Source of the DNA: Lachnospiraceae bacterium | GTDB lineage: Bacteria; Bacillota; Clostridia; Lachnospirales; Lachnospiraceae | Length of the DNA: 48,534 nucleotides | Assembly (NCBI GenBank): GCA_017440575.1 | Contig: JAFSGY010000033.1 | Span: 1 to 48,534, forward strand | Reading direction: 5' to 3' | Shown here: piece after piece, positions 1 through 48,534 of the stretch | Position numbering within the stretch: position 1 is the stretch's first letter | Layout of the letters: each line of letters opens with the position of its first letter | Notes under the pieces: model-generated | Told to the model about the DNA's origin: nothing | Database searches by the model: none | The model's input: only the letters and a program-made list of their open reading frames with translations | Position numbers and translations under genes: made by a program

Positions 1-78
1 TAAATATAGATTTTGAAACAACAAGTTTCAAATTCCAAAAGCTTTTCACTTAACTCTTTTTCAATATAGTAATCCTTA

Positions 79-140
79 AAAGAAGGCTTTGTTCTGGTAG
101 TATCCTCCCAATTCTTTGCTATCGGAATAAAGCCTTCTTT
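79..140. terminator. long-loop inverted repeat, possible terminator of an upstream gene
   Basis: AGAAGGCTTT at 81-90 pairs with AAAGCCTTCT at 129-138, and the flanking A and T residues extend the stem. The loop of about 38 nt is long for a simple terminator, so another regulatory structure is possible. It lies before the hflX promoter and probably ends a gene left of the window. Confidence 0.35.
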
Positions 141-155
141 GTGCTTATGAAATGG

Positions 156-184
156 TTGACATGGGGAATTATAACTTATATGAT
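156..184 (+). promoter_or_regulatory. sigma-A promoter for hflX
   Basis: TTGACA at 156-161, a 17-bp spacer and TATGAT at 179-184. Predicted start near 191, giving a leader of about 150 nt before hflX. Confidence 0.75.
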
Positions 185-203
185 TTTTGTGTAACTATTT
201 ATG

Positions 204-306
204 ATAGGTCGAAGCACGTGCTGCTGAGACCGTAAGGAAATGATACAGGAGTGAAAAATCCAATTGCACGGCAATGCAGCCGAAGCAAATTAAGGATGGA
301 TTTTTC
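204..306 (+). ncRNA. structured 5' leader of hflX, class not recognised
   Basis: GGTC (207-210) can pair with GACC (228-231) around the palindrome AGCACGTGCT (213-222). Further on, GAAAAATCCA (253-262) pairs perfectly with TGGATTTTTC (297-306), enclosing a small hairpin ATTGC-ACG-GCAAT (263-275) and an unpaired purine-rich stretch. I could not match it to a riboswitch consensus I know. It lies in the transcribed leader of hflX, so a cis-regulatory role is inferred. No U-run terminator is present, so any control would be on translation or stability. Confidence 0.4.
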
Positions 307-309
307 ATC

Positions 310-336
310 GTAATTATGAAGGAACTGAATAATTAC
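310..336 (+). repeat. covarying hairpin repeat, copy 1
   Basis: GTAATTA, a 13-nt loop TGAAGGAACTGAA, then TAATTAC. The same architecture with compensatory stem changes and the loop consensus TGAAGGNACTGAA is found at 8688-8714 and 28526-28552. It ends directly before the GGAAAGG sequence that may serve as the hflX ribosome-binding site. Confidence 0.7.
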
Positions 337-344
337 GGAAAGGC

Positions 345-1625
345 ATGGTTATTGGAATGGAAAGAGCACTAATTGTAGGAGTGAATCTGAATCAGGGGGA
401 TAATTTTGAATTATCTATGAAGGAGCTGGCAAGTCTGGCAGAAGCCTGTGATATGGAAGTGGTAGGACAGGCAGAACAAAATATGGAAAATGTTAATACA
501 GCGACCTACATCGGCTCTGGTAAGGTAGAAGAGGTAAGAGAGGCAGCAGAGTATCTGGAGGCAGATATTGTTATTTTTGATAATGCATTATCGCCTATAC
601 AATTAAGAAATTTGCAGGATGCATTAGGTAAGCCTGTTATGGATAGAACTACATTGATTCTGGAAATTTTTTCTTCGAGAGCAAAGACAAAGGAAGCAAA
701 GCTGCAGGTAGAGGTAGCAAGACTACAATATATGTTGCCAAGGCTTGTCGGTCTGCATGAGGCGTTGTCAAGGCAGGGTGGCGGAAGTGGTTCCATGAGT
801 AATAAGGGAGCCGGAGAGAAGAAGATAGAACTGGACAGAAGACGTCTGGAACAGCGTTTAACCAGTATGAAGCGTGAATTGGAGGAAATCGCAGGAGAAC
901 GTGAGGTTCAGCGTAAGAAGAGAGCACAGTCCGGGATTCCTCGTGTGGCACTGGTAGGTTACACGAATGCGGGAAAGTCTACCATTATGAATATGCTGGT
1001 TAATACCTATATTGGTGATGAGGAAAAGAGAGTATTTGAGAAAGATATGCTCTTTGCTACATTAGATACGACGGTAAGAAGAATTGCACCGCCTGACAGG
1101 AATCCGTTTTTATTATCGGATACGGTTGGTTTTATTTCCAAACTGCCACATAATTTAATCAAAGCATTCCGTTCTACCTTGGAGGAGGTAAGAGAGGCAG
1201 ATTTACTGTTACAGATCATTGATTATTCGGATGAAAATCACACAGAGTATATGAAGGTAACGCAGGATACGTTACATGAATTAGGAGCAGATCATATTCC
1301 GATGATTTATGTGTTTAATAAGGCAGATTTATGCGGAATGGGACATCTGGCAATGATACAGGGAGACGATAAGATCTTTATGTCTGCTAAGGCACCGGAT
1401 GGTATTGATGCACTGCTGAATCTGATAGCCGGTAAGCTTGCCGGAGGCTATCGGGACTGTGAATTGCTGATTCCCTATAAGCGTGGAGATGTGGTATCGT
1501 ATTTGAATGATAATGCAGTAATTTATGAAATGGATTATCGTGAGGATGGCGTATACCTGAGTGCGAACTTGAAGATAAGTGATGCAGGAAAATATGAAGA
1601 ATTTATGTGTGAGACAGAAAAGTAA
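345..1625 (+). CDS. hflX: ribosome-dissociating GTPase HflX
   Basis: Cytosolic translational GTPase that binds 50S/70S ribosomes and, in characterised relatives, splits stalled ribosomes under stress. 426 aa, the usual length. Order: N-terminal HflX domain with the conserved Gly-rich GGGSGS segment (about residues 146-151), a basic helical linker, then the G domain with G1 GYTNAGKST at about residue 205, G3 DTVGF at about 259 and G4 NKAD at about 325. A short C-terminal domain follows. The start is uncertain: ATG 345 has GGA at 5-nt spacing, while ATG 357 (MERALIVGV) is closer to the family's usual N-terminus. The gene stands alone behind its own promoter and folded leader; no terminator is seen after it. 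Confidence 0.95.
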   Translation: MVIGMERALIVGVNLNQGDNFELSMKELASLAEACDMEVVGQAEQNMENVNTATYIGSGKVEEVREAAEYLEADIVIFDNALSPIQLRNLQDALGKPVMDRTTLILEIFSSRAKTKEAKLQVEVARLQYMLPRLVGLHEALSRQGGGSGSMSNKGAGEKKIELDRRRLEQRLTSMKRELEEIAGEREVQRKKRAQSGIPRVALVGYTNAGKSTIMNMLVNTYIGDEEKRVFEKDMLFATLDTTVRRIAPPDRNPFLLSDTVGFISKLPHNLIKAFRSTLEEVREADLLLQIIDYSDENHTEYMKVTQDTLHELGADHIPMIYVFNKADLCGMGHLAMIQGDDKIFMSAKAPDGIDALLNLIAGKLAGGYRDCELLIPYKRGDVVSYLNDNAVIYEMDYREDGVYLSANLKISDAGKYEEFMCETEK

Positions 1626-1800
1626 AGATGGTAAGTTATATATAAAAAACAAATAGAAGACACTATGTTTTATGTAAAAACACGGTAAAAGATAACTGAT
1701 TATAAAATAACTTGGTGATTGTTCACAAATTATTTAAAATTTGATAACAAAATTGGGGTAAAATAAACATATCCAAGAAAATACCTAAGGAGATTTTGTT

Positions 1801-2991
1801 ATGAACAATCAGGAAAAGAAGCATCATATCAGCAGATGGATTTATGGAATCAGTGTAGCAGTAATCATTTTGGTAAATATTGTTGCATGGCTGAGTGCGC
1901 AATTCTGTGACTGGTATATAGCTTATATTTTTCCTGTTTGGTTAAACACATATGCCAGACTTACAAGTCTTGTGCCATTTTCTGTTGGTGAGATTATGCT
2001 TGTGCTTGCGGTGCTGCTTACGGTATTTGGAATCGGTTTTTTAGTGTGGAATCTTGTTAGACATGGCAAATATAAAAAGATGCTGAAAAAATATTGGTGT
2101 TCCTATGCGTGGATTTTTCTTGTAGTATGCTTTATCATGACAAGTAATTGCTTTATCATGTATCATGCATCAAGCTTTTCCGAAAAATATATGTGCGGAA
2201 ATGAGGCAGGAAGCATGGTTGCAGATGCGAATGCGTCTGCGGTTACAGAGATTGTAACCGAGGAAAAGATAGTGTATACGAAGAAAAATATTGCTATTTT
2301 GAGAGATTTCTTAGTAGAAAGATGCAATGAACTGGCATTACAGATTGAGCGTGATGAAAAAGGGAATGCTGTTTATCATGGTGATTTGATTGCGGAGTCA
2401 GTGAAGGCAATGGAGCATTTGGGTGAAAAGTATGAGCAGTTATCCGGCTTTTATGTAACACCAAAGTATTTATCGGCTTCTGAATTTTTCAGTCAGCAGT
2501 ATATTCAGGGATATTATTTCCCATTTTCTTTGGAAGCAAATATTAATTCGTTGATGCACATATCGAATGTAGCTCCTACAGTATGTCATGAGTTATCTCA
2601 TACTAAGGGATTTATCTATGAGGATGATGCGAATTTTATTGGTTTTCTTGCCTGCATAGAGTCTGATGATGTGTTTTTACAGTATTGTGGATATTTAAGC
2701 GTTTTAAATTATGTGAATAATGACTTCTATAAGTCGATTGACAATAATAAAAATGTATATAAGAAGCATGTAAGAATCAGTGATCTTGTGGCTGAGGATA
2801 ATATCTTTTTATCCAAAGAGGATTGGGAAGTGGTAGAGAAGAAGGCGGTTGTGAAGACTGCAACAGTAAAGAAGGTTTCCAATACTCTGATGGAGACAAC
2901 TCTGAAGCTGAATGGCGTTGAGGAAGGCATGCAACAGTATGATAAGGTAGTAAATCTGTTACTTGATTATTATAATGGGGTGTTGTATTAA
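1801..2991 (+). CDS. DUF3810-type membrane metalloprotease-like protein
   Basis: 396 aa with an N-terminal membrane part of about three hydrophobic segments (roughly residues 16-36, 60-85 and 98-120) followed by an extracytoplasmic domain. The motif HELSHTKGF (H263, E264, H267) is a zinc-peptidase-like HExxH variant typical of the DUF3810 family; E/D residues downstream could complete the site. Substrate unknown. It has a good AAGGAG ribosome-binding site at 1787-1792. Its stop overlaps the next gene's start (TAATG at 2989), so the two are translationally coupled and probably act together, but no experimental role is known to me. Confidence 0.8.
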   Translation: MNNQEKKHHISRWIYGISVAVIILVNIVAWLSAQFCDWYIAYIFPVWLNTYARLTSLVPFSVGEIMLVLAVLLTVFGIGFLVWNLVRHGKYKKMLKKYWCSYAWIFLVVCFIMTSNCFIMYHASSFSEKYMCGNEAGSMVADANASAVTEIVTEEKIVYTKKNIAILRDFLVERCNELALQIERDEKGNAVYHGDLIAESVKAMEHLGEKYEQLSGFYVTPKYLSASEFFSQQYIQGYYFPFSLEANINSLMHISNVAPTVCHELSHTKGFIYEDDANFIGFLACIESDDVFLQYCGYLSVLNYVNNDFYKSIDNNKNVYKKHVRISDLVAEDNIFLSKEDWEVVEKKAVVKTATVKKVSNTLMETTLKLNGVEEGMQQYDKVVNLLLDYYNGVLY

Positions 2992-4190
2992 TGGGGACAA
3001 TAATATCTTATTTAGAAGAATATGGTGGATATAATTTTATAGAGAAACCGCTTTGTGAGATAGATGGGCTGATTCTGGCACATCTATCTTATTATGTTTA
3101 TGACGGAGTGGTGCCGGGACTGGATGAACTAGAGCCTGCGGTAACAACGGAGTATATCAGGGAGCATATGGACGAGAAGAATTTTCTGTCCGTGACCTGG
3201 GAAGAAGAGCAAAATAGGGAGCTTTTTTATAAGATTTTAGATACAAGACGTTTTAGGAGTATGAAGGCAAATTATTATGTGAATGCAATTGACAGGGAGC
3301 AAGCGTTACAGTTTAGCGCAATTACCTTTTTGCTTGGAAATGGGGATGTATATATTGCTTTTCGAGGGACAGATGATGCTCTGATTGGCTGGAAGGAAGA
3401 TTTCTGTATGGCATATCGGACACCGATTGAAGCACAGAAACGGAGTGCTGATTATGTAGAACAGGTTGTGAAGCAGTTTAGCAGGAAACGAAATGCACGA
3501 TTTTATCTGGGAGGACATTCCAAAGGAGGGAACCTTGCTGCTTATGCAGCGATGTGCTGTAATCCGAAGATAAAGCATAAGATTGGTAAGGTGTATGATT
3601 ATGATGGACCGGGCTTTCGCCCTGACTTTATGGAAACACTTGATTATGCTTCAGTAAAGGAAAAAATAATAAAGTTTGTGCCGAAAGAATCCTTTGTGGG
3701 AATGCTGATGCAGGATCATGATGAGAACTCGATAGAATATATTCTGATAGAGAGTACAAGGGTGGGAGTACAACAGCATATGCCATTATCATGGTGTATT
3801 GAGAATGATTCTTTTGTGAGAGCAGAGAGTAATGAGCCGGAACGAAAAGCACTCTACGAGCGAATGAATCAGTGGATTTATGAGCTGGGAAGAGAGAGAA
3901 CGGAAAGTTTTTTAAATGAATTGTTTTACATGGTTGAAGTAACAGAAGCGCAGACACTTTCAGATTTTAAGTCGCCTTCCCCTGAGTTATTGAAGAAAAC
4001 AAAACTGGTCAGAAATTCATACCGGGAAATGGATGAGGAAGCCAAGAGTATCTTATGGGAAATGGCAATTTTTGTGGTAGAGCTAATGGCGAAGGATCAG
4101 CATGAAAGGATTCAAAAGTGGAAATTAATAGAACGTATGCGTGGCAGAATGGATGATTTCCTTCTGAACGGAATAAAAGGAGACAGATGA
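2991..4190 (+). CDS. DUF2974 (Mbeg1-like) alpha/beta-hydrolase
   Basis: 399-aa soluble protein with an alpha/beta-hydrolase core. The nucleophile elbow reads GGHSKGG, placing the likely catalytic Ser at residue 177, preceded by the lipase-like FRGTDD stretch around residue 125. This pattern defines the DUF2974/Mbeg1 family, distantly related to class 3 lipases. Substrate is not known. It overlaps the upstream DUF3810 gene by one base and its stop lies inside a strong terminator, so the two form a complete two-gene unit. Confidence 0.8.
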   Translation: MGTIISYLEEYGGYNFIEKPLCEIDGLILAHLSYYVYDGVVPGLDELEPAVTTEYIREHMDEKNFLSVTWEEEQNRELFYKILDTRRFRSMKANYYVNAIDREQALQFSAITFLLGNGDVYIAFRGTDDALIGWKEDFCMAYRTPIEAQKRSADYVEQVVKQFSRKRNARFYLGGHSKGGNLAAYAAMCCNPKIKHKIGKVYDYDGPGFRPDFMETLDYASVKEKIIKFVPKESFVGMLMQDHDENSIEYILIESTRVGVQQHMPLSWCIENDSFVRAESNEPERKALYERMNQWIYELGRERTESFLNELFYMVEVTEAQTLSDFKSPSPELLKKTKLVRNSYREMDEEAKSILWEMAIFVVELMAKDQHERIQKWKLIERMRGRMDDFLLNGIKGDR

Positions 4191-4207
4191 GAGCTGTCTC
4201 CTTTTTT
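4175..4207. terminator. intrinsic terminator, probably bidirectional
   Basis: GGAGACAG (4179-4186) pairs with CTGTCTCC (4194-4201), followed by TTTTTT. The stop codon TGA (4188-4190) is in the loop. The A-run before the stem would also serve the convergent LacI-type gene. Confidence 0.9.
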
Positions 4208-4224
4208 AAGATGATGAAGGTATA

Positions 4225-5235
4225 TCAAAAATTAGTTGTACCCCGTTTGATTAATTCGCCGGAAAAGATAACCTTTTGCGGCATTTCGTTACCGGATAGG
4301 ACACCCATAAGCGTCTTAACAAGCTGATTGCATAAGGTTTGCAAGCGATTGTCAACAGAAGTTAGCGGTGGCTCGCAACAGGAGGTTAATAACGAGTTGT
4401 TATAACCAATAATTGCAAATTCTTCCGGTATGCGAAGCTTTTTACGCCTGCTATATTTCATGGCTCCCATGGCAAGGATGTCATCGGAAGCGACTACAGA
4501 ATTAAAGGATAAACCAGAGTCTGCCAATTCGGTCAGGAAATCTGCAATAGCTTCAATATTTTCACGTTCACCTTGATAGAACTGCATATATTCTCTCTTG
4601 AATTCCAAATTGTCCTGCAGCATGGCTGCCTGATAGCCAGATAGCTTTTTTAAGCCTGAGTAAGACTGGGAATTATATAGGTAGAGAACCTTATCCAACC
4701 CACTGTTTATTAAGATTTGAGTTGCTTCAAACATAGCTTTATAGTCATCGCATAATGTACAGTAAACATTCGGATAATCAAAATCTGCATTCAGGAGCAT
4801 AATAGGAACCTGCTGTGCAGCATCATGTATGTATTTATTTTCTTCCGGCTGATTAGAAATGAAGTTCGAGCCTACCATAATCACGCTGTCCACACGCTTT
4901 GAGAGGAGCAAATCAAGAGACGCTTTCTTACTTTCTATATCGTATCCGGTACAACATAATATCGAATTGTAATCGTTTTCACGAAGAAACTGTTCGATAA
5001 AATAGACAGCTTTTGCAAGATATAAATCAGAAGAATCAGCACAAAGAATACCAATTGTATTCATAGTATTAAGGCCAAGTCCTCTTGCAAAGGCATTTGG
5101 CGTATATCCATATTCCTCAATCACATCCATAACCCGTTTTTTAGTCTTAGGCTTTACGTTAGTGTTACCATTTAATACACGGGAGACTGTTGCAATGGAT
5201 ACACCAGCCTTTTCAGAGATATCATAGATTGTCAT
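4225..5235 (-). CDS. LacI-family transcriptional regulator of the hexuronate genes
   Basis: 336-aa repressor-type protein. Residues 2-24 form the LacI helix-turn-helix (TIYDISEKAGVSIATVSRVL) with the hinge region following to about 60, then a periplasmic-binding-protein-like sensor domain. The start at 5235 is preferred over upstream ATGs because a GAGGTG ribosome-binding site lies 6 nt before it. It is divergent from uxaB, and a palindromic LacI-type operator lies just downstream of the uxaB promoter. It therefore probably represses the hexuronate operon until a pathway intermediate (uronate, tagaturonate or KDG) binds; the ligand is inference. Confidence 0.9.
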   Translation of the reverse strand: MTIYDISEKAGVSIATVSRVLNGNTNVKPKTKKRVMDVIEEYGYTPNAFARGLGLNTMNTIGILCADSSDLYLAKAVYFIEQFLRENDYNSILCCTGYDIESKKASLDLLLSKRVDSVIMVGSNFISNQPEENKYIHDAAQQVPIMLLNADFDYPNVYCTLCDDYKAMFEATQILINSGLDKVLYLYNSQSYSGLKKLSGYQAAMLQDNLEFKREYMQFYQGERENIEAIADFLTELADSGLSFNSVVASDDILAMGAMKYSRRKKLRIPEEFAIIGYNNSLLTSCCEPPLTSVDNRLQTLCNQLVKTLMGVLSGNEMPQKVIFSGELIKRGTTNF

Positions 5236-5392
5236 AACAATCACCTCATAGAAAAATGTAACTGTTTTCATAACAAAGAATACATTAAGCCTTTTCAAAA
5301 AGCAAGCATAAAAATAAAAACTTTTGAAAGAAAGGAAAAGGTTATCGCCACAAATGCCTAAAAATGAGGGATTTTTTCGTGAAAAAAGATAG

Positions 5393-5421
5393 TTGACTTT
5401 CTTGGCAAAACAATATAAAAT
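5393..5421 (+). promoter_or_regulatory. promoter of uxaB
   Basis: TTGACT at 5393-5398, 17-bp spacer, TAAAAT at 5416-5421. The operator at 5427-5440 sits at the expected transcription start. Confidence 0.7.
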
Positions 5422-5426
5422 GCAAA

Positions 5427-5453
5427 TGTAAGTGCTTACAGATTATGTAAGCG
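5427..5453. promoter_or_regulatory. LacI-type operator with an extra half-site
   Basis: TGTAAGTGCTTACA at 5427-5440 is a near-perfect 14-bp palindrome of the size LacI-family proteins bind. A further half-site TGTAAGCG lies at 5446-5453, about two helical turns away. Position over the transcription start suggests repression by roadblock. Confidence 0.65.
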
Positions 5454-5489
5454 AACATAAACTTAATGAATGTGATAGGAGATAAAACA

Positions 5490-6950
5490 ATGGAATTATT
5501 AAATGCGGCAAAGACCGGAAAAAAGCAGAGGCCCATTAAAGTACTTCAGTTTGGAGAAGGTAACTTCTTACGTGCGTTTGTTGATTATATGATTGATATC
5601 GCAAATGAGTCAGGAAAGTTTGATGGAGATATCGTTCTGGTAAAGCCTATTGAATTTGGCAGCCTTGATATGTTCCATGCACAGGATTGCCAGTATACAG
5701 TATGCTTGAGAGGTATTGTAGATGGCGAGGCAAAGGTAATCAAGCGTGTGATTACAAGTGTTGCAGATGCAGTTGACGCTTATACAGAATATGAGAAGTA
5801 TAGTGATTATGCAAAGTTAGACTCCTTAAGATATATTGTATCAAATACAACAGAAGCAGGTATTGTATTTGATGAAACAGATAAGTTTGAAGCTAATCCA
5901 CCGAAGACTTTCCCAGGTAAGCTGTGTAAGCTCTTATATACAAGATATACGCATTTTAATGGAGCTGCTGATAAGGGGCTTGTAATGCTTCCGGTAGAGT
6001 TGATTGATGACAATGGTATTCATTTAAAGGAATGTGTTGTTAAGTTTGCTAAGCTTTGGAATCTAGAAGAAGGCTTCTTACAGTGGTTGGATGATGCTTG
6101 TGTCTTCACATCAACTCTTGTTGACCGTATCGTAACAGGTTATCCAAGAGACGAAGTAGAAGAGCTTTGGAAGGAATTCGGATATCAGGATAATATCGTT
6201 GTAACGGCAGAGCCATTTGGTCTTTGGGTTATCGAAAGTTCTAAGGATATCAGCGAAGAGCTTCCTCTTCCGGCAGCAGGACTTCCTGTTATCTATACAG
6301 ATAATCAGAAGCCATATAAGCAGAGAAAGGTTCGTATTTTAAATGGTGCGCATACATCCTTCGTTCTTGCTTCTTATCTTGCAGGAAATGATTTTGTAAG
6401 AGAGTCTATGGAAGATGAATTGATTGGAAGCTTTATGCATCAGACAATTTATGATGAAGTAATTCCTACTCTTGATTTACCAAAACAGGATTTACTTGAT
6501 TTTGCTGAAGCAGTTGACGGAAGATTCCGTAATCCATATATTAAGCATGCATTATTATCTATCTCTTTGAATTCTGTATCTAAGTGGAGAGCAAGATGTA
6601 TGCCTTCCTTATTAGAATATGTAGAGAGAAAGGGTGAGCTTCCTGCACACCTTACCTTCTCAATCGCGGCATTGATGGCATTCTATACAGGAACAGAAAT
6701 TCGTGATAAGGCATTAATCGGACATAGAAATGGTCAGGAATACAATATCATGGATGATATGGCTGTGTTAGAGTTCTTTGCAGCAAACAGCAGTAAGGAT
6801 TCTAAGGAATTCACAGTAGCATATTTGAGCAATGAAGGATTCCATGGTCAGGATTTGACAAAGATTGCAGGCTTAAGTGATGCAGTAGCTTCTTATCTTG
6901 AAGATATCAGAACTCTTGGCATGAGAAAGGCAATCGAAAAGAATTTCTAA
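5490..6950 (+). CDS. uxaB: tagaturonate reductase (altronate oxidoreductase)
   Basis: NAD-dependent reduction of D-tagaturonate to D-altronate in galacturonate breakdown. 486 aa, matching the mannitol-dehydrogenase/UxaB family. The N-terminal nucleotide-binding region carries VLQFGEGNFLRAFVDYMID, characteristic of UxaB rather than UxuB. The C-terminal domain starts near residue 280 with KVRILNGAHTS containing the conserved Lys and Asn-Gly-Ala-His residues. ATG 5490 is chosen over 5466 because AGGAG lies 8 nt upstream. First gene of the hexuronate operon and divergent from the LacI regulator. Confidence 0.93.
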   Translation: MELLNAAKTGKKQRPIKVLQFGEGNFLRAFVDYMIDIANESGKFDGDIVLVKPIEFGSLDMFHAQDCQYTVCLRGIVDGEAKVIKRVITSVADAVDAYTEYEKYSDYAKLDSLRYIVSNTTEAGIVFDETDKFEANPPKTFPGKLCKLLYTRYTHFNGAADKGLVMLPVELIDDNGIHLKECVVKFAKLWNLEEGFLQWLDDACVFTSTLVDRIVTGYPRDEVEELWKEFGYQDNIVVTAEPFGLWVIESSKDISEELPLPAAGLPVIYTDNQKPYKQRKVRILNGAHTSFVLASYLAGNDFVRESMEDELIGSFMHQTIYDEVIPTLDLPKQDLLDFAEAVDGRFRNPYIKHALLSISLNSVSKWRARCMPSLLEYVERKGELPAHLTFSIAALMAFYTGTEIRDKALIGHRNGQEYNIMDDMAVLEFFAANSSKDSKEFTVAYLSNEGFHGQDLTKIAGLSDAVASYLEDIRTLGMRKAIEKNF

Positions 6951-7014
6951 TTCGTTGTGTTGTTGTAAAAAAGATTGAAATTGATTAGAATTTTATAAAA
7001 AAGAACAAGAAATA

Positions 7015-7064
7015 GAGCGCTGCTTATATTAAAATATAGGTAGCGCCAAAAGAAAGCGTTTACA
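7015..7064. promoter_or_regulatory. hairpin and LacI/cre-like operator before uxaA
   Basis: GCGCTGCTTATATT (7017-7030) can pair with the inverse at 7033-7046, leaving only a tight loop. Immediately after it, AGAAAGCGTTTACA (7051-7064) resembles both a catabolite-responsive element and a LacI-family operator. Its right half overlaps a possible -35 TTTACA. This suggests uxaA has its own control point; which regulator binds is not known. Confidence 0.45.
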
Positions 7065-7114
7065 TTTTTGTTAAAAACATACAAGAATGGAAATGCTACA
7101 TAAAGGAAAATTGT

Positions 7115-8596
7115 ATGGTAAATTATATTAAGATTCATGACGATGATAATGTGGCTGTTGCATTAGAGGCAATTCCACAGAATGAAACCATTACGGTTGG
7201 CGATGCTACAGTGGTAACACAAATGGAGATTCCCGCCGGGCACAAGTTTGCCTTAAAGGAGCTTACGACAGGTACACCGGTTATTAAGTATGGTTATCGA
7301 ATTGGCTTTACAACTGCTGATGTAAAGCAGGGCGAATGGATTCATACCCATAATCTGAAAACGGGTCTTGGTGATTTGCTGGATTACAGCTATGAGCCAC
7401 AACTTCCGGAAGAGAAAACAACAGAAGATGTTACTTTCATGGGATATAACCGTGAAAATGGCAAGATTGGTGTCAGAAACGAAATTTGGGTTATTCCGAC
7501 AGTAGGTTGTGTGAATAACATTGCAACAAAGATCGCAGAGTTATCCAAAGACCTTGTAAGAGAAAATATTGAAGCAGTTTGTGCATTCCCACATCCATAT
7601 GGATGCTCTCAGATGGGAGATGATCAGGAGAATACAAGACAAATCCTTGCGAATCTGATTAATCATCCGAATGCAGGTGGTGTTCTGGTTCTGGGACTTG
7701 GATGTGAAAACAGCAATATTGATGTGTTAAAGAATTATATTGGTGAGTACAATCCTGATAGAGTAAAGTTTCTTGTTTCTCAGGAAAGTGATGATGAGAT
7801 TGCAGATGGTGTTGCTATTGTGAAGGAGTTGGCTGATTATGCAGCTCAGTTCAAGAGAGAGCCTATCAGTGTATCAAAGCTTGTTATAGGTATGAAGTGT
7901 GGTGGAAGCGATGGATTCTCTGGTATTACTGCAAATCCTACTGTAGGAAGATTCTCAGATATCTTAATCAGTAAGAAGGGAACAACAATTTTAACAGAGG
8001 TGCCGGAAATGTTCGGTGCAGAAACTATTCTGATGAATCGTTGTGAGAATGAAGGTTTGTTTGATAAGACGGTAAGCCTGATTAATGATTTTAAGAATTA
8101 TTTCAAGAGACATGATCAGACAATCTATGAGAATCCATCTCCTGGAAATAAGAAGGGTGGTATCTCAACCTTAGAGGATAAGTCACTTGGCTGTACTCAG
8201 AAGTCAGGAAGCGCAATTGTAAAGGGTGTTCTTGCATATGGTGAGGTAGTAAATACACCGGGACTTAATCTGTTGAGTGCACCGGGAAATGACTTGGTTG
8301 CGTCTACAGCACTTGCAGCAAGTGGAGCACATATTGTTCTCTTTACAACGGGGCGTGGTACACCATTTGCGTGTCCAGTTCCAACAATGAAGATTTCAAG
8401 TAATTCCAATCTTGCAAACAAGAAAGATAATTGGATTGATTTCAATGCTGGCGTTGTGGCAGAGGGTGAAAGCCTTGACGTAGCAGGACAGAGATTGTTT
8501 GATGAAGTAGTTGCCATTGCATCCGGTAAGCAGGTAAAGAGTGAGAAGGCAGGCTTCCATGACATGGCAATTTTCAAGCAGGGCGTAACACTGTAA
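7115..8596 (+). CDS. uxaA: altronate dehydratase
   Basis: Converts D-altronate to 2-keto-3-deoxygluconate (KDG) in the cytosol, an iron-dependent enzyme in characterised relatives. 493 aa: an N-terminal SAF domain (about residues 13-90) followed by the large altronate/galactarate dehydratase domain, with KIGVRNEIWVIPTVGCVNN near residues 115-135 and conserved Cys/Gly motifs such as CAFPHPYGC and GMKCGGSDGFSG. Ribosome-binding site AAGGA 7 nt upstream. Follows uxaB by 164 nt that contain a hairpin and candidate operator. Confidence 0.93.
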   Translation: MVNYIKIHDDDNVAVALEAIPQNETITVGDATVVTQMEIPAGHKFALKELTTGTPVIKYGYRIGFTTADVKQGEWIHTHNLKTGLGDLLDYSYEPQLPEEKTTEDVTFMGYNRENGKIGVRNEIWVIPTVGCVNNIATKIAELSKDLVRENIEAVCAFPHPYGCSQMGDDQENTRQILANLINHPNAGGVLVLGLGCENSNIDVLKNYIGEYNPDRVKFLVSQESDDEIADGVAIVKELADYAAQFKREPISVSKLVIGMKCGGSDGFSGITANPTVGRFSDILISKKGTTILTEVPEMFGAETILMNRCENEGLFDKTVSLINDFKNYFKRHDQTIYENPSPGNKKGGISTLEDKSLGCTQKSGSAIVKGVLAYGEVVNTPGLNLLSAPGNDLVASTALAASGAHIVLFTTGRGTPFACPVPTMKISSNSNLANKKDNWIDFNAGVVAEGESLDVAGQRLFDEVVAIASGKQVKSEKAGFHDMAIFKQGVTL

Positions 8597-8637
8597 GAAA
8601 AAAAGTACAGTGAAGTCATATAAATGAAACATGTTAA

Positions 8638-8684
8638 CTGACAGCTGATAATATCGGCTGTATGTAAAAAAGATAGCTGTTCAG
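8638..8684 (+). other. two mutually exclusive hairpins in the uxaA-kdgK spacer
   Basis: ACAGCTG (8641-8647) pairs with CGGCTGT (8655-8661). The same left arm, extended to CTGACAGCT (8638-8646), can instead pair with AGCTGTTCAG (8675-8684) with one bulge. Such competition is seen in attenuators and mRNA-stability elements; there is no U-run, so termination is unlikely. Confidence 0.35.
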
Positions 8685-8687
8685 CAC

Positions 8688-8714
8688 GTAACTATGAAGG
8701 GACTGAATAGTTAC
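8688..8714 (+). repeat. covarying hairpin repeat, copy 2
   Basis: GTAACTA, loop TGAAGGGACTGAA, TAGTTAC. Compared with copy 1, one stem pair has changed from T-A to C-G on both arms while the loop differs only at its central base. It lies just before the kdgK ribosome-binding site. Confidence 0.7.
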
Positions 8715-8737
8715 AAAAACAATGGAGGAATATTATA

Positions 8738-9772
8738 ATGAGTAAAAAAGTAGTTACAATGGGTGAGATTATGTTAAGACTTTCTACACCTAACAATGAA
8801 AAGTTTATCCAGGCAGATGAGTTTGATGTATGCTACGGTGGCGGTGAAGCTAACGTTGCTGTATCTCTTGCAAACTATGGACATAACGCTGAGTTCGTTA
8901 CAGCAGTACCTGATAACGAGATTGGTGAGTGTGCAGTAGCTGCTTTAAGAAAATATAACGTTGGAACACAGAATATTGCTAAGTGTGGTGAGAGACTTGG
9001 TATCTATTTCTTAGAGTCAGGTTCTTCTATGAGACCTTCTAAGGTTGTTTATGATAGAGCTCATTCTTCTATCTCTACAGCTACAGCAGCAGATTTTGAT
9101 TTTGATAAGATTTTTGAAGGTGCTGATTGGTTCCATTTCACAGGAATTACACCAGCTGTTTCTGATTCCGCAGCAGTATTAACAGAGGAAGCTTTAAAGG
9201 CTGCTAAAAAGCATGGTGTTAAGGTTTCTGTAGACTTAAACTTCCGTAAGAAGTTATGGTCTTCTGAAAAGGCTCAGAAGGTTATGAAGAACCTTATGCA
9301 GTATGTTGACGTATGTATCGGAAACGAAGAAGATGCTGAATTAGTATTAGGCTACAAGCCAGGTAATACAGACGTAACAAGTGGTGATCTTGAGCTTGCA
9401 GGCTACAAGTCAATCTTTGAGCAGATGGTAGCAGATTATAACTTCGAATACTGCATCTCTTCTTTAAGAGTAAGCCATTCAGCTTCTGATAACGGCTGGT
9501 CTGCATGTATCTACTCAAGAGATACAAAGGAATTCTATCATTCTAAGGAATACAGCATCCATCCAATCGTTGACCGTGTTGGTGGTGGAGACTCTTTCGC
9601 AGGTGGTGTTATCTGTGGTCTCTTAGATGGTAAGGACTTCAAGGCTGCTCTTGAATATGGTGTAGCTGCTTCTGCATTAAAGCATACAATTCCTGGTGAC
9701 TTCAACTTGGTATCTAGAAAAGAAGTTGAAACACTTGCAGGTGGAGATGCTTCAGGACGTGTACAGCGTTAA
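8738..9772 (+). CDS. kdgK: 2-keto-3-deoxygluconate kinase
   Basis: PfkB-family kinase making KDPG from KDG and ATP. 344 aa. The N-terminal signature GGGEANVAVSLANYG is near residues 33-47 and the C-terminal PfkB signature DRVGGGDSFAGG at 279-290, with D285 the expected catalytic base. Ribosome-binding site GGAGG 8-9 nt upstream. Codon use is markedly biased (GCT, TCT, CTT, AAC), as in the next two genes, which suggests high expression. KdgK rather than ribokinase or fructokinase is inferred from the uxaBA/eda context. Confidence 0.9.
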   Translation: MSKKVVTMGEIMLRLSTPNNEKFIQADEFDVCYGGGEANVAVSLANYGHNAEFVTAVPDNEIGECAVAALRKYNVGTQNIAKCGERLGIYFLESGSSMRPSKVVYDRAHSSISTATAADFDFDKIFEGADWFHFTGITPAVSDSAAVLTEEALKAAKKHGVKVSVDLNFRKKLWSSEKAQKVMKNLMQYVDVCIGNEEDAELVLGYKPGNTDVTSGDLELAGYKSIFEQMVADYNFEYCISSLRVSHSASDNGWSACIYSRDTKEFYHSKEYSIHPIVDRVGGGDSFAGGVICGLLDGKDFKAALEYGVAASALKHTIPGDFNLVSRKEVETLAGGDASGRVQR

Positions 9773-9807
9773 TCACTTTTAGTATATAAATTTAGGAGGA
9801 CATAATT

Positions 9808-10605
9808 ATGACAAATCCATTTTCACTTGAAGGTAAAATTGCTCTTGTAACAGGTGCTTCTTACGGTATTGGTTTCTCAATCGCTAAGGCTTTAGCAGGT
9901 GCAGGAGCTAAGATTGTATTTAATGACATTAAGCAGGAGCTTGTAGATAAGGGACTTGCAGCATACAAGGAAGAGGGCATCGAAGCTCATGGATATGTAT
10001 GTGACGTTACAGATGAAGATGCTGTAAACGCTATGGTAGCAACAATTGAGAAGGAAGTTGGAGTTATCGACATCCTTGTTAATAACGCTGGTATCATCAA
10101 GAGAATCCCTATGTGTGAAATGACAGCAGCTGAATTCAGACAGGTAATTGATGTAGACTTAAATGCACCATTTATCGTATCTAAGGCAGTTATTCCTTCT
10201 ATGATTAAGAAGGGACATGGTAAGATTATCAACATCTGTTCTATGATGTCTGAGCTTGGTCGTGAGACAGTATCTGCTTATGCAGCAGCTAAGGGCGGAT
10301 TAAAGATGCTTACAAAGAATATCTGTTCTGAGTACGGTGAGTTCAATATCCAGTGTAACGGTATCGGACCTGGTTATATCGAGACTCCACAGACAGCTCC
10401 ATTGCGTGAGAGACAGGCAGATGGAAGCAGACATCCATTTGATTCCTTCATCGTAGCTAAGACTCCAGCAGGAAGATGGTTACAGCCAGACGAACTTGGT
10501 GGACCAGCAGTATTCCTTGCTTCTGATGCTTCTAACGGTGTAAATGGACATATCCTTTACGTTGATGGTGGTATCTTAGCATACATCGGAAAGCAGCCTA
10601 AATAA
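9808..10605 (+). CDS. kduD: KduD-like / gluconate 5-dehydrogenase-like short-chain dehydrogenase
   Basis: 265-aa classical SDR. Cofactor motif TGASYGIG (15-22), NNAG (92-95) and catalytic S145, Y158 and K162 are all present. Related enzymes interconvert 5-keto-gluconate and gluconate or reduce 5-keto-4-deoxyuronate (DKII) to KDG. Its place between kdgK and eda favours the DKII-to-KDG step, which would feed unsaturated uronates from pectin lyase products into the same pathway. A kduI isomerase is not in the window, so the substrate remains inferred. Ribosome-binding site AGGAGG upstream. Confidence 0.85.
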   Translation: MTNPFSLEGKIALVTGASYGIGFSIAKALAGAGAKIVFNDIKQELVDKGLAAYKEEGIEAHGYVCDVTDEDAVNAMVATIEKEVGVIDILVNNAGIIKRIPMCEMTAAEFRQVIDVDLNAPFIVSKAVIPSMIKKGHGKIINICSMMSELGRETVSAYAAAKGGLKMLTKNICSEYGEFNIQCNGIGPGYIETPQTAPLRERQADGSRHPFDSFIVAKTPAGRWLQPDELGGPAVFLASDASNGVNGHILYVDGGILAYIGKQPK

Positions 10606-10619
10606 AGGACATAAATGAG

Positions 10620-10739
10620 AAGTGCAAAGGAAGGTGAAAATGAGCCGTACAAGCTTGCTTGTAAAGGGGAATTTTCACGTTCCTTTATACGGCGATTAGC
10701 CGGCTTATGATTTACGCAGTAAATCATAAGATAGCACTT
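10620..10739 (+). ncRNA. highly folded 120-nt element with pseudoknot between kduD and eda
   Basis: The element is closed by AAGTGC (10620-10625) with GCACTT (10734-10739). Inside: stem AAAGGAA/TTCCTTT (10626-10632 with 10680-10686) continuing, after one mismatch, as GTGAAAAT/ATTTTCAC (10634-10641 with 10671-10678); an inner hairpin ACAAGC-TT-GCTTGT (10649-10662); GCCGTA (10644-10649) able to form a pseudoknot with TACGGC (10688-10693), or alternatively CGGC/GCCG (10690-10702); and a perfect 12-bp hairpin CTTATGATTTAC/GTAAATCATAAG (10704-10730). No U-run follows. A 19-codon ORF (10640-10699) with an AAGGAAGGTG-like site also fits, but the pairing explains the sequence better. Function unknown: riboswitch-like control of eda, an mRNA-processing site or a mobile palindromic repeat. 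Confidence 0.6.
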
Positions 10740-10771
10740 CGGAATAGATTATTTTTTATAGGAGAGAGAAA

Positions 10772-11734
10772 ATGAACGAAGTATTAGAGAAAATCAGTCG
10801 AATTGGTATAGTACCGGTTGTTGTATTAGATGATGCAAAGGATGCAAAGCCTTTAGCAGAAGCATTAATTAAGGGTGGACTTCCATGTGCAGAGGTTACT
10901 TTCAGAACAGCTGCAGCTGAGGAATCTATCAGAATTATGGCAAGTGAGTTCCCTGAGATGTTAGTTGGTGCAGGTACTGTATTAACAACAGAGCAGGTTG
11001 ATCGTGCAGTAAATGCAGGCGCTAAGTTTATCGTTAGCCCTGGTTTAAATCCTAAGGTTGTTAAGTATTGTCTTGAGAAGGGTGTTCCTGTAACTCCAGG
11101 TACAGCTAATCCTTCTGATGTAGAAGCAGCTATCGAATTAGGTCTTGATGTTGTTAAGTTCTTCCCTGCTGAAGCAGCTGGCGGATTAAACATGATTAAG
11201 TCTATGGCAGCTCCTTATACACAGATGAAGTTCATGCCTACAGGTGGTATTAGTGCAAAGAACATCTGCGAATATCTTGCATTTGATAAGATTATCGCTT
11301 GCGGTGGTTCTTGGATGGTTAACAAGGCACTTGTTGCAGAAGGTAAGTTTGATGAGATTCAGGCTCTTACAGAGGAAGCTGTTAGAACTATGCTTGGTTT
11401 TGAGTTAAGACACCTTGGCGTAAACTGTGCAGATGAGAACGAAGCTGATTCTGTAGCTTCTAAGTTTGATAACTTATTTGGATTCAGCAAGAAGGTTGGA
11501 AACAGCTCTATCTTTGCAGGAAAAGAAATTGAAGCTATGAAGTCTGTTGGACGTGGTGCAAATGGCCATATTGCTATTGGCACAAATAGTGTTGTACGTG
11601 CTAAGAACTACTTAGAATCTGTTAAGGGTGTTAAGTTCATCGAGGATTCTGCAGTTGTTAAGAATGGCAAGTTAATTGCTATTTATATGGAAGATGAAAT
11701 CGGCGGATTTGCTGTACATCTTGTTCAGAAATAA
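10772..11734 (+). CDS. eda: KDPG/KHG aldolase fused to a VOC (glyoxalase-like) domain
   Basis: Cleaves KDPG to pyruvate and glyceraldehyde-3-phosphate, the last step of the pathway. Residues 1-205 are the class I aldolase: catalytic Glu in AEVTFRT (E41) and Schiff-base Lys in VVKFFPAE (K129). Residues about 210-318 form an extra domain that reads as a vicinal-oxygen-chelate/glyoxalase fold (LRHLGVNCADENEA and following). Total 320 aa against about 210 for ordinary Eda. No frameshift joins the two parts. The role of the extra domain is unknown. Ribosome-binding site AGGAGAG upstream; a terminator ends the operon. Confidence 0.92.
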   Translation: MNEVLEKISRIGIVPVVVLDDAKDAKPLAEALIKGGLPCAEVTFRTAAAEESIRIMASEFPEMLVGAGTVLTTEQVDRAVNAGAKFIVSPGLNPKVVKYCLEKGVPVTPGTANPSDVEAAIELGLDVVKFFPAEAAGGLNMIKSMAAPYTQMKFMPTGGISAKNICEYLAFDKIIACGGSWMVNKALVAEGKFDEIQALTEEAVRTMLGFELRHLGVNCADENEADSVASKFDNLFGFSKKVGNSSIFAGKEIEAMKSVGRGANGHIAIGTNSVVRAKNYLESVKGVKFIEDSAVVKNGKLIAIYMEDEIGGFAVHLVQK

Positions 11735-11769
11735 ATATAAGACCGTATAAGATAATGTATTGGTAATAG

Positions 11770-11797
11770 AGGCATCACGCTTGTGTGGTGCCTTTTT
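11770..11797 (+). terminator. terminator of the hexuronate operon
   Basis: AGGCATCAC (11770-11778) pairs with GTGGTGCCT (11785-11793), followed by TTTT. Confidence 0.85.
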
Positions 11798-11884
11798 ATC
11801 GAATGATAACAAAACAAATAGTTACAATGATTATAATAAGGAGTAATAGCTATTTATAAAATTTATAAAAAGGAGACAAAGAAA

Positions 11885-12304
11885 ATGATAGATCAGAATT
11901 GTTCTTATTGTGTAGAAGGCGAACTTGTTGCAAAGTTTGGCATTAAAATCTGCGAGTTAAATGCTTCTAAAGTATATCTGTTTAAGGAGCAAAGTCATAA
12001 GGGAAGAGTCATTGTTGCAAGCAAATATCATGTAAGCGAAATGATTGAATTGTCAGAGGAAGAGAGAAATGCATTTTTTGCAGATGTTAATCATGTAGCT
12101 AATGCAATTCATCAGGCATTCCATCCGGACAAGGTTAATTACGGAGCATATGGTGATACCGGGCATCATTTACATTTTCATCTTGTACCAAAGTATAAGG
12201 ATGAATTTGAGTGGGGTGGAACCTTTGCTATGGATCCTAAGCAAAAAACACTTTCAGATGAAGAATATGAAGAGTTAATTGCAGAATTAAAGAAATATCT
12301 GTAA
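11885..12304 (+). CDS. HIT-family nucleotide hydrolase/transferase
   Basis: 139-aa histidine-triad protein. The motif H95-L-H97-F-H99-L-V precedes PKY, the active-site loop of HIT enzymes that hydrolyse nucleoside 5'-phosphoramidates or dinucleotides. CSYC near the N-terminus is a zinc-site pair often present in HIT proteins. Ribosome-binding site AAGGAG 8 nt upstream. It stands alone between the hexuronate operon terminator and a 254-nt spacer; substrate unknown. Confidence 0.9.
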   Translation: MIDQNCSYCVEGELVAKFGIKICELNASKVYLFKEQSHKGRVIVASKYHVSEMIELSEEERNAFFADVNHVANAIHQAFHPDKVNYGAYGDTGHHLHFHLVPKYKDEFEWGGTFAMDPKQKTLSDEEYEELIAELKKYL

Positions 12305-12558
12305 ATATAAGTCGAAAGAGGCTTTTGCAAAATTTGTCGAAAAAAACAGAAATTTCATAGACTTTGTTATCCTGTATATTTATGTAATTCTGCACAATAT
12401 TTTTTTATTTTTAATCAAAAAAATGCAGGAAGCATAGAAAATAAACTTTACACTTGCGAATGAAAATGAAATGCGCAATAATATCAAAGTAATGTGTATT
12501 TATGTGGTATCTTATGGTAGTTTTATTGCATAAGGTATGAGGAAAGGGAGTTAGAGTT

Positions 12559-12801
12559 ATGATTAAGGGAGTAAAAGTATTATTGGATTCTGTAGACAAG
12601 GTAAGAGATTTTGTAGATATTACAAGAAGTGCTTCTTATGATATCGATTTAATCAGTGGTAGAAATACATATCTTGATGCAAAGTCTTTATTAGGTGTAT
12701 TAAGCTGTGATTGTACAAAGCCATTAGTATTAGATATCCATGCTGAAATCGAAGAGAGAAGAGAGTTTATGGAGAAGATTGAGAAGTACGTAGTTGCTTA
12801 A
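12559..12801 (+). CDS. HPr-like protein lacking the active-site His (Crh-like)
   Basis: 80 aa with the HPr fold. Aligned by eye with HPr/Crh, the loop that normally holds phosphorylated His15 has Lys14 instead, while the following Arg is kept (R16). The regulatory serine region AKSLLGVLS keeps the Ser46 equivalent (S43). Bacillus Crh shows the same logic (Gln at 15, Ser46 kept) and acts only as a CcpA corepressor, not in sugar transport. A Crh-like regulatory role is therefore inferred. AAAGGGAG lies before the start; the 254-nt spacer upstream has a hairpin at 12509-12538 and only weak promoter candidates. Confidence 0.75.
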   Translation: MIKGVKVLLDSVDKVRDFVDITRSASYDIDLISGRNTYLDAKSLLGVLSCDCTKPLVLDIHAEIEERREFMEKIEKYVVA

Positions 12802-12828
12802 TTTTTTATATAGATAATGATGTTATGG

Positions 12829-12858
12829 AACGCAAGTCGGGTAGGACTTGCGTTTTTT
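12829..12858 (+). terminator. intrinsic terminator
   Basis: ACGCAAGTC (12830-12838), loop GGGTAG, GACTTGCGT (12845-12853) and a run of six T. Confidence 0.92.
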
Positions 12859-12897
12859 ATTTGTTAGGAAAGTGTTCGAAATGTAGTAAGTATTAGA

Positions 12898-12921
12898 CAA
12901 GAATTTTGTAAGAAATTCTTG
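12898..12921. repeat. perfect 9-bp hairpin
   Basis: CAAGAATTT, loop TGTAAG, AAATTCTTG. It stands 160 nt before the broken radical-SAM gene. No T-run; role unknown. Confidence 0.4.
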
Positions 12922-13081
12922 CCATGCAAAAAGTTTATGTGCTTTATACATTCTTGCTTTGCTGCGGAATAGGGAAATTTAAAATACCATGGTGAATAGA
13001 AGATATGTTAATTAGGTTGAAAGGTTCAGAATAATGTTGTGATATTTGGATATAAACTGAATAAAAATCGGAGGTGTGGAA

Positions 13082-13761
13082 ATGGGGAATAAGGAAAAAT
13101 GTGAAGAACTTAGAATGATACGAGTAAAAGTAGAAAGCGATTTGGGATTGAAAAATATAGTCAGAAAGACACCTTGCACTTTCGAAGGTGAGTGTAGTGG
13201 TACGTGCCTTGCGTGTGAGGAAGAAGAAAAAGCGCTGATGAATGAAATATATAAGCTTAGTAAAAAAGGGGAATTAAGAAGAGAACTGGTTCCTTTGATA
13301 CAAGTACCATCATTTCCTCAAAAACCAATTCCAACAACGATGCAGGATGGTATAGAAGTGATAATTAGCGATTAATAGGCATCGATTTGCGACAGATGGA
13401 AAAGGGATAACTACATTAATTGGTTTGGCGGGATGTCCTTTAAGGTGTAAATACTGTATTAATAATGAAATATTAAAAGCTGGGGTATATAGAAAAATGA
13501 CACCGGAAGAGTTAGCAGATGCTATTATGATTGATTATTGTTATTTTTATGCTACTGGTGGAGGAATTACATTTCAGTAATGACAGAGTAATCCAAAATC
13601 TAAAATATATAGAGAAAGAGAACAAGCAGGACAAGTGTACAATACGAATCCCTATAATATCAGAAATTACATCAGAGGATAATGTAGGAAATTCTAAAAA
13701 GCTTATGGAGAATATGGGATTTAAAAATATAGATACAATTACCTATATAGTGGATTTATAG
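13082..13761 (+). pseudogene. broken radical-SAM (activase-like) gene
   Basis: The first open part (13082-13375) encodes a Cys-rich N-terminal domain (CTFEGECSGTCLACEEE) ending ...VIISD. Removing one A in GATTAATAGG (13370-13379) joins it in frame to RHRFATDGKGITTLIGLAGC and the radical-SAM motif CPLRCKYC, then ATGGGITF (ending near 13577). There the expected GGEP region and about a hundred residues are missing. A third piece in another frame (about 13575-13761, FSNDRVIQNLKYIEKE to TYIVDL) matches the C-terminal part of such activases. One frameshift and one internal deletion make it non-functional. Starts with GGAGG before ATG 13082. Confidence 0.8.
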
Positions 13762-13999
13762 AAAGATGCCTTTTTGATTATGTAAGGCTGGTATCTTGAA
13801 TAGATAAAGTTTTGTCTGATTATTAGTACGCCACGCCTGAAGTCACTGCTTTCTCACTGAGTACTTTTGTTCCTTGCTTTGAAATAAGAGAATTAATGCT
13901 CTCGTAAAATAATCAAGAATCATTTTAGAACCAAACAGGGTGTTTGGCTGATGTTAAAAAAAAACCTTGAGAATTCAAGGTTTTTTCTTATAAGATGAC
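13762..13999. other. non-coding flank between pseudogene and element
   Basis: I see no gene. It contains a 7-bp hairpin CCAAACA/TGTTTGG (13931-13947) and the terminator at 13956-13986. This is probably the original downstream flank of the tRNA-Leu gene now interrupted by the element. Confidence 0.5.
13956..13986. terminator. bidirectional terminator, probably of the displaced tRNA-Leu
   Basis: AACCTTGA, loop GAAT, TCAAGGTT (13963-13982) with A-run before and T-run after. On the minus strand it would have ended tRNA-Leu transcription before insertion of the element. Confidence 0.8.
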
Positions 14000-14019
14000 T
14001 GCGGAAGATGGGACTTGAA
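14000..14019 (-). repeat. attL: duplicated 3' end of tRNA-Leu
   Basis: TGCGGAAGATGGGACTTGAA is identical to 19592-19611, the 3' end of the intact tRNA-Leu, and to 19714-19733 in the second tRNA. After these 20 bases the similarity stops, as expected for an integrase core site. Confidence 0.88.
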
Positions 14020-14077
14020 GAGCCCAACGACTTCAAGAACCCTTGAAAAGAAAGGAGTTCTTGCACCTCGTTTATCG

Positions 14078-14126
14078 TTGGGAACAATTTGGGAACAAAA
14101 GTTAAATTGCTTTTTAAAGACAAAAA
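14078..14126. repeat. left arm-type repeats of the element
   Basis: TTGGGAACA at 14078-14086 and 14089-14097, followed by TTAAAGACAAAAA at 14114-14126. The same pair and the same 13-mer occur in the same orientation at 19509-19546, so they are likely integrase or excisionase arm sites. Confidence 0.6.
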
Positions 14127-14163
14127 CTACTACATCATTATAATATTGATGTGGTAGTTTTTT
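14125..14163. terminator. terminator of the XRE regulator gene
   Basis: AACTAC-T-ACATCA (14125-14137) pairs with TGATGT-G-GTAGTT (14147-14159), T-rich on both strands. The XRE stop is at its edge. Confidence 0.7.
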
Positions 14164-14422
14164 ATTTTTGCATTCCAAATAGAGTATTCATATCGCAACG
14201 AAAAATTTTGCAACAAGCATACAAAAATGAAATGGTTGGATTTTGTGTGCCTTTTTCTATTCTATTATATGAATAAATAGAAATATCTACACCCTCTACT
14301 TGCAACTTAGCAACCATATCTATTTGTCTTATCTTGATAAGTTCTCTTTGCTTACGAATATTTGTACCAATGCAAATATCATTCACTTGTATCACTCTAT
14401 CTATGCTACTCTCGTTTTTCAT
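14162..14422 (-). CDS. XRE/Cro-family regulator of the element
   Basis: 86-aa DNA-binding protein with a helix-turn-helix of the Cro/CI type (IGTNIRKQRELIKIRQIDMV, then YSYNRIEKGTQNPTISFLY). The start at 14422 is chosen because AGAGGTG lies 6 nt before it. It is divergent from the 293-aa gene. Two 16-bp TTGCac...gtGCAA palindromes in the intergenic region flank the forward promoter and are its likely operators. Comparable regulators sit beside att in many integrative elements and control excision or the early operon; that role here is inference. Confidence 0.85.
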   Translation of the reverse strand: MKNESSIDRVIQVNDICIGTNIRKQRELIKIRQIDMVAKLQVEGVDISIYSYNRIEKGTQNPTISFLYACCKIFRCDMNTLFGMQK

Positions 14423-14467
14423 CACAACACCTCTCATAAATAGAGTAATTGTTTTCTGACAATTTAC

Positions 14468-14516
14468 TTGCACGAGAGTGCAATTTACGATATAATTTAA
14501 TTGCGTTTTGGTGCAA
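14468..14516 (+). promoter_or_regulatory. promoter with two operators
   Basis: -35 TTGCAC (14468-14473), 17-bp spacer, TATAAT (14491-14496). The palindrome TTGCACGAGAGTGCAA (14468-14483) covers the -35, and TTGCGTTTTGGTGCAA (14501-14516) lies at the start point. Same length and half-sites, spaced 33 bp (about three helical turns), suggest cooperative binding of the XRE protein. Confidence 0.7.
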
Positions 14517-14539
14517 AAATGACAAAGGAGAATAGTACT

Positions 14540-15421
14540 ATGGAATACGAAGAATTAAAGAGTTATCTAAAAGATGTATACGAAGTCGAGAAACAACTTT
14601 TTTCATTGCGAGCAATTGCAAACATGTACGAAAATGAAATTGATAGGTTAAACGAGGAATGTAACACCGTCTACAATATGGAAGTTATTTTAGGTGATGA
14701 CTCATCGCTATTTAGGCAAAGAATTGCAGTTGCACCACCTAACGCCTTATATGAGATTGATAATCTATACATGCCTATCATGTTCGAACAAAGATATCCT
14801 TGTAGAAGGTGGAAACTATATGATGATATAAAGAAATTAGAAAAACAAAACAAAAAATTTAGTCTATTTATGAACATAAACAAACTTTACGATAAAGGTG
14901 GTGTACTTTATGATGCCATTATAGAATACTATACAAGCCACTACAATAAAGACCTCGAAGCCAAAAGAAACATCTATCTTCCTTTTTGTGAGAAAACAAC
15001 TAAGGAATATACTGAACAAGTTCTTGAATCTCTTTCTACTAGCGAGAAATTATTAACGCAACTATATGCACAAGACATTATTCATCCTAAATATAGAAAC
15101 TTCTTAGCGATTGCACAAATATATGAATATTTTGACACTGGTCGTTGTTCAGAATTAATTGGGCCAAATGGTGCATATAATTTATATGAAAGTGAACTTA
15201 GACAAAATATTATTATTGATAGATTAGACCAAATTATCACCCAACTTCAAATGTTAAATCGTACTATGGCATATGTTGCAAGTGCAATCAATGAAAGCAA
15301 TTCTATATTAAGAGATATTTCTTCTTCCTTAGGTCGCATTGAAGCTAATACGGCCTTGGTAGCTTATAACTCTCAATGCATTGCTCATAACACTAGAATA
15401 GCAAGTCAATATGTACTTTAA
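14540..15421 (+). CDS. element protein of unknown function, 293 aa
   Basis: I do not recognise this protein. ATG 14540 is chosen because AAAGGAG precedes it by 8 nt; the upstream ATG 14519 has no site. The sequence is rich in charged helices. An N-terminal helical region (residues about 5-45) is followed by a middle with many Tyr residues, and the last 70 residues (LDQIITQLQMLNRTMAYVAS onwards) look like a continuous amphipathic helix with no transmembrane segment. First gene of the rightward element operon under the XRE-controlled promoter, and followed by its own terminator. Confidence 0.75.
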   Translation: MEYEELKSYLKDVYEVEKQLFSLRAIANMYENEIDRLNEECNTVYNMEVILGDDSSLFRQRIAVAPPNALYEIDNLYMPIMFEQRYPCRRWKLYDDIKKLEKQNKKFSLFMNINKLYDKGGVLYDAIIEYYTSHYNKDLEAKRNIYLPFCEKTTKEYTEQVLESLSTSEKLLTQLYAQDIIHPKYRNFLAIAQIYEYFDTGRCSELIGPNGAYNLYESELRQNIIIDRLDQIITQLQMLNRTMAYVASAINESNSILRDISSSLGRIEANTALVAYNSQCIAHNTRIASQYVL

Positions 15422-15438
15422 ATCATTATTCAATTTCC

Positions 15439-15477
15439 AAGAGTAGCACCTTTTCAAAAAGTGCTACTCTTTTCTTT
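15439..15477 (+). terminator. intrinsic terminator
   Basis: AAGAGTAGCAC and GTGCTACTCTT (15439-15471) around a T/A-rich loop, followed by TTCTTTT. Confidence 0.85.
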
Positions 15478-15507
15478 TGCATAGAATACACAAAGGGGGT
15501 GTATCAA

Positions 15508-15630
15508 ATGAGCAAATATGAATACTATATGCAACTTGATAAATGGTACAAAAAGCAAACATTCAAAATCTTACCTAAATATGTTCTATCAAAAATCAAA
15601 TCATTCGCATTGAACTGGTACTCACATTAA
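15508..15630 (+). CDS. small ORF, 40 aa, unknown
   Basis: Encodes a 40-residue, Tyr- and Lys-rich peptide starting MSKYEYYMQLDKWYKKQ. The strong AAAGGGGGTG site 6-7 nt before ATG 15508 makes translation plausible. Its last codons and stop lie inside the 40-nt palindrome. It is too short to assign; it could instead be the truncated start of a larger gene. Confidence 0.45.
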   Translation: MSKYEYYMQLDKWYKKQTFKILPKYVLSKIKSFALNWYSH

Positions 15631-15656
15631 AATGCCGGCATTTTAATGTGAGTGCC
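15617..15656. repeat. 40-nt near-perfect palindrome
   Basis: GGTACTCACATTAAAATGCC followed directly by GGCATTTTAATGTGAGTGCC: 20 pairs with one G-T and no spacer. No T-run follows. A terminator is unlikely. A protein-binding site, origin, cruciform or resolution site is possible. Confidence 0.7.
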
Positions 15657-15690
15657 AACATAATGAGAATCTAGTTATCTTTCATTTCAT

Positions 15691-15740
15691 AAAACACTAT
15701 TTGGAGTTCCTCGAACACCTAAATAGTGTTTTTCTTTTTT
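15691..15740 (+). terminator. strong intrinsic terminator
   Basis: AAAACACTATTT (15691-15702) pairs with AAATAGTGTTTT (15721-15732), with an inner GG-GTTC/GAAC-CC extension and a T-rich tail TTTTTCTTTTTT. Confidence 0.85.
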
Positions 15741-16033
15741 CAATTTTATATCATATCAATACAAATGAATATTGAGAGAGTGAGAAAAATAGCAATAGGC
15801 TCTTTAAATACTATCTATGGTTTAGCAAGCCTAAATAGAAAATATGCTTGGCAAATGTGACTTTCCAACTTATAGCATTTGTCATCATTGGGGTGGGGAA
15901 CTCAAACCCAAGTAAAAAAATCTAGGTTCGGGGGCAAGGACGATTTGTGGATTGTAGTAGAGTGTTGGTAAGTTATGGCACGTTTTAATCCTACTATACT
16001 TATTCGTTATCGAATAGGAACTAAAGTTGGTGG

Positions 16034-16131
16034 TACAAATACTCAGGGGCTAACGACGAGGAATAGTCGAAACCTAAAAAGTATTTGTGGGCATAGTTTT
16101 TCCATTTTGTTTCTATGGGAAAACTATGCCC
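16034..16131 (+). ncRNA. tandem long hairpins in the element
   Basis: ACAAATACT (16034 on) can pair with AGTATTTGT (about 16080-16088). Directly after it, GGGCATAGTTTT (16089-16100) pairs perfectly with AAAACTATGCCC (16120-16131), extended inward by CCAT/ATGG. The second hairpin has 16-17 pairs and a 9-10-nt loop. No U-run. A candidate small RNA or origin structure 50 nt before the Cys-rich ORF. Confidence 0.45.
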
Positions 16132-16183
16132 AAAGCCTAGAAACTTCAACTCGGAATAGTACAAAGGAGACATTATTTTTATT

Positions 16184-16324
16184 ATGAATAAAGAAAAATA
16201 TTTAAAAAACTTTGGTAAAGCACAAGTCGATAATAAGAAAAAAGACAAAAAGTGTTGGCATAAAGATTGTGGTTATTGTACCAAGTATCGTTGTAAATGT
16301 TTTAATTGTCATACTAACGATTGA
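16184..16324 (+). CDS. small Cys-rich protein, 46 aa
   Basis: A very basic N-terminal half (many Lys) is followed by six Cys and two His: C24, C29, C32, C37, C39, C42, with H26 and H43. The spacing (CX4CX2CX4CXCX2CH) suggests a zinc- or metal-binding knuckle. AAAGGAGA lies upstream but 15 nt from this ATG, so the true start could be a non-ATG codon slightly earlier. Family not recognised. It could be a DNA/RNA-binding accessory protein of the element. Confidence 0.5.
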   Translation: MNKEKYLKNFGKAQVDNKKKDKKCWHKDCGYCTKYRCKCFNCHTND

Positions 16325-16492
16325 ACCATTTCTAATTATAAATTGCTTTCGCAAATACTAATATAATGTATACCCTAAACTTGTTTTGATATTGCGATTT
16401 GAAGCCTTAACAAGTTTACAAACAAATAAAAAGAGGAGGAATAATACACAAAGAGATACTTTGTAAGAAATGCTTTTTTTAAAGCAAAATGT

Positions 16493-16534
16493 GGGGAATA
16501 AACGAAGCGAGCGAATGCTCGATTGGTTATTCCC
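16493..16534. repeat. two-part hairpin
   Basis: GGGAATAA (16494-16501) pairs with TTATTCCC (16527-16534), enclosing CGAGC-GAAT-GCTCG (16508-16521). Confidence 0.5.
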
Positions 16535-16549
16535 AAGAGAAACTGAAAA

Positions 16550-16614
16550 AAGGTTTAGCCATTCTTTCCTAAAGATGGTGTGGAACTCTACTTTGTATAA
16601 GTAGACTAAACCTT
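16550..16614 (+). ncRNA. three-way junction structure
   Basis: AAGGTTTAG (16550-16558) pairs with CTAAACCTT (16606-16614). Within it stack CCAT-T-CTTT-CCT-AAAG-ATGG (16559-16578) and TCTACTT-TGTAT-AAGTAGA (16587-16605). All arms are contiguous or nearly so. It precedes the 62-aa ORF/recombinase pair by 25 nt, so it may regulate them or be a DNA substrate. Confidence 0.5.
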
Positions 16615-16639
16615 ATTACATTACAAGGAAGTGATTATT

Positions 16640-16828
16640 ATGATCCTCAAACAAGAAATTGGAACAAGTAAAGCAAAAATATCCACACTTAAAAATAAAC
16701 TATCTAATTGCAAGAATGAAGAACTCCAAGAGCATTTGAAATATCAACTCAAACAAGAGCAAATCAAATTAGAAGGTTTTGAATTACTACTCTCCCTCTA
16801 CAAAAGGATTGGTACATTCTATGAGTAG
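16640..16828 (+). CDS. small coiled-coil-like protein, 62 aa
   Basis: Starts MILKQEIGTSKAKISTLKNK; almost entirely charged helix with regular hydrophobic spacing, so a short coiled coil is likely. AAGGAAG lies about 10 nt upstream. It overlaps the following recombinase start by 8 nt (ATGAGTAG at 16821-16828), suggesting translational coupling and a joint function, perhaps as a directionality factor or accessory subunit. Family not recognised. Confidence 0.55.
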   Translation: MILKQEIGTSKAKISTLKNKLSNCKNEELQEHLKYQLKQEQIKLEGFELLLSLYKRIGTFYE

Positions 16829-17762
16829 GAAAACCTCTTTCAAAGAGCAAATGTTTCGTAGCCTTAATTCTAAAAATTGTTTTGGACAATCAAAACACCT
16901 TGCCAAGATAGAAAGTTATCAAAATGGTAAGAAAGGTGTTGTGGATGGAATTTATAGTAAAAAGACAATGCAAGATTACAAAAAGGTTGCTCAACAATTT
17001 CATTCTTGGCAAAAGTCCAAAGGATATAATTTTCATTCTATGAAAGAGGTCAACTCTTCTATTCTTAAAGAATATCTAATGGAAAGACAATCACAAGGGA
17101 AATCTTCTTGGACTATTAGCCACGATTTGAGTGCTTTAAATAAAATCTTTGGAACTTCCATTTCAAAAAAAGAATGTGGTCTTGCTCCGAGAAGAACAAG
17201 CAACATTAAAAACAATCGTGGATTGGCTCAAAATTATAGACCATCTATACAAGCCAAAAACAAAGATATGATTGCTTTTATAAGTGCTTGTGGAGTTCGT
17301 AGACAAAGTCTTACTACTATTGCACCAGGAAATGCCATAAGGGATAAAGACAATATGGTTATTGGCTTTAAAGTAGTTGAAAAAGGTGGCAAGCATAGAA
17401 ATTGTTATGTAAGAAGTGAATATCAAAAAGCAATCACTTCTTTTGTTGACAATCATCTTAAAATTCATAACAATACTCCATTTTGGCACAAGGTAGATAA
17501 AAACCTTAATACCCATTGGTATCGTGCTATCTATGCTAATGGATTGTATCACGATTTGCTAAAGGCAAAAGAAAATGGAGTTGACTACTTCAAAGGTTAT
17601 AGAGATATGTTCATTAACCAAGGTAGATTTATGAAAGCGATAAATGGACGCTCACAAAATGTAAAGGGATATGATGTGGAATGTTTGGCTATGGTAAGTC
17701 AAAATATGGGGCATAATAGAATTGATGTAGTATATACCAATTATCTAGGACACATTGGTTAA
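16821..17762 (+). CDS. tyrosine recombinase, second of the element
   Basis: 313 aa. An N-terminal SAM-like core-binding domain (about residues 48-112) is followed by the catalytic domain. Visible active-site residues: R160 in GVRRQSL, Lys in VVEKGGKHRN, HWYR (H232, R235), GH at 297-298 and the C-terminal VVYTNYLGH with Y305 or Y308. There is a longer than usual insert between HxxR and GH. Start chosen at ATG 16821, coupled to the 62-aa ORF. It is quite unlike the terminal integrase and is not next to att, so it may act on another site (dimer resolution, inversion or the internal palindromes); this is inference. Confidence 0.75.
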   Translation: MSRKTSFKEQMFRSLNSKNCFGQSKHLAKIESYQNGKKGVVDGIYSKKTMQDYKKVAQQFHSWQKSKGYNFHSMKEVNSSILKEYLMERQSQGKSSWTISHDLSALNKIFGTSISKKECGLAPRRTSNIKNNRGLAQNYRPSIQAKNKDMIAFISACGVRRQSLTTIAPGNAIRDKDNMVIGFKVVEKGGKHRNCYVRSEYQKAITSFVDNHLKIHNNTPFWHKVDKNLNTHWYRAIYANGLYHDLLKAKENGVDYFKGYRDMFINQGRFMKAINGRSQNVKGYDVECLAMVSQNMGHNRIDVVYTNYLGHIG

Positions 17763-18145
17763 ACCACTTATTCTTATATTTTGCTATCAAGCACATATAA
17801 TACCATATACGATAATGAAACCGTATCATTCGGAAAGGGAGGAATTTTCCCCATATATCATACCCCCAACATTCAAAGTAGTGTTGGGGGTATTTTTCGT
17901 TTTAGCAACATTGCACAAAAAAGGTGCAATCCAAACTTCAATGATAATATGTACATATTTTTATAGTAGGGTGTTTTTGGCTATTCTCACGAAAGTGAGT
18001 ATTCAAGCCATTTTCCTTGCTCAAAATACGGTAATTTGAGTTTAAATTTTATACAATAGTAATATCAACAATTTAAGGGCCCTTATTTTTTGATGGACAA
18101 GACAAAGTCCTAAAAACCTCTAAATTCTATAAGGAGGTACAATGA
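17763..18145. other. 383-nt spacer before the integrase
   Basis: No gene supported; short ORFs here run through a terminator. Holds the terminator 17860-17898, hairpin TTGCAC/GTGCAA (about 17908-17926), a GNRA-type hairpin CTCAC-GAAA-GTGAG (about 17985-18000) framed by GGCT/AGCC, and AAGGGCCCTT with a T-run (about 18073-18090). Confidence 0.5.
17860..17898 (+). terminator. terminator after the second recombinase
   Basis: ATACCCCCAACA (17860-17871) and TGTTGGGGGTAT (17882-17893) pair perfectly over 12 bp, followed by TTTT. Confidence 0.93.
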
Positions 18146-19498
18146 TTGAGTAACAAATCAAACGATAAGAAAATTGTTGAATTCAAAAAATACTATGCCA
18201 AATGTCAAGAAATTGAGAAAGGCTTTAAACTTCAAATAGAAAACGATATAATTACACTAAACGAGGTGCGAGAGAAAAGAGAGAAAATGACAAAATCACT
18301 TGAGAAACTCGTACTTGAAATACATACATCAAACATCAACCAAGGCAAAGGAAAAGACCAAAGATGGTTCACACCTATTATGAAAGGGGGAAAACGAGTA
18401 ATCATAAAAAAGAACACCTACGAAGAAATTATTGACGAGCTCATTGAGTTCTATGGGGTGGGAAAAGAAAAAATCACTTTGAGAAGTTTATATCCTCAAT
18501 GGATAAAGAATATGCAAAGTCAAGGTGCTTCTCCATCTTATCTTCGTAGAATTGATTTCGATTGGAGAAAATACTATCAAAATGACAAAATCATTGATAG
18601 GGAACTTAAAAGTTTTAGTGTCAACGAAATCAAAAGTTGGCTAACCACCAATCTAACCAAATATGAATTGAACTCCAAGAAGTTCTACAATATGCAAACT
18701 ATTTTCAAGCAAATCTTCAAGTATGCCAATGAGGAAGAAATGATTGCGAAAAATCCTTTTGATAAGATTAGTTTTCCAAAGGCAAAATATTTTAAGGGAG
18801 AAAGCAACAAGCAAAGACAAATTGAGGGTTTAAAAAAGGAAGTATTCAATGAAGATGATATTAAGAAGATTAAGGAACTTGCCTTAAAAGATTTTATGGA
18901 CAATCCAAGCAATTCTACTTCGACGGCTTCTCTCGGTGTATTACTTCTATTCAATAGTGGTTTGAGAGTTGGGGAATTGGTAGCCATAAGAGAACGAAAT
19001 ATTTTTGACGATTATCTTTGGATTGAGGAAGAAGAACAAAGAGACTATATCATTTCCATTGATGAGAAAACCCAAAAGGTCACTTGCACCTACAATGGCA
19101 CCAAGGTTGGCAAAGCAAAAACCAATGCTTCTTTTAGGAAAGTTCCACTCACAAAAGAAGCCAAGGAAATTATCCAACTCATTCTTGAAACAAACAAGGC
19201 AAATGGTTTTAAAGAGGAAGATTTTCTCTTTGTGAATGCCACTCAAAGAATGCAAGAGAATACCATTCTCAAGCGAATTTACAAATTATGTGATGAAGCA
19301 TTCATAGACAAGCGTTCTCCTCATAAGATTAGAAAAACATTTGCTTCTATGTTGGTAAACAAGGGAATTATGGATATATCTGAAGTAAGTTCCATTTTGG
19401 GACATGTTGGGGAACAAACCCTTATCAATCACTATTTGTATTCCACAAAGAGTGCAAATACAAGGCTTGATAGATTGGAACAATCCCTTGCAATGTAG
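18146..19498 (+). CDS. int: site-specific integrase (tyrosine recombinase) of the element
   Basis: 450 aa. N-terminal arm-binding-like region (1-110), core-binding domain (about 110-215) and catalytic domain with R274 (SGLRVGEL), Lys in GKAKTNASFRK, H393-x-x-R396 (HKIRKTFAS), H420 (LGHVGEQT) and nucleophile Y430. All residues for DNA cleavage are present. The start is TTG 18146, with AAGGAGGT 7 nt before it; an ATG four bases upstream would give only a three-codon ORF. It lies 93 bp from attR in tRNA-Leu, the classical position, so it should catalyse integration and excision of the element. Confidence 0.93.
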   Translation: MSNKSNDKKIVEFKKYYAKCQEIEKGFKLQIENDIITLNEVREKREKMTKSLEKLVLEIHTSNINQGKGKDQRWFTPIMKGGKRVIIKKNTYEEIIDELIEFYGVGKEKITLRSLYPQWIKNMQSQGASPSYLRRIDFDWRKYYQNDKIIDRELKSFSVNEIKSWLTTNLTKYELNSKKFYNMQTIFKQIFKYANEEEMIAKNPFDKISFPKAKYFKGESNKQRQIEGLKKEVFNEDDIKKIKELALKDFMDNPSNSTSTASLGVLLLFNSGLRVGELVAIRERNIFDDYLWIEEEEQRDYIISIDEKTQKVTCTYNGTKVGKAKTNASFRKVPLTKEAKEIIQLILETNKANGFKEEDFLFVNATQRMQENTILKRIYKLCDEAFIDKRSPHKIRKTFASMLVNKGIMDISEVSSILGHVGEQTLINHYLYSTKSANTRLDRLEQSLAM

Positions 19499-19508
19499 GA
19501 AAAATCTT

Positions 19509-19546
19509 TTGGGAACACTTGGGAACAAAATGATTAAAGACAAAAA
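19509..19546. repeat. right arm-type repeats of the element
   Basis: TTGGGAACA at 19509-19517 and 19519-19527, then TTAAAGACAAAAA at 19534-19546. Mirrors the left-end set at 14078-14126 in the same orientation. Confidence 0.6.
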
Positions 19547-19579
19547 AATAAGGAAGCCTTATAAATCAAGGCTTCCTTA
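19541..19579 (-). terminator. minus-strand terminator of the tRNA-Leu genes
   Basis: TAAGGAAGCCTT (19549-19560) and AAGGCTTCCTTA (19568-19579), with seven A before it on the plus strand, that is a U-run on the minus transcript. It is supplied by the element and replaces the displaced terminator at 13956-13986. Confidence 0.88.
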
Positions 19580-19591
19580 CCATTAGAATCG

Positions 19592-19611
19592 TGCGGAAGA
19601 TGGGACTTGAA
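19592..19611 (-). repeat. attR core in the tRNA-Leu 3' end
   Basis: Identical to attL 14000-14019 over 20 bp; similarity ends beyond it. Confidence 0.88.
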
Positions 19612-19675
19612 CCCACACGTCTATACGGACACAAGATCCTTAGTCTTGCCTGTCTGCCAATTCCAGCACTTCCGC
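19592..19675 (-). tRNA. tRNA-Leu (anticodon AAG), copy 1; carries attR
   Basis: 84 nt, acceptor GCGGAAG/CTTCCGC, long variable arm typical of Leu, GGTTCAAGTC T-arm. The anticodon stem CAAGA/TCTTG encloses CTAAGGA, giving anticodon AAG, which reads CUU and with inosine at 34 also CUC. CCA is not encoded. The last 20 nt are the att core, so the 3' end was rebuilt from the element. Confidence 0.93.
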
Positions 19676-19713
19676 ATGTCTAAAACAATATTTAATTACA
19701 TATTTGATAAAAC

Positions 19714-19797
19714 TGCGGAAGATGGGACTTGAACCCACACGTCTATACGGACACAAGATCCTTAGTCTTGCCTGTCTGCCAATTCCAGCACTTCCGC
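19714..19797 (-). tRNA. tRNA-Leu (anticodon AAG), copy 2
   Basis: Identical over all 84 nt to copy 1, 38 nt upstream in transcription direction. CCA not encoded. Co-transcribed with copy 1 from the promoter at 19866-19894. Its 3' end is an unused second att site. Confidence 0.93.
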
Positions 19798-19865
19798 GCA
19801 ACAGCAATATGTAATTAAGAATCGGAAATATATTTAATATATTTCTTCATCGCACTGCAAGAGAT

Positions 19866-19894
19866 ATATTATCATTATGAGAAAAATATGTCAA
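19866..19894 (-). promoter_or_regulatory. promoter of the tandem tRNA-Leu genes
   Basis: On the minus strand TTGACA (19894-19889), 17-bp spacer, TAATAT (19871-19866). Predicted start near 19859, about 60 nt before the first tRNA. Confidence 0.7.
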
Positions 19895-19949
19895 TATTTT
19901 TTTGAGAAAAATAAAAAAGTTTTTTTGAGGGGTTTTTATGGAAAAATGG

Positions 19950-19978
19950 TTGACAGAAATGCGTAAAAAAGGTAAAAT
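19950..19978 (+). promoter_or_regulatory. promoter of tRNA-Leu(CAG)
   Basis: TTGACA (19950-19955), 17-bp spacer, TAAAAT (19973-19978), 12 nt before the mature tRNA 5' end. Confidence 0.8.
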
Positions 19979-19989
19979 ATCATTTGTTC

Positions 19990-20073
19990 GCAGGAGTGGT
20001 GGAATTGGCAGACGCGCAGGCTTCAGGTGCCTGTGGTAGCAATACCGTGTGGGTTCAAGTCCCATCTCCTGCA
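19990..20073 (+). tRNA. tRNA-Leu (anticodon CAG)
   Basis: 84 nt; acceptor GCAGGAG/CTCCTGC, anticodon stem CAGGC/GCCTG around TTCAGGT giving CAG (reads CUG), long variable arm, GGTTCAAGTCCC T-arm. CCA not encoded. Divergent from the two AAG genes. Confidence 0.95.
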
Positions 20074-20117
20074 CTTTTTATTTTATGTGCAAGTATGTAT
20101 GCGGGATGAAGTATAAT

Positions 20118-20158
20118 AAGCCCTTAGGAATTTAGACAATTCCTGAGGGCTTTCTTTT
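20118..20158 (+). terminator. terminator after tRNA-Leu(CAG)
   Basis: AAGCCCTTAGGAATT and AATTCCTGAGGGCTT around TTAGAC, then TTCTTTT. Confidence 0.88.
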
Positions 20159-20205
20159 CCTAATGTGACGGATTAATTGTACAGCATGGGGAGTGGAGGA
20201 TTACA

Positions 20206-21054
20206 ATGAAGAGAGCGAAGTACTTATTATTAGGTGGAATGCTGGCAGGTATGTTAATTGGCTGTGGGCAGACCGAGCAGCCAACAGTGACAGAAGATTT
20301 TGTAGAATTTGAACAGATTACACCGATGGAGTCAGAACCTATCATTATTAGAGAAGAACAGCCATCCGTTGTAGAGTCGATAATGGAAGAGGAGTCAACG
20401 ACAATGACAGAGGAAGAAGAGATTGTTCCTTGGGTTGACCGTGTGGCAGGAGAACAGGCAGTCGCTTATTCGATAGAAACACAGATTTATGAGGATGGTA
20501 TTGTGAAACTGACATATCCACAGCTTTCTGGCATGCAGAATACGGAGCTTCAGACGAAGTTGAATGAGAACATTAAGCAGACGTTATTGCAGGGAAGTGC
20601 AGATGAGGGATTAACAGCGTTTGAATATAGCTATGAGATTGCTTCTATGGGAGCAGGTGTTGTATCTTTTGTTTTTAAGGGATATGTCAATTATGAGGGG
20701 AGTCCTTATCCGATTAATGCTATAAAGACTTTGAATCTGAACCTGATAACGGGAGAGAGCATAAGACTGAAGGATTATGCAGATGTAGCAACAGTGGTTT
20801 CAGCTTTGGAGACCGGGTGGGGCTATGAGGTGGCTTCTGAAGGGATTGTGAAGGACGATTTTTCAGCATTTATGAATAATGGCTATGTGACGGACTATGC
20901 AATGACACTTCTTGATTATGATGTGGATTCGAAAAACATGGCATTTGTACCAGTAGGATTCTCATGTATAAAGGATAATCATTTGGTGCTGTTTATAGAG
21001 ACAGAGCACGCAATGGGCGACTATGTAGAAATTATTTTTGATGAAGAATTATAA
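20206..21054 (+). CDS. lipoprotein with a DUF4163/RsiV-like domain
   Basis: 282 aa. Signal peptide with lipobox MLIGC, acylated Cys at residue 20, so anchored outside the membrane. An acidic, Glu-rich linker (about 25-75) precedes a domain reading YPQLSGMQNTELQTKLNENI and NYEGSPYPINAIKTLNLNL, resembling the paired DUF4163/DUF3298 region of anti-sigma factor RsiV. No membrane-spanning anti-sigma part is present, so a regulatory role is not implied; function unknown. Ribosome-binding site GGAGG upstream. Monocistronic between two tRNA/dgt transcription units. Confidence 0.8.
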   Translation: MKRAKYLLLGGMLAGMLIGCGQTEQPTVTEDFVEFEQITPMESEPIIIREEQPSVVESIMEEESTTMTEEEEIVPWVDRVAGEQAVAYSIETQIYEDGIVKLTYPQLSGMQNTELQTKLNENIKQTLLQGSADEGLTAFEYSYEIASMGAGVVSFVFKGYVNYEGSPYPINAIKTLNLNLITGESIRLKDYADVATVVSALETGWGYEVASEGIVKDDFSAFMNNGYVTDYAMTLLDYDVDSKNMAFVPVGFSCIKDNHLVLFIETEHAMGDYVEIIFDEEL

Positions 21055-21172
21055 ATTGTCGATTTCTGGTGAAAAGTCGAGAAAATTTTATTTTTCGAAA
21101 AAAGTTCGGAAAAATAAAAATAGAAAAAGGAATTTACCGTTTCATGCAGAATATTAAATTATAGAGTTTTTG

Positions 21173-21185
21173 CATCGTAATTATG
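21173..21185 (+). repeat. half copy of the hairpin repeat
   Basis: CATCGTAATTATG is identical to 306-318, the flank and left arm of the repeat at 310-336, but no right arm follows. Possibly a truncated copy before dgt. Confidence 0.3.
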
Positions 21186-21221
21186 TTTTTTCGTTTTCGT
21201 GCAGAGCACAGAAGGAGAAAT

Positions 21222-22226
21222 ATGACAATTCGTGAACATGTAGAACAATGGGAAAAGATTTATCTTAGTCCATACGCAACATTAAGTATGAACTCAAAAG
21301 GTAGAGACAGGGAAGAGGAGCCTTGTGACATCCGCCCTATTTTTCAACGGGACAGAGACAGAATTATTCATTCGAAATCTTTTAGAAGATTGAAGGATAA
21401 GACACAGGTATTTCTGTCACCAGAGGGAGATCATTACAGAACACGACTTACACATACATTAGAGGTCTCTCAGAACGCAAGGACAATAGCCAAGGCATTG
21501 CAGTTGAATGAAGAATTGGTTGAAGCAATTGCGCTTGGGCATGACTTAGGTCATACACCGTTTGGGCATGCAGGTGAGCGTGCCTTGGATGAAATCTGTC
21601 CATATGGATTCCATCATAATGAGCAGAGTGTCAGAACAGTTGATATTTTGGAGAAAAATGGTGAGGGACTGAATCTGACCTGGGAGGTACGAGACGGAAT
21701 CGTGAATCATCAGACTAAGAATATGCCATCGACCCTAGAGGGTAAGGTAGTAAGATTTTCTGATAAGATTGCATATACCTATCACGATATGGATGATGCG
21801 ATTCGTGCAGGCATATTGAAGCGGTCTGATGTACCACGGGAGATAGGGGAAATAGTAGGCTATACGCCTAGAGAACGATTAAATAACTTTATTCATGATA
21901 TTGTAACACAGAGTAAGGGAACGAATGATGTACGGATGTCAGAAGAGGTGGAGCGAGCTATGAAGAATCTGCGTAGCTTCATGTTTGACAAGGTATATAG
22001 TAACCCGGTTGCCAAGGGTGAAGAAGAGAAGGCAGTTTCATTGGTAAAGACGTTATATGAGTATTATATGAATCATACGGATGAACTTCCAAAATTTTTT
22101 GTGGAACTTGGATTGCGCGGAGAACCAAGAGAACTGGTGGTATGTGATTATATCAGTTCTATGACAGACCGTTTTGCGATTTCCTTATATAATGAGCTTT
22201 ATGTTCCAAAGTTCTGGATGGGTTAG
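21222..22226 (+). CDS. dgt: dGTP triphosphohydrolase-like HD protein
   Basis: 334-aa HD-domain phosphohydrolase cleaving dGTP (or other dNTPs) to the nucleoside and triphosphate. Metal-binding residues are visible: H78 in RLTHTLEV, H107-D108 in LGHDLGHTPFGH, with the conserved N-terminal RRLKDKTQVF. ATG 21222 is preferred to 21183 because AAGGAG lies directly upstream. It leads the dgt-dnaG-rpoD-trmK order common in Clostridia, linking dNTP control to replication and transcription genes. Spacing to dnaG is 12 nt, so they form an operon. Confidence 0.93.
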   Translation: MTIREHVEQWEKIYLSPYATLSMNSKGRDREEEPCDIRPIFQRDRDRIIHSKSFRRLKDKTQVFLSPEGDHYRTRLTHTLEVSQNARTIAKALQLNEELVEAIALGHDLGHTPFGHAGERALDEICPYGFHHNEQSVRTVDILEKNGEGLNLTWEVRDGIVNHQTKNMPSTLEGKVVRFSDKIAYTYHDMDDAIRAGILKRSDVPREIGEIVGYTPRERLNNFIHDIVTQSKGTNDVRMSEEVERAMKNLRSFMFDKVYSNPVAKGEEEKAVSLVKTLYEYYMNHTDELPKFFVELGLRGEPRELVVCDYISSMTDRFAISLYNELYVPKFWMG

Positions 22227-22238
22227 AGGAGTTGAAAC

Positions 22239-24020
22239 ATGTATTATCCGGAAGAGCTGATTGAAGAGATTAGACAGAAAAATGATATAGTAGATGTGAT
22301 TTCCGGTTATGTAGGATTACAGAAAAAGGGCGGTAACTATGTTTGCTGCTGTCCTTTCCATAGTGAAAAGACACCATCCTTTTCCGTAAATCGAAACAGG
22401 CAGATTTATAAATGCTTTGGCTGTGGAGAGGGTGGAAATGTGGTAACCTTCGTTATGAAGTACGAGAATTGTACGTTTCCAGAGGCGATAAAACAGCTTG
22501 CAGATAAAGCAGGAGTAGCATTGCCTGAGATGGAGTATTCCGAGGAGGCAAAGAGGCGGGAAACAAGACGTCAGAGGCTGTTAGAGGTCAATAAGGAAGC
22601 GGCAAAGTTCTATTTTTACCAGCTTCGGACACCTCATGGAGTCAAGGCTAAGGAATACTTGGACAAGCGTCAGCTTTCTGATGAGGTAAGAAAGAACTTC
22701 GGACTAGGCTATGCACCGGTACGGGGGGAAGAACTACTTGCTTATTTGAGGCAGAAGGGCTTTTCTGATGATTTGATTCGTGATGTGGGACTTGCGAAAA
22801 TGGATGAACGCCGCGGAACAACAACGCAGTTCTGGAATCGAGTCATGTTCCCAATCCAGGATATTAATCACAGGGTAATTGGTTTTGGTGGACGTATCAT
22901 GGGAGAGGCTGACAGCGGACCCAAATACTTAAATTCACCGGAAACAGAGATTTTTGATAAGAGCCGTAATCTATATGGTATGAATTATGCCAGAAGTGCA
23001 CGGGCAGGCAATATTATTTTGTGTGAGGGCTACATGGATGTTATTTCCATGCATCAGGCAGGCTTTACACAGGCAGTGGCATCCCTTGGAACTGCATTTA
23101 CACCAGGACAGGCTGGCTTGATTAAAAAGTATACGAGAGATGTTCTGCTGGCATATGACAGTGATGGCGCAGGTGTTAAGGCGGCGCTTAGAGCGATTCG
23201 CATTTTACGTGATGCAGGAATGTCAGGCAAGATTATTAATATGAGTCCGTATAAGGATCCGGACGAATTTATGAAGAATATGGGTAAGGATGCTTTTCAG
23301 GACAGAATCAATCATGCAGAGAATTCTTTTATGTTTGAGATTCGGATTCTGGAACGAGACTTTGATATGAATGACCCGGAGGAAAAGACGAATTTCCATA
23401 ATGCAATAGCGAAGAAGCTGTGTGAGTTCAGCGAGGATGTAGAGCGTGAGAACTATATCGAGGCGGTTGCTGAGAAGTATCACATAGGATTTGACAATCT
23501 GCGCAAGCTGGTAGTGAATACGGCAGCGAAGGCGGGTGGCTATGCTGTAGTACCGGAGAGACCGAAGTCTGGTATTCAGAAGAAGAATACACCGGAGGAA
23601 AATGTAAAGAAGTCTCAGAGGCTTCTGCTTACATGGCTTACGGATTATCCGCAGCTATATCATAAGATTAAGGCATATATTACCCCAGCGGATTTTACCA
23701 TTGAATTATATAGTAAAGTAGCGGAAAGGATGTTTTCCGATATTATGAACAACTCTTTGAATCCAGCAGGCATTATCAATATGTTTGCGGATGAGAAGGA
23801 ACAGAGTGAGGCGGCTTCCCTTTTTACAACTAAGCTGCCAGAGCTTGAGAGCGAGCAGGAGAAGGAAAAGGCATTTCATGATATCCTGCTTAGTGTGAAG
23901 CGTAACAGCTTCAATTACTATTCCGAGAGGCTTGGCGTTGATCTTAGTGCGATGAGTCAGGTTATTGAAGGAAAAAAAGCACTGGAAGAACTTAGCAAAA
24001 TGCATATTTCTTTGAATTAA
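22239..24020 (+). CDS. dnaG: DNA primase
   Basis: Synthesises RNA primers at the replication fork. 593 aa: CHC2 zinc-binding domain with C38, H41, C59 and C62 (CPFH...CFGC), the central catalytic core with a TOPRIM domain from about residue 255 (ILCEGYMDV and [10 protein letters not shown] holding the acidic metal ligands), and a C-terminal helicase-binding region. Ribosome-binding site GAGGAG. Second gene of the macromolecular-synthesis operon, followed 35 nt later by rpoD. Confidence 0.97.
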
Positions 24021-24055
24021 GGATAAAAATAATATGGTATGGAGGATTAACCAGA

Positions 24056-25168
24056 ATGGATGAAAACACACAAGCAAAATTTGAAGTGAAAGTGAAAGAG
24101 TTATTGGCGCTGGCCAAGAAGAAGAAAAATGTGCTAGAATATCAGGAAATCAGTGACTTCTTCAAGGAATTTAATCTTGAGGAGGAACAATTTGAGAAGA
24201 TTCTTGAAGCATTAGAGCAGAGTAATGTTGATGTACTTCGTATTACTGAGGATGACGATATTCCTGATGAAGAACTTCTTCTGTCAGAGGAAGACGAAGT
24301 GGATATGGAATCCATTGATCTCTCTGTACCTGATGGTGTTGGTATTGAAGACCCTGTCAGAATGTATTTAAAGGAAATTGGTAAGGTTCCGTTGTTAAGC
24401 GCTGAAGAAGAGATTGAGCTTGCTAAGCGTTTGGAGGTTGGTGATGAAGAGGCTAAGAAGCGTCTTGCAGAAGCAAACCTTCGTCTTGTTGTAAGTATTG
24501 CAAAGAGATATGTAGGAAGAGGCATGCTGTTCCTTGACTTGATTCAGGAAGGAAATCTTGGTCTGATTAAGGCGGTTGAGAAGTTTGATTACCGTAAGGG
24601 ATTTAAGTTCTCTACGTATGCAACATGGTGGATTAGACAGGCGATTACAAGAGCGATTGCAGATCAGGCAAGAACAATCCGTATCCCTGTTCATATGGTA
24701 GAAACGATTAATAAGCTGATTCGTGTCAGCAGACAGTTGTTACAGGAATTAGGCCGGGAACCGTCTCCAGAGGAGATTGCAAAGGAAATGAATATGCCGG
24801 AAGACAGAGTTCGTGAGATTTTAAAGATTTCTCAAGAACCGGTTTCCCTAGAAACTCCTATCGGTGAAGAGGAAGACAGCCATTTAGGTGACTTTATTCA
24901 GGATGATAACGTTCCGGTACCGGCAGATGCGGCAGCATTTACTTTGTTAAAGGAACAGTTGGTAGAGGTGCTTGATACCTTAACAGATAGAGAGCAAAAA
25001 GTATTAAGACTTCGTTTCGGTTTAGATGATGGAAGAGCAAGAACGCTTGAAGAAGTTGGTAAGGAATTCAATGTTACCAGAGAGCGTATCAGACAGATTG
25101 AGGCGAAGGCATTGCGTAAGCTTCGTCATCCATCCAGAAGCCGTAAGCTGAAGGATTATTTGGATTAA
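24056..25168 (+). CDS. rpoD: primary RNA polymerase sigma factor (sigma-70/SigA)
   Basis: 370 aa. Short acidic region 1.1, region 1.2 ([18 protein letters not shown]), region 2 with the -10 recognition part ([20 protein letters not shown]), region 3 and region 4 with the -35 helix-turn-helix ([20 protein letters not shown]). This length and domain set is that of the housekeeping factor of low-GC Gram-positives. GGAGG 9-10 nt upstream. Follows dnaG in the classical order. Confidence 0.97.
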
Positions 25169-25191
25169 TTAACATTCAAGGAGTAATGAGA

Positions 25192-26010
25192 ATGCTATTA
25201 TCAGATAGAATGCAGGCGGTTGTAGGGCTGGTTGAGCCCTGCGAGCGCTTTGCAGATATAGGCTGTGACCATGGCTATGTAGCCATGGAGCTTATAAAAC
25301 GTCGGATTTGCAACGAAGTAATAGCCATGGACATTAATCAAGGACCGCTGCAGCAGGCTAAGAGTAATATAAAAGAATACGGAATGCAGGAATACATTCA
25401 GACGAGATTGTCAGATGGTGTGGAAGCATTAGAGCCGGGTGAGGTTGATGGAATAATATGTGCAGGTATGGGCGGAAAATTAATTATTCATATTCTGACA
25501 CAGAAAAAAGATGTCATCAGTCGGATGACACAGCTGATACTGCAGCCACAATCAGAGATAGATGAGGTTCGTAGTTTTCTTAGGGAATCAGGTTTTGTAA
25601 TAGATAAGGAAGATATGATTTTCGAGGACGGAAAGTATTATCCGATGATGCATGTAGTGCCATGTGCATTTGGCAAGCAGGAGAAGCAGATAGCTGACAA
25701 TCTAGCTGAAAAATGCAAAAAGACAGGAACACAGCATGCAGAGAATGTAGAACCGCCAAGTATTTCTGAAGTTTCTAAAGAAGAAGCACAAAAGCTTCTC
25801 AGAGTTCAGGATAGATTTGGACCATATCTTTTGGCAAAGTCTCATCCTGTCTTGAAAAGGTATCTTTTGTGGCAGAAAGAGAACTATGAGAATATTAGAG
25901 GGAATCTTATAAGCCAGAAAAAGAGTACGCCAAGACAGCAGTATCGTATTGCGGAGCTTGATGAGGAACTGAGTGATATTGTTTTTTGTTTATACAATTA
26001 TTTTTCATGA
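25192..26010 (+). CDS. trmK: tRNA (adenine-22-N1)-methyltransferase
   Basis: 272-aa class I SAM methyltransferase making m1A22 in tRNA. Motif I FADIGCDHGYVAMELIK is at about residues 20-36 and the acidic AMDINQGPL follows; CAGMGGKLI is the family motif around residue 87. Start at ATG 25192 preferred over 25186 because AAGGAG is then 8 nt away. It lies directly after rpoD (23 nt), as in many Firmicutes. The C-terminal part is helical with a basic end, probably for tRNA binding. Confidence 0.9.
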   Translation: MLLSDRMQAVVGLVEPCERFADIGCDHGYVAMELIKRRICNEVIAMDINQGPLQQAKSNIKEYGMQEYIQTRLSDGVEALEPGEVDGIICAGMGGKLIIHILTQKKDVISRMTQLILQPQSEIDEVRSFLRESGFVIDKEDMIFEDGKYYPMMHVVPCAFGKQEKQIADNLAEKCKKTGTQHAENVEPPSISEVSKEEAQKLLRVQDRFGPYLLAKSHPVLKRYLLWQKENYENIRGNLISQKKSTPRQQYRIAELDEELSDIVFCLYNYFS

Positions 26011-26027
26011 CCAAGGAGTAGACGTGT

Positions 26028-26810
26028 ATGAAGTGCTATGAAATCATAGAAAAATTAGAAACACTTTCGCCGGTATCCTATGCTGAAAGCTGGGATAATA
26101 TTGGCTTGCTTGCCGGAAGAAGAGATAAGGAAGTAAATACAATCTATATTGCACTCGACGCTACGGATGATGTGATAGAGGAGGCAGTCCGCCTAAAGGC
26201 GGATCTCCTTTTGACGCATCATCCTCTTATTTTTAAGAAGATGAGCAGAGTCAATACAGACGATTTTATCGGAAGGCGAGTATTTCGCCTGATTCAAAAT
26301 GACATCAATTATTATGCTATGCATACGAATTTTGATGTTATGGGGATGGCAGATGCAGCTGCCGATGAATTGAAGCTACAAAACAGTAAGGTGCTGAATG
26401 TGACATATGAAGATGATATTTCCAAGGAAGGATGTGGGCGTTCTGGTATGCTTCCGAAGAAAATGAGTCTTGCAGAATGTGCAGAATTGGTAAAGAAGAC
26501 ATATCAAGTACCAAATGTAAGGGTATTCGGCAATCTGGCAGATATGGTAGAGGTAGCGGCTGTAATGCCAGGGTCTGGCGGAAGCTACATCCAGGATGCG
26601 TTACGAGCAGGAGCTGATGTGATGATTACGGGGGATATTGATCATCATGAGGGGATTGATGCGGTTGCTCAGGGACTCAATGTAATTGATGCAGGGCATT
26701 ATGGAATTGAGAAGCTGTTTATACCATATATGAAGGAATTTTTACATAGGGAGTTACCAGATATACAGTTATATCAGGCAGAGTTAAAGGAACCGTTTGT
26801 TGTAGTTTAA
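26028..26810 (+). CDS. Nif3-like dinuclear metal centre protein
   Basis: 260-aa NIF3/YqfO-type protein, annotated elsewhere as GTP cyclohydrolase 1 type 2. Metal-ligand motifs are present: LLTHHPLIF (about 60-68), HTNFD (about 105) and near the C-terminus GDIDHHEGID and DAGHYGIEK. It is the short form, without the PII-like insert of Bacillus YqfO. Physiological substrate unresolved in the family. Adjacent to trmK (17 nt), a very conserved pairing. Confidence 0.9.
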   Translation: MKCYEIIEKLETLSPVSYAESWDNIGLLAGRRDKEVNTIYIALDATDDVIEEAVRLKADLLLTHHPLIFKKMSRVNTDDFIGRRVFRLIQNDINYYAMHTNFDVMGMADAAADELKLQNSKVLNVTYEDDISKEGCGRSGMLPKKMSLAECAELVKKTYQVPNVRVFGNLADMVEVAAVMPGSGGSYIQDALRAGADVMITGDIDHHEGIDAVAQGLNVIDAGHYGIEKLFIPYMKEFLHRELPDIQLYQAELKEPFVVV

Positions 26811-26841
26811 TAAAATTGTGTAAAACAGAGAAAGGTTGGGG

Positions 26842-28512
26842 ATGAATATGAAGCAAACTTACAAGGTTACAATTGGGGAAGAAGTAAGAGAATATGCTAG
26901 TGGAACTACATTTGGAATGATAGCGGAAGAATATCAGAAGGGGTATGACCACCAGATTGCTCTTGCAGTAAGAAATGGCAAGATTAAGGAGCTGTTCAAG
27001 CGAGTTGACAGGGACTGTACGTTGGAGTTCCTGACATTAGCAGATGATGCAGGGCATAAGACCTATAATCGTACAGCAACACTTATCATGATGAAGGCAA
27101 TTACAGAAGTAGTAGGTGCTGACAGAGTAGAGAAAATTAAAATGGAATTTGCAATCGGAAATGGCTACTACTGTTCGAAAAAGGGAGATTTTACGGTTAC
27201 TAAGGAACTGGTAGAGCATGTAAAGACTAAGATGCGTGACTATGTTTCACGTAATTTACCGATTATTAAGACTTCTATGCCAATTGAGGACGCTAATATT
27301 TTGTTTGAGAAGCAGAAGATGCTGGATAAGAAGAATCTGTTCCGTTATCGTGGCAGTTCATCGGTGAATGTATACGATTTGGATGGATATTATGACTATT
27401 TTTATGGTTCCATGCTTCCTAGCACCGGTTATGTGAAATATTTTGATGTTTTACCGTATAGAGATGGATTTATGCTAGTATTGCCACGTAAGAATAATCC
27501 GACTGTAGTAGAGCCATTTGAGGAGAGTGCAAAGCTTTTTTCAACAATGGAGATGGCATCGGACTGGGGGATTAAACTTGGTATTGATACAGTAGCTGAT
27601 CTGAATGATCAGATTCGAAATGGCGATTTCAATGAGCTTATGTTGGTGCAAGAAGCTCTTCAAGAAAGCAGAATTAGCGAGATTGCTTCGGATATCGTAT
27701 CTAGAGGTGGTGTAAAGTTTGTTATGATTGCAGGTCCTTCTTCGTCTGGAAAAACAACCTTTTCACACAGATTGTCCGTACAGTTGCGAACACATGGGTT
27801 GACACCGCATCCGATAGCAGTGGATGACTATTTCGTAGATAGAGAGAAGACACCGAGACAGCCAAATGGCGATTATGATTTTGAATGTCTTGGGGCAATT
27901 GATATCGAACAGTTCAATCATGATATGTGTGAGTTACTTGCAGGTAAAAGGGTAGAACTTCCACACTTTAATTTTGTAACAGGTAAGAGAGAATACAAGG
28001 GTAACTTCAAACAGCTAGGACCAGATGATATTTTGGTTATTGAAGGTATTCATGGATTGAATGATAAAATGTCTTATTCATTACCGGCAGAGAGTAAATA
28101 TAAGATTTATATCAGTGCGTTGACTACATTAAATGTTGATGAGCATAATCGAATTCCTACCACAGATGGTAGATTGCTTCGTCGTATGGTAAGAGATGCC
28201 AGAACAAGAGGAGCCAGTGCAAAGAGAACGATACAGATGTGGCCATCGGTAAGAAGAGGCGAAGAGGAGAATATCTTCCCATTTCAGGAAAGTGCAGATG
28301 CGATGTTTAACTCTGCTTTAATTTATGAAATATCTGTCTTAAAACAGTTTGCAGAACCATTGCTTCACAGCATCCAGCCGGGTGAACCGGAGTACTTTGA
28401 GGCAGTGCGCATGCTCAAGTTCTTAAGCTATTTCCTTGGCGTAAGTACCGAAGACTTACCAAAGAACTCTATTGTGAGGGAATTTGTAGGTGGAAGCTGC
28501 TTTAAGGTGTGA
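26842..28512 (+). CDS. uridine kinase-like nucleoside kinase with threonyl-tRNA-synthetase-like N-terminus
   Basis: 556 aa. The N-terminal 65 residues look like a TGS domain, followed by a segment resembling the second additional domain of ThrRS (about 65-220), then a P-loop kinase of the uridine kinase/phosphoribulokinase type: GPSSSGKTT at 298-306, VDDYFVDREKTP, VIEGIHGLND, and an Arg-rich lid RLLRRMVRDARTRG. Function is inferred as nucleoside phosphorylation; the reason for the synthetase-like front is unknown. ATG 26842 chosen because GAAAGG lies 6 nt upstream. Last gene of the operon; no hairpin terminator seen before the rnpB promoter. Confidence 0.85.
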   Translation: MNMKQTYKVTIGEEVREYASGTTFGMIAEEYQKGYDHQIALAVRNGKIKELFKRVDRDCTLEFLTLADDAGHKTYNRTATLIMMKAITEVVGADRVEKIKMEFAIGNGYYCSKKGDFTVTKELVEHVKTKMRDYVSRNLPIIKTSMPIEDANILFEKQKMLDKKNLFRYRGSSSVNVYDLDGYYDYFYGSMLPSTGYVKYFDVLPYRDGFMLVLPRKNNPTVVEPFEESAKLFSTMEMASDWGIKLGIDTVADLNDQIRNGDFNELMLVQEALQESRISEIASDIVSRGGVKFVMIAGPSSSGKTTFSHRLSVQLRTHGLTPHPIAVDDYFVDREKTPRQPNGDYDFECLGAIDIEQFNHDMCELLAGKRVELPHFNFVTGKREYKGNFKQLGPDDILVIEGIHGLNDKMSYSLPAESKYKIYISALTTLNVDEHNRIPTTDGRLLRRMVRDARTRGASAKRTIQMWPSVRRGEEENIFPFQESADAMFNSALIYEISVLKQFAEPLLHSIQPGEPEYFEAVRMLKFLSYFLGVSTEDLPKNSIVREFVGGSCFKV

Positions 28513-28525
28513 TGAATTTTTGCAC

Positions 28526-28552
28526 GTAATCATGAAGGTACTGAATGATTAT
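28526..28552 (+). repeat. covarying hairpin repeat, copy 3
   Basis: GTAATCA, loop TGAAGGTACTGAA, TGATTAT. A stem pair at a different position than in copy 2 has changed on both arms, and one terminal G-T replaces G-C. It lies between the kinase gene and the rnpB promoter. Confidence 0.7.
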
Positions 28553-28554
28553 GT

Positions 28555-28584
28555 TTGACAAAACGAAAAGAATAAGTATATAAT
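28555..28584 (+). promoter_or_regulatory. promoter of rnpB
   Basis: TTGACA (28555-28560), 18-bp spacer, TATAAT (28579-28584); the RNA start at 28591 is 7 nt downstream. Confidence 0.88.
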
Positions 28585-28590
28585 GATACG

Positions 28591-28954
28591 GCAAGTGCGG
28601 CAAATGATCGCGGCTCCATTTTTTGGGGGTGAGGAAAGTCCGGGCTTCACAGGGCAGGATGCCGGATAACGTCCGGTGGAGGTGACTCCAAGGCCAGTGC
28701 AACAGAAATAAACCGCTCGATTAATCGAGTAAGGGTGGAAAGGCAGTGTAAGAGACTACCGCCTCTAAGGTAACGAGGAGGGCACATGTAAACCCCATCC
28801 GAAGCAAGACCAAGTTAGGAAACGATAGGTTTGCCCGACCTGTTTCCAGGTAGGTCGCTTGAGGCTGTTGGTAACAGCAGTCCTAGATAGATGATCATTC
28901 GTGTCATGAGGAGACTTGTGGCGCCGACATAACCCGGCTTATCGCTGCGCTTGC
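28591..28954 (+). ncRNA. rnpB: RNase P RNA, type A
   Basis: Catalytic RNA that matures tRNA 5' ends. P1 is closed by GCAAGTGCGGC (28591-28601) with GCTGCGCTTGC (28944-28954), including G-U pairs. Conserved blocks are visible: GAGGAAAGTCCGGGC near 28632, GCCAGTGCAACAGAAA near 28693, and ACATAACCCGGCTTATCG near 28928. Type A is inferred from the arrangement after the ACAGAAA block. About 364 nt. Own promoter and terminator. Confidence 0.95.
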
Positions 28955-28981
28955 AATATAAACAGGAATAATTAGAGTATG

Positions 28982-29025
28982 AAAAAAGGCATTTGTGGTT
29001 TATATATACTACAAATGCCTTTTTT
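28982..29025 (+). terminator. terminator of rnpB
   Basis: AAAAAAGGCATTTGT and ACAAATGCCTTTTTT pair over 15 bp around a 14-nt loop. Confidence 0.92.
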
Positions 29026-29093
29026 AGCACTTTTCTTTTATGCATTTCTATTTCATAATGCTTCAAATTATGTTAAATTGGTAAATAGGTATC

Positions 29094-29113
29094 GTTACTG
29101 TCTGAACAGTAAT
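29094..29113 (+). repeat. short hairpin, possible second-type repeat
   Basis: GTTACTGT-CTGA-ACAGTAAT. The stem is nearly that of 39089-39114 (GTTACTG/CAGTAAC) but with a four-base loop. It lies in the leader before the protease gene. Confidence 0.4.
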
Positions 29114-29140
29114 ATAGAATTAAGAGAGAATAGAATCATA

Positions 29141-30004
29141 ATGAAACAAATAATGACAGAACTTATTCGTGTTAGTATACTTATCATAGTGTGTTGCTTG
29201 AGCGTAATAACAGTAACCGCAGAAGAAGTCATCATCGAAAGTATAACTTCCGAAGAAATATGTCCATGGGATAACCGTCCTCTTATTCAGTCTACCACAT
29301 ATGAAGACGAATACTTAGGTGCAGTAAAGCTTGGTGCACTGATTATGCCGGAGCTTGCAGGAGCGAATGAAGAAACCCTGTATGAAGAAGCAGCTAAATG
29401 TGTAGTTCGTATCGTCATGGGGCAATATGCCGGAAGTGGCTTAATATGGAGCATGGAAGAAGAGGGAATGGTCATAGCGGCGAATAAGCATTTGCTTAGA
29501 GAGGCAGCGTATGGAACCGTGACCTTTTCGAACGAAATGGTTTTACCGGCAGAAATCTTGGCTTTTTCACAGGAATATGATTTAGGCTTTTTATTTATTC
29601 CAAGAGAAGAGCTGACTTCTGAGTTATTGAGGGATTGCTATGGGGTTAGAAGAATACAAATGGTGTCGGAGAAGGCAGGAGAACAGATAGAGGAAAAGCT
29701 AGAAAATCAGAACATTATGCAGATCGCCTCATCACAACAGGCAGCAGCAGATTGCTACAAGGGAAGTGTGAAGGGGATAAGCTTTGTGCCGGAGTTTCAA
29801 GTCTTCCTGTTGGAAACAGCGTGCTATTCCAAGGCCGGGATGTCCGGTGGAGGCGTTTTTGATGAAAAAGGCTATTTGTTGGGAATGATAGCAGGTGGCA
29901 ATGTGGAGTTGGAGGCTTCTGTGAGGGAATCGGAGATTACTTATAGCATACCGGCTTGGCAGATAGAGGAAGAATACCGGCAATTACGAATAACAGAGCA
30001 GTAA
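29141..30004 (+). CDS. exported trypsin-like serine protease
   Basis: 287 aa. The start at 29141 is chosen because the preceding codons run back through the rnpB terminator and because it gives a clear signal peptide (MKQIMTELIRVSILIIVCCL), probably cleaved after TVTA. The mature part reads as a chymotrypsin-fold protease: AGSGLIW, H117 in AANKHLL, D147 in YDLGFL and S235 in GMSGGGV. All three triad residues are present, in the order of DegP/HtrA-like proteases, but there is no PDZ domain. Substrate unknown. Only a weak AAGAGAG ribosome-binding site. Followed 28 nt later by an acetyltransferase gene. Confidence 0.8.
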   Translation: MKQIMTELIRVSILIIVCCLSVITVTAEEVIIESITSEEICPWDNRPLIQSTTYEDEYLGAVKLGALIMPELAGANEETLYEEAAKCVVRIVMGQYAGSGLIWSMEEEGMVIAANKHLLREAAYGTVTFSNEMVLPAEILAFSQEYDLGFLFIPREELTSELLRDCYGVRRIQMVSEKAGEQIEEKLENQNIMQIASSQQAAADCYKGSVKGISFVPEFQVFLLETACYSKAGMSGGGVFDEKGYLLGMIAGGNVELEASVRESEITYSIPAWQIEEEYRQLRITEQ

Positions 30005-30032
30005 GGAACAAAGAAGGTTAGGAAATAGACAG

Positions 30033-30518
30033 ATGATAATCAGAAATGCAGTATTAGAAGACATGGATCAGATTATGGAGGTGTATCGCCTTGCAAAAGA
30101 GTACATGGTTGCTTCGGGAAATCCGAATCAATGGATTAACGGATATCCGGCAAGAGAGACCATTGAAAAGGATATAAACAGGCAGCAATTTTATGTATGT
30201 GAAGAGAATGGACAGATTCACGGAGCGTTTATGTTTTTTATTGGTGAGGAACCTACCTATCAGGTAATAGTAGATGGCTCATGGAAGAATGAAGAACTTT
30301 ATGGAACGATTCATAGACTCGGTAGTGATGGGAAATATAAGGGGATTTTTCAGGGATGTCTTGCTTTTTGTAGAGAAAAGCATGCTAATCTGAGGGCTGA
30401 TACACATCAGGATAATAAAACCATGCAGCATTTACTGGAGAAGCATGGTTTTGAACGTTGTGGGATTGTTTATATGAAAGACGGGAGTATGCGAATTGCA
30501 TATCAGTTAACAGATTAG
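30033..30518 (+). CDS. GNAT-family N-acetyltransferase
   Basis: 161 aa. GNAT fold with N-terminal IRNAVLEDMDQIMEVYRLAK, central strand FYVCEENGQIHGAFMFFIG, and the C-terminal LRADTHQDNKTMQHLLEKHGFERCGIVY, which is the typical helix-strand pair after the acetyl-CoA loop. The classical R/QxxGxG/A loop is replaced by a poorly matching segment, so acceptor and exact activity are unknown. Ribosome-binding site TAGGAAA. Likely co-transcribed with the protease gene. Confidence 0.85.
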   Translation: MIIRNAVLEDMDQIMEVYRLAKEYMVASGNPNQWINGYPARETIEKDINRQQFYVCEENGQIHGAFMFFIGEEPTYQVIVDGSWKNEELYGTIHRLGSDGKYKGIFQGCLAFCREKHANLRADTHQDNKTMQHLLEKHGFERCGIVYMKDGSMRIAYQLTD

Positions 30519-30581
30519 TAGGGCTTTTGCTATATGACAGTGGATGACAATAAAATATTATAATATAAGGAGAAGGATAAG

Positions 30582-31376
30582 ATGGTGGAATTAGTATTGA
30601 AAATTGTAGACAAGGATGGAAATGTTCTTGTACAGAAAAAGGAAACAGATGAGGTACATGTCGTATATGAACAGGCATATCAGCCGGGAGATTGTATTGA
30701 ATTCGAGATTTCGGATAAGAATCAGTATGTATGGCTACAGCTTGACGATGCACTTGGAAAGTCTATGGTATATCTTACAGGAAATTTCTCATATTGTATT
30801 CCATTTGAGGAAAAGAGAACGAACCTCTCACCAAAGGCTTTTTGGGGAGAGAAACATTTGTTATCTGCAAGAGTAGCAAGGGATTATGAGGTTACACAGT
30901 ATCGTAATCTTGCATACAACGTATGTGACCAGCATTTGATTGAGAATTTATATCCACATGCAACGGCAAATGTAGAGACAAGAGGAGAAGCTGTGTTTGC
31001 GGTACAGAATGCAATTGATGGTGTGACAATGAATGTGAGCCATGGAGAATGGCCATATGAGTCGTGGGGAATTAATCGTCAGGATGATGCCAAAATGCGT
31101 ATTGATTTTGGGAGAGAGGTGGAGGTTAATAGACTGATTCTGTATACTAGAGCTGATTTTCCACATGATAACTGGTGGGAGCAGGTGTCCTTTACCTTTT
31201 CTGATGGTAGCAGTCTGGATATGAAGATGGAAAAGAGCTATAAGCCACATGAGATTACTTTTGCGGTAAAGAAGATAACATGGCTGGAAATGCATGATAT
31301 GAAAAAAGCAGATGACCCATCACCGTTCCCTGCTTTGACACAGATAGAGGTCTATGGAACAGAAAGTACGAAATAG
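30582..31376 (+). CDS. carbohydrate-binding-like (galactose-binding fold) protein
   Basis: 264 aa, no signal peptide. The N-terminal half is beta-rich; the C-terminal half (about 125-260) contains AIDGVTMNVSHGEWPYESWG, MRIDFGREVEVNRLILYTRADFPHDNWW and ends LTQIEVYGTE, a pattern typical of F5/8-type C (discoidin-like) domains that bind sugars. Being cytosolic, it may bind or act on an intracellular glycoside; no catalytic residues can be assigned. AAGGAGAAGG upstream. Common in Lachnospiraceae, function unknown to me. Followed by the deaminase gene at 12 nt. Confidence 0.65.
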   Translation: MVELVLKIVDKDGNVLVQKKETDEVHVVYEQAYQPGDCIEFEISDKNQYVWLQLDDALGKSMVYLTGNFSYCIPFEEKRTNLSPKAFWGEKHLLSARVARDYEVTQYRNLAYNVCDQHLIENLYPHATANVETRGEAVFAVQNAIDGVTMNVSHGEWPYESWGINRQDDAKMRIDFGREVEVNRLILYTRADFPHDNWWEQVSFTFSDGSSLDMKMEKSYKPHEITFAVKKITWLEMHDMKKADDPSPFPALTQIEVYGTESTK

Positions 31377-31388
31377 GAGAGTGGCGTT

Positions 31389-31886
31389 ATGGTAAGACCG
31401 GAAGGAATGAAGCGAATTTCCAAAGTAGATGCATATTTGAACTGTGCAGAGAACTTTGCTTATCGAAGTACTTGTATTAAGCGAAAATATGGCGCTGTTA
31501 TTGTGAAAGACGATGCGGTTATATCGACAGGCTATAATGGTTCGCCCAGAGGTTTTGAGAATTGTTGTGATGTTGGAGAGTGTCCGCGAATACGAATGAA
31601 TCTTCATCAGGGTGAGGGATATGGTATGTGTCGTGCCGTGCATGCTGAGGCAAATGCGCTATTAAATTGTTCCAGAGAGCAGACCATTGGTGCAGATTTG
31701 TATCTGGCAGGTATTAATCCGTCCGATTTGTCGGTACATAAGGCAAAGCCTTGCCCGCTTTGTGCCCGAATGATTATTCAGGCAGGAATCCGCAACGTAT
31801 ATCTCCGTCATGGTGAGGGAGAAAATAATTACGAGATGATTCCGGCAGTAGAGCTAGAGTGGTACACAAAAGACGAGATGAAATAA
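31389..31886 (+). CDS. deoxycytidylate deaminase-like protein
   Basis: 165 aa, of the dCMP/ComE-type zinc deaminases. Zinc site and catalytic Glu: HAE at 85-87 and PCPLC with C122 and C125. The N-terminal KRKYGAVIVKDDAVISTGYNGSPRG and the Cys-rich CCDVGECPR insert are typical of dCMP deaminases, which make dUMP for thymidylate synthesis. ATG 31389 has GGAG 8-9 nt upstream. Confidence 0.88.
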   Translation: MVRPEGMKRISKVDAYLNCAENFAYRSTCIKRKYGAVIVKDDAVISTGYNGSPRGFENCCDVGECPRIRMNLHQGEGYGMCRAVHAEANALLNCSREQTIGADLYLAGINPSDLSVHKAKPCPLCARMIIQAGIRNVYLRHGEGENNYEMIPAVELEWYTKDEMK

Positions 31887-32031
31887 TACATTTTATCATT
31901 TATCTTTTTTTCATGCTTTTTTAATCCTTGCCACTATGGTATTTTGTAGTTTAATGTGCTAGTATTAGTAAGTTGAAGGTAACTACAGAATACAGAGTGG
32001 TTATAAGGAAATCGTATAGGAGGTTAGAACA

Positions 32032-33207
32032 ATGACTAAGATAGATATTTTTTCCGGTTTTTTGGGAGCCGGTAAGACAACCTTGATTAAGAAGCTGCTC
32101 AAGGAAGCTATGGATGCTTCTAAGGTAGTGTTAATTGAGAATGAATTTGGTGAAATTGGTATTGACGGAGGCTTTTTAAAGGAAGCCGGCGTTGAGATTA
32201 AGGAAATGAATCAGGGTTGTATCTGCTGTTCGTTAGTAGGTGATTTCGGTGCTTCTCTGGCAGAAGTATTAGAGAAGTATCACCCGGAGAGAATCTTAAT
32301 CGAGCCATCCGGTGTTGGTAAGCTTTCTGATGTTATGAAGGCTGTACAGGATGTGGATTCAGATGTAGAGGTTGCATTGAACAGTGCCGTTGTAGTGGTT
32401 GATGCGAATAAGTGTAAAATGTATGCAAAGAATTTCGGTGAGTTTTTCTTAAATCAGATTGAGCATGCAGGAACTATTATCTTGAGCAGAACAGCAGGAA
32501 TCAGCGAGAGTAAGCTTGCAACTGCTATGGAGATTATTCGTGAGCATAATGAAAAGGCAACGATTATTACAACTCCTTGGGATGAGCTTGATGGAAAGCA
32601 GATTTTAGAAACAATTGAGAAGGCTAAGGACTTAGAGGCAGAGCTTATGGCAGAGGTTGCACATCACCACCATCATGAGCATGATGAGCATTGTACATGC
32701 GGCTGTCACGACCATGAGCATGAACATCATCATGAGCATCACCATCATCACGAACATGATGAGAACTGTACATGCGGCTGTCACGACCATGAGCATGAAC
32801 ATCATCATGAGCATGAAGACCATGAGCATCATCATCATCACGAGCATGATGAGAACTGTACATGTGGCTGCCATGATCACGAGCATGAACATCATCATGA
32901 CCATGAAGGACATCATCATCACCATCATGCGGATGAAGTATTTACAAGCTGGGGTATGGAAACACCAACAGCATATACAGCAGCTGAGATTGAGGCTATT
33001 CTTAAGAAGCTGGAAGAGGAAGAAACATATGGTATCATTCTTCGTGCGAAGGGTATGGTTCCGGCAGGAGATGGTACTTGGGTGAACTTCGATTATGTAC
33101 CGGGTGAGAGCAATGTAAGACCAGGTGCAGCAGAGGTAACTGGTAAGATTTGTGTAATCGGTTCTAAGTTACAGGAAGAGAATCTTAAAAAATTATTTGA
33201 GAAATAG
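32032..33207 (+). CDS. G3E/CobW-family GTPase with large Cys/His-rich metal-binding insert
   Basis: 391 aa, COG0523 metallochaperone family. Walker A GFLGAGKTT (9-17), the metal-relay motif C63-I-C65-C66, Walker B-like ILIEPSG near residue 100 and a CobW C-terminal domain (about 305-390). Between them, residues 211-299 are almost only His, Glu and Asp, with three copies of a unit containing CTCGCHDHEHEHHHEH; each adds three Cys and many His, giving nine Cys and around 50 His. This strongly suggests metal storage or delivery (Zn, Ni or Co). AGGAGG 8 nt upstream. Followed 13 nt later by a second G3E protein. Confidence 0.92.
   Translation: MTKIDIFSGFLGAGKTTLIKKLLKEAMDASKVVLIENEFGEIGIDGGFLKEAGVEIKEMNQGCICCSLVGDFGASLAEVLEKYHPERILIEPSGVGKLSDVMKAVQDVDSDVEVALNSAVVVVDANKCKMYAKNFGEFFLNQIEHAGTIILSRTAGISESKLATAMEIIREHNEKATIITTPWDELDGKQILETIEKAKDLEAELMAEVAHHHHHEHDEHCTCGCHDHEHEHHHEHHHHHEHDENCTCGCHDHEHEHHHEHEDHEHHHHHEHDENCTCGCHDHEHEHHHDHEGHHHHHHADEVFTSWGMETPTAYTAAEIEAILKKLEEEETYGIILRAKGMVPAGDGTWVNFDYVPGESNVRPGAAEVTGKICVIGSKLQEENLKKLFEK
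32662..32928 (+). repeat. three tandem imperfect repeats coding the His-rich insert
   Basis: Copies begin near 32677, 32752 and 32842, each containing GATGAG, TGTACATG and GGCTG followed by CATGAGCATGAACATCATCA. Near-identity of the copies suggests recent expansion by slippage or unequal exchange. Confidence 0.8.
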
Positions 33208-33220
33208 TTGGAGATAAAAT

Positions 33221-34153
33221 ATGAAGCCAGTTTATATTATTAATGGTTTTTTAGAGAGTGGTAAGACGGAATTTATTTCTTTTACCATTTCCCAGCCTTA
33301 CTTTCAGATACGTGGTAAGACATTGTTAATCGTATGTGAAGAAGGAGAAGTAGAATATGATGCTAAGCTTTTAAAGAAAAGCAGAACGATTATGGAAGTC
33401 ATTGAGGAAGAGGAAGATTTTACACCGGAGAAGCTGTTAGAGCTGGAAAAGGAGCATAAGCCAGAACGTATCGTTATCGAGTATAATGGTATGTGGAACT
33501 GTAAAGATATGAAGCTTCCATGGCATTGGGATGTGGAACAACAGATTACGACCGTTAATGGTGCGACTTTCCAGACCTATTATGCAAATATGAAGTCTCT
33601 GGTGGCAGAGCAGGTAAGAAAATCAGAGCTGATTATTTTCAATCGTTGTGATGGACTGAATGACCAACTTGCGAACTTTAAGAGAAATATCAAGGCAGTA
33701 AATCCGCAGGCAGAGATTATCTTTGAAGATAAGGATGGAGAGATTAATCAGTTATTAGAAGAGGATTTGCCTTATGACCTGAACCAGCCGGTAATTCCAC
33801 TTGATAACATGGGATATGGTATCTGGTATCTGGATTCGATGGACAATCTTGGAAGATATCTTGGTAAGACAGTAAAGTTTGTCGGCATGGTATTAAAGCC
33901 AAAGGAATTCCCACAGAATTATTTTGTGCCGGGAAGAATGGCAATGACCTGCTGTGCCGACGATATGGCATTTCTTGGATTTGCCTGTGAATATGACAAG
34001 GCTAGTGAGCTTACAGAAAAGTCATGGGTAGAGGTTACAGCAACCGTGGACAAGGAATATCGTCCGGAATTCAAGGCAGAAGGTCCGGTACTTCGTGCAG
34101 TCAGTGTTACTGCGGCAAAGAAGCCAAAGGATGAGATTATAAGCTTTAATTAA
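33221..34153 (+). CDS. G3E-like GTPase fused to a DUF1980 (YcgQ-like) domain
   Basis: 310 aa. N-terminal P-loop of the CobW type (GFLESGKTEF, 9-18) but without the CxCC motif of the upstream protein and with IVIEYNGMW at the Walker B region. From about residue 200 the sequence changes to an OB-like domain with GRMAMTCCADDMAFLG (C244, C245), matching the TIGR03943/DUF1980 protein YcgQ, which elsewhere pairs with a membrane permease and is zinc-regulated. A metal-handling partner of the upstream gene is inferred. Ends in a bidirectional terminator. Confidence 0.75.
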   Translation: MKPVYIINGFLESGKTEFISFTISQPYFQIRGKTLLIVCEEGEVEYDAKLLKKSRTIMEVIEEEEDFTPEKLLELEKEHKPERIVIEYNGMWNCKDMKLPWHWDVEQQITTVNGATFQTYYANMKSLVAEQVRKSELIIFNRCDGLNDQLANFKRNIKAVNPQAEIIFEDKDGEINQLLEEDLPYDLNQPVIPLDNMGYGIWYLDSMDNLGRYLGKTVKFVGMVLKPKEFPQNYFVPGRMAMTCCADDMAFLGFACEYDKASELTEKSWVEVTATVDKEYRPEFKAEGPVLRAVSVTAAKKPKDEIISFN

Positions 34154-34166
34154 TAGAGTGCTTTAT

Positions 34167-34200
34167 AAAAGCCCGAAAATCGATGATTTTCGGGCTTTTT
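34167..34200. terminator. bidirectional terminator
   Basis: AAAAGCCCGAAAATC, GAT, GATTTTCGGGCTTTTT: 15 pairs with A-run and T-run. Serves the G3E genes and the convergent pyrI. Confidence 0.92.
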
Positions 34201-34221
34201 GTATAGAATAAGTATGAGATA

Positions 34222-34656
34222 TTAAAATTCTTTGCTTCCATATTTTTCTTCACAGTATTTGCAACGGTATACTTCCTTGGCTTCATCGGTTAAGACGAAA
34301 ATATGTGGCAATTCCTGTTCAATGGAAGTGATACAGCGAGGATTCTTACATTTTAAGACATTCTTAATCTCCTTTGGGAGTGAAAGTGGTAATTTCTCAA
34401 CGATTTCACAATTCTTAATCACATTAACTGTGATATTGTGGTCAATAAAGCCTAAGATATCAAGGTTTAAGGTATTGATGTCACATTCTACCTTTAAGAT
34501 ATCCTTTTTTCCCATCTTTTCACTTTTGGCATTTTTAATAATGGCAACGGTGCAGTCAAGCTTATCTAAGCCAAGATGCTTATAGATACTAAGGCTTTTG
34601 CCAGCCTTGATATGGTCTAATACGAAACCTTCTTCAATTTTTCCTACATTTAACAT
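34222..34656 (-). CDS. pyrI: aspartate carbamoyltransferase regulatory subunit
   Basis: 144 aa. N-terminal allosteric domain that binds nucleotides and C-terminal zinc domain with four Cys: C103, C108, C132, C135 (CKNPRC and CKYC), which contacts the catalytic subunit. Ribosome-binding site AGGCAAGG before ATG 34656. Lies 20 nt after pyrB in the same operon. The last domain is complete; length is close to that of E. coli PyrI (153 aa), slightly short at the N-terminus. Confidence 0.95.
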   Translation of the reverse strand: MLNVGKIEEGFVLDHIKAGKSLSIYKHLGLDKLDCTVAIIKNAKSEKMGKKDILKVECDINTLNLDILGFIDHNITVNVIKNCEIVEKLPLSLPKEIKNVLKCKNPRCITSIEQELPHIFVLTDEAKEVYRCKYCEEKYGSKEF

Positions 34657-34676
34657 ATATAAACCTTGCCTTTCTA

Positions 34677-35597
34677 TTATTCTTCTACGGTAATTTCTAG
34701 TAAAGTAAGCAACAGAGCCATTCTGACATAGACACCATACTGAACTTGACGAAAGTAAACCGCTCTTGGGTCATCGTCCACTTCAACAGAAATCTCATTT
34801 ACGCGTGGCAACGGATGAAGGACAATCATGTCATCCTTAGCAAGAGCCATCTTTTCCTTGTTTAAAATATAGAAATCTTTCAAACGCACATAGTCCTCTT
34901 CGTTGAAGAAACGTTCTCTCTGAACTCTTGTCATATAGAGAATATCTAATTCGGACATAACATCCTCTAACGCAGTAACCTCACGGTATGGAATGTCTTT
35001 TTCACGGAGCATTTCGATAATATATTCCGGAATCTTTAATTCATCCGGTGAGATGAAGACAAAGTTAATATTGTCATAACGTACTAATGCATTAATCAGC
35101 GAATGTACGGTTCTTCCAAATTTTAAGTCACCACATAAGCCAATTGTAAAGTTATTTAAGCGTCCTTTGATGGCACGGATGGTAAGTAAGTCTGTCAAGG
35201 TTTGTGTCGGATGCTGATGTCCGCCGTCACCGGCATTAATGACAGGAATGCTTGACTTGGTTGCAGCAACCATAGGGGCACCTTCCTTAGGATGGCGCAT
35301 AGCACAGATGTCTGCATAGCAGGAAATCATACGAATGGTATCTGATACGCTCTCACCCTTAGCAGCGGAAGAGGAACCAGCATCGGAAAAGCCAAGAACA
35401 TTTCCACCAAGACTAAGCATAGCGGATTCAAAGCTTAAGCGTGTTCTGGTACTAGGCTCATAGAAGCAGGTTGCCAGCTTCTTACCTGTACAGGCATGTG
35501 CATATTTTGCAGGATTGTGTTCAATATCATCGGCAAGCGTAAACAGCTTGTCCAGTTCTTCCACGGTAAAATCCAATGGGCTCATTAAGTGTCTCAT
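34677..35597 (-). CDS. pyrB: aspartate carbamoyltransferase catalytic subunit
   Basis: 306 aa. Catalyses carbamoyl phosphate plus aspartate to carbamoyl aspartate, the first committed step of pyrimidine synthesis. Signature [13 protein letters not shown] with S49-T50-R51-T52-R53 for carbamoyl phosphate, DGGHQHPTQ and VLHPLPR. Start at 35597 is chosen because AAGGAGG lies 6 nt upstream, not at the longer ORF start. With pyrI it should form the allosteric 2C3:3R2 enzyme. Preceded by a leader peptide and an intrinsic terminator, so expression is probably attenuated. Confidence 0.96.
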
Positions 35598-35631
35598 AAG
35601 AATCCTCCTTTGAATAAAATCGAATGTGCGC

Positions 35632-35659
35632 AAAAAAAGAAGAGAATATTCTCTTCTTT
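35632..35659 (-). terminator. attenuator before pyrB
   Basis: On the minus strand AAAGAAGAGAAT (35659-35648) pairs perfectly with ATTCTCTTCTTT (35647-35636) and is followed by further T to a run of seven. The leader-peptide stop codon (35660-35658) overlaps its first bases, and pyrB begins 35 nt after the U-run. Confidence 0.88.
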
Positions 35660-35774
35660 AAATATTTACATTATAAAAATCAAAATGTCTGACAATGGAA
35701 AAAGAAATAAAAGTATCATGCTGTCTGAAATGGTTACTATGTAATTTATTCACATTACCAATGGATACAGCCAT
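35658..35774 (-). CDS. pyrB leader peptide (PyrL-like), 38 aa
   Basis: ATG at 35774 with AAAAGGAG 8 nt upstream; begins MAVSIGNVNKLHSNHF and ends with stop TAA at 35660-35658. Codons 22-26 and 31-34 lie in U-rich runs (ACTTTTATTTCTTTTTCC and GATTTTTAT). The stop touches the 5' arm of the terminator, so a ribosome finishing the peptide would block the hairpin. E. coli pyrBI has the same layout: slow, UTP-limited polymerase lets the ribosome catch up and prevent termination. I infer the same UTP sensing here. The peptide itself is not similar to E. coli PyrL. Confidence 0.7.
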   Translation of the reverse strand: MAVSIGNVNKLHSNHFRQHDTFISFSIVRHFDFYNVNI

Positions 35775-35814
35775 GACGGAATCTCCTTTTCTATCAGTTC
35801 AATATACTTTTTTA

Positions 35815-35843
35815 ATCATAGCATATCAGGAGAAGGGTTTCAA
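35815..35843 (-). promoter_or_regulatory. promoter of the pyrBI operon
   Basis: On the minus strand TTGAAA (35843-35838), 17-bp spacer, TATGAT (35820-35815). Start near 35808, about 34 nt before the leader-peptide ATG. Confidence 0.8.
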
Positions 35844-35904
35844 TGCTTATTTTTTTGTTTGAGTAATGAAAAAATGTTATTGGAGCGGATTGAACAATAA
35901 AAAG

Positions 35905-35934
35905 ATGACAATAAGTGTGAATTAGTGGTATGAT
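35905..35934 (+). promoter_or_regulatory. candidate promoter of the carboxypeptidase gene
   Basis: ATGACA (35905-35910), 18-bp spacer, TATGAT (35929-35934). Confidence 0.55.
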
Positions 35935-35987
35935 ATAAATAAACAGAAAATAAATAGAGGATTCTGAAAATAAGAGGGGAGAACTAG

Positions 35988-36992
35988 GTGAAAATAGTAA
36001 GAGGATTTTTATGCTTATGTATTCTTTGCATTGTATTTGGGGGGCATGTACAGGCACAGGATGTGGAACTGACTGAGCCGGAAATTGTAGATACAACAGA
36101 TCATATTTATACGTTTATGGAGATGGAATGTGATCTGGTTGAACTTAAAGCACGTTATGATGATTATATATTATGCATGCCAATAGGGACATCTCTAGAT
36201 TCTAGAACGATATGGGAAGTTATTATCGGGAATCCACAAGCTCCTAAGGCAATTTTTATCGAGGCAGCAGTGCATGGACGTGAATGGATGAATTCGTGGA
36301 TGCTTATGAAGCAGATAGAGGAGCTTATGCAGAATTGGGAAACACCGATTGCAGAAGGTGTTGAACTTGGCGATATTTTTGAGCAATGTGCAGTTTATAT
36401 TATTCCTATGGTAAATCCGGATGGAGTAACCATAAGCCAATGTGGTATAGAGGCGATTAAGAATGAAGCGCTTAGGGCAAATTTATACAAAATGGAAGGG
36501 GCAGCCAATCCTGCAAGATGGAAAGCAAATGCGGGAGGTGTGGATATTAATCGAAATTTTATGGTGGGGTGGGGAAATAGAAATCCGAAATTTTTTCCAG
36601 CATCTCAATCCTATGTCGGACTATTTCCCTTTTCTGAGCCAGAGACTATGGCTATAGCAACAGCTTTTACACAACGGAAGTATGATATTTCGGTTTCTTA
36701 TCATTCTATGGAAGGTGCAATATACTGGAATATCGGACAAATTGGTGAGCTTTTGGATAAAACAGCAGCACTAGCGATAGAGGTAAGCCAGATTACCGGA
36801 TATTCCTTTGGAGAGCAGTCCGTTATGAATGGGTTGGATTATAACTGGATGATGATAGACCAGAATACGCCGACAGTTTTAATCGAAACAGGAACGGTTG
36901 CCTGTCCGCTACCGTACTCCCAGTGGCAGGAAATCTGGATTCGAAATAAAGATTTGATAAAACATTTAGCATTGATTTATGTGACAAAATAA
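35988..36992 (+). CDS. secreted M14-family zinc carboxypeptidase
   Basis: 334 aa starting at GTG 35988, with GGGGAG upstream. Signal peptide (MKIVRGFLCLCILCIVFGG, cleavage near VQA-QD). Zinc ligands H96 and E99 (HGREW) and H239 (YHSMEG), Arg in DINRNF (187-192), NPDG for substrate binding and catalytic E300 in PTVLIETG: the full M14 set. By homology it removes C-terminal residues; bacterial relatives include gamma-D-glutamyl-diaminopimelate peptidases of cell-wall recycling. No LysM or wall-binding domain, so the substrate is not fixed. Confidence 0.92.
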   Translation: MKIVRGFLCLCILCIVFGGHVQAQDVELTEPEIVDTTDHIYTFMEMECDLVELKARYDDYILCMPIGTSLDSRTIWEVIIGNPQAPKAIFIEAAVHGREWMNSWMLMKQIEELMQNWETPIAEGVELGDIFEQCAVYIIPMVNPDGVTISQCGIEAIKNEALRANLYKMEGAANPARWKANAGGVDINRNFMVGWGNRNPKFFPASQSYVGLFPFSEPETMAIATAFTQRKYDISVSYHSMEGAIYWNIGQIGELLDKTAALAIEVSQITGYSFGEQSVMNGLDYNWMMIDQNTPTVLIETGTVACPLPYSQWQEIWIRNKDLIKHLALIYVTK

Positions 36993-37007
36993 CATTGAGA
37001 GATATGG

Positions 37008-37036
37008 TTGACTATAAATTTTACTTCTTTTATAAT
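37008..37036 (+). promoter_or_regulatory. promoter of the PH-like gene
   Basis: TTGACT (37008-37013), 17-bp spacer, TATAAT (37031-37036), only 23 nt before the start codon. Confidence 0.8.
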
Positions 37037-37059
37037 CGTAGAAAAAGGAGGTATTGAAG

Positions 37060-37431
37060 ATGGAATTCAGAGAGCGTAAGAGATGGGTGTTTTTGGGTCT
37101 TCCGTTTACCTTTACCGTTTATACAGTTAAGGAAAATGGCATTACGATTAATGCAGGCTTTTTAAATAAACAGGAAGAGGATTGCTATATGTATAAGGTG
37201 CAGGATGTAACCTTGAAGACTTCTCTTTTTGAGAGAATGTTCGGGTTAGGAACCATTGTATGTCATACAGGCGATACCACGAATCCACAGCTTATATTAG
37301 AGCATATTAAAAATGCAAAGGCAATCAAGGAATTTATATGGGAACAGTCAGAGATTGCAAGAAGAAAGCGCCGTACTATGAATGTGCAGGATATTAGCGC
37401 AGAGGATATGGAAGAAATAGATAATATGTAG
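37060..37431 (+). CDS. PH-domain-like (bacterial PH) protein
   Basis: 123 aa. Residues 1-95 form a beta-rich domain (RWVFLGLPFTFTVYTVKENG, then KVQDVTLKTSLFERMFGLGT and a closing helix) resembling the small bacterial PH domains (YdbT/bPH2 type), and a basic helical tail follows. No transmembrane part. Start at 37060 because AAGGAGG is 8 nt upstream. Own promoter and terminator. Function unknown. Confidence 0.65.
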   Translation: MEFRERKRWVFLGLPFTFTVYTVKENGITINAGFLNKQEEDCYMYKVQDVTLKTSLFERMFGLGTIVCHTGDTTNPQLILEHIKNAKAIKEFIWEQSEIARRKRRTMNVQDISAEDMEEIDNM

Positions 37432-37434
37432 ATG

Positions 37435-37471
37435 ATAAGTAGGACTTCAGTTTGGGTCCTACTTATTTTTT
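37435..37471. terminator. bidirectional terminator
   Basis: ATAAGTAGGAC (37435-37445) and GTCCTACTTAT (37456-37466) plus T-run. The convergent minus-strand gene ends inside it. Confidence 0.88.
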
Positions 37472-37902
37472 CTTTTTCTGGTTAAAAGCTTTTCAAACAG
37501 CAATCCGGTCAGAAACCAGTAAGGGAGGAAATCAAGTCTGATTACTTCTTGAATATGCCATTTGGTGTGTCCATAATTCCATGGACAAAGGTTTCGTTTT
37601 GTTAACAGACGTCCGCTGATATATTCTCCTGTGAAGATACAGGAAGCATAGAGAAAGCCACGAAGCCATATCGGAAGCTGGCGCAACAGATAGAATATGG
37701 GCTTTAAGACAGCTATACTTCCATATATGGGAAACATCCAGATAGAGGTATTTCCTTTTAAGGACATTTCTCGTTTTCGGAAGGAGTGAAACGCTGTAAA
37801 AACGATTTCCAGACACCATCCGGTGATTCCACACCGGACGAAGTCAGAAAGAAAGTGGTAAATTGGTAAATGGGTAATTAAATGATAAAGTAAATGTTTC
37901 AT
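37459..37902 (-). CDS. small polytopic membrane protein (putative ABC-transporter type IV/CmpB family)
   Basis: 147 aa with several hydrophobic segments (about 20-38, 58-75, 85-100, 120-138). Conserved-looking features GITGWCLEIVF and WNYGHTKWHIQEVIRLDF match the COG4905/pfam06541 membrane family, whose role is not established. Start at 37902 is preferred to 37938, as TAGGAAC precedes it, though weakly. It follows the DUF5050 gene but a terminator (37937-37965) lies between them. Confidence 0.65.
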   Translation of the reverse strand: MKHLLYHLITHLPIYHFLSDFVRCGITGWCLEIVFTAFHSFRKREMSLKGNTSIWMFPIYGSIAVLKPIFYLLRQLPIWLRGFLYASCIFTGEYISGRLLTKRNLCPWNYGHTKWHIQEVIRLDFLPYWFLTGLLFEKLLTRKRKNK

Positions 37903-37936
37903 GTTCCTAGTATTACCGTAAAATTCGGTTTTATAC

Positions 37937-37965
37937 AAAAAAAGACAGGATCTTAAAATCCTGTC
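37937..37965 (-). terminator. terminator of the DUF5050 gene
   Basis: GACAGGAT (37944-37951) and ATCCTGTC (37958-37965) with seven A on the plus side, that is a U-run on the minus transcript. The stop codon is in the loop. Confidence 0.88.
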
Positions 37966-38975
37966 AATTTTGCAGCATCAAAGGTACTAACGGAAACTAT
38001 ACCGTTTACCGGAGTCTTGTATACGGGCCTTTCTGCACCGTATTTTTGAAAATAAACATATTCGGAAGTGGTATTGATATTGCAGTATGCGCCATCAGCA
38101 ATAATCTCTGAGAATGCGCCGTCCTTGGAAATGCGCTTGAACTGCGGCGTATCACCGGCAGTTTGATAATAAATATATAAGTCGGAAACATTATATGTAT
38201 CAGTACGTTCGTTTGTAAGAACGGTTTTTGCACCAGTTGACATATCATAGCTGACTAAGGCGTAATCATTGTGTATATCGATGTAATAAACAATGGTGCC
38301 GTCTACAACAGGCATATATACATCTTCCATTAGAATATCGACTGCGTTTTGGCTTCCTAAAGGGAGCTGCATCAGATGAGCATTATCTACCGTATTGTTA
38401 AAATATAGAGCGGAGTTGTTAACACATGCGGGAGTTACTTTATAATTCAGAAGAACCTCAGCATTTTCCCCATCGATATCTATTTTTTTGAGAGAGACAC
38501 CTTCTGACTGTTTGGCCGTATTATAATAAATAGAGTTATCGGCAAGTGCGATAGTTTCACATAATACACGGTCAAGGCATTCGATTTTGCCTGGATTTTC
38601 TTTCTCTGCACGATAAACACCGGTGGTGCTAATCATGTAGCCAAAGCCTTCGCCTGAACCAGAACCCTTTTGATAGAAGTAGAAGTATTTTCCTGCTGCA
38701 TTAATAGAACCGGTTTCTGTTTCAATTAGTTTTTCCATTTCGGATTCATCAGGACGCATGCGATAGAGCGCATAGCTGTCATATGGATTGGAAAAGTAAA
38801 CATACCCATCATCTTCACAGAAAAGACCTCCATTATAGAGATTTCCGGCAGTGTTTCCAATAGTGCCGACTGGATTCTTAACGATGCGATTATTAAAATG
38901 TACTACAATTCCTGTGCCGACAAAGGCAAGGATAATACAAATGATAGAAATTGCTGTTATAATCTTTCTTTTCAT
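37953..38975 (-). CDS. membrane-anchored beta-propeller-like (DUF5050) protein
   Basis: 340 aa. N-terminal signal anchor (KIITAISIICIILAFVGTGI), then repeated strands of the type YVYFSNPYDSYALYRMRPDE, YFYFYQKGSG, SIYYNTAKQSEGVSLKKIDIDG, ALYFNNTVDNAHLMQLPLGS and YIYYQTAGDTPQFKRISKDG. This Y-x-Y plus basic turn repeat is characteristic of DUF5050 propellers on the cell surface. No catalytic residues. GGGGG site 8 nt upstream. Function unknown; possibly ligand or wall binding. Confidence 0.75.
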   Translation of the reverse strand: MKRKIITAISIICIILAFVGTGIVVHFNNRIVKNPVGTIGNTAGNLYNGGLFCEDDGYVYFSNPYDSYALYRMRPDESEMEKLIETETGSINAAGKYFYFYQKGSGSGEGFGYMISTTGVYRAEKENPGKIECLDRVLCETIALADNSIYYNTAKQSEGVSLKKIDIDGENAEVLLNYKVTPACVNNSALYFNNTVDNAHLMQLPLGSQNAVDILMEDVYMPVVDGTIVYYIDIHNDYALVSYDMSTGAKTVLTNERTDTYNVSDLYIYYQTAGDTPQFKRISKDGAFSEIIADGAYCNINTTSEYVYFQKYGAERPVYKTPVNGIVSVSTFDAAKLTGF

Positions 38976-39042
38976 ACATAATTCCCCCTATATTCAATAT
39001 TATAAAGAATTCTTTTCCAAAAGAAAAGAGGGCTTATATATT

Positions 39043-39071
39043 TTTACAAAGAAGAATTGGTGTGCTATACT
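39043..39071 (+). promoter_or_regulatory. promoter of pheA
   Basis: TTTACA (39043-39048), 17-bp spacer, TATACT (39066-39071). Start near 39078, 11 nt before a hairpin. Confidence 0.75.
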
Positions 39072-39088
39072 AAAAGGAAATACTTTAG

Positions 39089-39114
39089 GTTACTGGAACG
39101 GAGTAAACAGTAAC
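39089..39114 (+). repeat. hairpin at the pheA transcript start (second-type repeat)
   Basis: GTTACTG, loop GAACGGAGTAAA, CAGTAAC. Similar in size to the 310/8688/28526 hairpins, with a loop sharing 8 of 13 aligned positions, and the same stem as 29094-29113. Confidence 0.55.
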
Positions 39115-39141
39115 TACTTTTAGGAAAGACGAGGATAGAAA

Positions 39142-40266
39142 ATGGACTTACTGGAATTAAGAAATGAGCTGGATGGAATTGACCGAAATATTGTAGAGCT
39201 ATATGAGAAGAGAATGGCGGTCTGCGAACAGGTAGCTGCTTATAAGATAGAGACAGGAAAGAGAGTATTTGATAAGGAACGTGAACAGCAGAAGCTGAAA
39301 GCTGTGAGCTCGATGACACACAATGAATTCAATGCATATGGAGTAACAGAGCTTTTTGAGCAGATTATGTCTATGAGCAGAAAGCTTCAGTATCGTCTGC
39401 TTGCGGAAAATGACAGAGGTGGTAAGCTGGCATTTTTGGAGATGCCTGAGATTGACAAGAAGAAGTGCAGAGTTGTTTTTCAGGGCGCAGAGGGAGCATA
39501 TTCGCAGGCAGCAATGAATCAGTATTTTGGAGAAGAGGTAAACTGCTTCAATGTAGATACATTTCGTGATGCGATGCTTGCCATTGATGAGGGAAGTGCT
39601 GATTTTGCAGTTCTTCCAATCGAGAATTCCACAGCAGGTATTATCAGTGAGGTCTATGACTTATTAGTAGAATTTGAGAATTATATTGTAGGAGAGCAGA
39701 TTATTCCGATAGAGCACTGTCTGCTTGCTTGTGAGGGGGCAAAAATAGAAGATATTAAAACGGTGTATTCCCATCCGCAGTCACTCATGCAGAGCAGTGA
39801 CTATCTGCGTGAATCAGGCTGGCAACAGATTAGTATGAAGAATAATGCCTTTGCAGCACAGAAGGTTGCAGAGGAGAAGAATATCACACAGGCAGCCATT
39901 GCCAGTGAATACGCAGCCAAGGTATATGGATTACAGATTTTGAAAAAGGGCGTAAATGACTTAAAAGAGAATTCTACACGCTTTATTATCGTTACGAATC
40001 AGAAGGTATTTTTACCAGAAGCGAAGAAAATCAGTCTTTGTTTTGAGATAAATCATGAAAGTGGTGCGCTTTATCATGCACTTTCTCATTTAATCTATAA
40101 CGGGTTAAATATGACTAAGATTGAGAGTAGACCGTTAACCGGAAGAAACTGGGAGTATCGTTTCTTTGTGGATTTTGAGGGAAATATGCAGGACAGCGCT
40201 GTAAAAAATGCGCTTAGAGGTCTTCGTGAAGAAACCAGAAACATGAAGATACTTGGAAATTACTAA
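39142..40266 (+). CDS. pheA: bifunctional chorismate mutase / prephenate dehydratase (P-protein)
   Basis: 374 aa. Residues 1-85 are the all-helical chorismate mutase (LLELRNELDGIDRNIVELYEKRMAV), about 110-285 prephenate dehydratase (VVFQGAEGAYSQAA, PIENSTAGII, and the catalytic Thr-Arg-Phe in ENSTRFIIV) and about 293-374 an ACT domain (ESRPLTGRNWEYRFFVDFEG) for phenylalanine feedback inhibition. It makes phenylpyruvate from chorismate. GAGGA upstream. Expression may be affected by the hairpin right at the transcript start; there is no Phe-rich leader peptide or T-box. Confidence 0.95.
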   Translation: MDLLELRNELDGIDRNIVELYEKRMAVCEQVAAYKIETGKRVFDKEREQQKLKAVSSMTHNEFNAYGVTELFEQIMSMSRKLQYRLLAENDRGGKLAFLEMPEIDKKKCRVVFQGAEGAYSQAAMNQYFGEEVNCFNVDTFRDAMLAIDEGSADFAVLPIENSTAGIISEVYDLLVEFENYIVGEQIIPIEHCLLACEGAKIEDIKTVYSHPQSLMQSSDYLRESGWQQISMKNNAFAAQKVAEEKNITQAAIASEYAAKVYGLQILKKGVNDLKENSTRFIIVTNQKVFLPEAKKISLCFEINHESGALYHALSHLIYNGLNMTKIESRPLTGRNWEYRFFVDFEGNMQDSAVKNALRGLREETRNMKILGNY

Positions 40267-40299
40267 GATAAAGAAAAAGAGAAAGGTCGTGTTTTACTA

Positions 40300-41592
40300 G
40301 TGAAGGAAAAGGAATTGATTGTCTATCGTAAGCTTAAGGAGGATAAGCTGCTTCGTGATATGGCATGGCTTATGGAGCATTACAAGGATGATTACTTTAA
40401 TTTAGAGGATAGAGAAGAGTTATTCTATGAATGTATACATAATATCTTAGAAAAGGCAGCGCATCATGGATTTTATGGAAATCTTTGGCACTGCTACCTT
40501 GCCAATCTCTTAGTAAATGATGAAAACTCTTATAGTCTTGCCTGTGAGATTAAGGGTGAGCCTGGTGGAACGCTGAGTGATGTAGCATTTCATGATTTTG
40601 CAATTATTAAGGAATTCTTAGACTATGATTTTTCCGGTATGGAAGAGACTTTTGGTAAGGATGTACTGACTTTCATTAGAGATTTTGAAGGAAATAAGGA
40701 AAAGAGTCATGTCTATAACAGAAGAATACGTGATTGTATCTGTGAAGTGGCAAGAGGAATTGGAACTGCGGATTCGGTAGAAGATATAAAGAAGATTATT
40801 ACCGAATTCTACGCGGCATATGGTGTAGGTAAGTTTGGATTAAATAAGTCTTTTAGAATCTCCCATCCCGAAGGAAAAGAGATGGAAGTTAAGGCAATTA
40901 AGAATATTGATCATGTAAAGCTGGAGGATTTGGTTGGGTATGAGATTCCAAAGCAGAAGCTGATTGCAAATACAGAGGCTTTTGTGCAGGGAAAGCCAGC
41001 CAATAACTGTCTGTTGTTTGGTGATGCGGGAACCGGTAAGTCATCCAGCATCAAGGGAATCATTAATAAATATTACGATCAGGGACTTCGTATGATTGAG
41101 GTGTATAAGCATCAGTTTCAGGATCTAAATGATGTGATTGCCCAGATTAAGAATAGAAACTATAAGTTTATTATCTACATGGATGATTTGAGTTTTGAAG
41201 AATTTGAAATCGAATATAAGTATTTGAAAGCTATTATTGAAGGTGGTTTAGAGGTAAAACCTGACAACGTGTTAATCTATGCGACCTCCAATAGAAGACA
41301 TCTGGTAAGAGAGAAGTATTCAGATAAGGAAGAAAGAAGAGATGATTTACATTCTTCTGATACGGTACAGGAGAAGCTGTCACTGGTTGCGAGATTTGGA
41401 GTGTCTATTTTCTTCTGTGCACCGGATAAGAAGGAATTCCAGAATATCGTTAAGGTTCTGGCAGAGAGAAATGATATTCATATGGCAGAGGATGAGTTGT
41501 TATTAGAGGCTAATAAGTGGGAGCTTGCCCATGGCGGATTGTCAGGTAGAACCGCACAACAGTTTATTGACTACCTATTAGGGAAGGGCTAA
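40300..41592 (+). CDS. DUF815 AAA+ ATPase
   Basis: 430 aa, start GTG 40300 with AGAAAGG upstream at long spacing. N-terminal helical half of unknown role; C-terminal AAA+ module with Walker A GDAGTGKSS (241-249) and Walker B FIIYMDDLSFEE, then TSNRRHLVRE (sensor 1) and an Arg-rich stretch. This is COG2607/DUF815, widespread but uncharacterised. It lies in one direction with pheA (33 nt upstream) and the ppx-ppk genes (25 nt downstream), so may share their transcript. Confidence 0.88.
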   Translation: MKEKELIVYRKLKEDKLLRDMAWLMEHYKDDYFNLEDREELFYECIHNILEKAAHHGFYGNLWHCYLANLLVNDENSYSLACEIKGEPGGTLSDVAFHDFAIIKEFLDYDFSGMEETFGKDVLTFIRDFEGNKEKSHVYNRRIRDCICEVARGIGTADSVEDIKKIITEFYAAYGVGKFGLNKSFRISHPEGKEMEVKAIKNIDHVKLEDLVGYEIPKQKLIANTEAFVQGKPANNCLLFGDAGTGKSSSIKGIINKYYDQGLRMIEVYKHQFQDLNDVIAQIKNRNYKFIIYMDDLSFEEFEIEYKYLKAIIEGGLEVKPDNVLIYATSNRRHLVREKYSDKEERRDDLHSSDTVQEKLSLVARFGVSIFFCAPDKKEFQNIVKVLAERNDIHMAEDELLLEANKWELAHGGLSGRTAQQFIDYLLGKG

Positions 41593-41617
41593 GCGAAGAT
41601 AATAAAGGGGTGATGAC

Positions 41618-43165
41618 ATGGCATATAAGACATTTGCGGCAATTGATGTTGGTTCTTATGAGCTGGCAATGAAGGTATTTGAGATTTCATCCAAGAATGG
41701 AATTAGAGAGATTGATTACATCAGACACAGAATCGAATTGGGGACCGATTCTTATCTGACGGGTAAGCTTACAAATGAACGTATGGATGAGCTGTGCCGA
41801 ATCTTACGAGAGTATACGGATATTATGAAGGCATACAGGGTAGAGGATTATAAGGCCTATGGAACAAGTGCAATCCGCGAAACGAAGAATGCACTGATTT
41901 TGTTAGACCAGATTCATGCACGTACGGGTATTCGTATTGAAGTATTGAGTAATTCGGAACAGAGATTTTTGGATTATAAATCGGTTGCATCCAAGGGATT
42001 GGCATTTCAGAAGGTTATTGAAAAGGGAACTGCTTTCATTGATATTGGAGGAGGCAGTATGCAGGTGTCTCTTTTTGATAAGGACAGTCTCGTGACGACG
42101 CAGAATATTCGCCCGGGTGTTTTGCGAATGAGAGAAGAGTTGGGAAGGTTGTCATATCGTACTTATCAGTTAGAGGAGCTGGTAGATGAGTTGATTGGTG
42201 ACAGTATTCGCAGCTTCCGCGATAATTTTGTTGGTAATCGTGAGATTAAAAATATCATTTTAGTAGATGATTATGTGTCATTGATTTTGCAGAAAGGAAT
42301 TTTGGAATCTGGTAAAAAGGGACAGGTGGATGCAGAGGTATTTCTGGATTTCGTAGGTGATTTAAAACAGAAAAAATCACAGGAAATTGCAAGTGTTTTG
42401 GGAATACCAGAGGAGAATACTTCCCTTGTATATCTGTCTGCATTGATGCTTCGTAATATGATAAGAACCTTAGGAGTTGAGATGATATGGGCTCCGGGTG
42501 TATCGCTTTGTGATGGTATGGCATATGAATATGCAGAAAAGAACAGGCTTTTGACCGTTACTCATAATTTTGAACAGGATATTCTTGCCTGTGCATGGGA
42601 TATAAACAGAAGATATCAGTGTGATGAACGTAAGGCACAGGAGAGAGCAATGATTGCATTGAATCTGTTTGATCATATGAAAAAGGCACATGGACTTTCC
42701 AAACGCGATAGACTATTATTACAGCTTGCAGCTATCCTAAGTGAATGTGGTAAGTATATCAGTCTTACCAGTGTTGGAGACAGCTCTTATAATATTGTTA
42801 TGGCAACAGAAATGATAGGTTTATCTCATTTGGAGAGAGAAATTGTTGCTAATGTTGTAAAATATGTAAGAGTGCCATTTGAATATTATGATATATTAGG
42901 CAGAACCACGACCTTGGATAAAGGCTCTTATCTGAAGATTGCCAAGCTGACAGCCATGCTTCGTCTGGTAAATGCACTGGATATCAGCCATAAACAGAAG
43001 TTTGAGCATGTTAAGGTAGTATGGAAGGAAGATATCGTAACCATAACAGTGGAAACGAATTCTGATATGACTTTGGAGCTTGGATTCTTTGAGCAGAAGG
43101 CTGGCTTTTTTGAAGAGGTATTTAATATTAAGCCGGTTATCAGACAGAAGAAGAGTAATATATAA
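41618..43165 (+). CDS. Ppx/GppA-family exopolyphosphatase
   Basis: 515 aa. N-terminal actin-like phosphatase fold with AIDVGSYELAMKVFEI, YGTSAIRE and the phosphate-binding FIDIGGGSMQVS; the C-terminal third is an HD-type helical domain (about 320-500). Family members cleave terminal phosphate from polyphosphate or pppGpp. It precedes polyphosphate kinase by 17 nt, so the pair builds and breaks down polyphosphate. AAAGGGGTG site upstream. Confidence 0.88.
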   Translation: MAYKTFAAIDVGSYELAMKVFEISSKNGIREIDYIRHRIELGTDSYLTGKLTNERMDELCRILREYTDIMKAYRVEDYKAYGTSAIRETKNALILLDQIHARTGIRIEVLSNSEQRFLDYKSVASKGLAFQKVIEKGTAFIDIGGGSMQVSLFDKDSLVTTQNIRPGVLRMREELGRLSYRTYQLEELVDELIGDSIRSFRDNFVGNREIKNIILVDDYVSLILQKGILESGKKGQVDAEVFLDFVGDLKQKKSQEIASVLGIPEENTSLVYLSALMLRNMIRTLGVEMIWAPGVSLCDGMAYEYAEKNRLLTVTHNFEQDILACAWDINRRYQCDERKAQERAMIALNLFDHMKKAHGLSKRDRLLLQLAAILSECGKYISLTSVGDSSYNIVMATEMIGLSHLEREIVANVVKYVRVPFEYYDILGRTTTLDKGSYLKIAKLTAMLRLVNALDISHKQKFEHVKVVWKEDIVTITVETNSDMTLELGFFEQKAGFFEEVFNIKPVIRQKKSNI

Positions 43166-43182
43166 AAGGGGGAAGAAATCAA

Positions 43183-45363
43183 ATGAAGGTAGATTACAGT
43201 AAATCAGAATATTATTATAATCGTGAGCTTAGCTGGGTTGCTTTTAATCATCGCATTTTAGGGGAAGCAAGAGATAAGACGATTCCTCTTTTTGAGCGTT
43301 TGAAATTTTTAAGCATTACGGCATCGAATCTGGATGAATTTTTCATGGTACGAGTGGCATCTTTGAAGGATATGGTAAATGCTGAATATACAAAGAAGGA
43401 TATTGCAGGCATGACACCAATAGAGCAGCTAGAAGCGGTAAATCAGGCTACTCACGAATTGGTAAATATGCAGTATTCCACATATAACCGTTCTTTGCTT
43501 CCACTTTTGTCCCAGAATGGCTTGAAGATTATTGAGAAGCATGAGGAGCTGGAAGAGGCAGATAAACAGTTTGTAGACCGCTATTTTCAGGATAATGTCT
43601 ATCCGGTATTAACGCCGATGGCAGTGGATTCCTCCAGACCTTTTCCACTGATTCGTAATAAGTCACTGAATCTTGGGGCGTTGGTTTCCAGAAAGGAAGA
43701 AGGTAAGGGAGGATTAAAAAAGCATTTATTTCATAAAAAATCAAATGCCAACAAGGAATTGGAATTTGCAACCGTTCAGGTACCAAGCGTGATTCCAAGA
43801 ATTGTACAGCTTCCAGAGGATAAGGATGGAACAAAGAGAGTCATTCTCTTAGAGCAGATTATCGAGAGAAATATGGATAAGCTGTTTCTGAATTATAATA
43901 TTGAATGTGTGTATCCGTTTCGAATTATGAGAAATGCTGACCTTTCTATTGAGGAAGATGATGCGGCTGACTTGCTAAAAGAAATCGAGAAGCAGCTGAA
44001 AAAGAGACAATGGGGACAGGCAATTCGATTAGAGGTAGAGGATGGCATCGACAAGAAACTATTAGCAATTATTCAAAAAGAGCTGGAGATAGAAGAGAAG
44101 GATATCTATGATATTCAGGGTCCGTTAGACCTTACCTTTTTAATGAAAATGTACGGTCTTGAAGGATTTGAACATTTGAAGAATAAGCCGTATACGCCAC
44201 AGCCGGTGGCTAATCTTGCTCAGGGAGCCAATATCTTTGAGGAGATTAGCAAGAGAGATATTTTGTTACATCACCCATATGAGGTATTCACTCCAGTGGT
44301 TGATTTTATTAAGCAGGCTTCGCGCGACCCGCAGGTTCTTGCAATTAAGCAGACTTTATACCGTGTCAGTGGTAATTCGCCAATTATTGCAGCACTTGCA
44401 CAGGCGGCAGAGAATGGTAAACAGGTAACGGTTCTTGTAGAATTGAAGGCACGCTTTGATGAAGAAAATAATATTGTATGGGCAAAGAAGCTGGAACAGG
44501 CAGGCTGCCATGTTATTTATGGACTTGTAGGTCTGAAAACGCACTGCAAGATTACACTTGTGGTTAGAAAAGAAGAAGAGGGTATAAGACGTTATGTTCA
44601 TCTTGGAACAGGTAATTATAATGACCAGACAGCGAAATTATACACAGACCTTGGCCTTTTGACCTGTAATGAAGCAATCGGAGAGGATGCAACAGCGGTA
44701 TTTAATATGCTGTCAGGATATTCTGAGCCGCTTGGTTGGAATCATCTTGCAGTAGCACCAATCTGGTTAAAAGAGAAGTTCCTCTATCTGATTAACAGGG
44801 AAAAGGAAAATGCAAAGCAGAATCGTCCTGCAAGAATCGTAGCAAAGATGAATTCCTTATGTGACCCTGATGTAATCAAGGCATTGTATGAGGCGGCAGC
44901 AGCTGGTGTTAAGATTGAACTTATTGTACGAGGAATCTGTTGTTTGAAGACTGGGGTTGAGGGAACGAATGACAATATTTCCGTACGTTCTATTGTGGGT
45001 AATTTCTTAGAGCATGCTAGAATCTTCTATTTTGAAAATGCAGGAAAATCAGAGCTGTACATGGGTAGTGCAGACTGGATGCCAAGAAATCTGGAGCGAA
45101 GAGTTGAGATTTTGTTCCCGATATTGAATCCGGAATTACAGGAGAAGGTATGGCATGTCTTAGATGTACAATTAAGAGATACAATGAAGGCTCAGATATT
45201 GCAACCTGACGGAACTTATGATAAGGTTGACAGGAGAGGCAAAGACCAGTACATAGCGCAGGAAGAATTCTGCAAGGAATATGTGCAGGCGGTAGCAGCT
45301 CAGGAGAAGGAAGAGAAGCAGTCAAGAACTTTTATTCCTGAGACTCATATAGAAAGTGTTTAG
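43183..45363 (+). CDS. ppk1: polyphosphate kinase
   Basis: 726 aa. Reversibly polymerises ATP gamma-phosphate into polyphosphate. N-terminal domain YYYNRELSWVAFNHRILGEA and FLSITASNLDEFFMVRVASL; the catalytic HKD-like domains hold H454 (GLKTHCKITLV), the residue phosphorylated in E. coli PPK1, and H611 (FLEHARIFYFEN). Also RYVHLGTGNYND and SADWMPRNLERR. GGGGG site about 9 nt upstream. Operon partner of the Ppx/GppA gene. Confidence 0.96.
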   Translation: MKVDYSKSEYYYNRELSWVAFNHRILGEARDKTIPLFERLKFLSITASNLDEFFMVRVASLKDMVNAEYTKKDIAGMTPIEQLEAVNQATHELVNMQYSTYNRSLLPLLSQNGLKIIEKHEELEEADKQFVDRYFQDNVYPVLTPMAVDSSRPFPLIRNKSLNLGALVSRKEEGKGGLKKHLFHKKSNANKELEFATVQVPSVIPRIVQLPEDKDGTKRVILLEQIIERNMDKLFLNYNIECVYPFRIMRNADLSIEEDDAADLLKEIEKQLKKRQWGQAIRLEVEDGIDKKLLAIIQKELEIEEKDIYDIQGPLDLTFLMKMYGLEGFEHLKNKPYTPQPVANLAQGANIFEEISKRDILLHHPYEVFTPVVDFIKQASRDPQVLAIKQTLYRVSGNSPIIAALAQAAENGKQVTVLVELKARFDEENNIVWAKKLEQAGCHVIYGLVGLKTHCKITLVVRKEEEGIRRYVHLGTGNYNDQTAKLYTDLGLLTCNEAIGEDATAVFNMLSGYSEPLGWNHLAVAPIWLKEKFLYLINREKENAKQNRPARIVAKMNSLCDPDVIKALYEAAAAGVKIELIVRGICCLKTGVEGTNDNISVRSIVGNFLEHARIFYFENAGKSELYMGSADWMPRNLERRVEILFPILNPELQEKVWHVLDVQLRDTMKAQILQPDGTYDKVDRRGKDQYIAQEEFCKEYVQAVAAQEKEEKQSRTFIPETHIESV

Positions 45364-45373
45364 GTTATTTAGT

Positions 45374-45970
45374 ATGGTTAGAGTTATTTTGGCTTCCGGT
45401 TCACCAAGAAGAAAAGAGCTTTTAGAGCAGGTAGGTGTTTCATTTGAAATCTCAGTGGCAGATGGTGAAGAAATCATTACCAGAAAGCTTCCATGGGAAA
45501 TTGTGGAGGAATTATCACTGCAAAAGGCAACAGAGGTGGCAAAGCGCTACGAAGTGGAAACGGGAGTGGCAGAACAGACTGTAGTCATAGGAGCAGATAC
45601 GATTGTTGCCTATGGAGAAGAAATCATGGGCAAGCCAAAGAGTGAAGAAATGGCAAAGGAAATGCTTCGCAAGCTGCAGGATGGTTCACATCAGGTGTAC
45701 ACGGGTGTGACTCTTATTATCATGACAGCAGAGGGAAGACAGGTTGTAACCTTTCATGAAAAAACAGATGTCGTGATGTATCCGATGTCAGAAGCACAGA
45801 TAGAGGCATATGTAGCAACAAAGGAACCAATGGATAAAGCAGGTAGTTATGCGATCCAGGGCAAGTGCGCTGCATATGTAAAGGGAATCTGTGGTGATTA
45901 TAATAATGTGGTAGGTTTACCGGTTGCAAAATTAATGCAGGAGCTTTTTAAGCTCGGAATAATGTTATAG
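45374..45970 (+). CDS. maf: Maf-family nucleotide pyrophosphatase
   Basis: 198 aa. Hydrolyses non-canonical or dNTP nucleotides (house-cleaning). Signature LASGSPRRKELL at the start, IGADTIVAYGEEIMGKPKS and DKAGSYAIQGKCAAYV: the Maf active-site set. ATG 45374 (MVRVILASGSPRR) fits the family better than GTG 45356, which would overlap ppk1 by 8 nt. Last recognised enzyme of the operon, then two unknown genes. Confidence 0.9.
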   Translation: MVRVILASGSPRRKELLEQVGVSFEISVADGEEIITRKLPWEIVEELSLQKATEVAKRYEVETGVAEQTVVIGADTIVAYGEEIMGKPKSEEMAKEMLRKLQDGSHQVYTGVTLIIMTAEGRQVVTFHEKTDVVMYPMSEAQIEAYVATKEPMDKAGSYAIQGKCAAYVKGICGDYNNVVGLPVAKLMQELFKLGIML

Positions 45971-45990
45971 GAAAGGATAGGGATTAGTCT

Positions 45991-46254
45991 ATGCATGAAT
46001 ATGATGAAGCAGTATTAAAGTGTTTTGTGAAGAATCAGTTACAATTGTTACCGGAGAAGGTGGCTGACAACATTGATGAAGCAGAGGCATTTTTAGAGGA
46101 ATGTATGGCAGTAGTTGTGGATTCTCTCGATGAAGTATGGGAGTACTTCGATGAGGAAGGTATTGATCTGGAAGGTCAGGACAAGGAAGCTATTGCAGAG
46201 GCTCCAGAGGTATTTGATATCGGAGATGGAAGATATCTGATCGTGGAGAGCTAA
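45991..46254 (+). CDS. acidic protein of unknown function, 87 aa
   Basis: Very acidic (about one third Asp/Glu), helical, no motifs I recognise; ends with VFDIGDGRYLIVES. A good initiation context (GATAGGG) and its place 20 nt after maf and 31 nt before the 701-aa gene indicate a real gene in the same transcript. Probably small and family-restricted; function not known. Confidence 0.7.
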   Translation: MHEYDEAVLKCFVKNQLQLLPEKVADNIDEAEAFLEECMAVVVDSLDEVWEYFDEEGIDLEGQDKEAIAEAPEVFDIGDGRYLIVES

Positions 46255-46285
46255 AAATTATAGAACAGGATAAGGGTAAGGTTAA

Positions 46286-48391
46286 GTGGAAAGAGAATCA
46301 AATGTAACAGTATGGCAGCTTGGATTATTTGACGGCTTTGACAAAGACGTTATGGTAATGCAGCGTGACGAAGAAGAAGTATTTGATGGTGCGATTCATG
46401 TATTTTTTGAGAAGGAATATTATGACGCTTATGTAAGCAAGGCAAAAAAGTATAGCGAGCACCGCTATGCATATCATGAGGATAAGCTTGGAGAGGTCAT
46501 TTATCAGATTTTTGATGAAGAGATTCCGGAAATGGTATTTCATGTAACAACACAGCCGGATGTATCTAAGAGCACGCTGTGCGAAGAGAAGTATATTTCT
46601 GTAGAAGATTTGATGGGACTTCATGATGTAGTAGAGAATTATCACTATATGTATACAGCTTCCATCGAAAGAATGTCTAAGGAGGAAGCAGTAGCAAAGC
46701 TTTGGACAAAGAATGTTTTCATTATAGGAAATCTTCCTGACTTTAGAAAGGTGAATACGGAGGAGAAGCAGACAATCGAGCTTATGACCATGAAGCGCAA
46801 GGCAGATGGAAGTGCGCCTTCAGCAGACGATTTTGATTATGAGTCTTTGAAGGTATTCTTAACAGCCGGAAGTGCTATGCGTTTTAATCCGGATAAGAAG
46901 CCGATTAATCGTTATAAGCTGTCTTTATTGTCACAGTTTGTTAAGGGACGTTTTCAGGTAGTAATAGAGCCACATCGTAATTATTATCTGGAGTTCGATC
47001 CGGCAACGATTGATATTTCAGAGCATTATCAGCCAATTTCATGGAATGAGGAGAAGGTTAAGGAGAGAATCAAATCATACCTTGATATGGAAGAGGTATT
47101 TATTCTTTTGGCTCCAAATCTTAGTGATTATAGAAGCTGTAAGGGAATCCCATTATTTGTAAGACCGGATGCGGGTAATGTGATGATGTATCTGTTTGAA
47201 AAGTATACAGATGCCATGAATTATTGTCTGTTAAATCCTGCAATTCTTCCAGTATTAGATGGTACATATCCAATCGGTGTTCTGAATAAAAATGATAAGA
47301 TGACGAGTCTGAAAACAGTGCTTGCCATTGCAGCCAATATGGGTGTAACTGGAATTAATCTGGATATGGAAACAGAAAATGCAATTGGAAGTAAGATGCC
47401 ATTCTTTGTAGAGTCTGCGCAGATGGAAACAGAGCTTGAAAAGATTTTTACACCAGAGGAATGTGCAAGAGTAAAGGTTGAAAAGGATGGAAATATAGGA
47501 TTCCGTTTTGAACCGATTTCATTTGCAGATACTAGAAATATATATAATGTCAGTGAGGAAAGACAAGCAGAACTAAAGAAGCACTTGGATACTGATAATG
47601 ATATGGGTGTAGCATATATGGCTGGCTGTACTTTGCCGGAAATGCTTGTAATGCTTCGTGAGGCAGGACAGCGTTTCGACGCAGCAAGAAATGAGCAGAA
47701 GCAGGAAGAGATCAAGAAGTATAACGTATTGATGAACCTGATGACCATTCCATTAACAGAAGAGCTTTGTGAGAAGCCTTATGTATATACGTTACGTGGT
47801 GAGGATGGAGAGTTCACACTTCGTAATAACATTGGCTATCTTATCGTTACCAACCGTTTTGAAAGCGGTAGAAACGGTGAAGGCAGACTGATGCCGGTAA
47901 GCGTTGCGAATGAACAGTTCATGTCTAAGCTGTTAGAAGCAAGCAAGGTGGTTGCAATTACGGATGGACCGGGACTTCTTGCATTAGCAGATGTTCGTCT
48001 TATGATAGAGGTTGCTAAGCAGAAGAAAAAGAATGAGCCGTTAAAAGAAGAGTTAATGATTTATCTGACTCAGGGCTTGAATCTTTCTTATCAGAAAGCG
48101 CTATACTATTATAGAAGATTAAAGACAGATAACAGTATCTTCGTAGAATTTACTTCCTGTGTACGTAACGGAGAGTATTCTTCTGTAGGTATGGTTACGG
48201 TAGAAGGCTATACAGCAAAGAAGCTTGCGGATGAAAAGGGATTAAATCCTTTACAGGCATACGATATGCTGTTACAGCTGAAAGAGAATCCAAAGGCGCT
48301 TAAGGAGAATAAGGCTGTTGAAATGGAGACCAAAACGGCTGAAGTTTCCGCAGAAAAGAAGTCCTTCTTTGGAAGATTGTTTAAGAAATAA
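46286..48391 (+). CDS. large protein of unknown function, 701 aa
   Basis: Start GTG 46286 after GGTAAGG. Cytosolic, no signal or membrane segment. I see no catalytic motif. The middle (about 288-375) contains GIPLFVRPDAGNVMMYLFEK and GVTGINLDMETENAIGSKMPFFVE, faintly like an SseB-type domain. A helical region (about 440-475) and a long C-terminal part follow. The C-terminus is a Lys/Glu-rich tail (AEVSAEKKSFFGRLFKK) that looks like a short amphipathic membrane- or protein-binding peptide. Coupled to the acidic 87-aa gene; function unknown. Confidence 0.8.
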   Translation: MERESNVTVWQLGLFDGFDKDVMVMQRDEEEVFDGAIHVFFEKEYYDAYVSKAKKYSEHRYAYHEDKLGEVIYQIFDEEIPEMVFHVTTQPDVSKSTLCEEKYISVEDLMGLHDVVENYHYMYTASIERMSKEEAVAKLWTKNVFIIGNLPDFRKVNTEEKQTIELMTMKRKADGSAPSADDFDYESLKVFLTAGSAMRFNPDKKPINRYKLSLLSQFVKGRFQVVIEPHRNYYLEFDPATIDISEHYQPISWNEEKVKERIKSYLDMEEVFILLAPNLSDYRSCKGIPLFVRPDAGNVMMYLFEKYTDAMNYCLLNPAILPVLDGTYPIGVLNKNDKMTSLKTVLAIAANMGVTGINLDMETENAIGSKMPFFVESAQMETELEKIFTPEECARVKVEKDGNIGFRFEPISFADTRNIYNVSEERQAELKKHLDTDNDMGVAYMAGCTLPEMLVMLREAGQRFDAARNEQKQEEIKKYNVLMNLMTIPLTEELCEKPYVYTLRGEDGEFTLRNNIGYLIVTNRFESGRNGEGRLMPVSVANEQFMSKLLEASKVVAITDGPGLLALADVRLMIEVAKQKKKNEPLKEELMIYLTQGLNLSYQKALYYYRRLKTDNSIFVEFTSCVRNGEYSSVGMVTVEGYTAKKLADEKGLNPLQAYDMLLQLKENPKALKENKAVEMETKTAEVSAEKKSFFGRLFKK

Positions 48392-48398
48392 GCAAAAA

Positions 48399-48437
48399 GG
48401 GGCTGTGAAAAAAGCACTCAGCGCAAAAGCAGTCCCT
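48399..48437 (+). repeat. hairpin after the 701-aa gene
   Basis: AGGGGCTG and CAGTCCCT can pair with one G-T around a 23-nt loop. No U-run. It lies just before the true terminator. Confidence 0.35.
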
Positions 48438-48448
48438 AGCTAATAATC

Positions 48449-48490
48449 GAGATAGATATCTTGGATGTTCAAGATACCTATCTCTTTTTT
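48449..48490 (+). terminator. terminator of the ppk1/maf transcript
   Basis: GAGATAG-A-TATCTTG and CAAGATA-C-CTATCTC around GATGTT, followed by six T. Confidence 0.9.
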
Positions 48491-48534
48491 AGAAAGGTGC
48501 CTTTTTACATCATATATAAGATACTGAAACATTA

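Follow-up and report, generated by a model that had tools for sequence, protein, structure and literature searches.

A putative translation-controlled transcription attenuator of pyrBI in Lachnospiraceae with the layout of the Escherichia coli pyrBI attenuator

The pyrB-pyrI operon in the stretch of DNA analysed here (the window, 48,534 nucleotides of Lachnospiraceae bacterium contig JAFSGY010000033.1) is on balance probably controlled by a transcription attenuator that depends on translation of a leader ORF, as in E. coli pyrBI, with tuning by UTP as the inferred signal. A promoter, a leader ORF and a terminator are present ahead of pyrB-pyrI on the minus strand (35843-35632), and the best reading of the comparisons below is an attenuator of separate origin from enterobacterial pyrL, in Lachnospiraceae, that would be convergent in mechanism if the model holds. 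The original prediction, made from the window alone, had named a promoter, a 38-codon leader ORF with a strong ribosome-binding site and a U-rich second half, and a seven-U tail before pyrB; each of these is found where it was placed, Table 1. Its perfect 12-bp stem touched by the stop codon stands as a 24-nt palindrome, but the fold has 10 pairs and a 4-nt loop, and the stop codon and the stem share 2 nt.

Table 1. Features of the pyrB upstream region and the pyrBI operon in the window.
Feature	Positions	Strand	Basis or detail
Sigma-A-type promoter TTGAAA-N17-TATGAT, extended -10 TG	35815..35843	-	10/12 matches to pattern
Ribosome-binding site AAAGGAG of leader ORF	35783..35789	-	8 nt ahead of ATG 35774
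Leader ORF, 38 codons + TAA (35660-35658), MAVSIGNVNKLHSNHFRQHDTFISFSIVRHFDFYNVNI	35658..35774	-	ORF translation
U-rich block CUUUUAUUUCUUUUUCCAUUGUCAGACAUUUUGAUUUUUAUAA, proposed RNA polymerase pausing/UTP-sensing region	35671..35713	-	base composition
Terminator hairpin, 24-nt palindrome	35636..35659	-	10 pairs + 4-nt loop, -10.6 kcal/mol
U tail, 7 U	35632..35638	-	sequence
pyrB SD AAGGAGG	35604-35610	-	sequence
pyrB, aspartate carbamoyltransferase catalytic chain, ATG 35597	34677..35597	-	Pfam PF02729, PF00185
pyrI, aspartate carbamoyltransferase regulatory chain	34222..34656	-	Pfam PF01948, PF02748

Transcription is predicted to start near 35808 on the minus strand. A consensus terminator scan of the window did not flag this hairpin, and promoter-like sites in the AT-rich stretch number 17 against a shuffle mean of 15.0 (sd 3.9), which is no excess, so the case rests on comparison: promoter and terminator are each non-significant by pattern alone, while their combination and conservation exceed chance. 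Dinucleotide shuffling of the window locus gave an SD-led ATG ORF reaching the hairpin in 0.6% of cases, and the predicted fold of the complete leader is more stable than that of 199 of 200 shuffled versions (z -2.85). A promoter of like kind occurs in most congeners, including most of those that have no attenuator. Just 3’ of the -10 box, the stretch at 35822-35800 (TATCAAAAGTAT-like) is alike in congeners with and without the attenuator and could be related to the start site.

Elsewhere in the window, three tRNA-Leu genes lie within 0.5 kb (19591-20074), two on the minus strand with anticodon AAG, which is unusual for bacteria, and one on the plus strand with CAG. The window also holds a class A RNase P RNA (28592-28957) and, at 32032-33207, a gene that by eye encodes a CobW-like GTPase with a long repeated His/Asp/Glu/Cys-rich stretch, next to which stands a second CobW-like gene (33221-34153).

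PyrB was detected in 32 of the 38 genomes of the genus and in 371 of 397 sampled family genomes. All 32 pyrB upstream regions of the genus set, including L230 and L231, were read, and terminators were called from these readings and from the folds. A terminator stands ahead of pyrB in 23 congeners and is absent from eight; the remaining region, L136, is too truncated or rearranged to judge (259 nt upstream only, promoter not seen) and was left out, and it carries no label in the tree described below. Two further loci were left out: L135, whose upstream region is identical to that of L134, and L140, where the contig ends 73 nt before pyrB and only the terminator is seen, yet whose tree label is that of a leader. 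The AU-rich hairpin of L130 lies upstream of the promoter and was not counted, and for L133 the conserved hairpin was used, the strongest match of the hairpin finder being a false one.

In 18 of the 21 distinct readable congener loci, the terminator is reached by an SD-led ATG ORF whose start codon lies 72 nt or more ahead of the stem; in shuffles this happens in 0.3-2.5% per locus. Among the other three, L114 has the homologous leader ORF behind a weaker SD, L122 has the hairpin and no ORF, and in L231 the start codon of the leader lies inside the terminator hairpin, from which the ORF runs for 35 codons towards pyrB within the last 200 nt before it; in L231 ribosome binding itself might block the terminator. 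No SD-ATG ORF of 20 codons or more was found in the last 230 nt of the eight terminator-less congeners, which have a promoter by pattern in seven cases and by eye in L139. The association of ORF with terminator is 19/21 versus 0/8 (L114 scored as positive, L122 and L231 as negative; Fisher p 1e-5, relatedness uncorrected), and both are conserved across divergences with a pyrB dS of 0.9-2.7 in eight of the 11 pairs compared. Spacing between SD and ATG in congener leaders is mostly 8 nt, with 5 nt in L116, L119 and L123 and 9 nt in L126 and L127, and the hairpin in many relatives folds with -5.8 kcal/mol (window -10.6).

Translation-dependent attenuation at pyrB is well supported by this comparison. 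Alignment of congener pyrB upstream regions had been put forward with the original prediction as its check, and in most terminator-bearing regions the ORF, the ribosome-binding site, the U-richness and the contact with the hairpin are kept. What did not persist is the spacing between stop codon and hairpin: the stop-to-stem distance ranges from +10 to -108 nt in congeners, and six leaders (L116, L119, L123, L127, L133 and L134) stop 48-108 nt past the start of the hairpin. A pyrBI-type attenuator outside the enterobacteria therefore survives as ribosome-dependent attenuation, without a fixed stop position.

The window has a T fraction of 0.55 in the 60 nt before the stem versus 0.27 in pyrB, and the corresponding range across 19 leaders is 0.45-0.67. 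By codon position, leader T is 0.42, 0.38 and 0.60 (T1, T2 and T3), and at NNY codons T3/(T3+C3) is 0.82 in eight representative leaders versus 0.55 in pyrB of the same genomes. Leader divergence is lower than pyrB dS in all eleven pairs compared; higher retention of T than of non-T sites is partly a composition effect and is not taken as proof. We read these figures as selection on a U-rich RNA, in which U is preferred even at synonymous sites.

Homologous leader ORFs were found in L113 and L114, and the peptides of other congeners are dissimilar. Substitutions between the window and L113 number 3/6/4 at the three codon positions of the leader and 14/4/116 in pyrB, whose protein is 97% identical at a dS of 1.3; between the window and L114 they number 6/8/7 in the leader and 34/14/116 in pyrB. 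Over eleven pairs, leader dN/dS is about 0.4 to 1.2, which leaves room for some weak constraint on the peptide, while pyrB changes mostly at third positions. The differences are unevenly spread along the leader: L001 and L113 differ at 1 of 58 sites in the 3’ half and 12 of 57 in the 5’ half, and L001 and L114 at 9 of 58 and 12 of 57, respectively. The near-identity of the 3’ half between L001 and L113 exceeds what U-richness alone demands. A search of 299 family genomes with the leader peptide gave only its own locus as a strong match (next E 0.008); that sample holds one other congener, and its listed part is without G311 and G314, near relatives that have homologous leaders. Leader DNA gave no match to plasmids.

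A conserved block around TTTTCAGACA (TTTCCATTnTCAGACATTTT in its clearest form) is common to the window group and to a second group of leaders, and it is read in two frames. Among the 11 leaders entered in the frame comparison (the search string did not match L230), the offset is 2 in L001, L113 and L114 and 0 in L118, L121, L125, L126, L127, L137 and L138. Lengths from ATG to stem in the second group are multiples of three in eight of ten (111, 111, 96, 96, 102, 84, 81 and 81), the exceptions being L230 (101, with one base missing behind the stop codon) and L126 (94). With substitutions spread over all codon positions and the shared block in two frames, the expectation that the peptide drifts while the layout persists is borne out, and the amino acid sequence as such appears unimportant. 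One RNA block in two frames offers a clean natural test that translation would count and the peptide would not.

Other kinds of switch were sought in the same leaders. RNAalifold on 13 leaders returned the terminator only, with seven pairs and no compensatory change, and at the gathering score Rfam placed no element in the leader region, the sole sub-threshold match being STnc290 (E 0.17, far below the cut-off); a riboswitch with a conserved aptamer was rejected on these results. A trp-type antiterminator formed by the U-rich block and the 5’ arm of the terminator was likewise rejected, as this pairing is not above shuffles in 19 leaders (p 0.09-0.96), and an amino-acid attenuator of the trp type is set aside given the lack of an exclusive antiterminator and the shared block in two frames. 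Sequestration of the SD by the U-rich block was rejected as a general feature, p being below 0.05 in only 4 of 19 leaders.

PyrR was found in none of the 38 genus genomes at E 1e-10, while 6 of 14 control genomes were positive; 18 of the 38 have a completeness of 90% or more and a contamination of 5% or less. The window's own genome is 78% complete and gave sub-threshold PyrR-like matches only (best 35 bits versus a cut-off of 138), so the absence of PyrR rests on the relatives. A PyrR/pyr-RNA attenuator was rejected on the lack of PyrR in the genus and of an RF00515 match in the window. The operon is pyrBI. The same kind of leader was sought by eye before carA and pyrF in six genomes and no attenuator was seen; carA matches came from five of the six (none from the own genome) and gave four readable upstream regions, the L258 frame not being carA, and pyrF from all six.

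Several rival explanations keep some of the evidence. Ribosome-dependent attenuation with a signal other than UTP, in which the leader would report general translation (initiation rate, stress, translation inhibitors), possibly via pairing of the ribosome-binding site with the U-rich block, is unlikely and still the most substantial of them. In the window the SD region pairs with the U-rich block over 16 pairs at -12.6 kcal/mol (p 0.037), which could indicate a different switch, and the pairing is also significant in L113 (p 0.043) and in L114 and L121 (both p < 0.004); ribosome-mediated attenuators of B. subtilis are moreover reported to answer antibiotics (PMC6851288, PMC4191407). In 15 of 19 leaders, however, p for this pairing is 0.05 or above; moreover, synonymous sites are enriched in U, and the gene under control supplies a UTP precursor. 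Improbable is the view that the ORF is incidental and that an RNA element with an unknown ligand or an RNA-binding protein controls the terminator: RNAalifold and Rfam show no such element, most differences in leader length are multiples of three, the SD and ATG persist, and the same layout is found with dissimilar peptides. In its favour, nucleotides are under more constraint than amino acids, and L001 and L113 are almost identical in the 3’ half.

A nascent-peptide or amino-acid attenuator, in which a peptide motif or codons for an amino acid in short supply would stall the ribosome, would fit the frequency of Phe, the commonest residue at 16% of leader codons sampled, and the leader dN/dS below 1 in most pairs, but the Phe excess follows from U-richness, the peptide is unconserved beyond near relatives, the block occurs in different frames and there is no antiterminator; we regard it as very improbable. 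Hardly any weight is given either to a leaky constitutive terminator or a Rho-linked stop of no regulatory role, with the ORF kept by chance. The co-occurrence of ORF and terminator and their conservation over long divergence argue against it, as does the lack of C enrichment in the leader (C 0.05-0.25 over the 60 nt ahead of the stem), although the hairpins are weak and pyrimidine-rich RNA is reported to favour Rho in B. subtilis (PMC13323073).

Under the preferred reading, translation-controlled attenuation tuned by UTP, RNA polymerase would leave the promoter and transcribe in turn the ribosome-binding site of the leader, the U-rich half of its ORF and the hairpin. With ample UTP, the polymerase would cross the U-rich block fast, the first ribosome would lag, and the hairpin would fold and stop transcription before pyrB. 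When UTP is scarce the polymerase would slow or pause in the block, the ribosome would catch up, translating as far as the stop codon at the hairpin base, and its footprint on the 5’ arm would let the polymerase continue into pyrBI. We infer termination in vivo, polymerase pausing and UTP as the signal, the last from the U-rich block together with the pathway controlled.

In E. coli, a terminator is reported to have dropped in efficiency from about 90% to less than 10% when the preceding stop codon was brought from 28 nt to within 5 nt of it, and uncoupled translation abolished repression (PMC4824070); coupling across pyrL is described as needed to prevent the pyrBI terminator (PMC5021804). 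Against simple coupling stands the classing of Bacillota as a phylum with runaway transcription (PMC13323073). Since B. subtilis normally has terminators soon after stop codons (PMC7858274), a short gap alone is no sign of coupling. B. subtilis NusG is reported to pause at TTNTTT motifs, of which few pause strongly, and pausing in the tlrB leader buys time for leader translation (PMC12288461). By analogy, pausing of this type could make a fast polymerase wait. Two TTNTTT motifs lie in the 75 nt before the stem in the window.

Outside the genus, the family set comprised 28 further loci, 78 fetched regions and the best 80 named loci, mostly titled Lachnospiraceae, of a longer match list; with the genus this gave 218 upstream regions (203 distinct), which are part of the 371 genomes with PyrB and some of which are short at contig ends. 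A loose ORF test was passed by 6 of 23 loci. Three are counted, L047, L098 and L180, in which a leader ORF with a dissimilar peptide meets a terminator (T 0.55, 0.45 and 0.52); L050 (ORFs overlapping the end of the upstream gene), L157 (TTG start) and L170 (GTG start, 110 codons) were left out. A tree of 40 pyrB genes, from which L180, L230 and L231 are absent, requires six changes of the attenuator label, five of them forced by well-supported branches, and thus several gains or losses, and a separate origin of the L047 and L098 leaders is likely.

A different arrangement is common in the wider family, where a sequence-motif test on the upstream ORF found a nitroreductase gene ahead of pyrB in 97 of the 203 distinct regions (one fragment was checked with Pfam, and at least one call, L101, looks false). 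A terminator follows the nitroreductase gene in 86 of these roughly 97 pairs, at a median gap of 6 nt and within 20 nt in 80 of the 86, and ends within 40 nt of the pyrB ATG in 44 of the 86; in L033-L112 and fetched family loci (e.g. L097, L083, L073) it often lies 16-40 nt before pyrB. A gap of 40 nt or less would be too short for a separate promoter behind the terminator, and pyrB in this position probably depends on read-through. Among the 80 named loci, a terminator at such a short distance from the following gene occurs in 4 of 126 other gene pairs versus 31 of 56 listed nitroreductase-pyrB terminators, and the gap from stop codon to terminator is at most 9 nt for 44 of the 56 versus 30 of 85 control gene ends; the hairpin limit was -8 kcal/mol for the controls and -5 for the nitroreductase count, with little effect since 82 of the 86 hairpins are at -13 or stronger. 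The short gap was rejected as proof of coupling, being also expected under runaway transcription (PMC7858274). At the nitroreductase 3’ end there is no clear enrichment of U, T being 0.21 over the final 60 nt and 0.34 over the final 30 nt against 0.27 in the body. With U content not clearly raised and short gaps normal in B. subtilis, a regulated attenuator at the nitroreductase-pyrB terminator is less likely than not. Further intercistronic attenuators are possible on the minus strand of L037 and L109, where other gene pairs are separated by a terminator that follows the stop codon by 5-6 nt and precedes the next gene by 17-22 nt.

A broader reading, to which we give somewhat less than even confidence, is that Lachnospiraceae evolved translation-coupled UTP attenuators of pyrB repeatedly and independently of the enterobacteria, in a phylum classed as runaway. 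The U-rich leader would programme local coupling, with its RNA selected in any frame as long as it is translated, and in other lineages the nitroreductase gene would serve as leader, as rph does for pyrE in E. coli. If true, this would provide pyrimidine control for PyrR-less Lachnospiraceae and a convergent counterpart of the textbook E. coli mechanism, and it would make testable whether local ribosome-polymerase coupling occurs in Bacillota classed as runaway when the sequence programmes it. Titles and abstract openings among the matches listed in the open-access literature included no leader-peptide pyrB attenuator in Bacillota, which is no proof of novelty; PMC2965389 describes a histidine leader peptide for hisS in bacilli, and pyrB is unmentioned in its main text.

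Among known systems, the E. coli rph-pyrE attenuator, in which rph is the upstream leader gene (a reference title in PMC6941894), resembles the nitroreductase-terminator-pyrB layout of the wider family and not the arrangement in the window. B. subtilis tlrB (yxjB) and bmrCD are the Bacillota systems in which a terminator is governed by a ribosome on a leader ORF, as proposed for the window locus; they differ in answering antibiotics, and tlrB adds translation attenuation, whereas here the terminator is the sole predicted structure and pyrBI is the operon concerned. The PyrR-dependent pyr attenuators of Bacillus (RF00515) likewise act on pyrimidine genes of Bacillota through transcription attenuation; they differ by PyrR and by the RNA element, neither of which was matched here (38 of 38 genus genomes and the window, respectively).

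The closest likeness is to E. coli pyrBI, and there too differences are found. The UTP-dependent reiterative initiation at the AATTTG start of E. coli pyrBI has no obvious counterpart here, and the hairpin is AU-rich, unlike that of E. coli. E. coli pyrL runs through the hairpin and ends 3 nt before pyrB, while the window ORF stops at the hairpin and those of some congeners run through; T is 0.30 in the last 60 nt in E. coli versus 0.55 in the window, where U extends over a longer stretch. The two leader peptides gave no alignment at E 100 and side by side have only VRHF in common, which is taken as chance, so the peptides give no indication of common descent with enterobacterial pyrL. Both systems nevertheless consist of a pyrB-pyrI operon with its own promoter, an SD-led leader ORF (44 codons in E. 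coli, 38 here) and a pyrimidine-rich stretch followed by a U-tailed hairpin within ribosome reach. The original description of the region as having the layout of the E. coli pyrBI attenuator is borne out by a leader ORF with a ribosome-binding site between promoter and terminator, no antiterminator being detected, and by a leader ORF end from which a ribosome would cover the hairpin.
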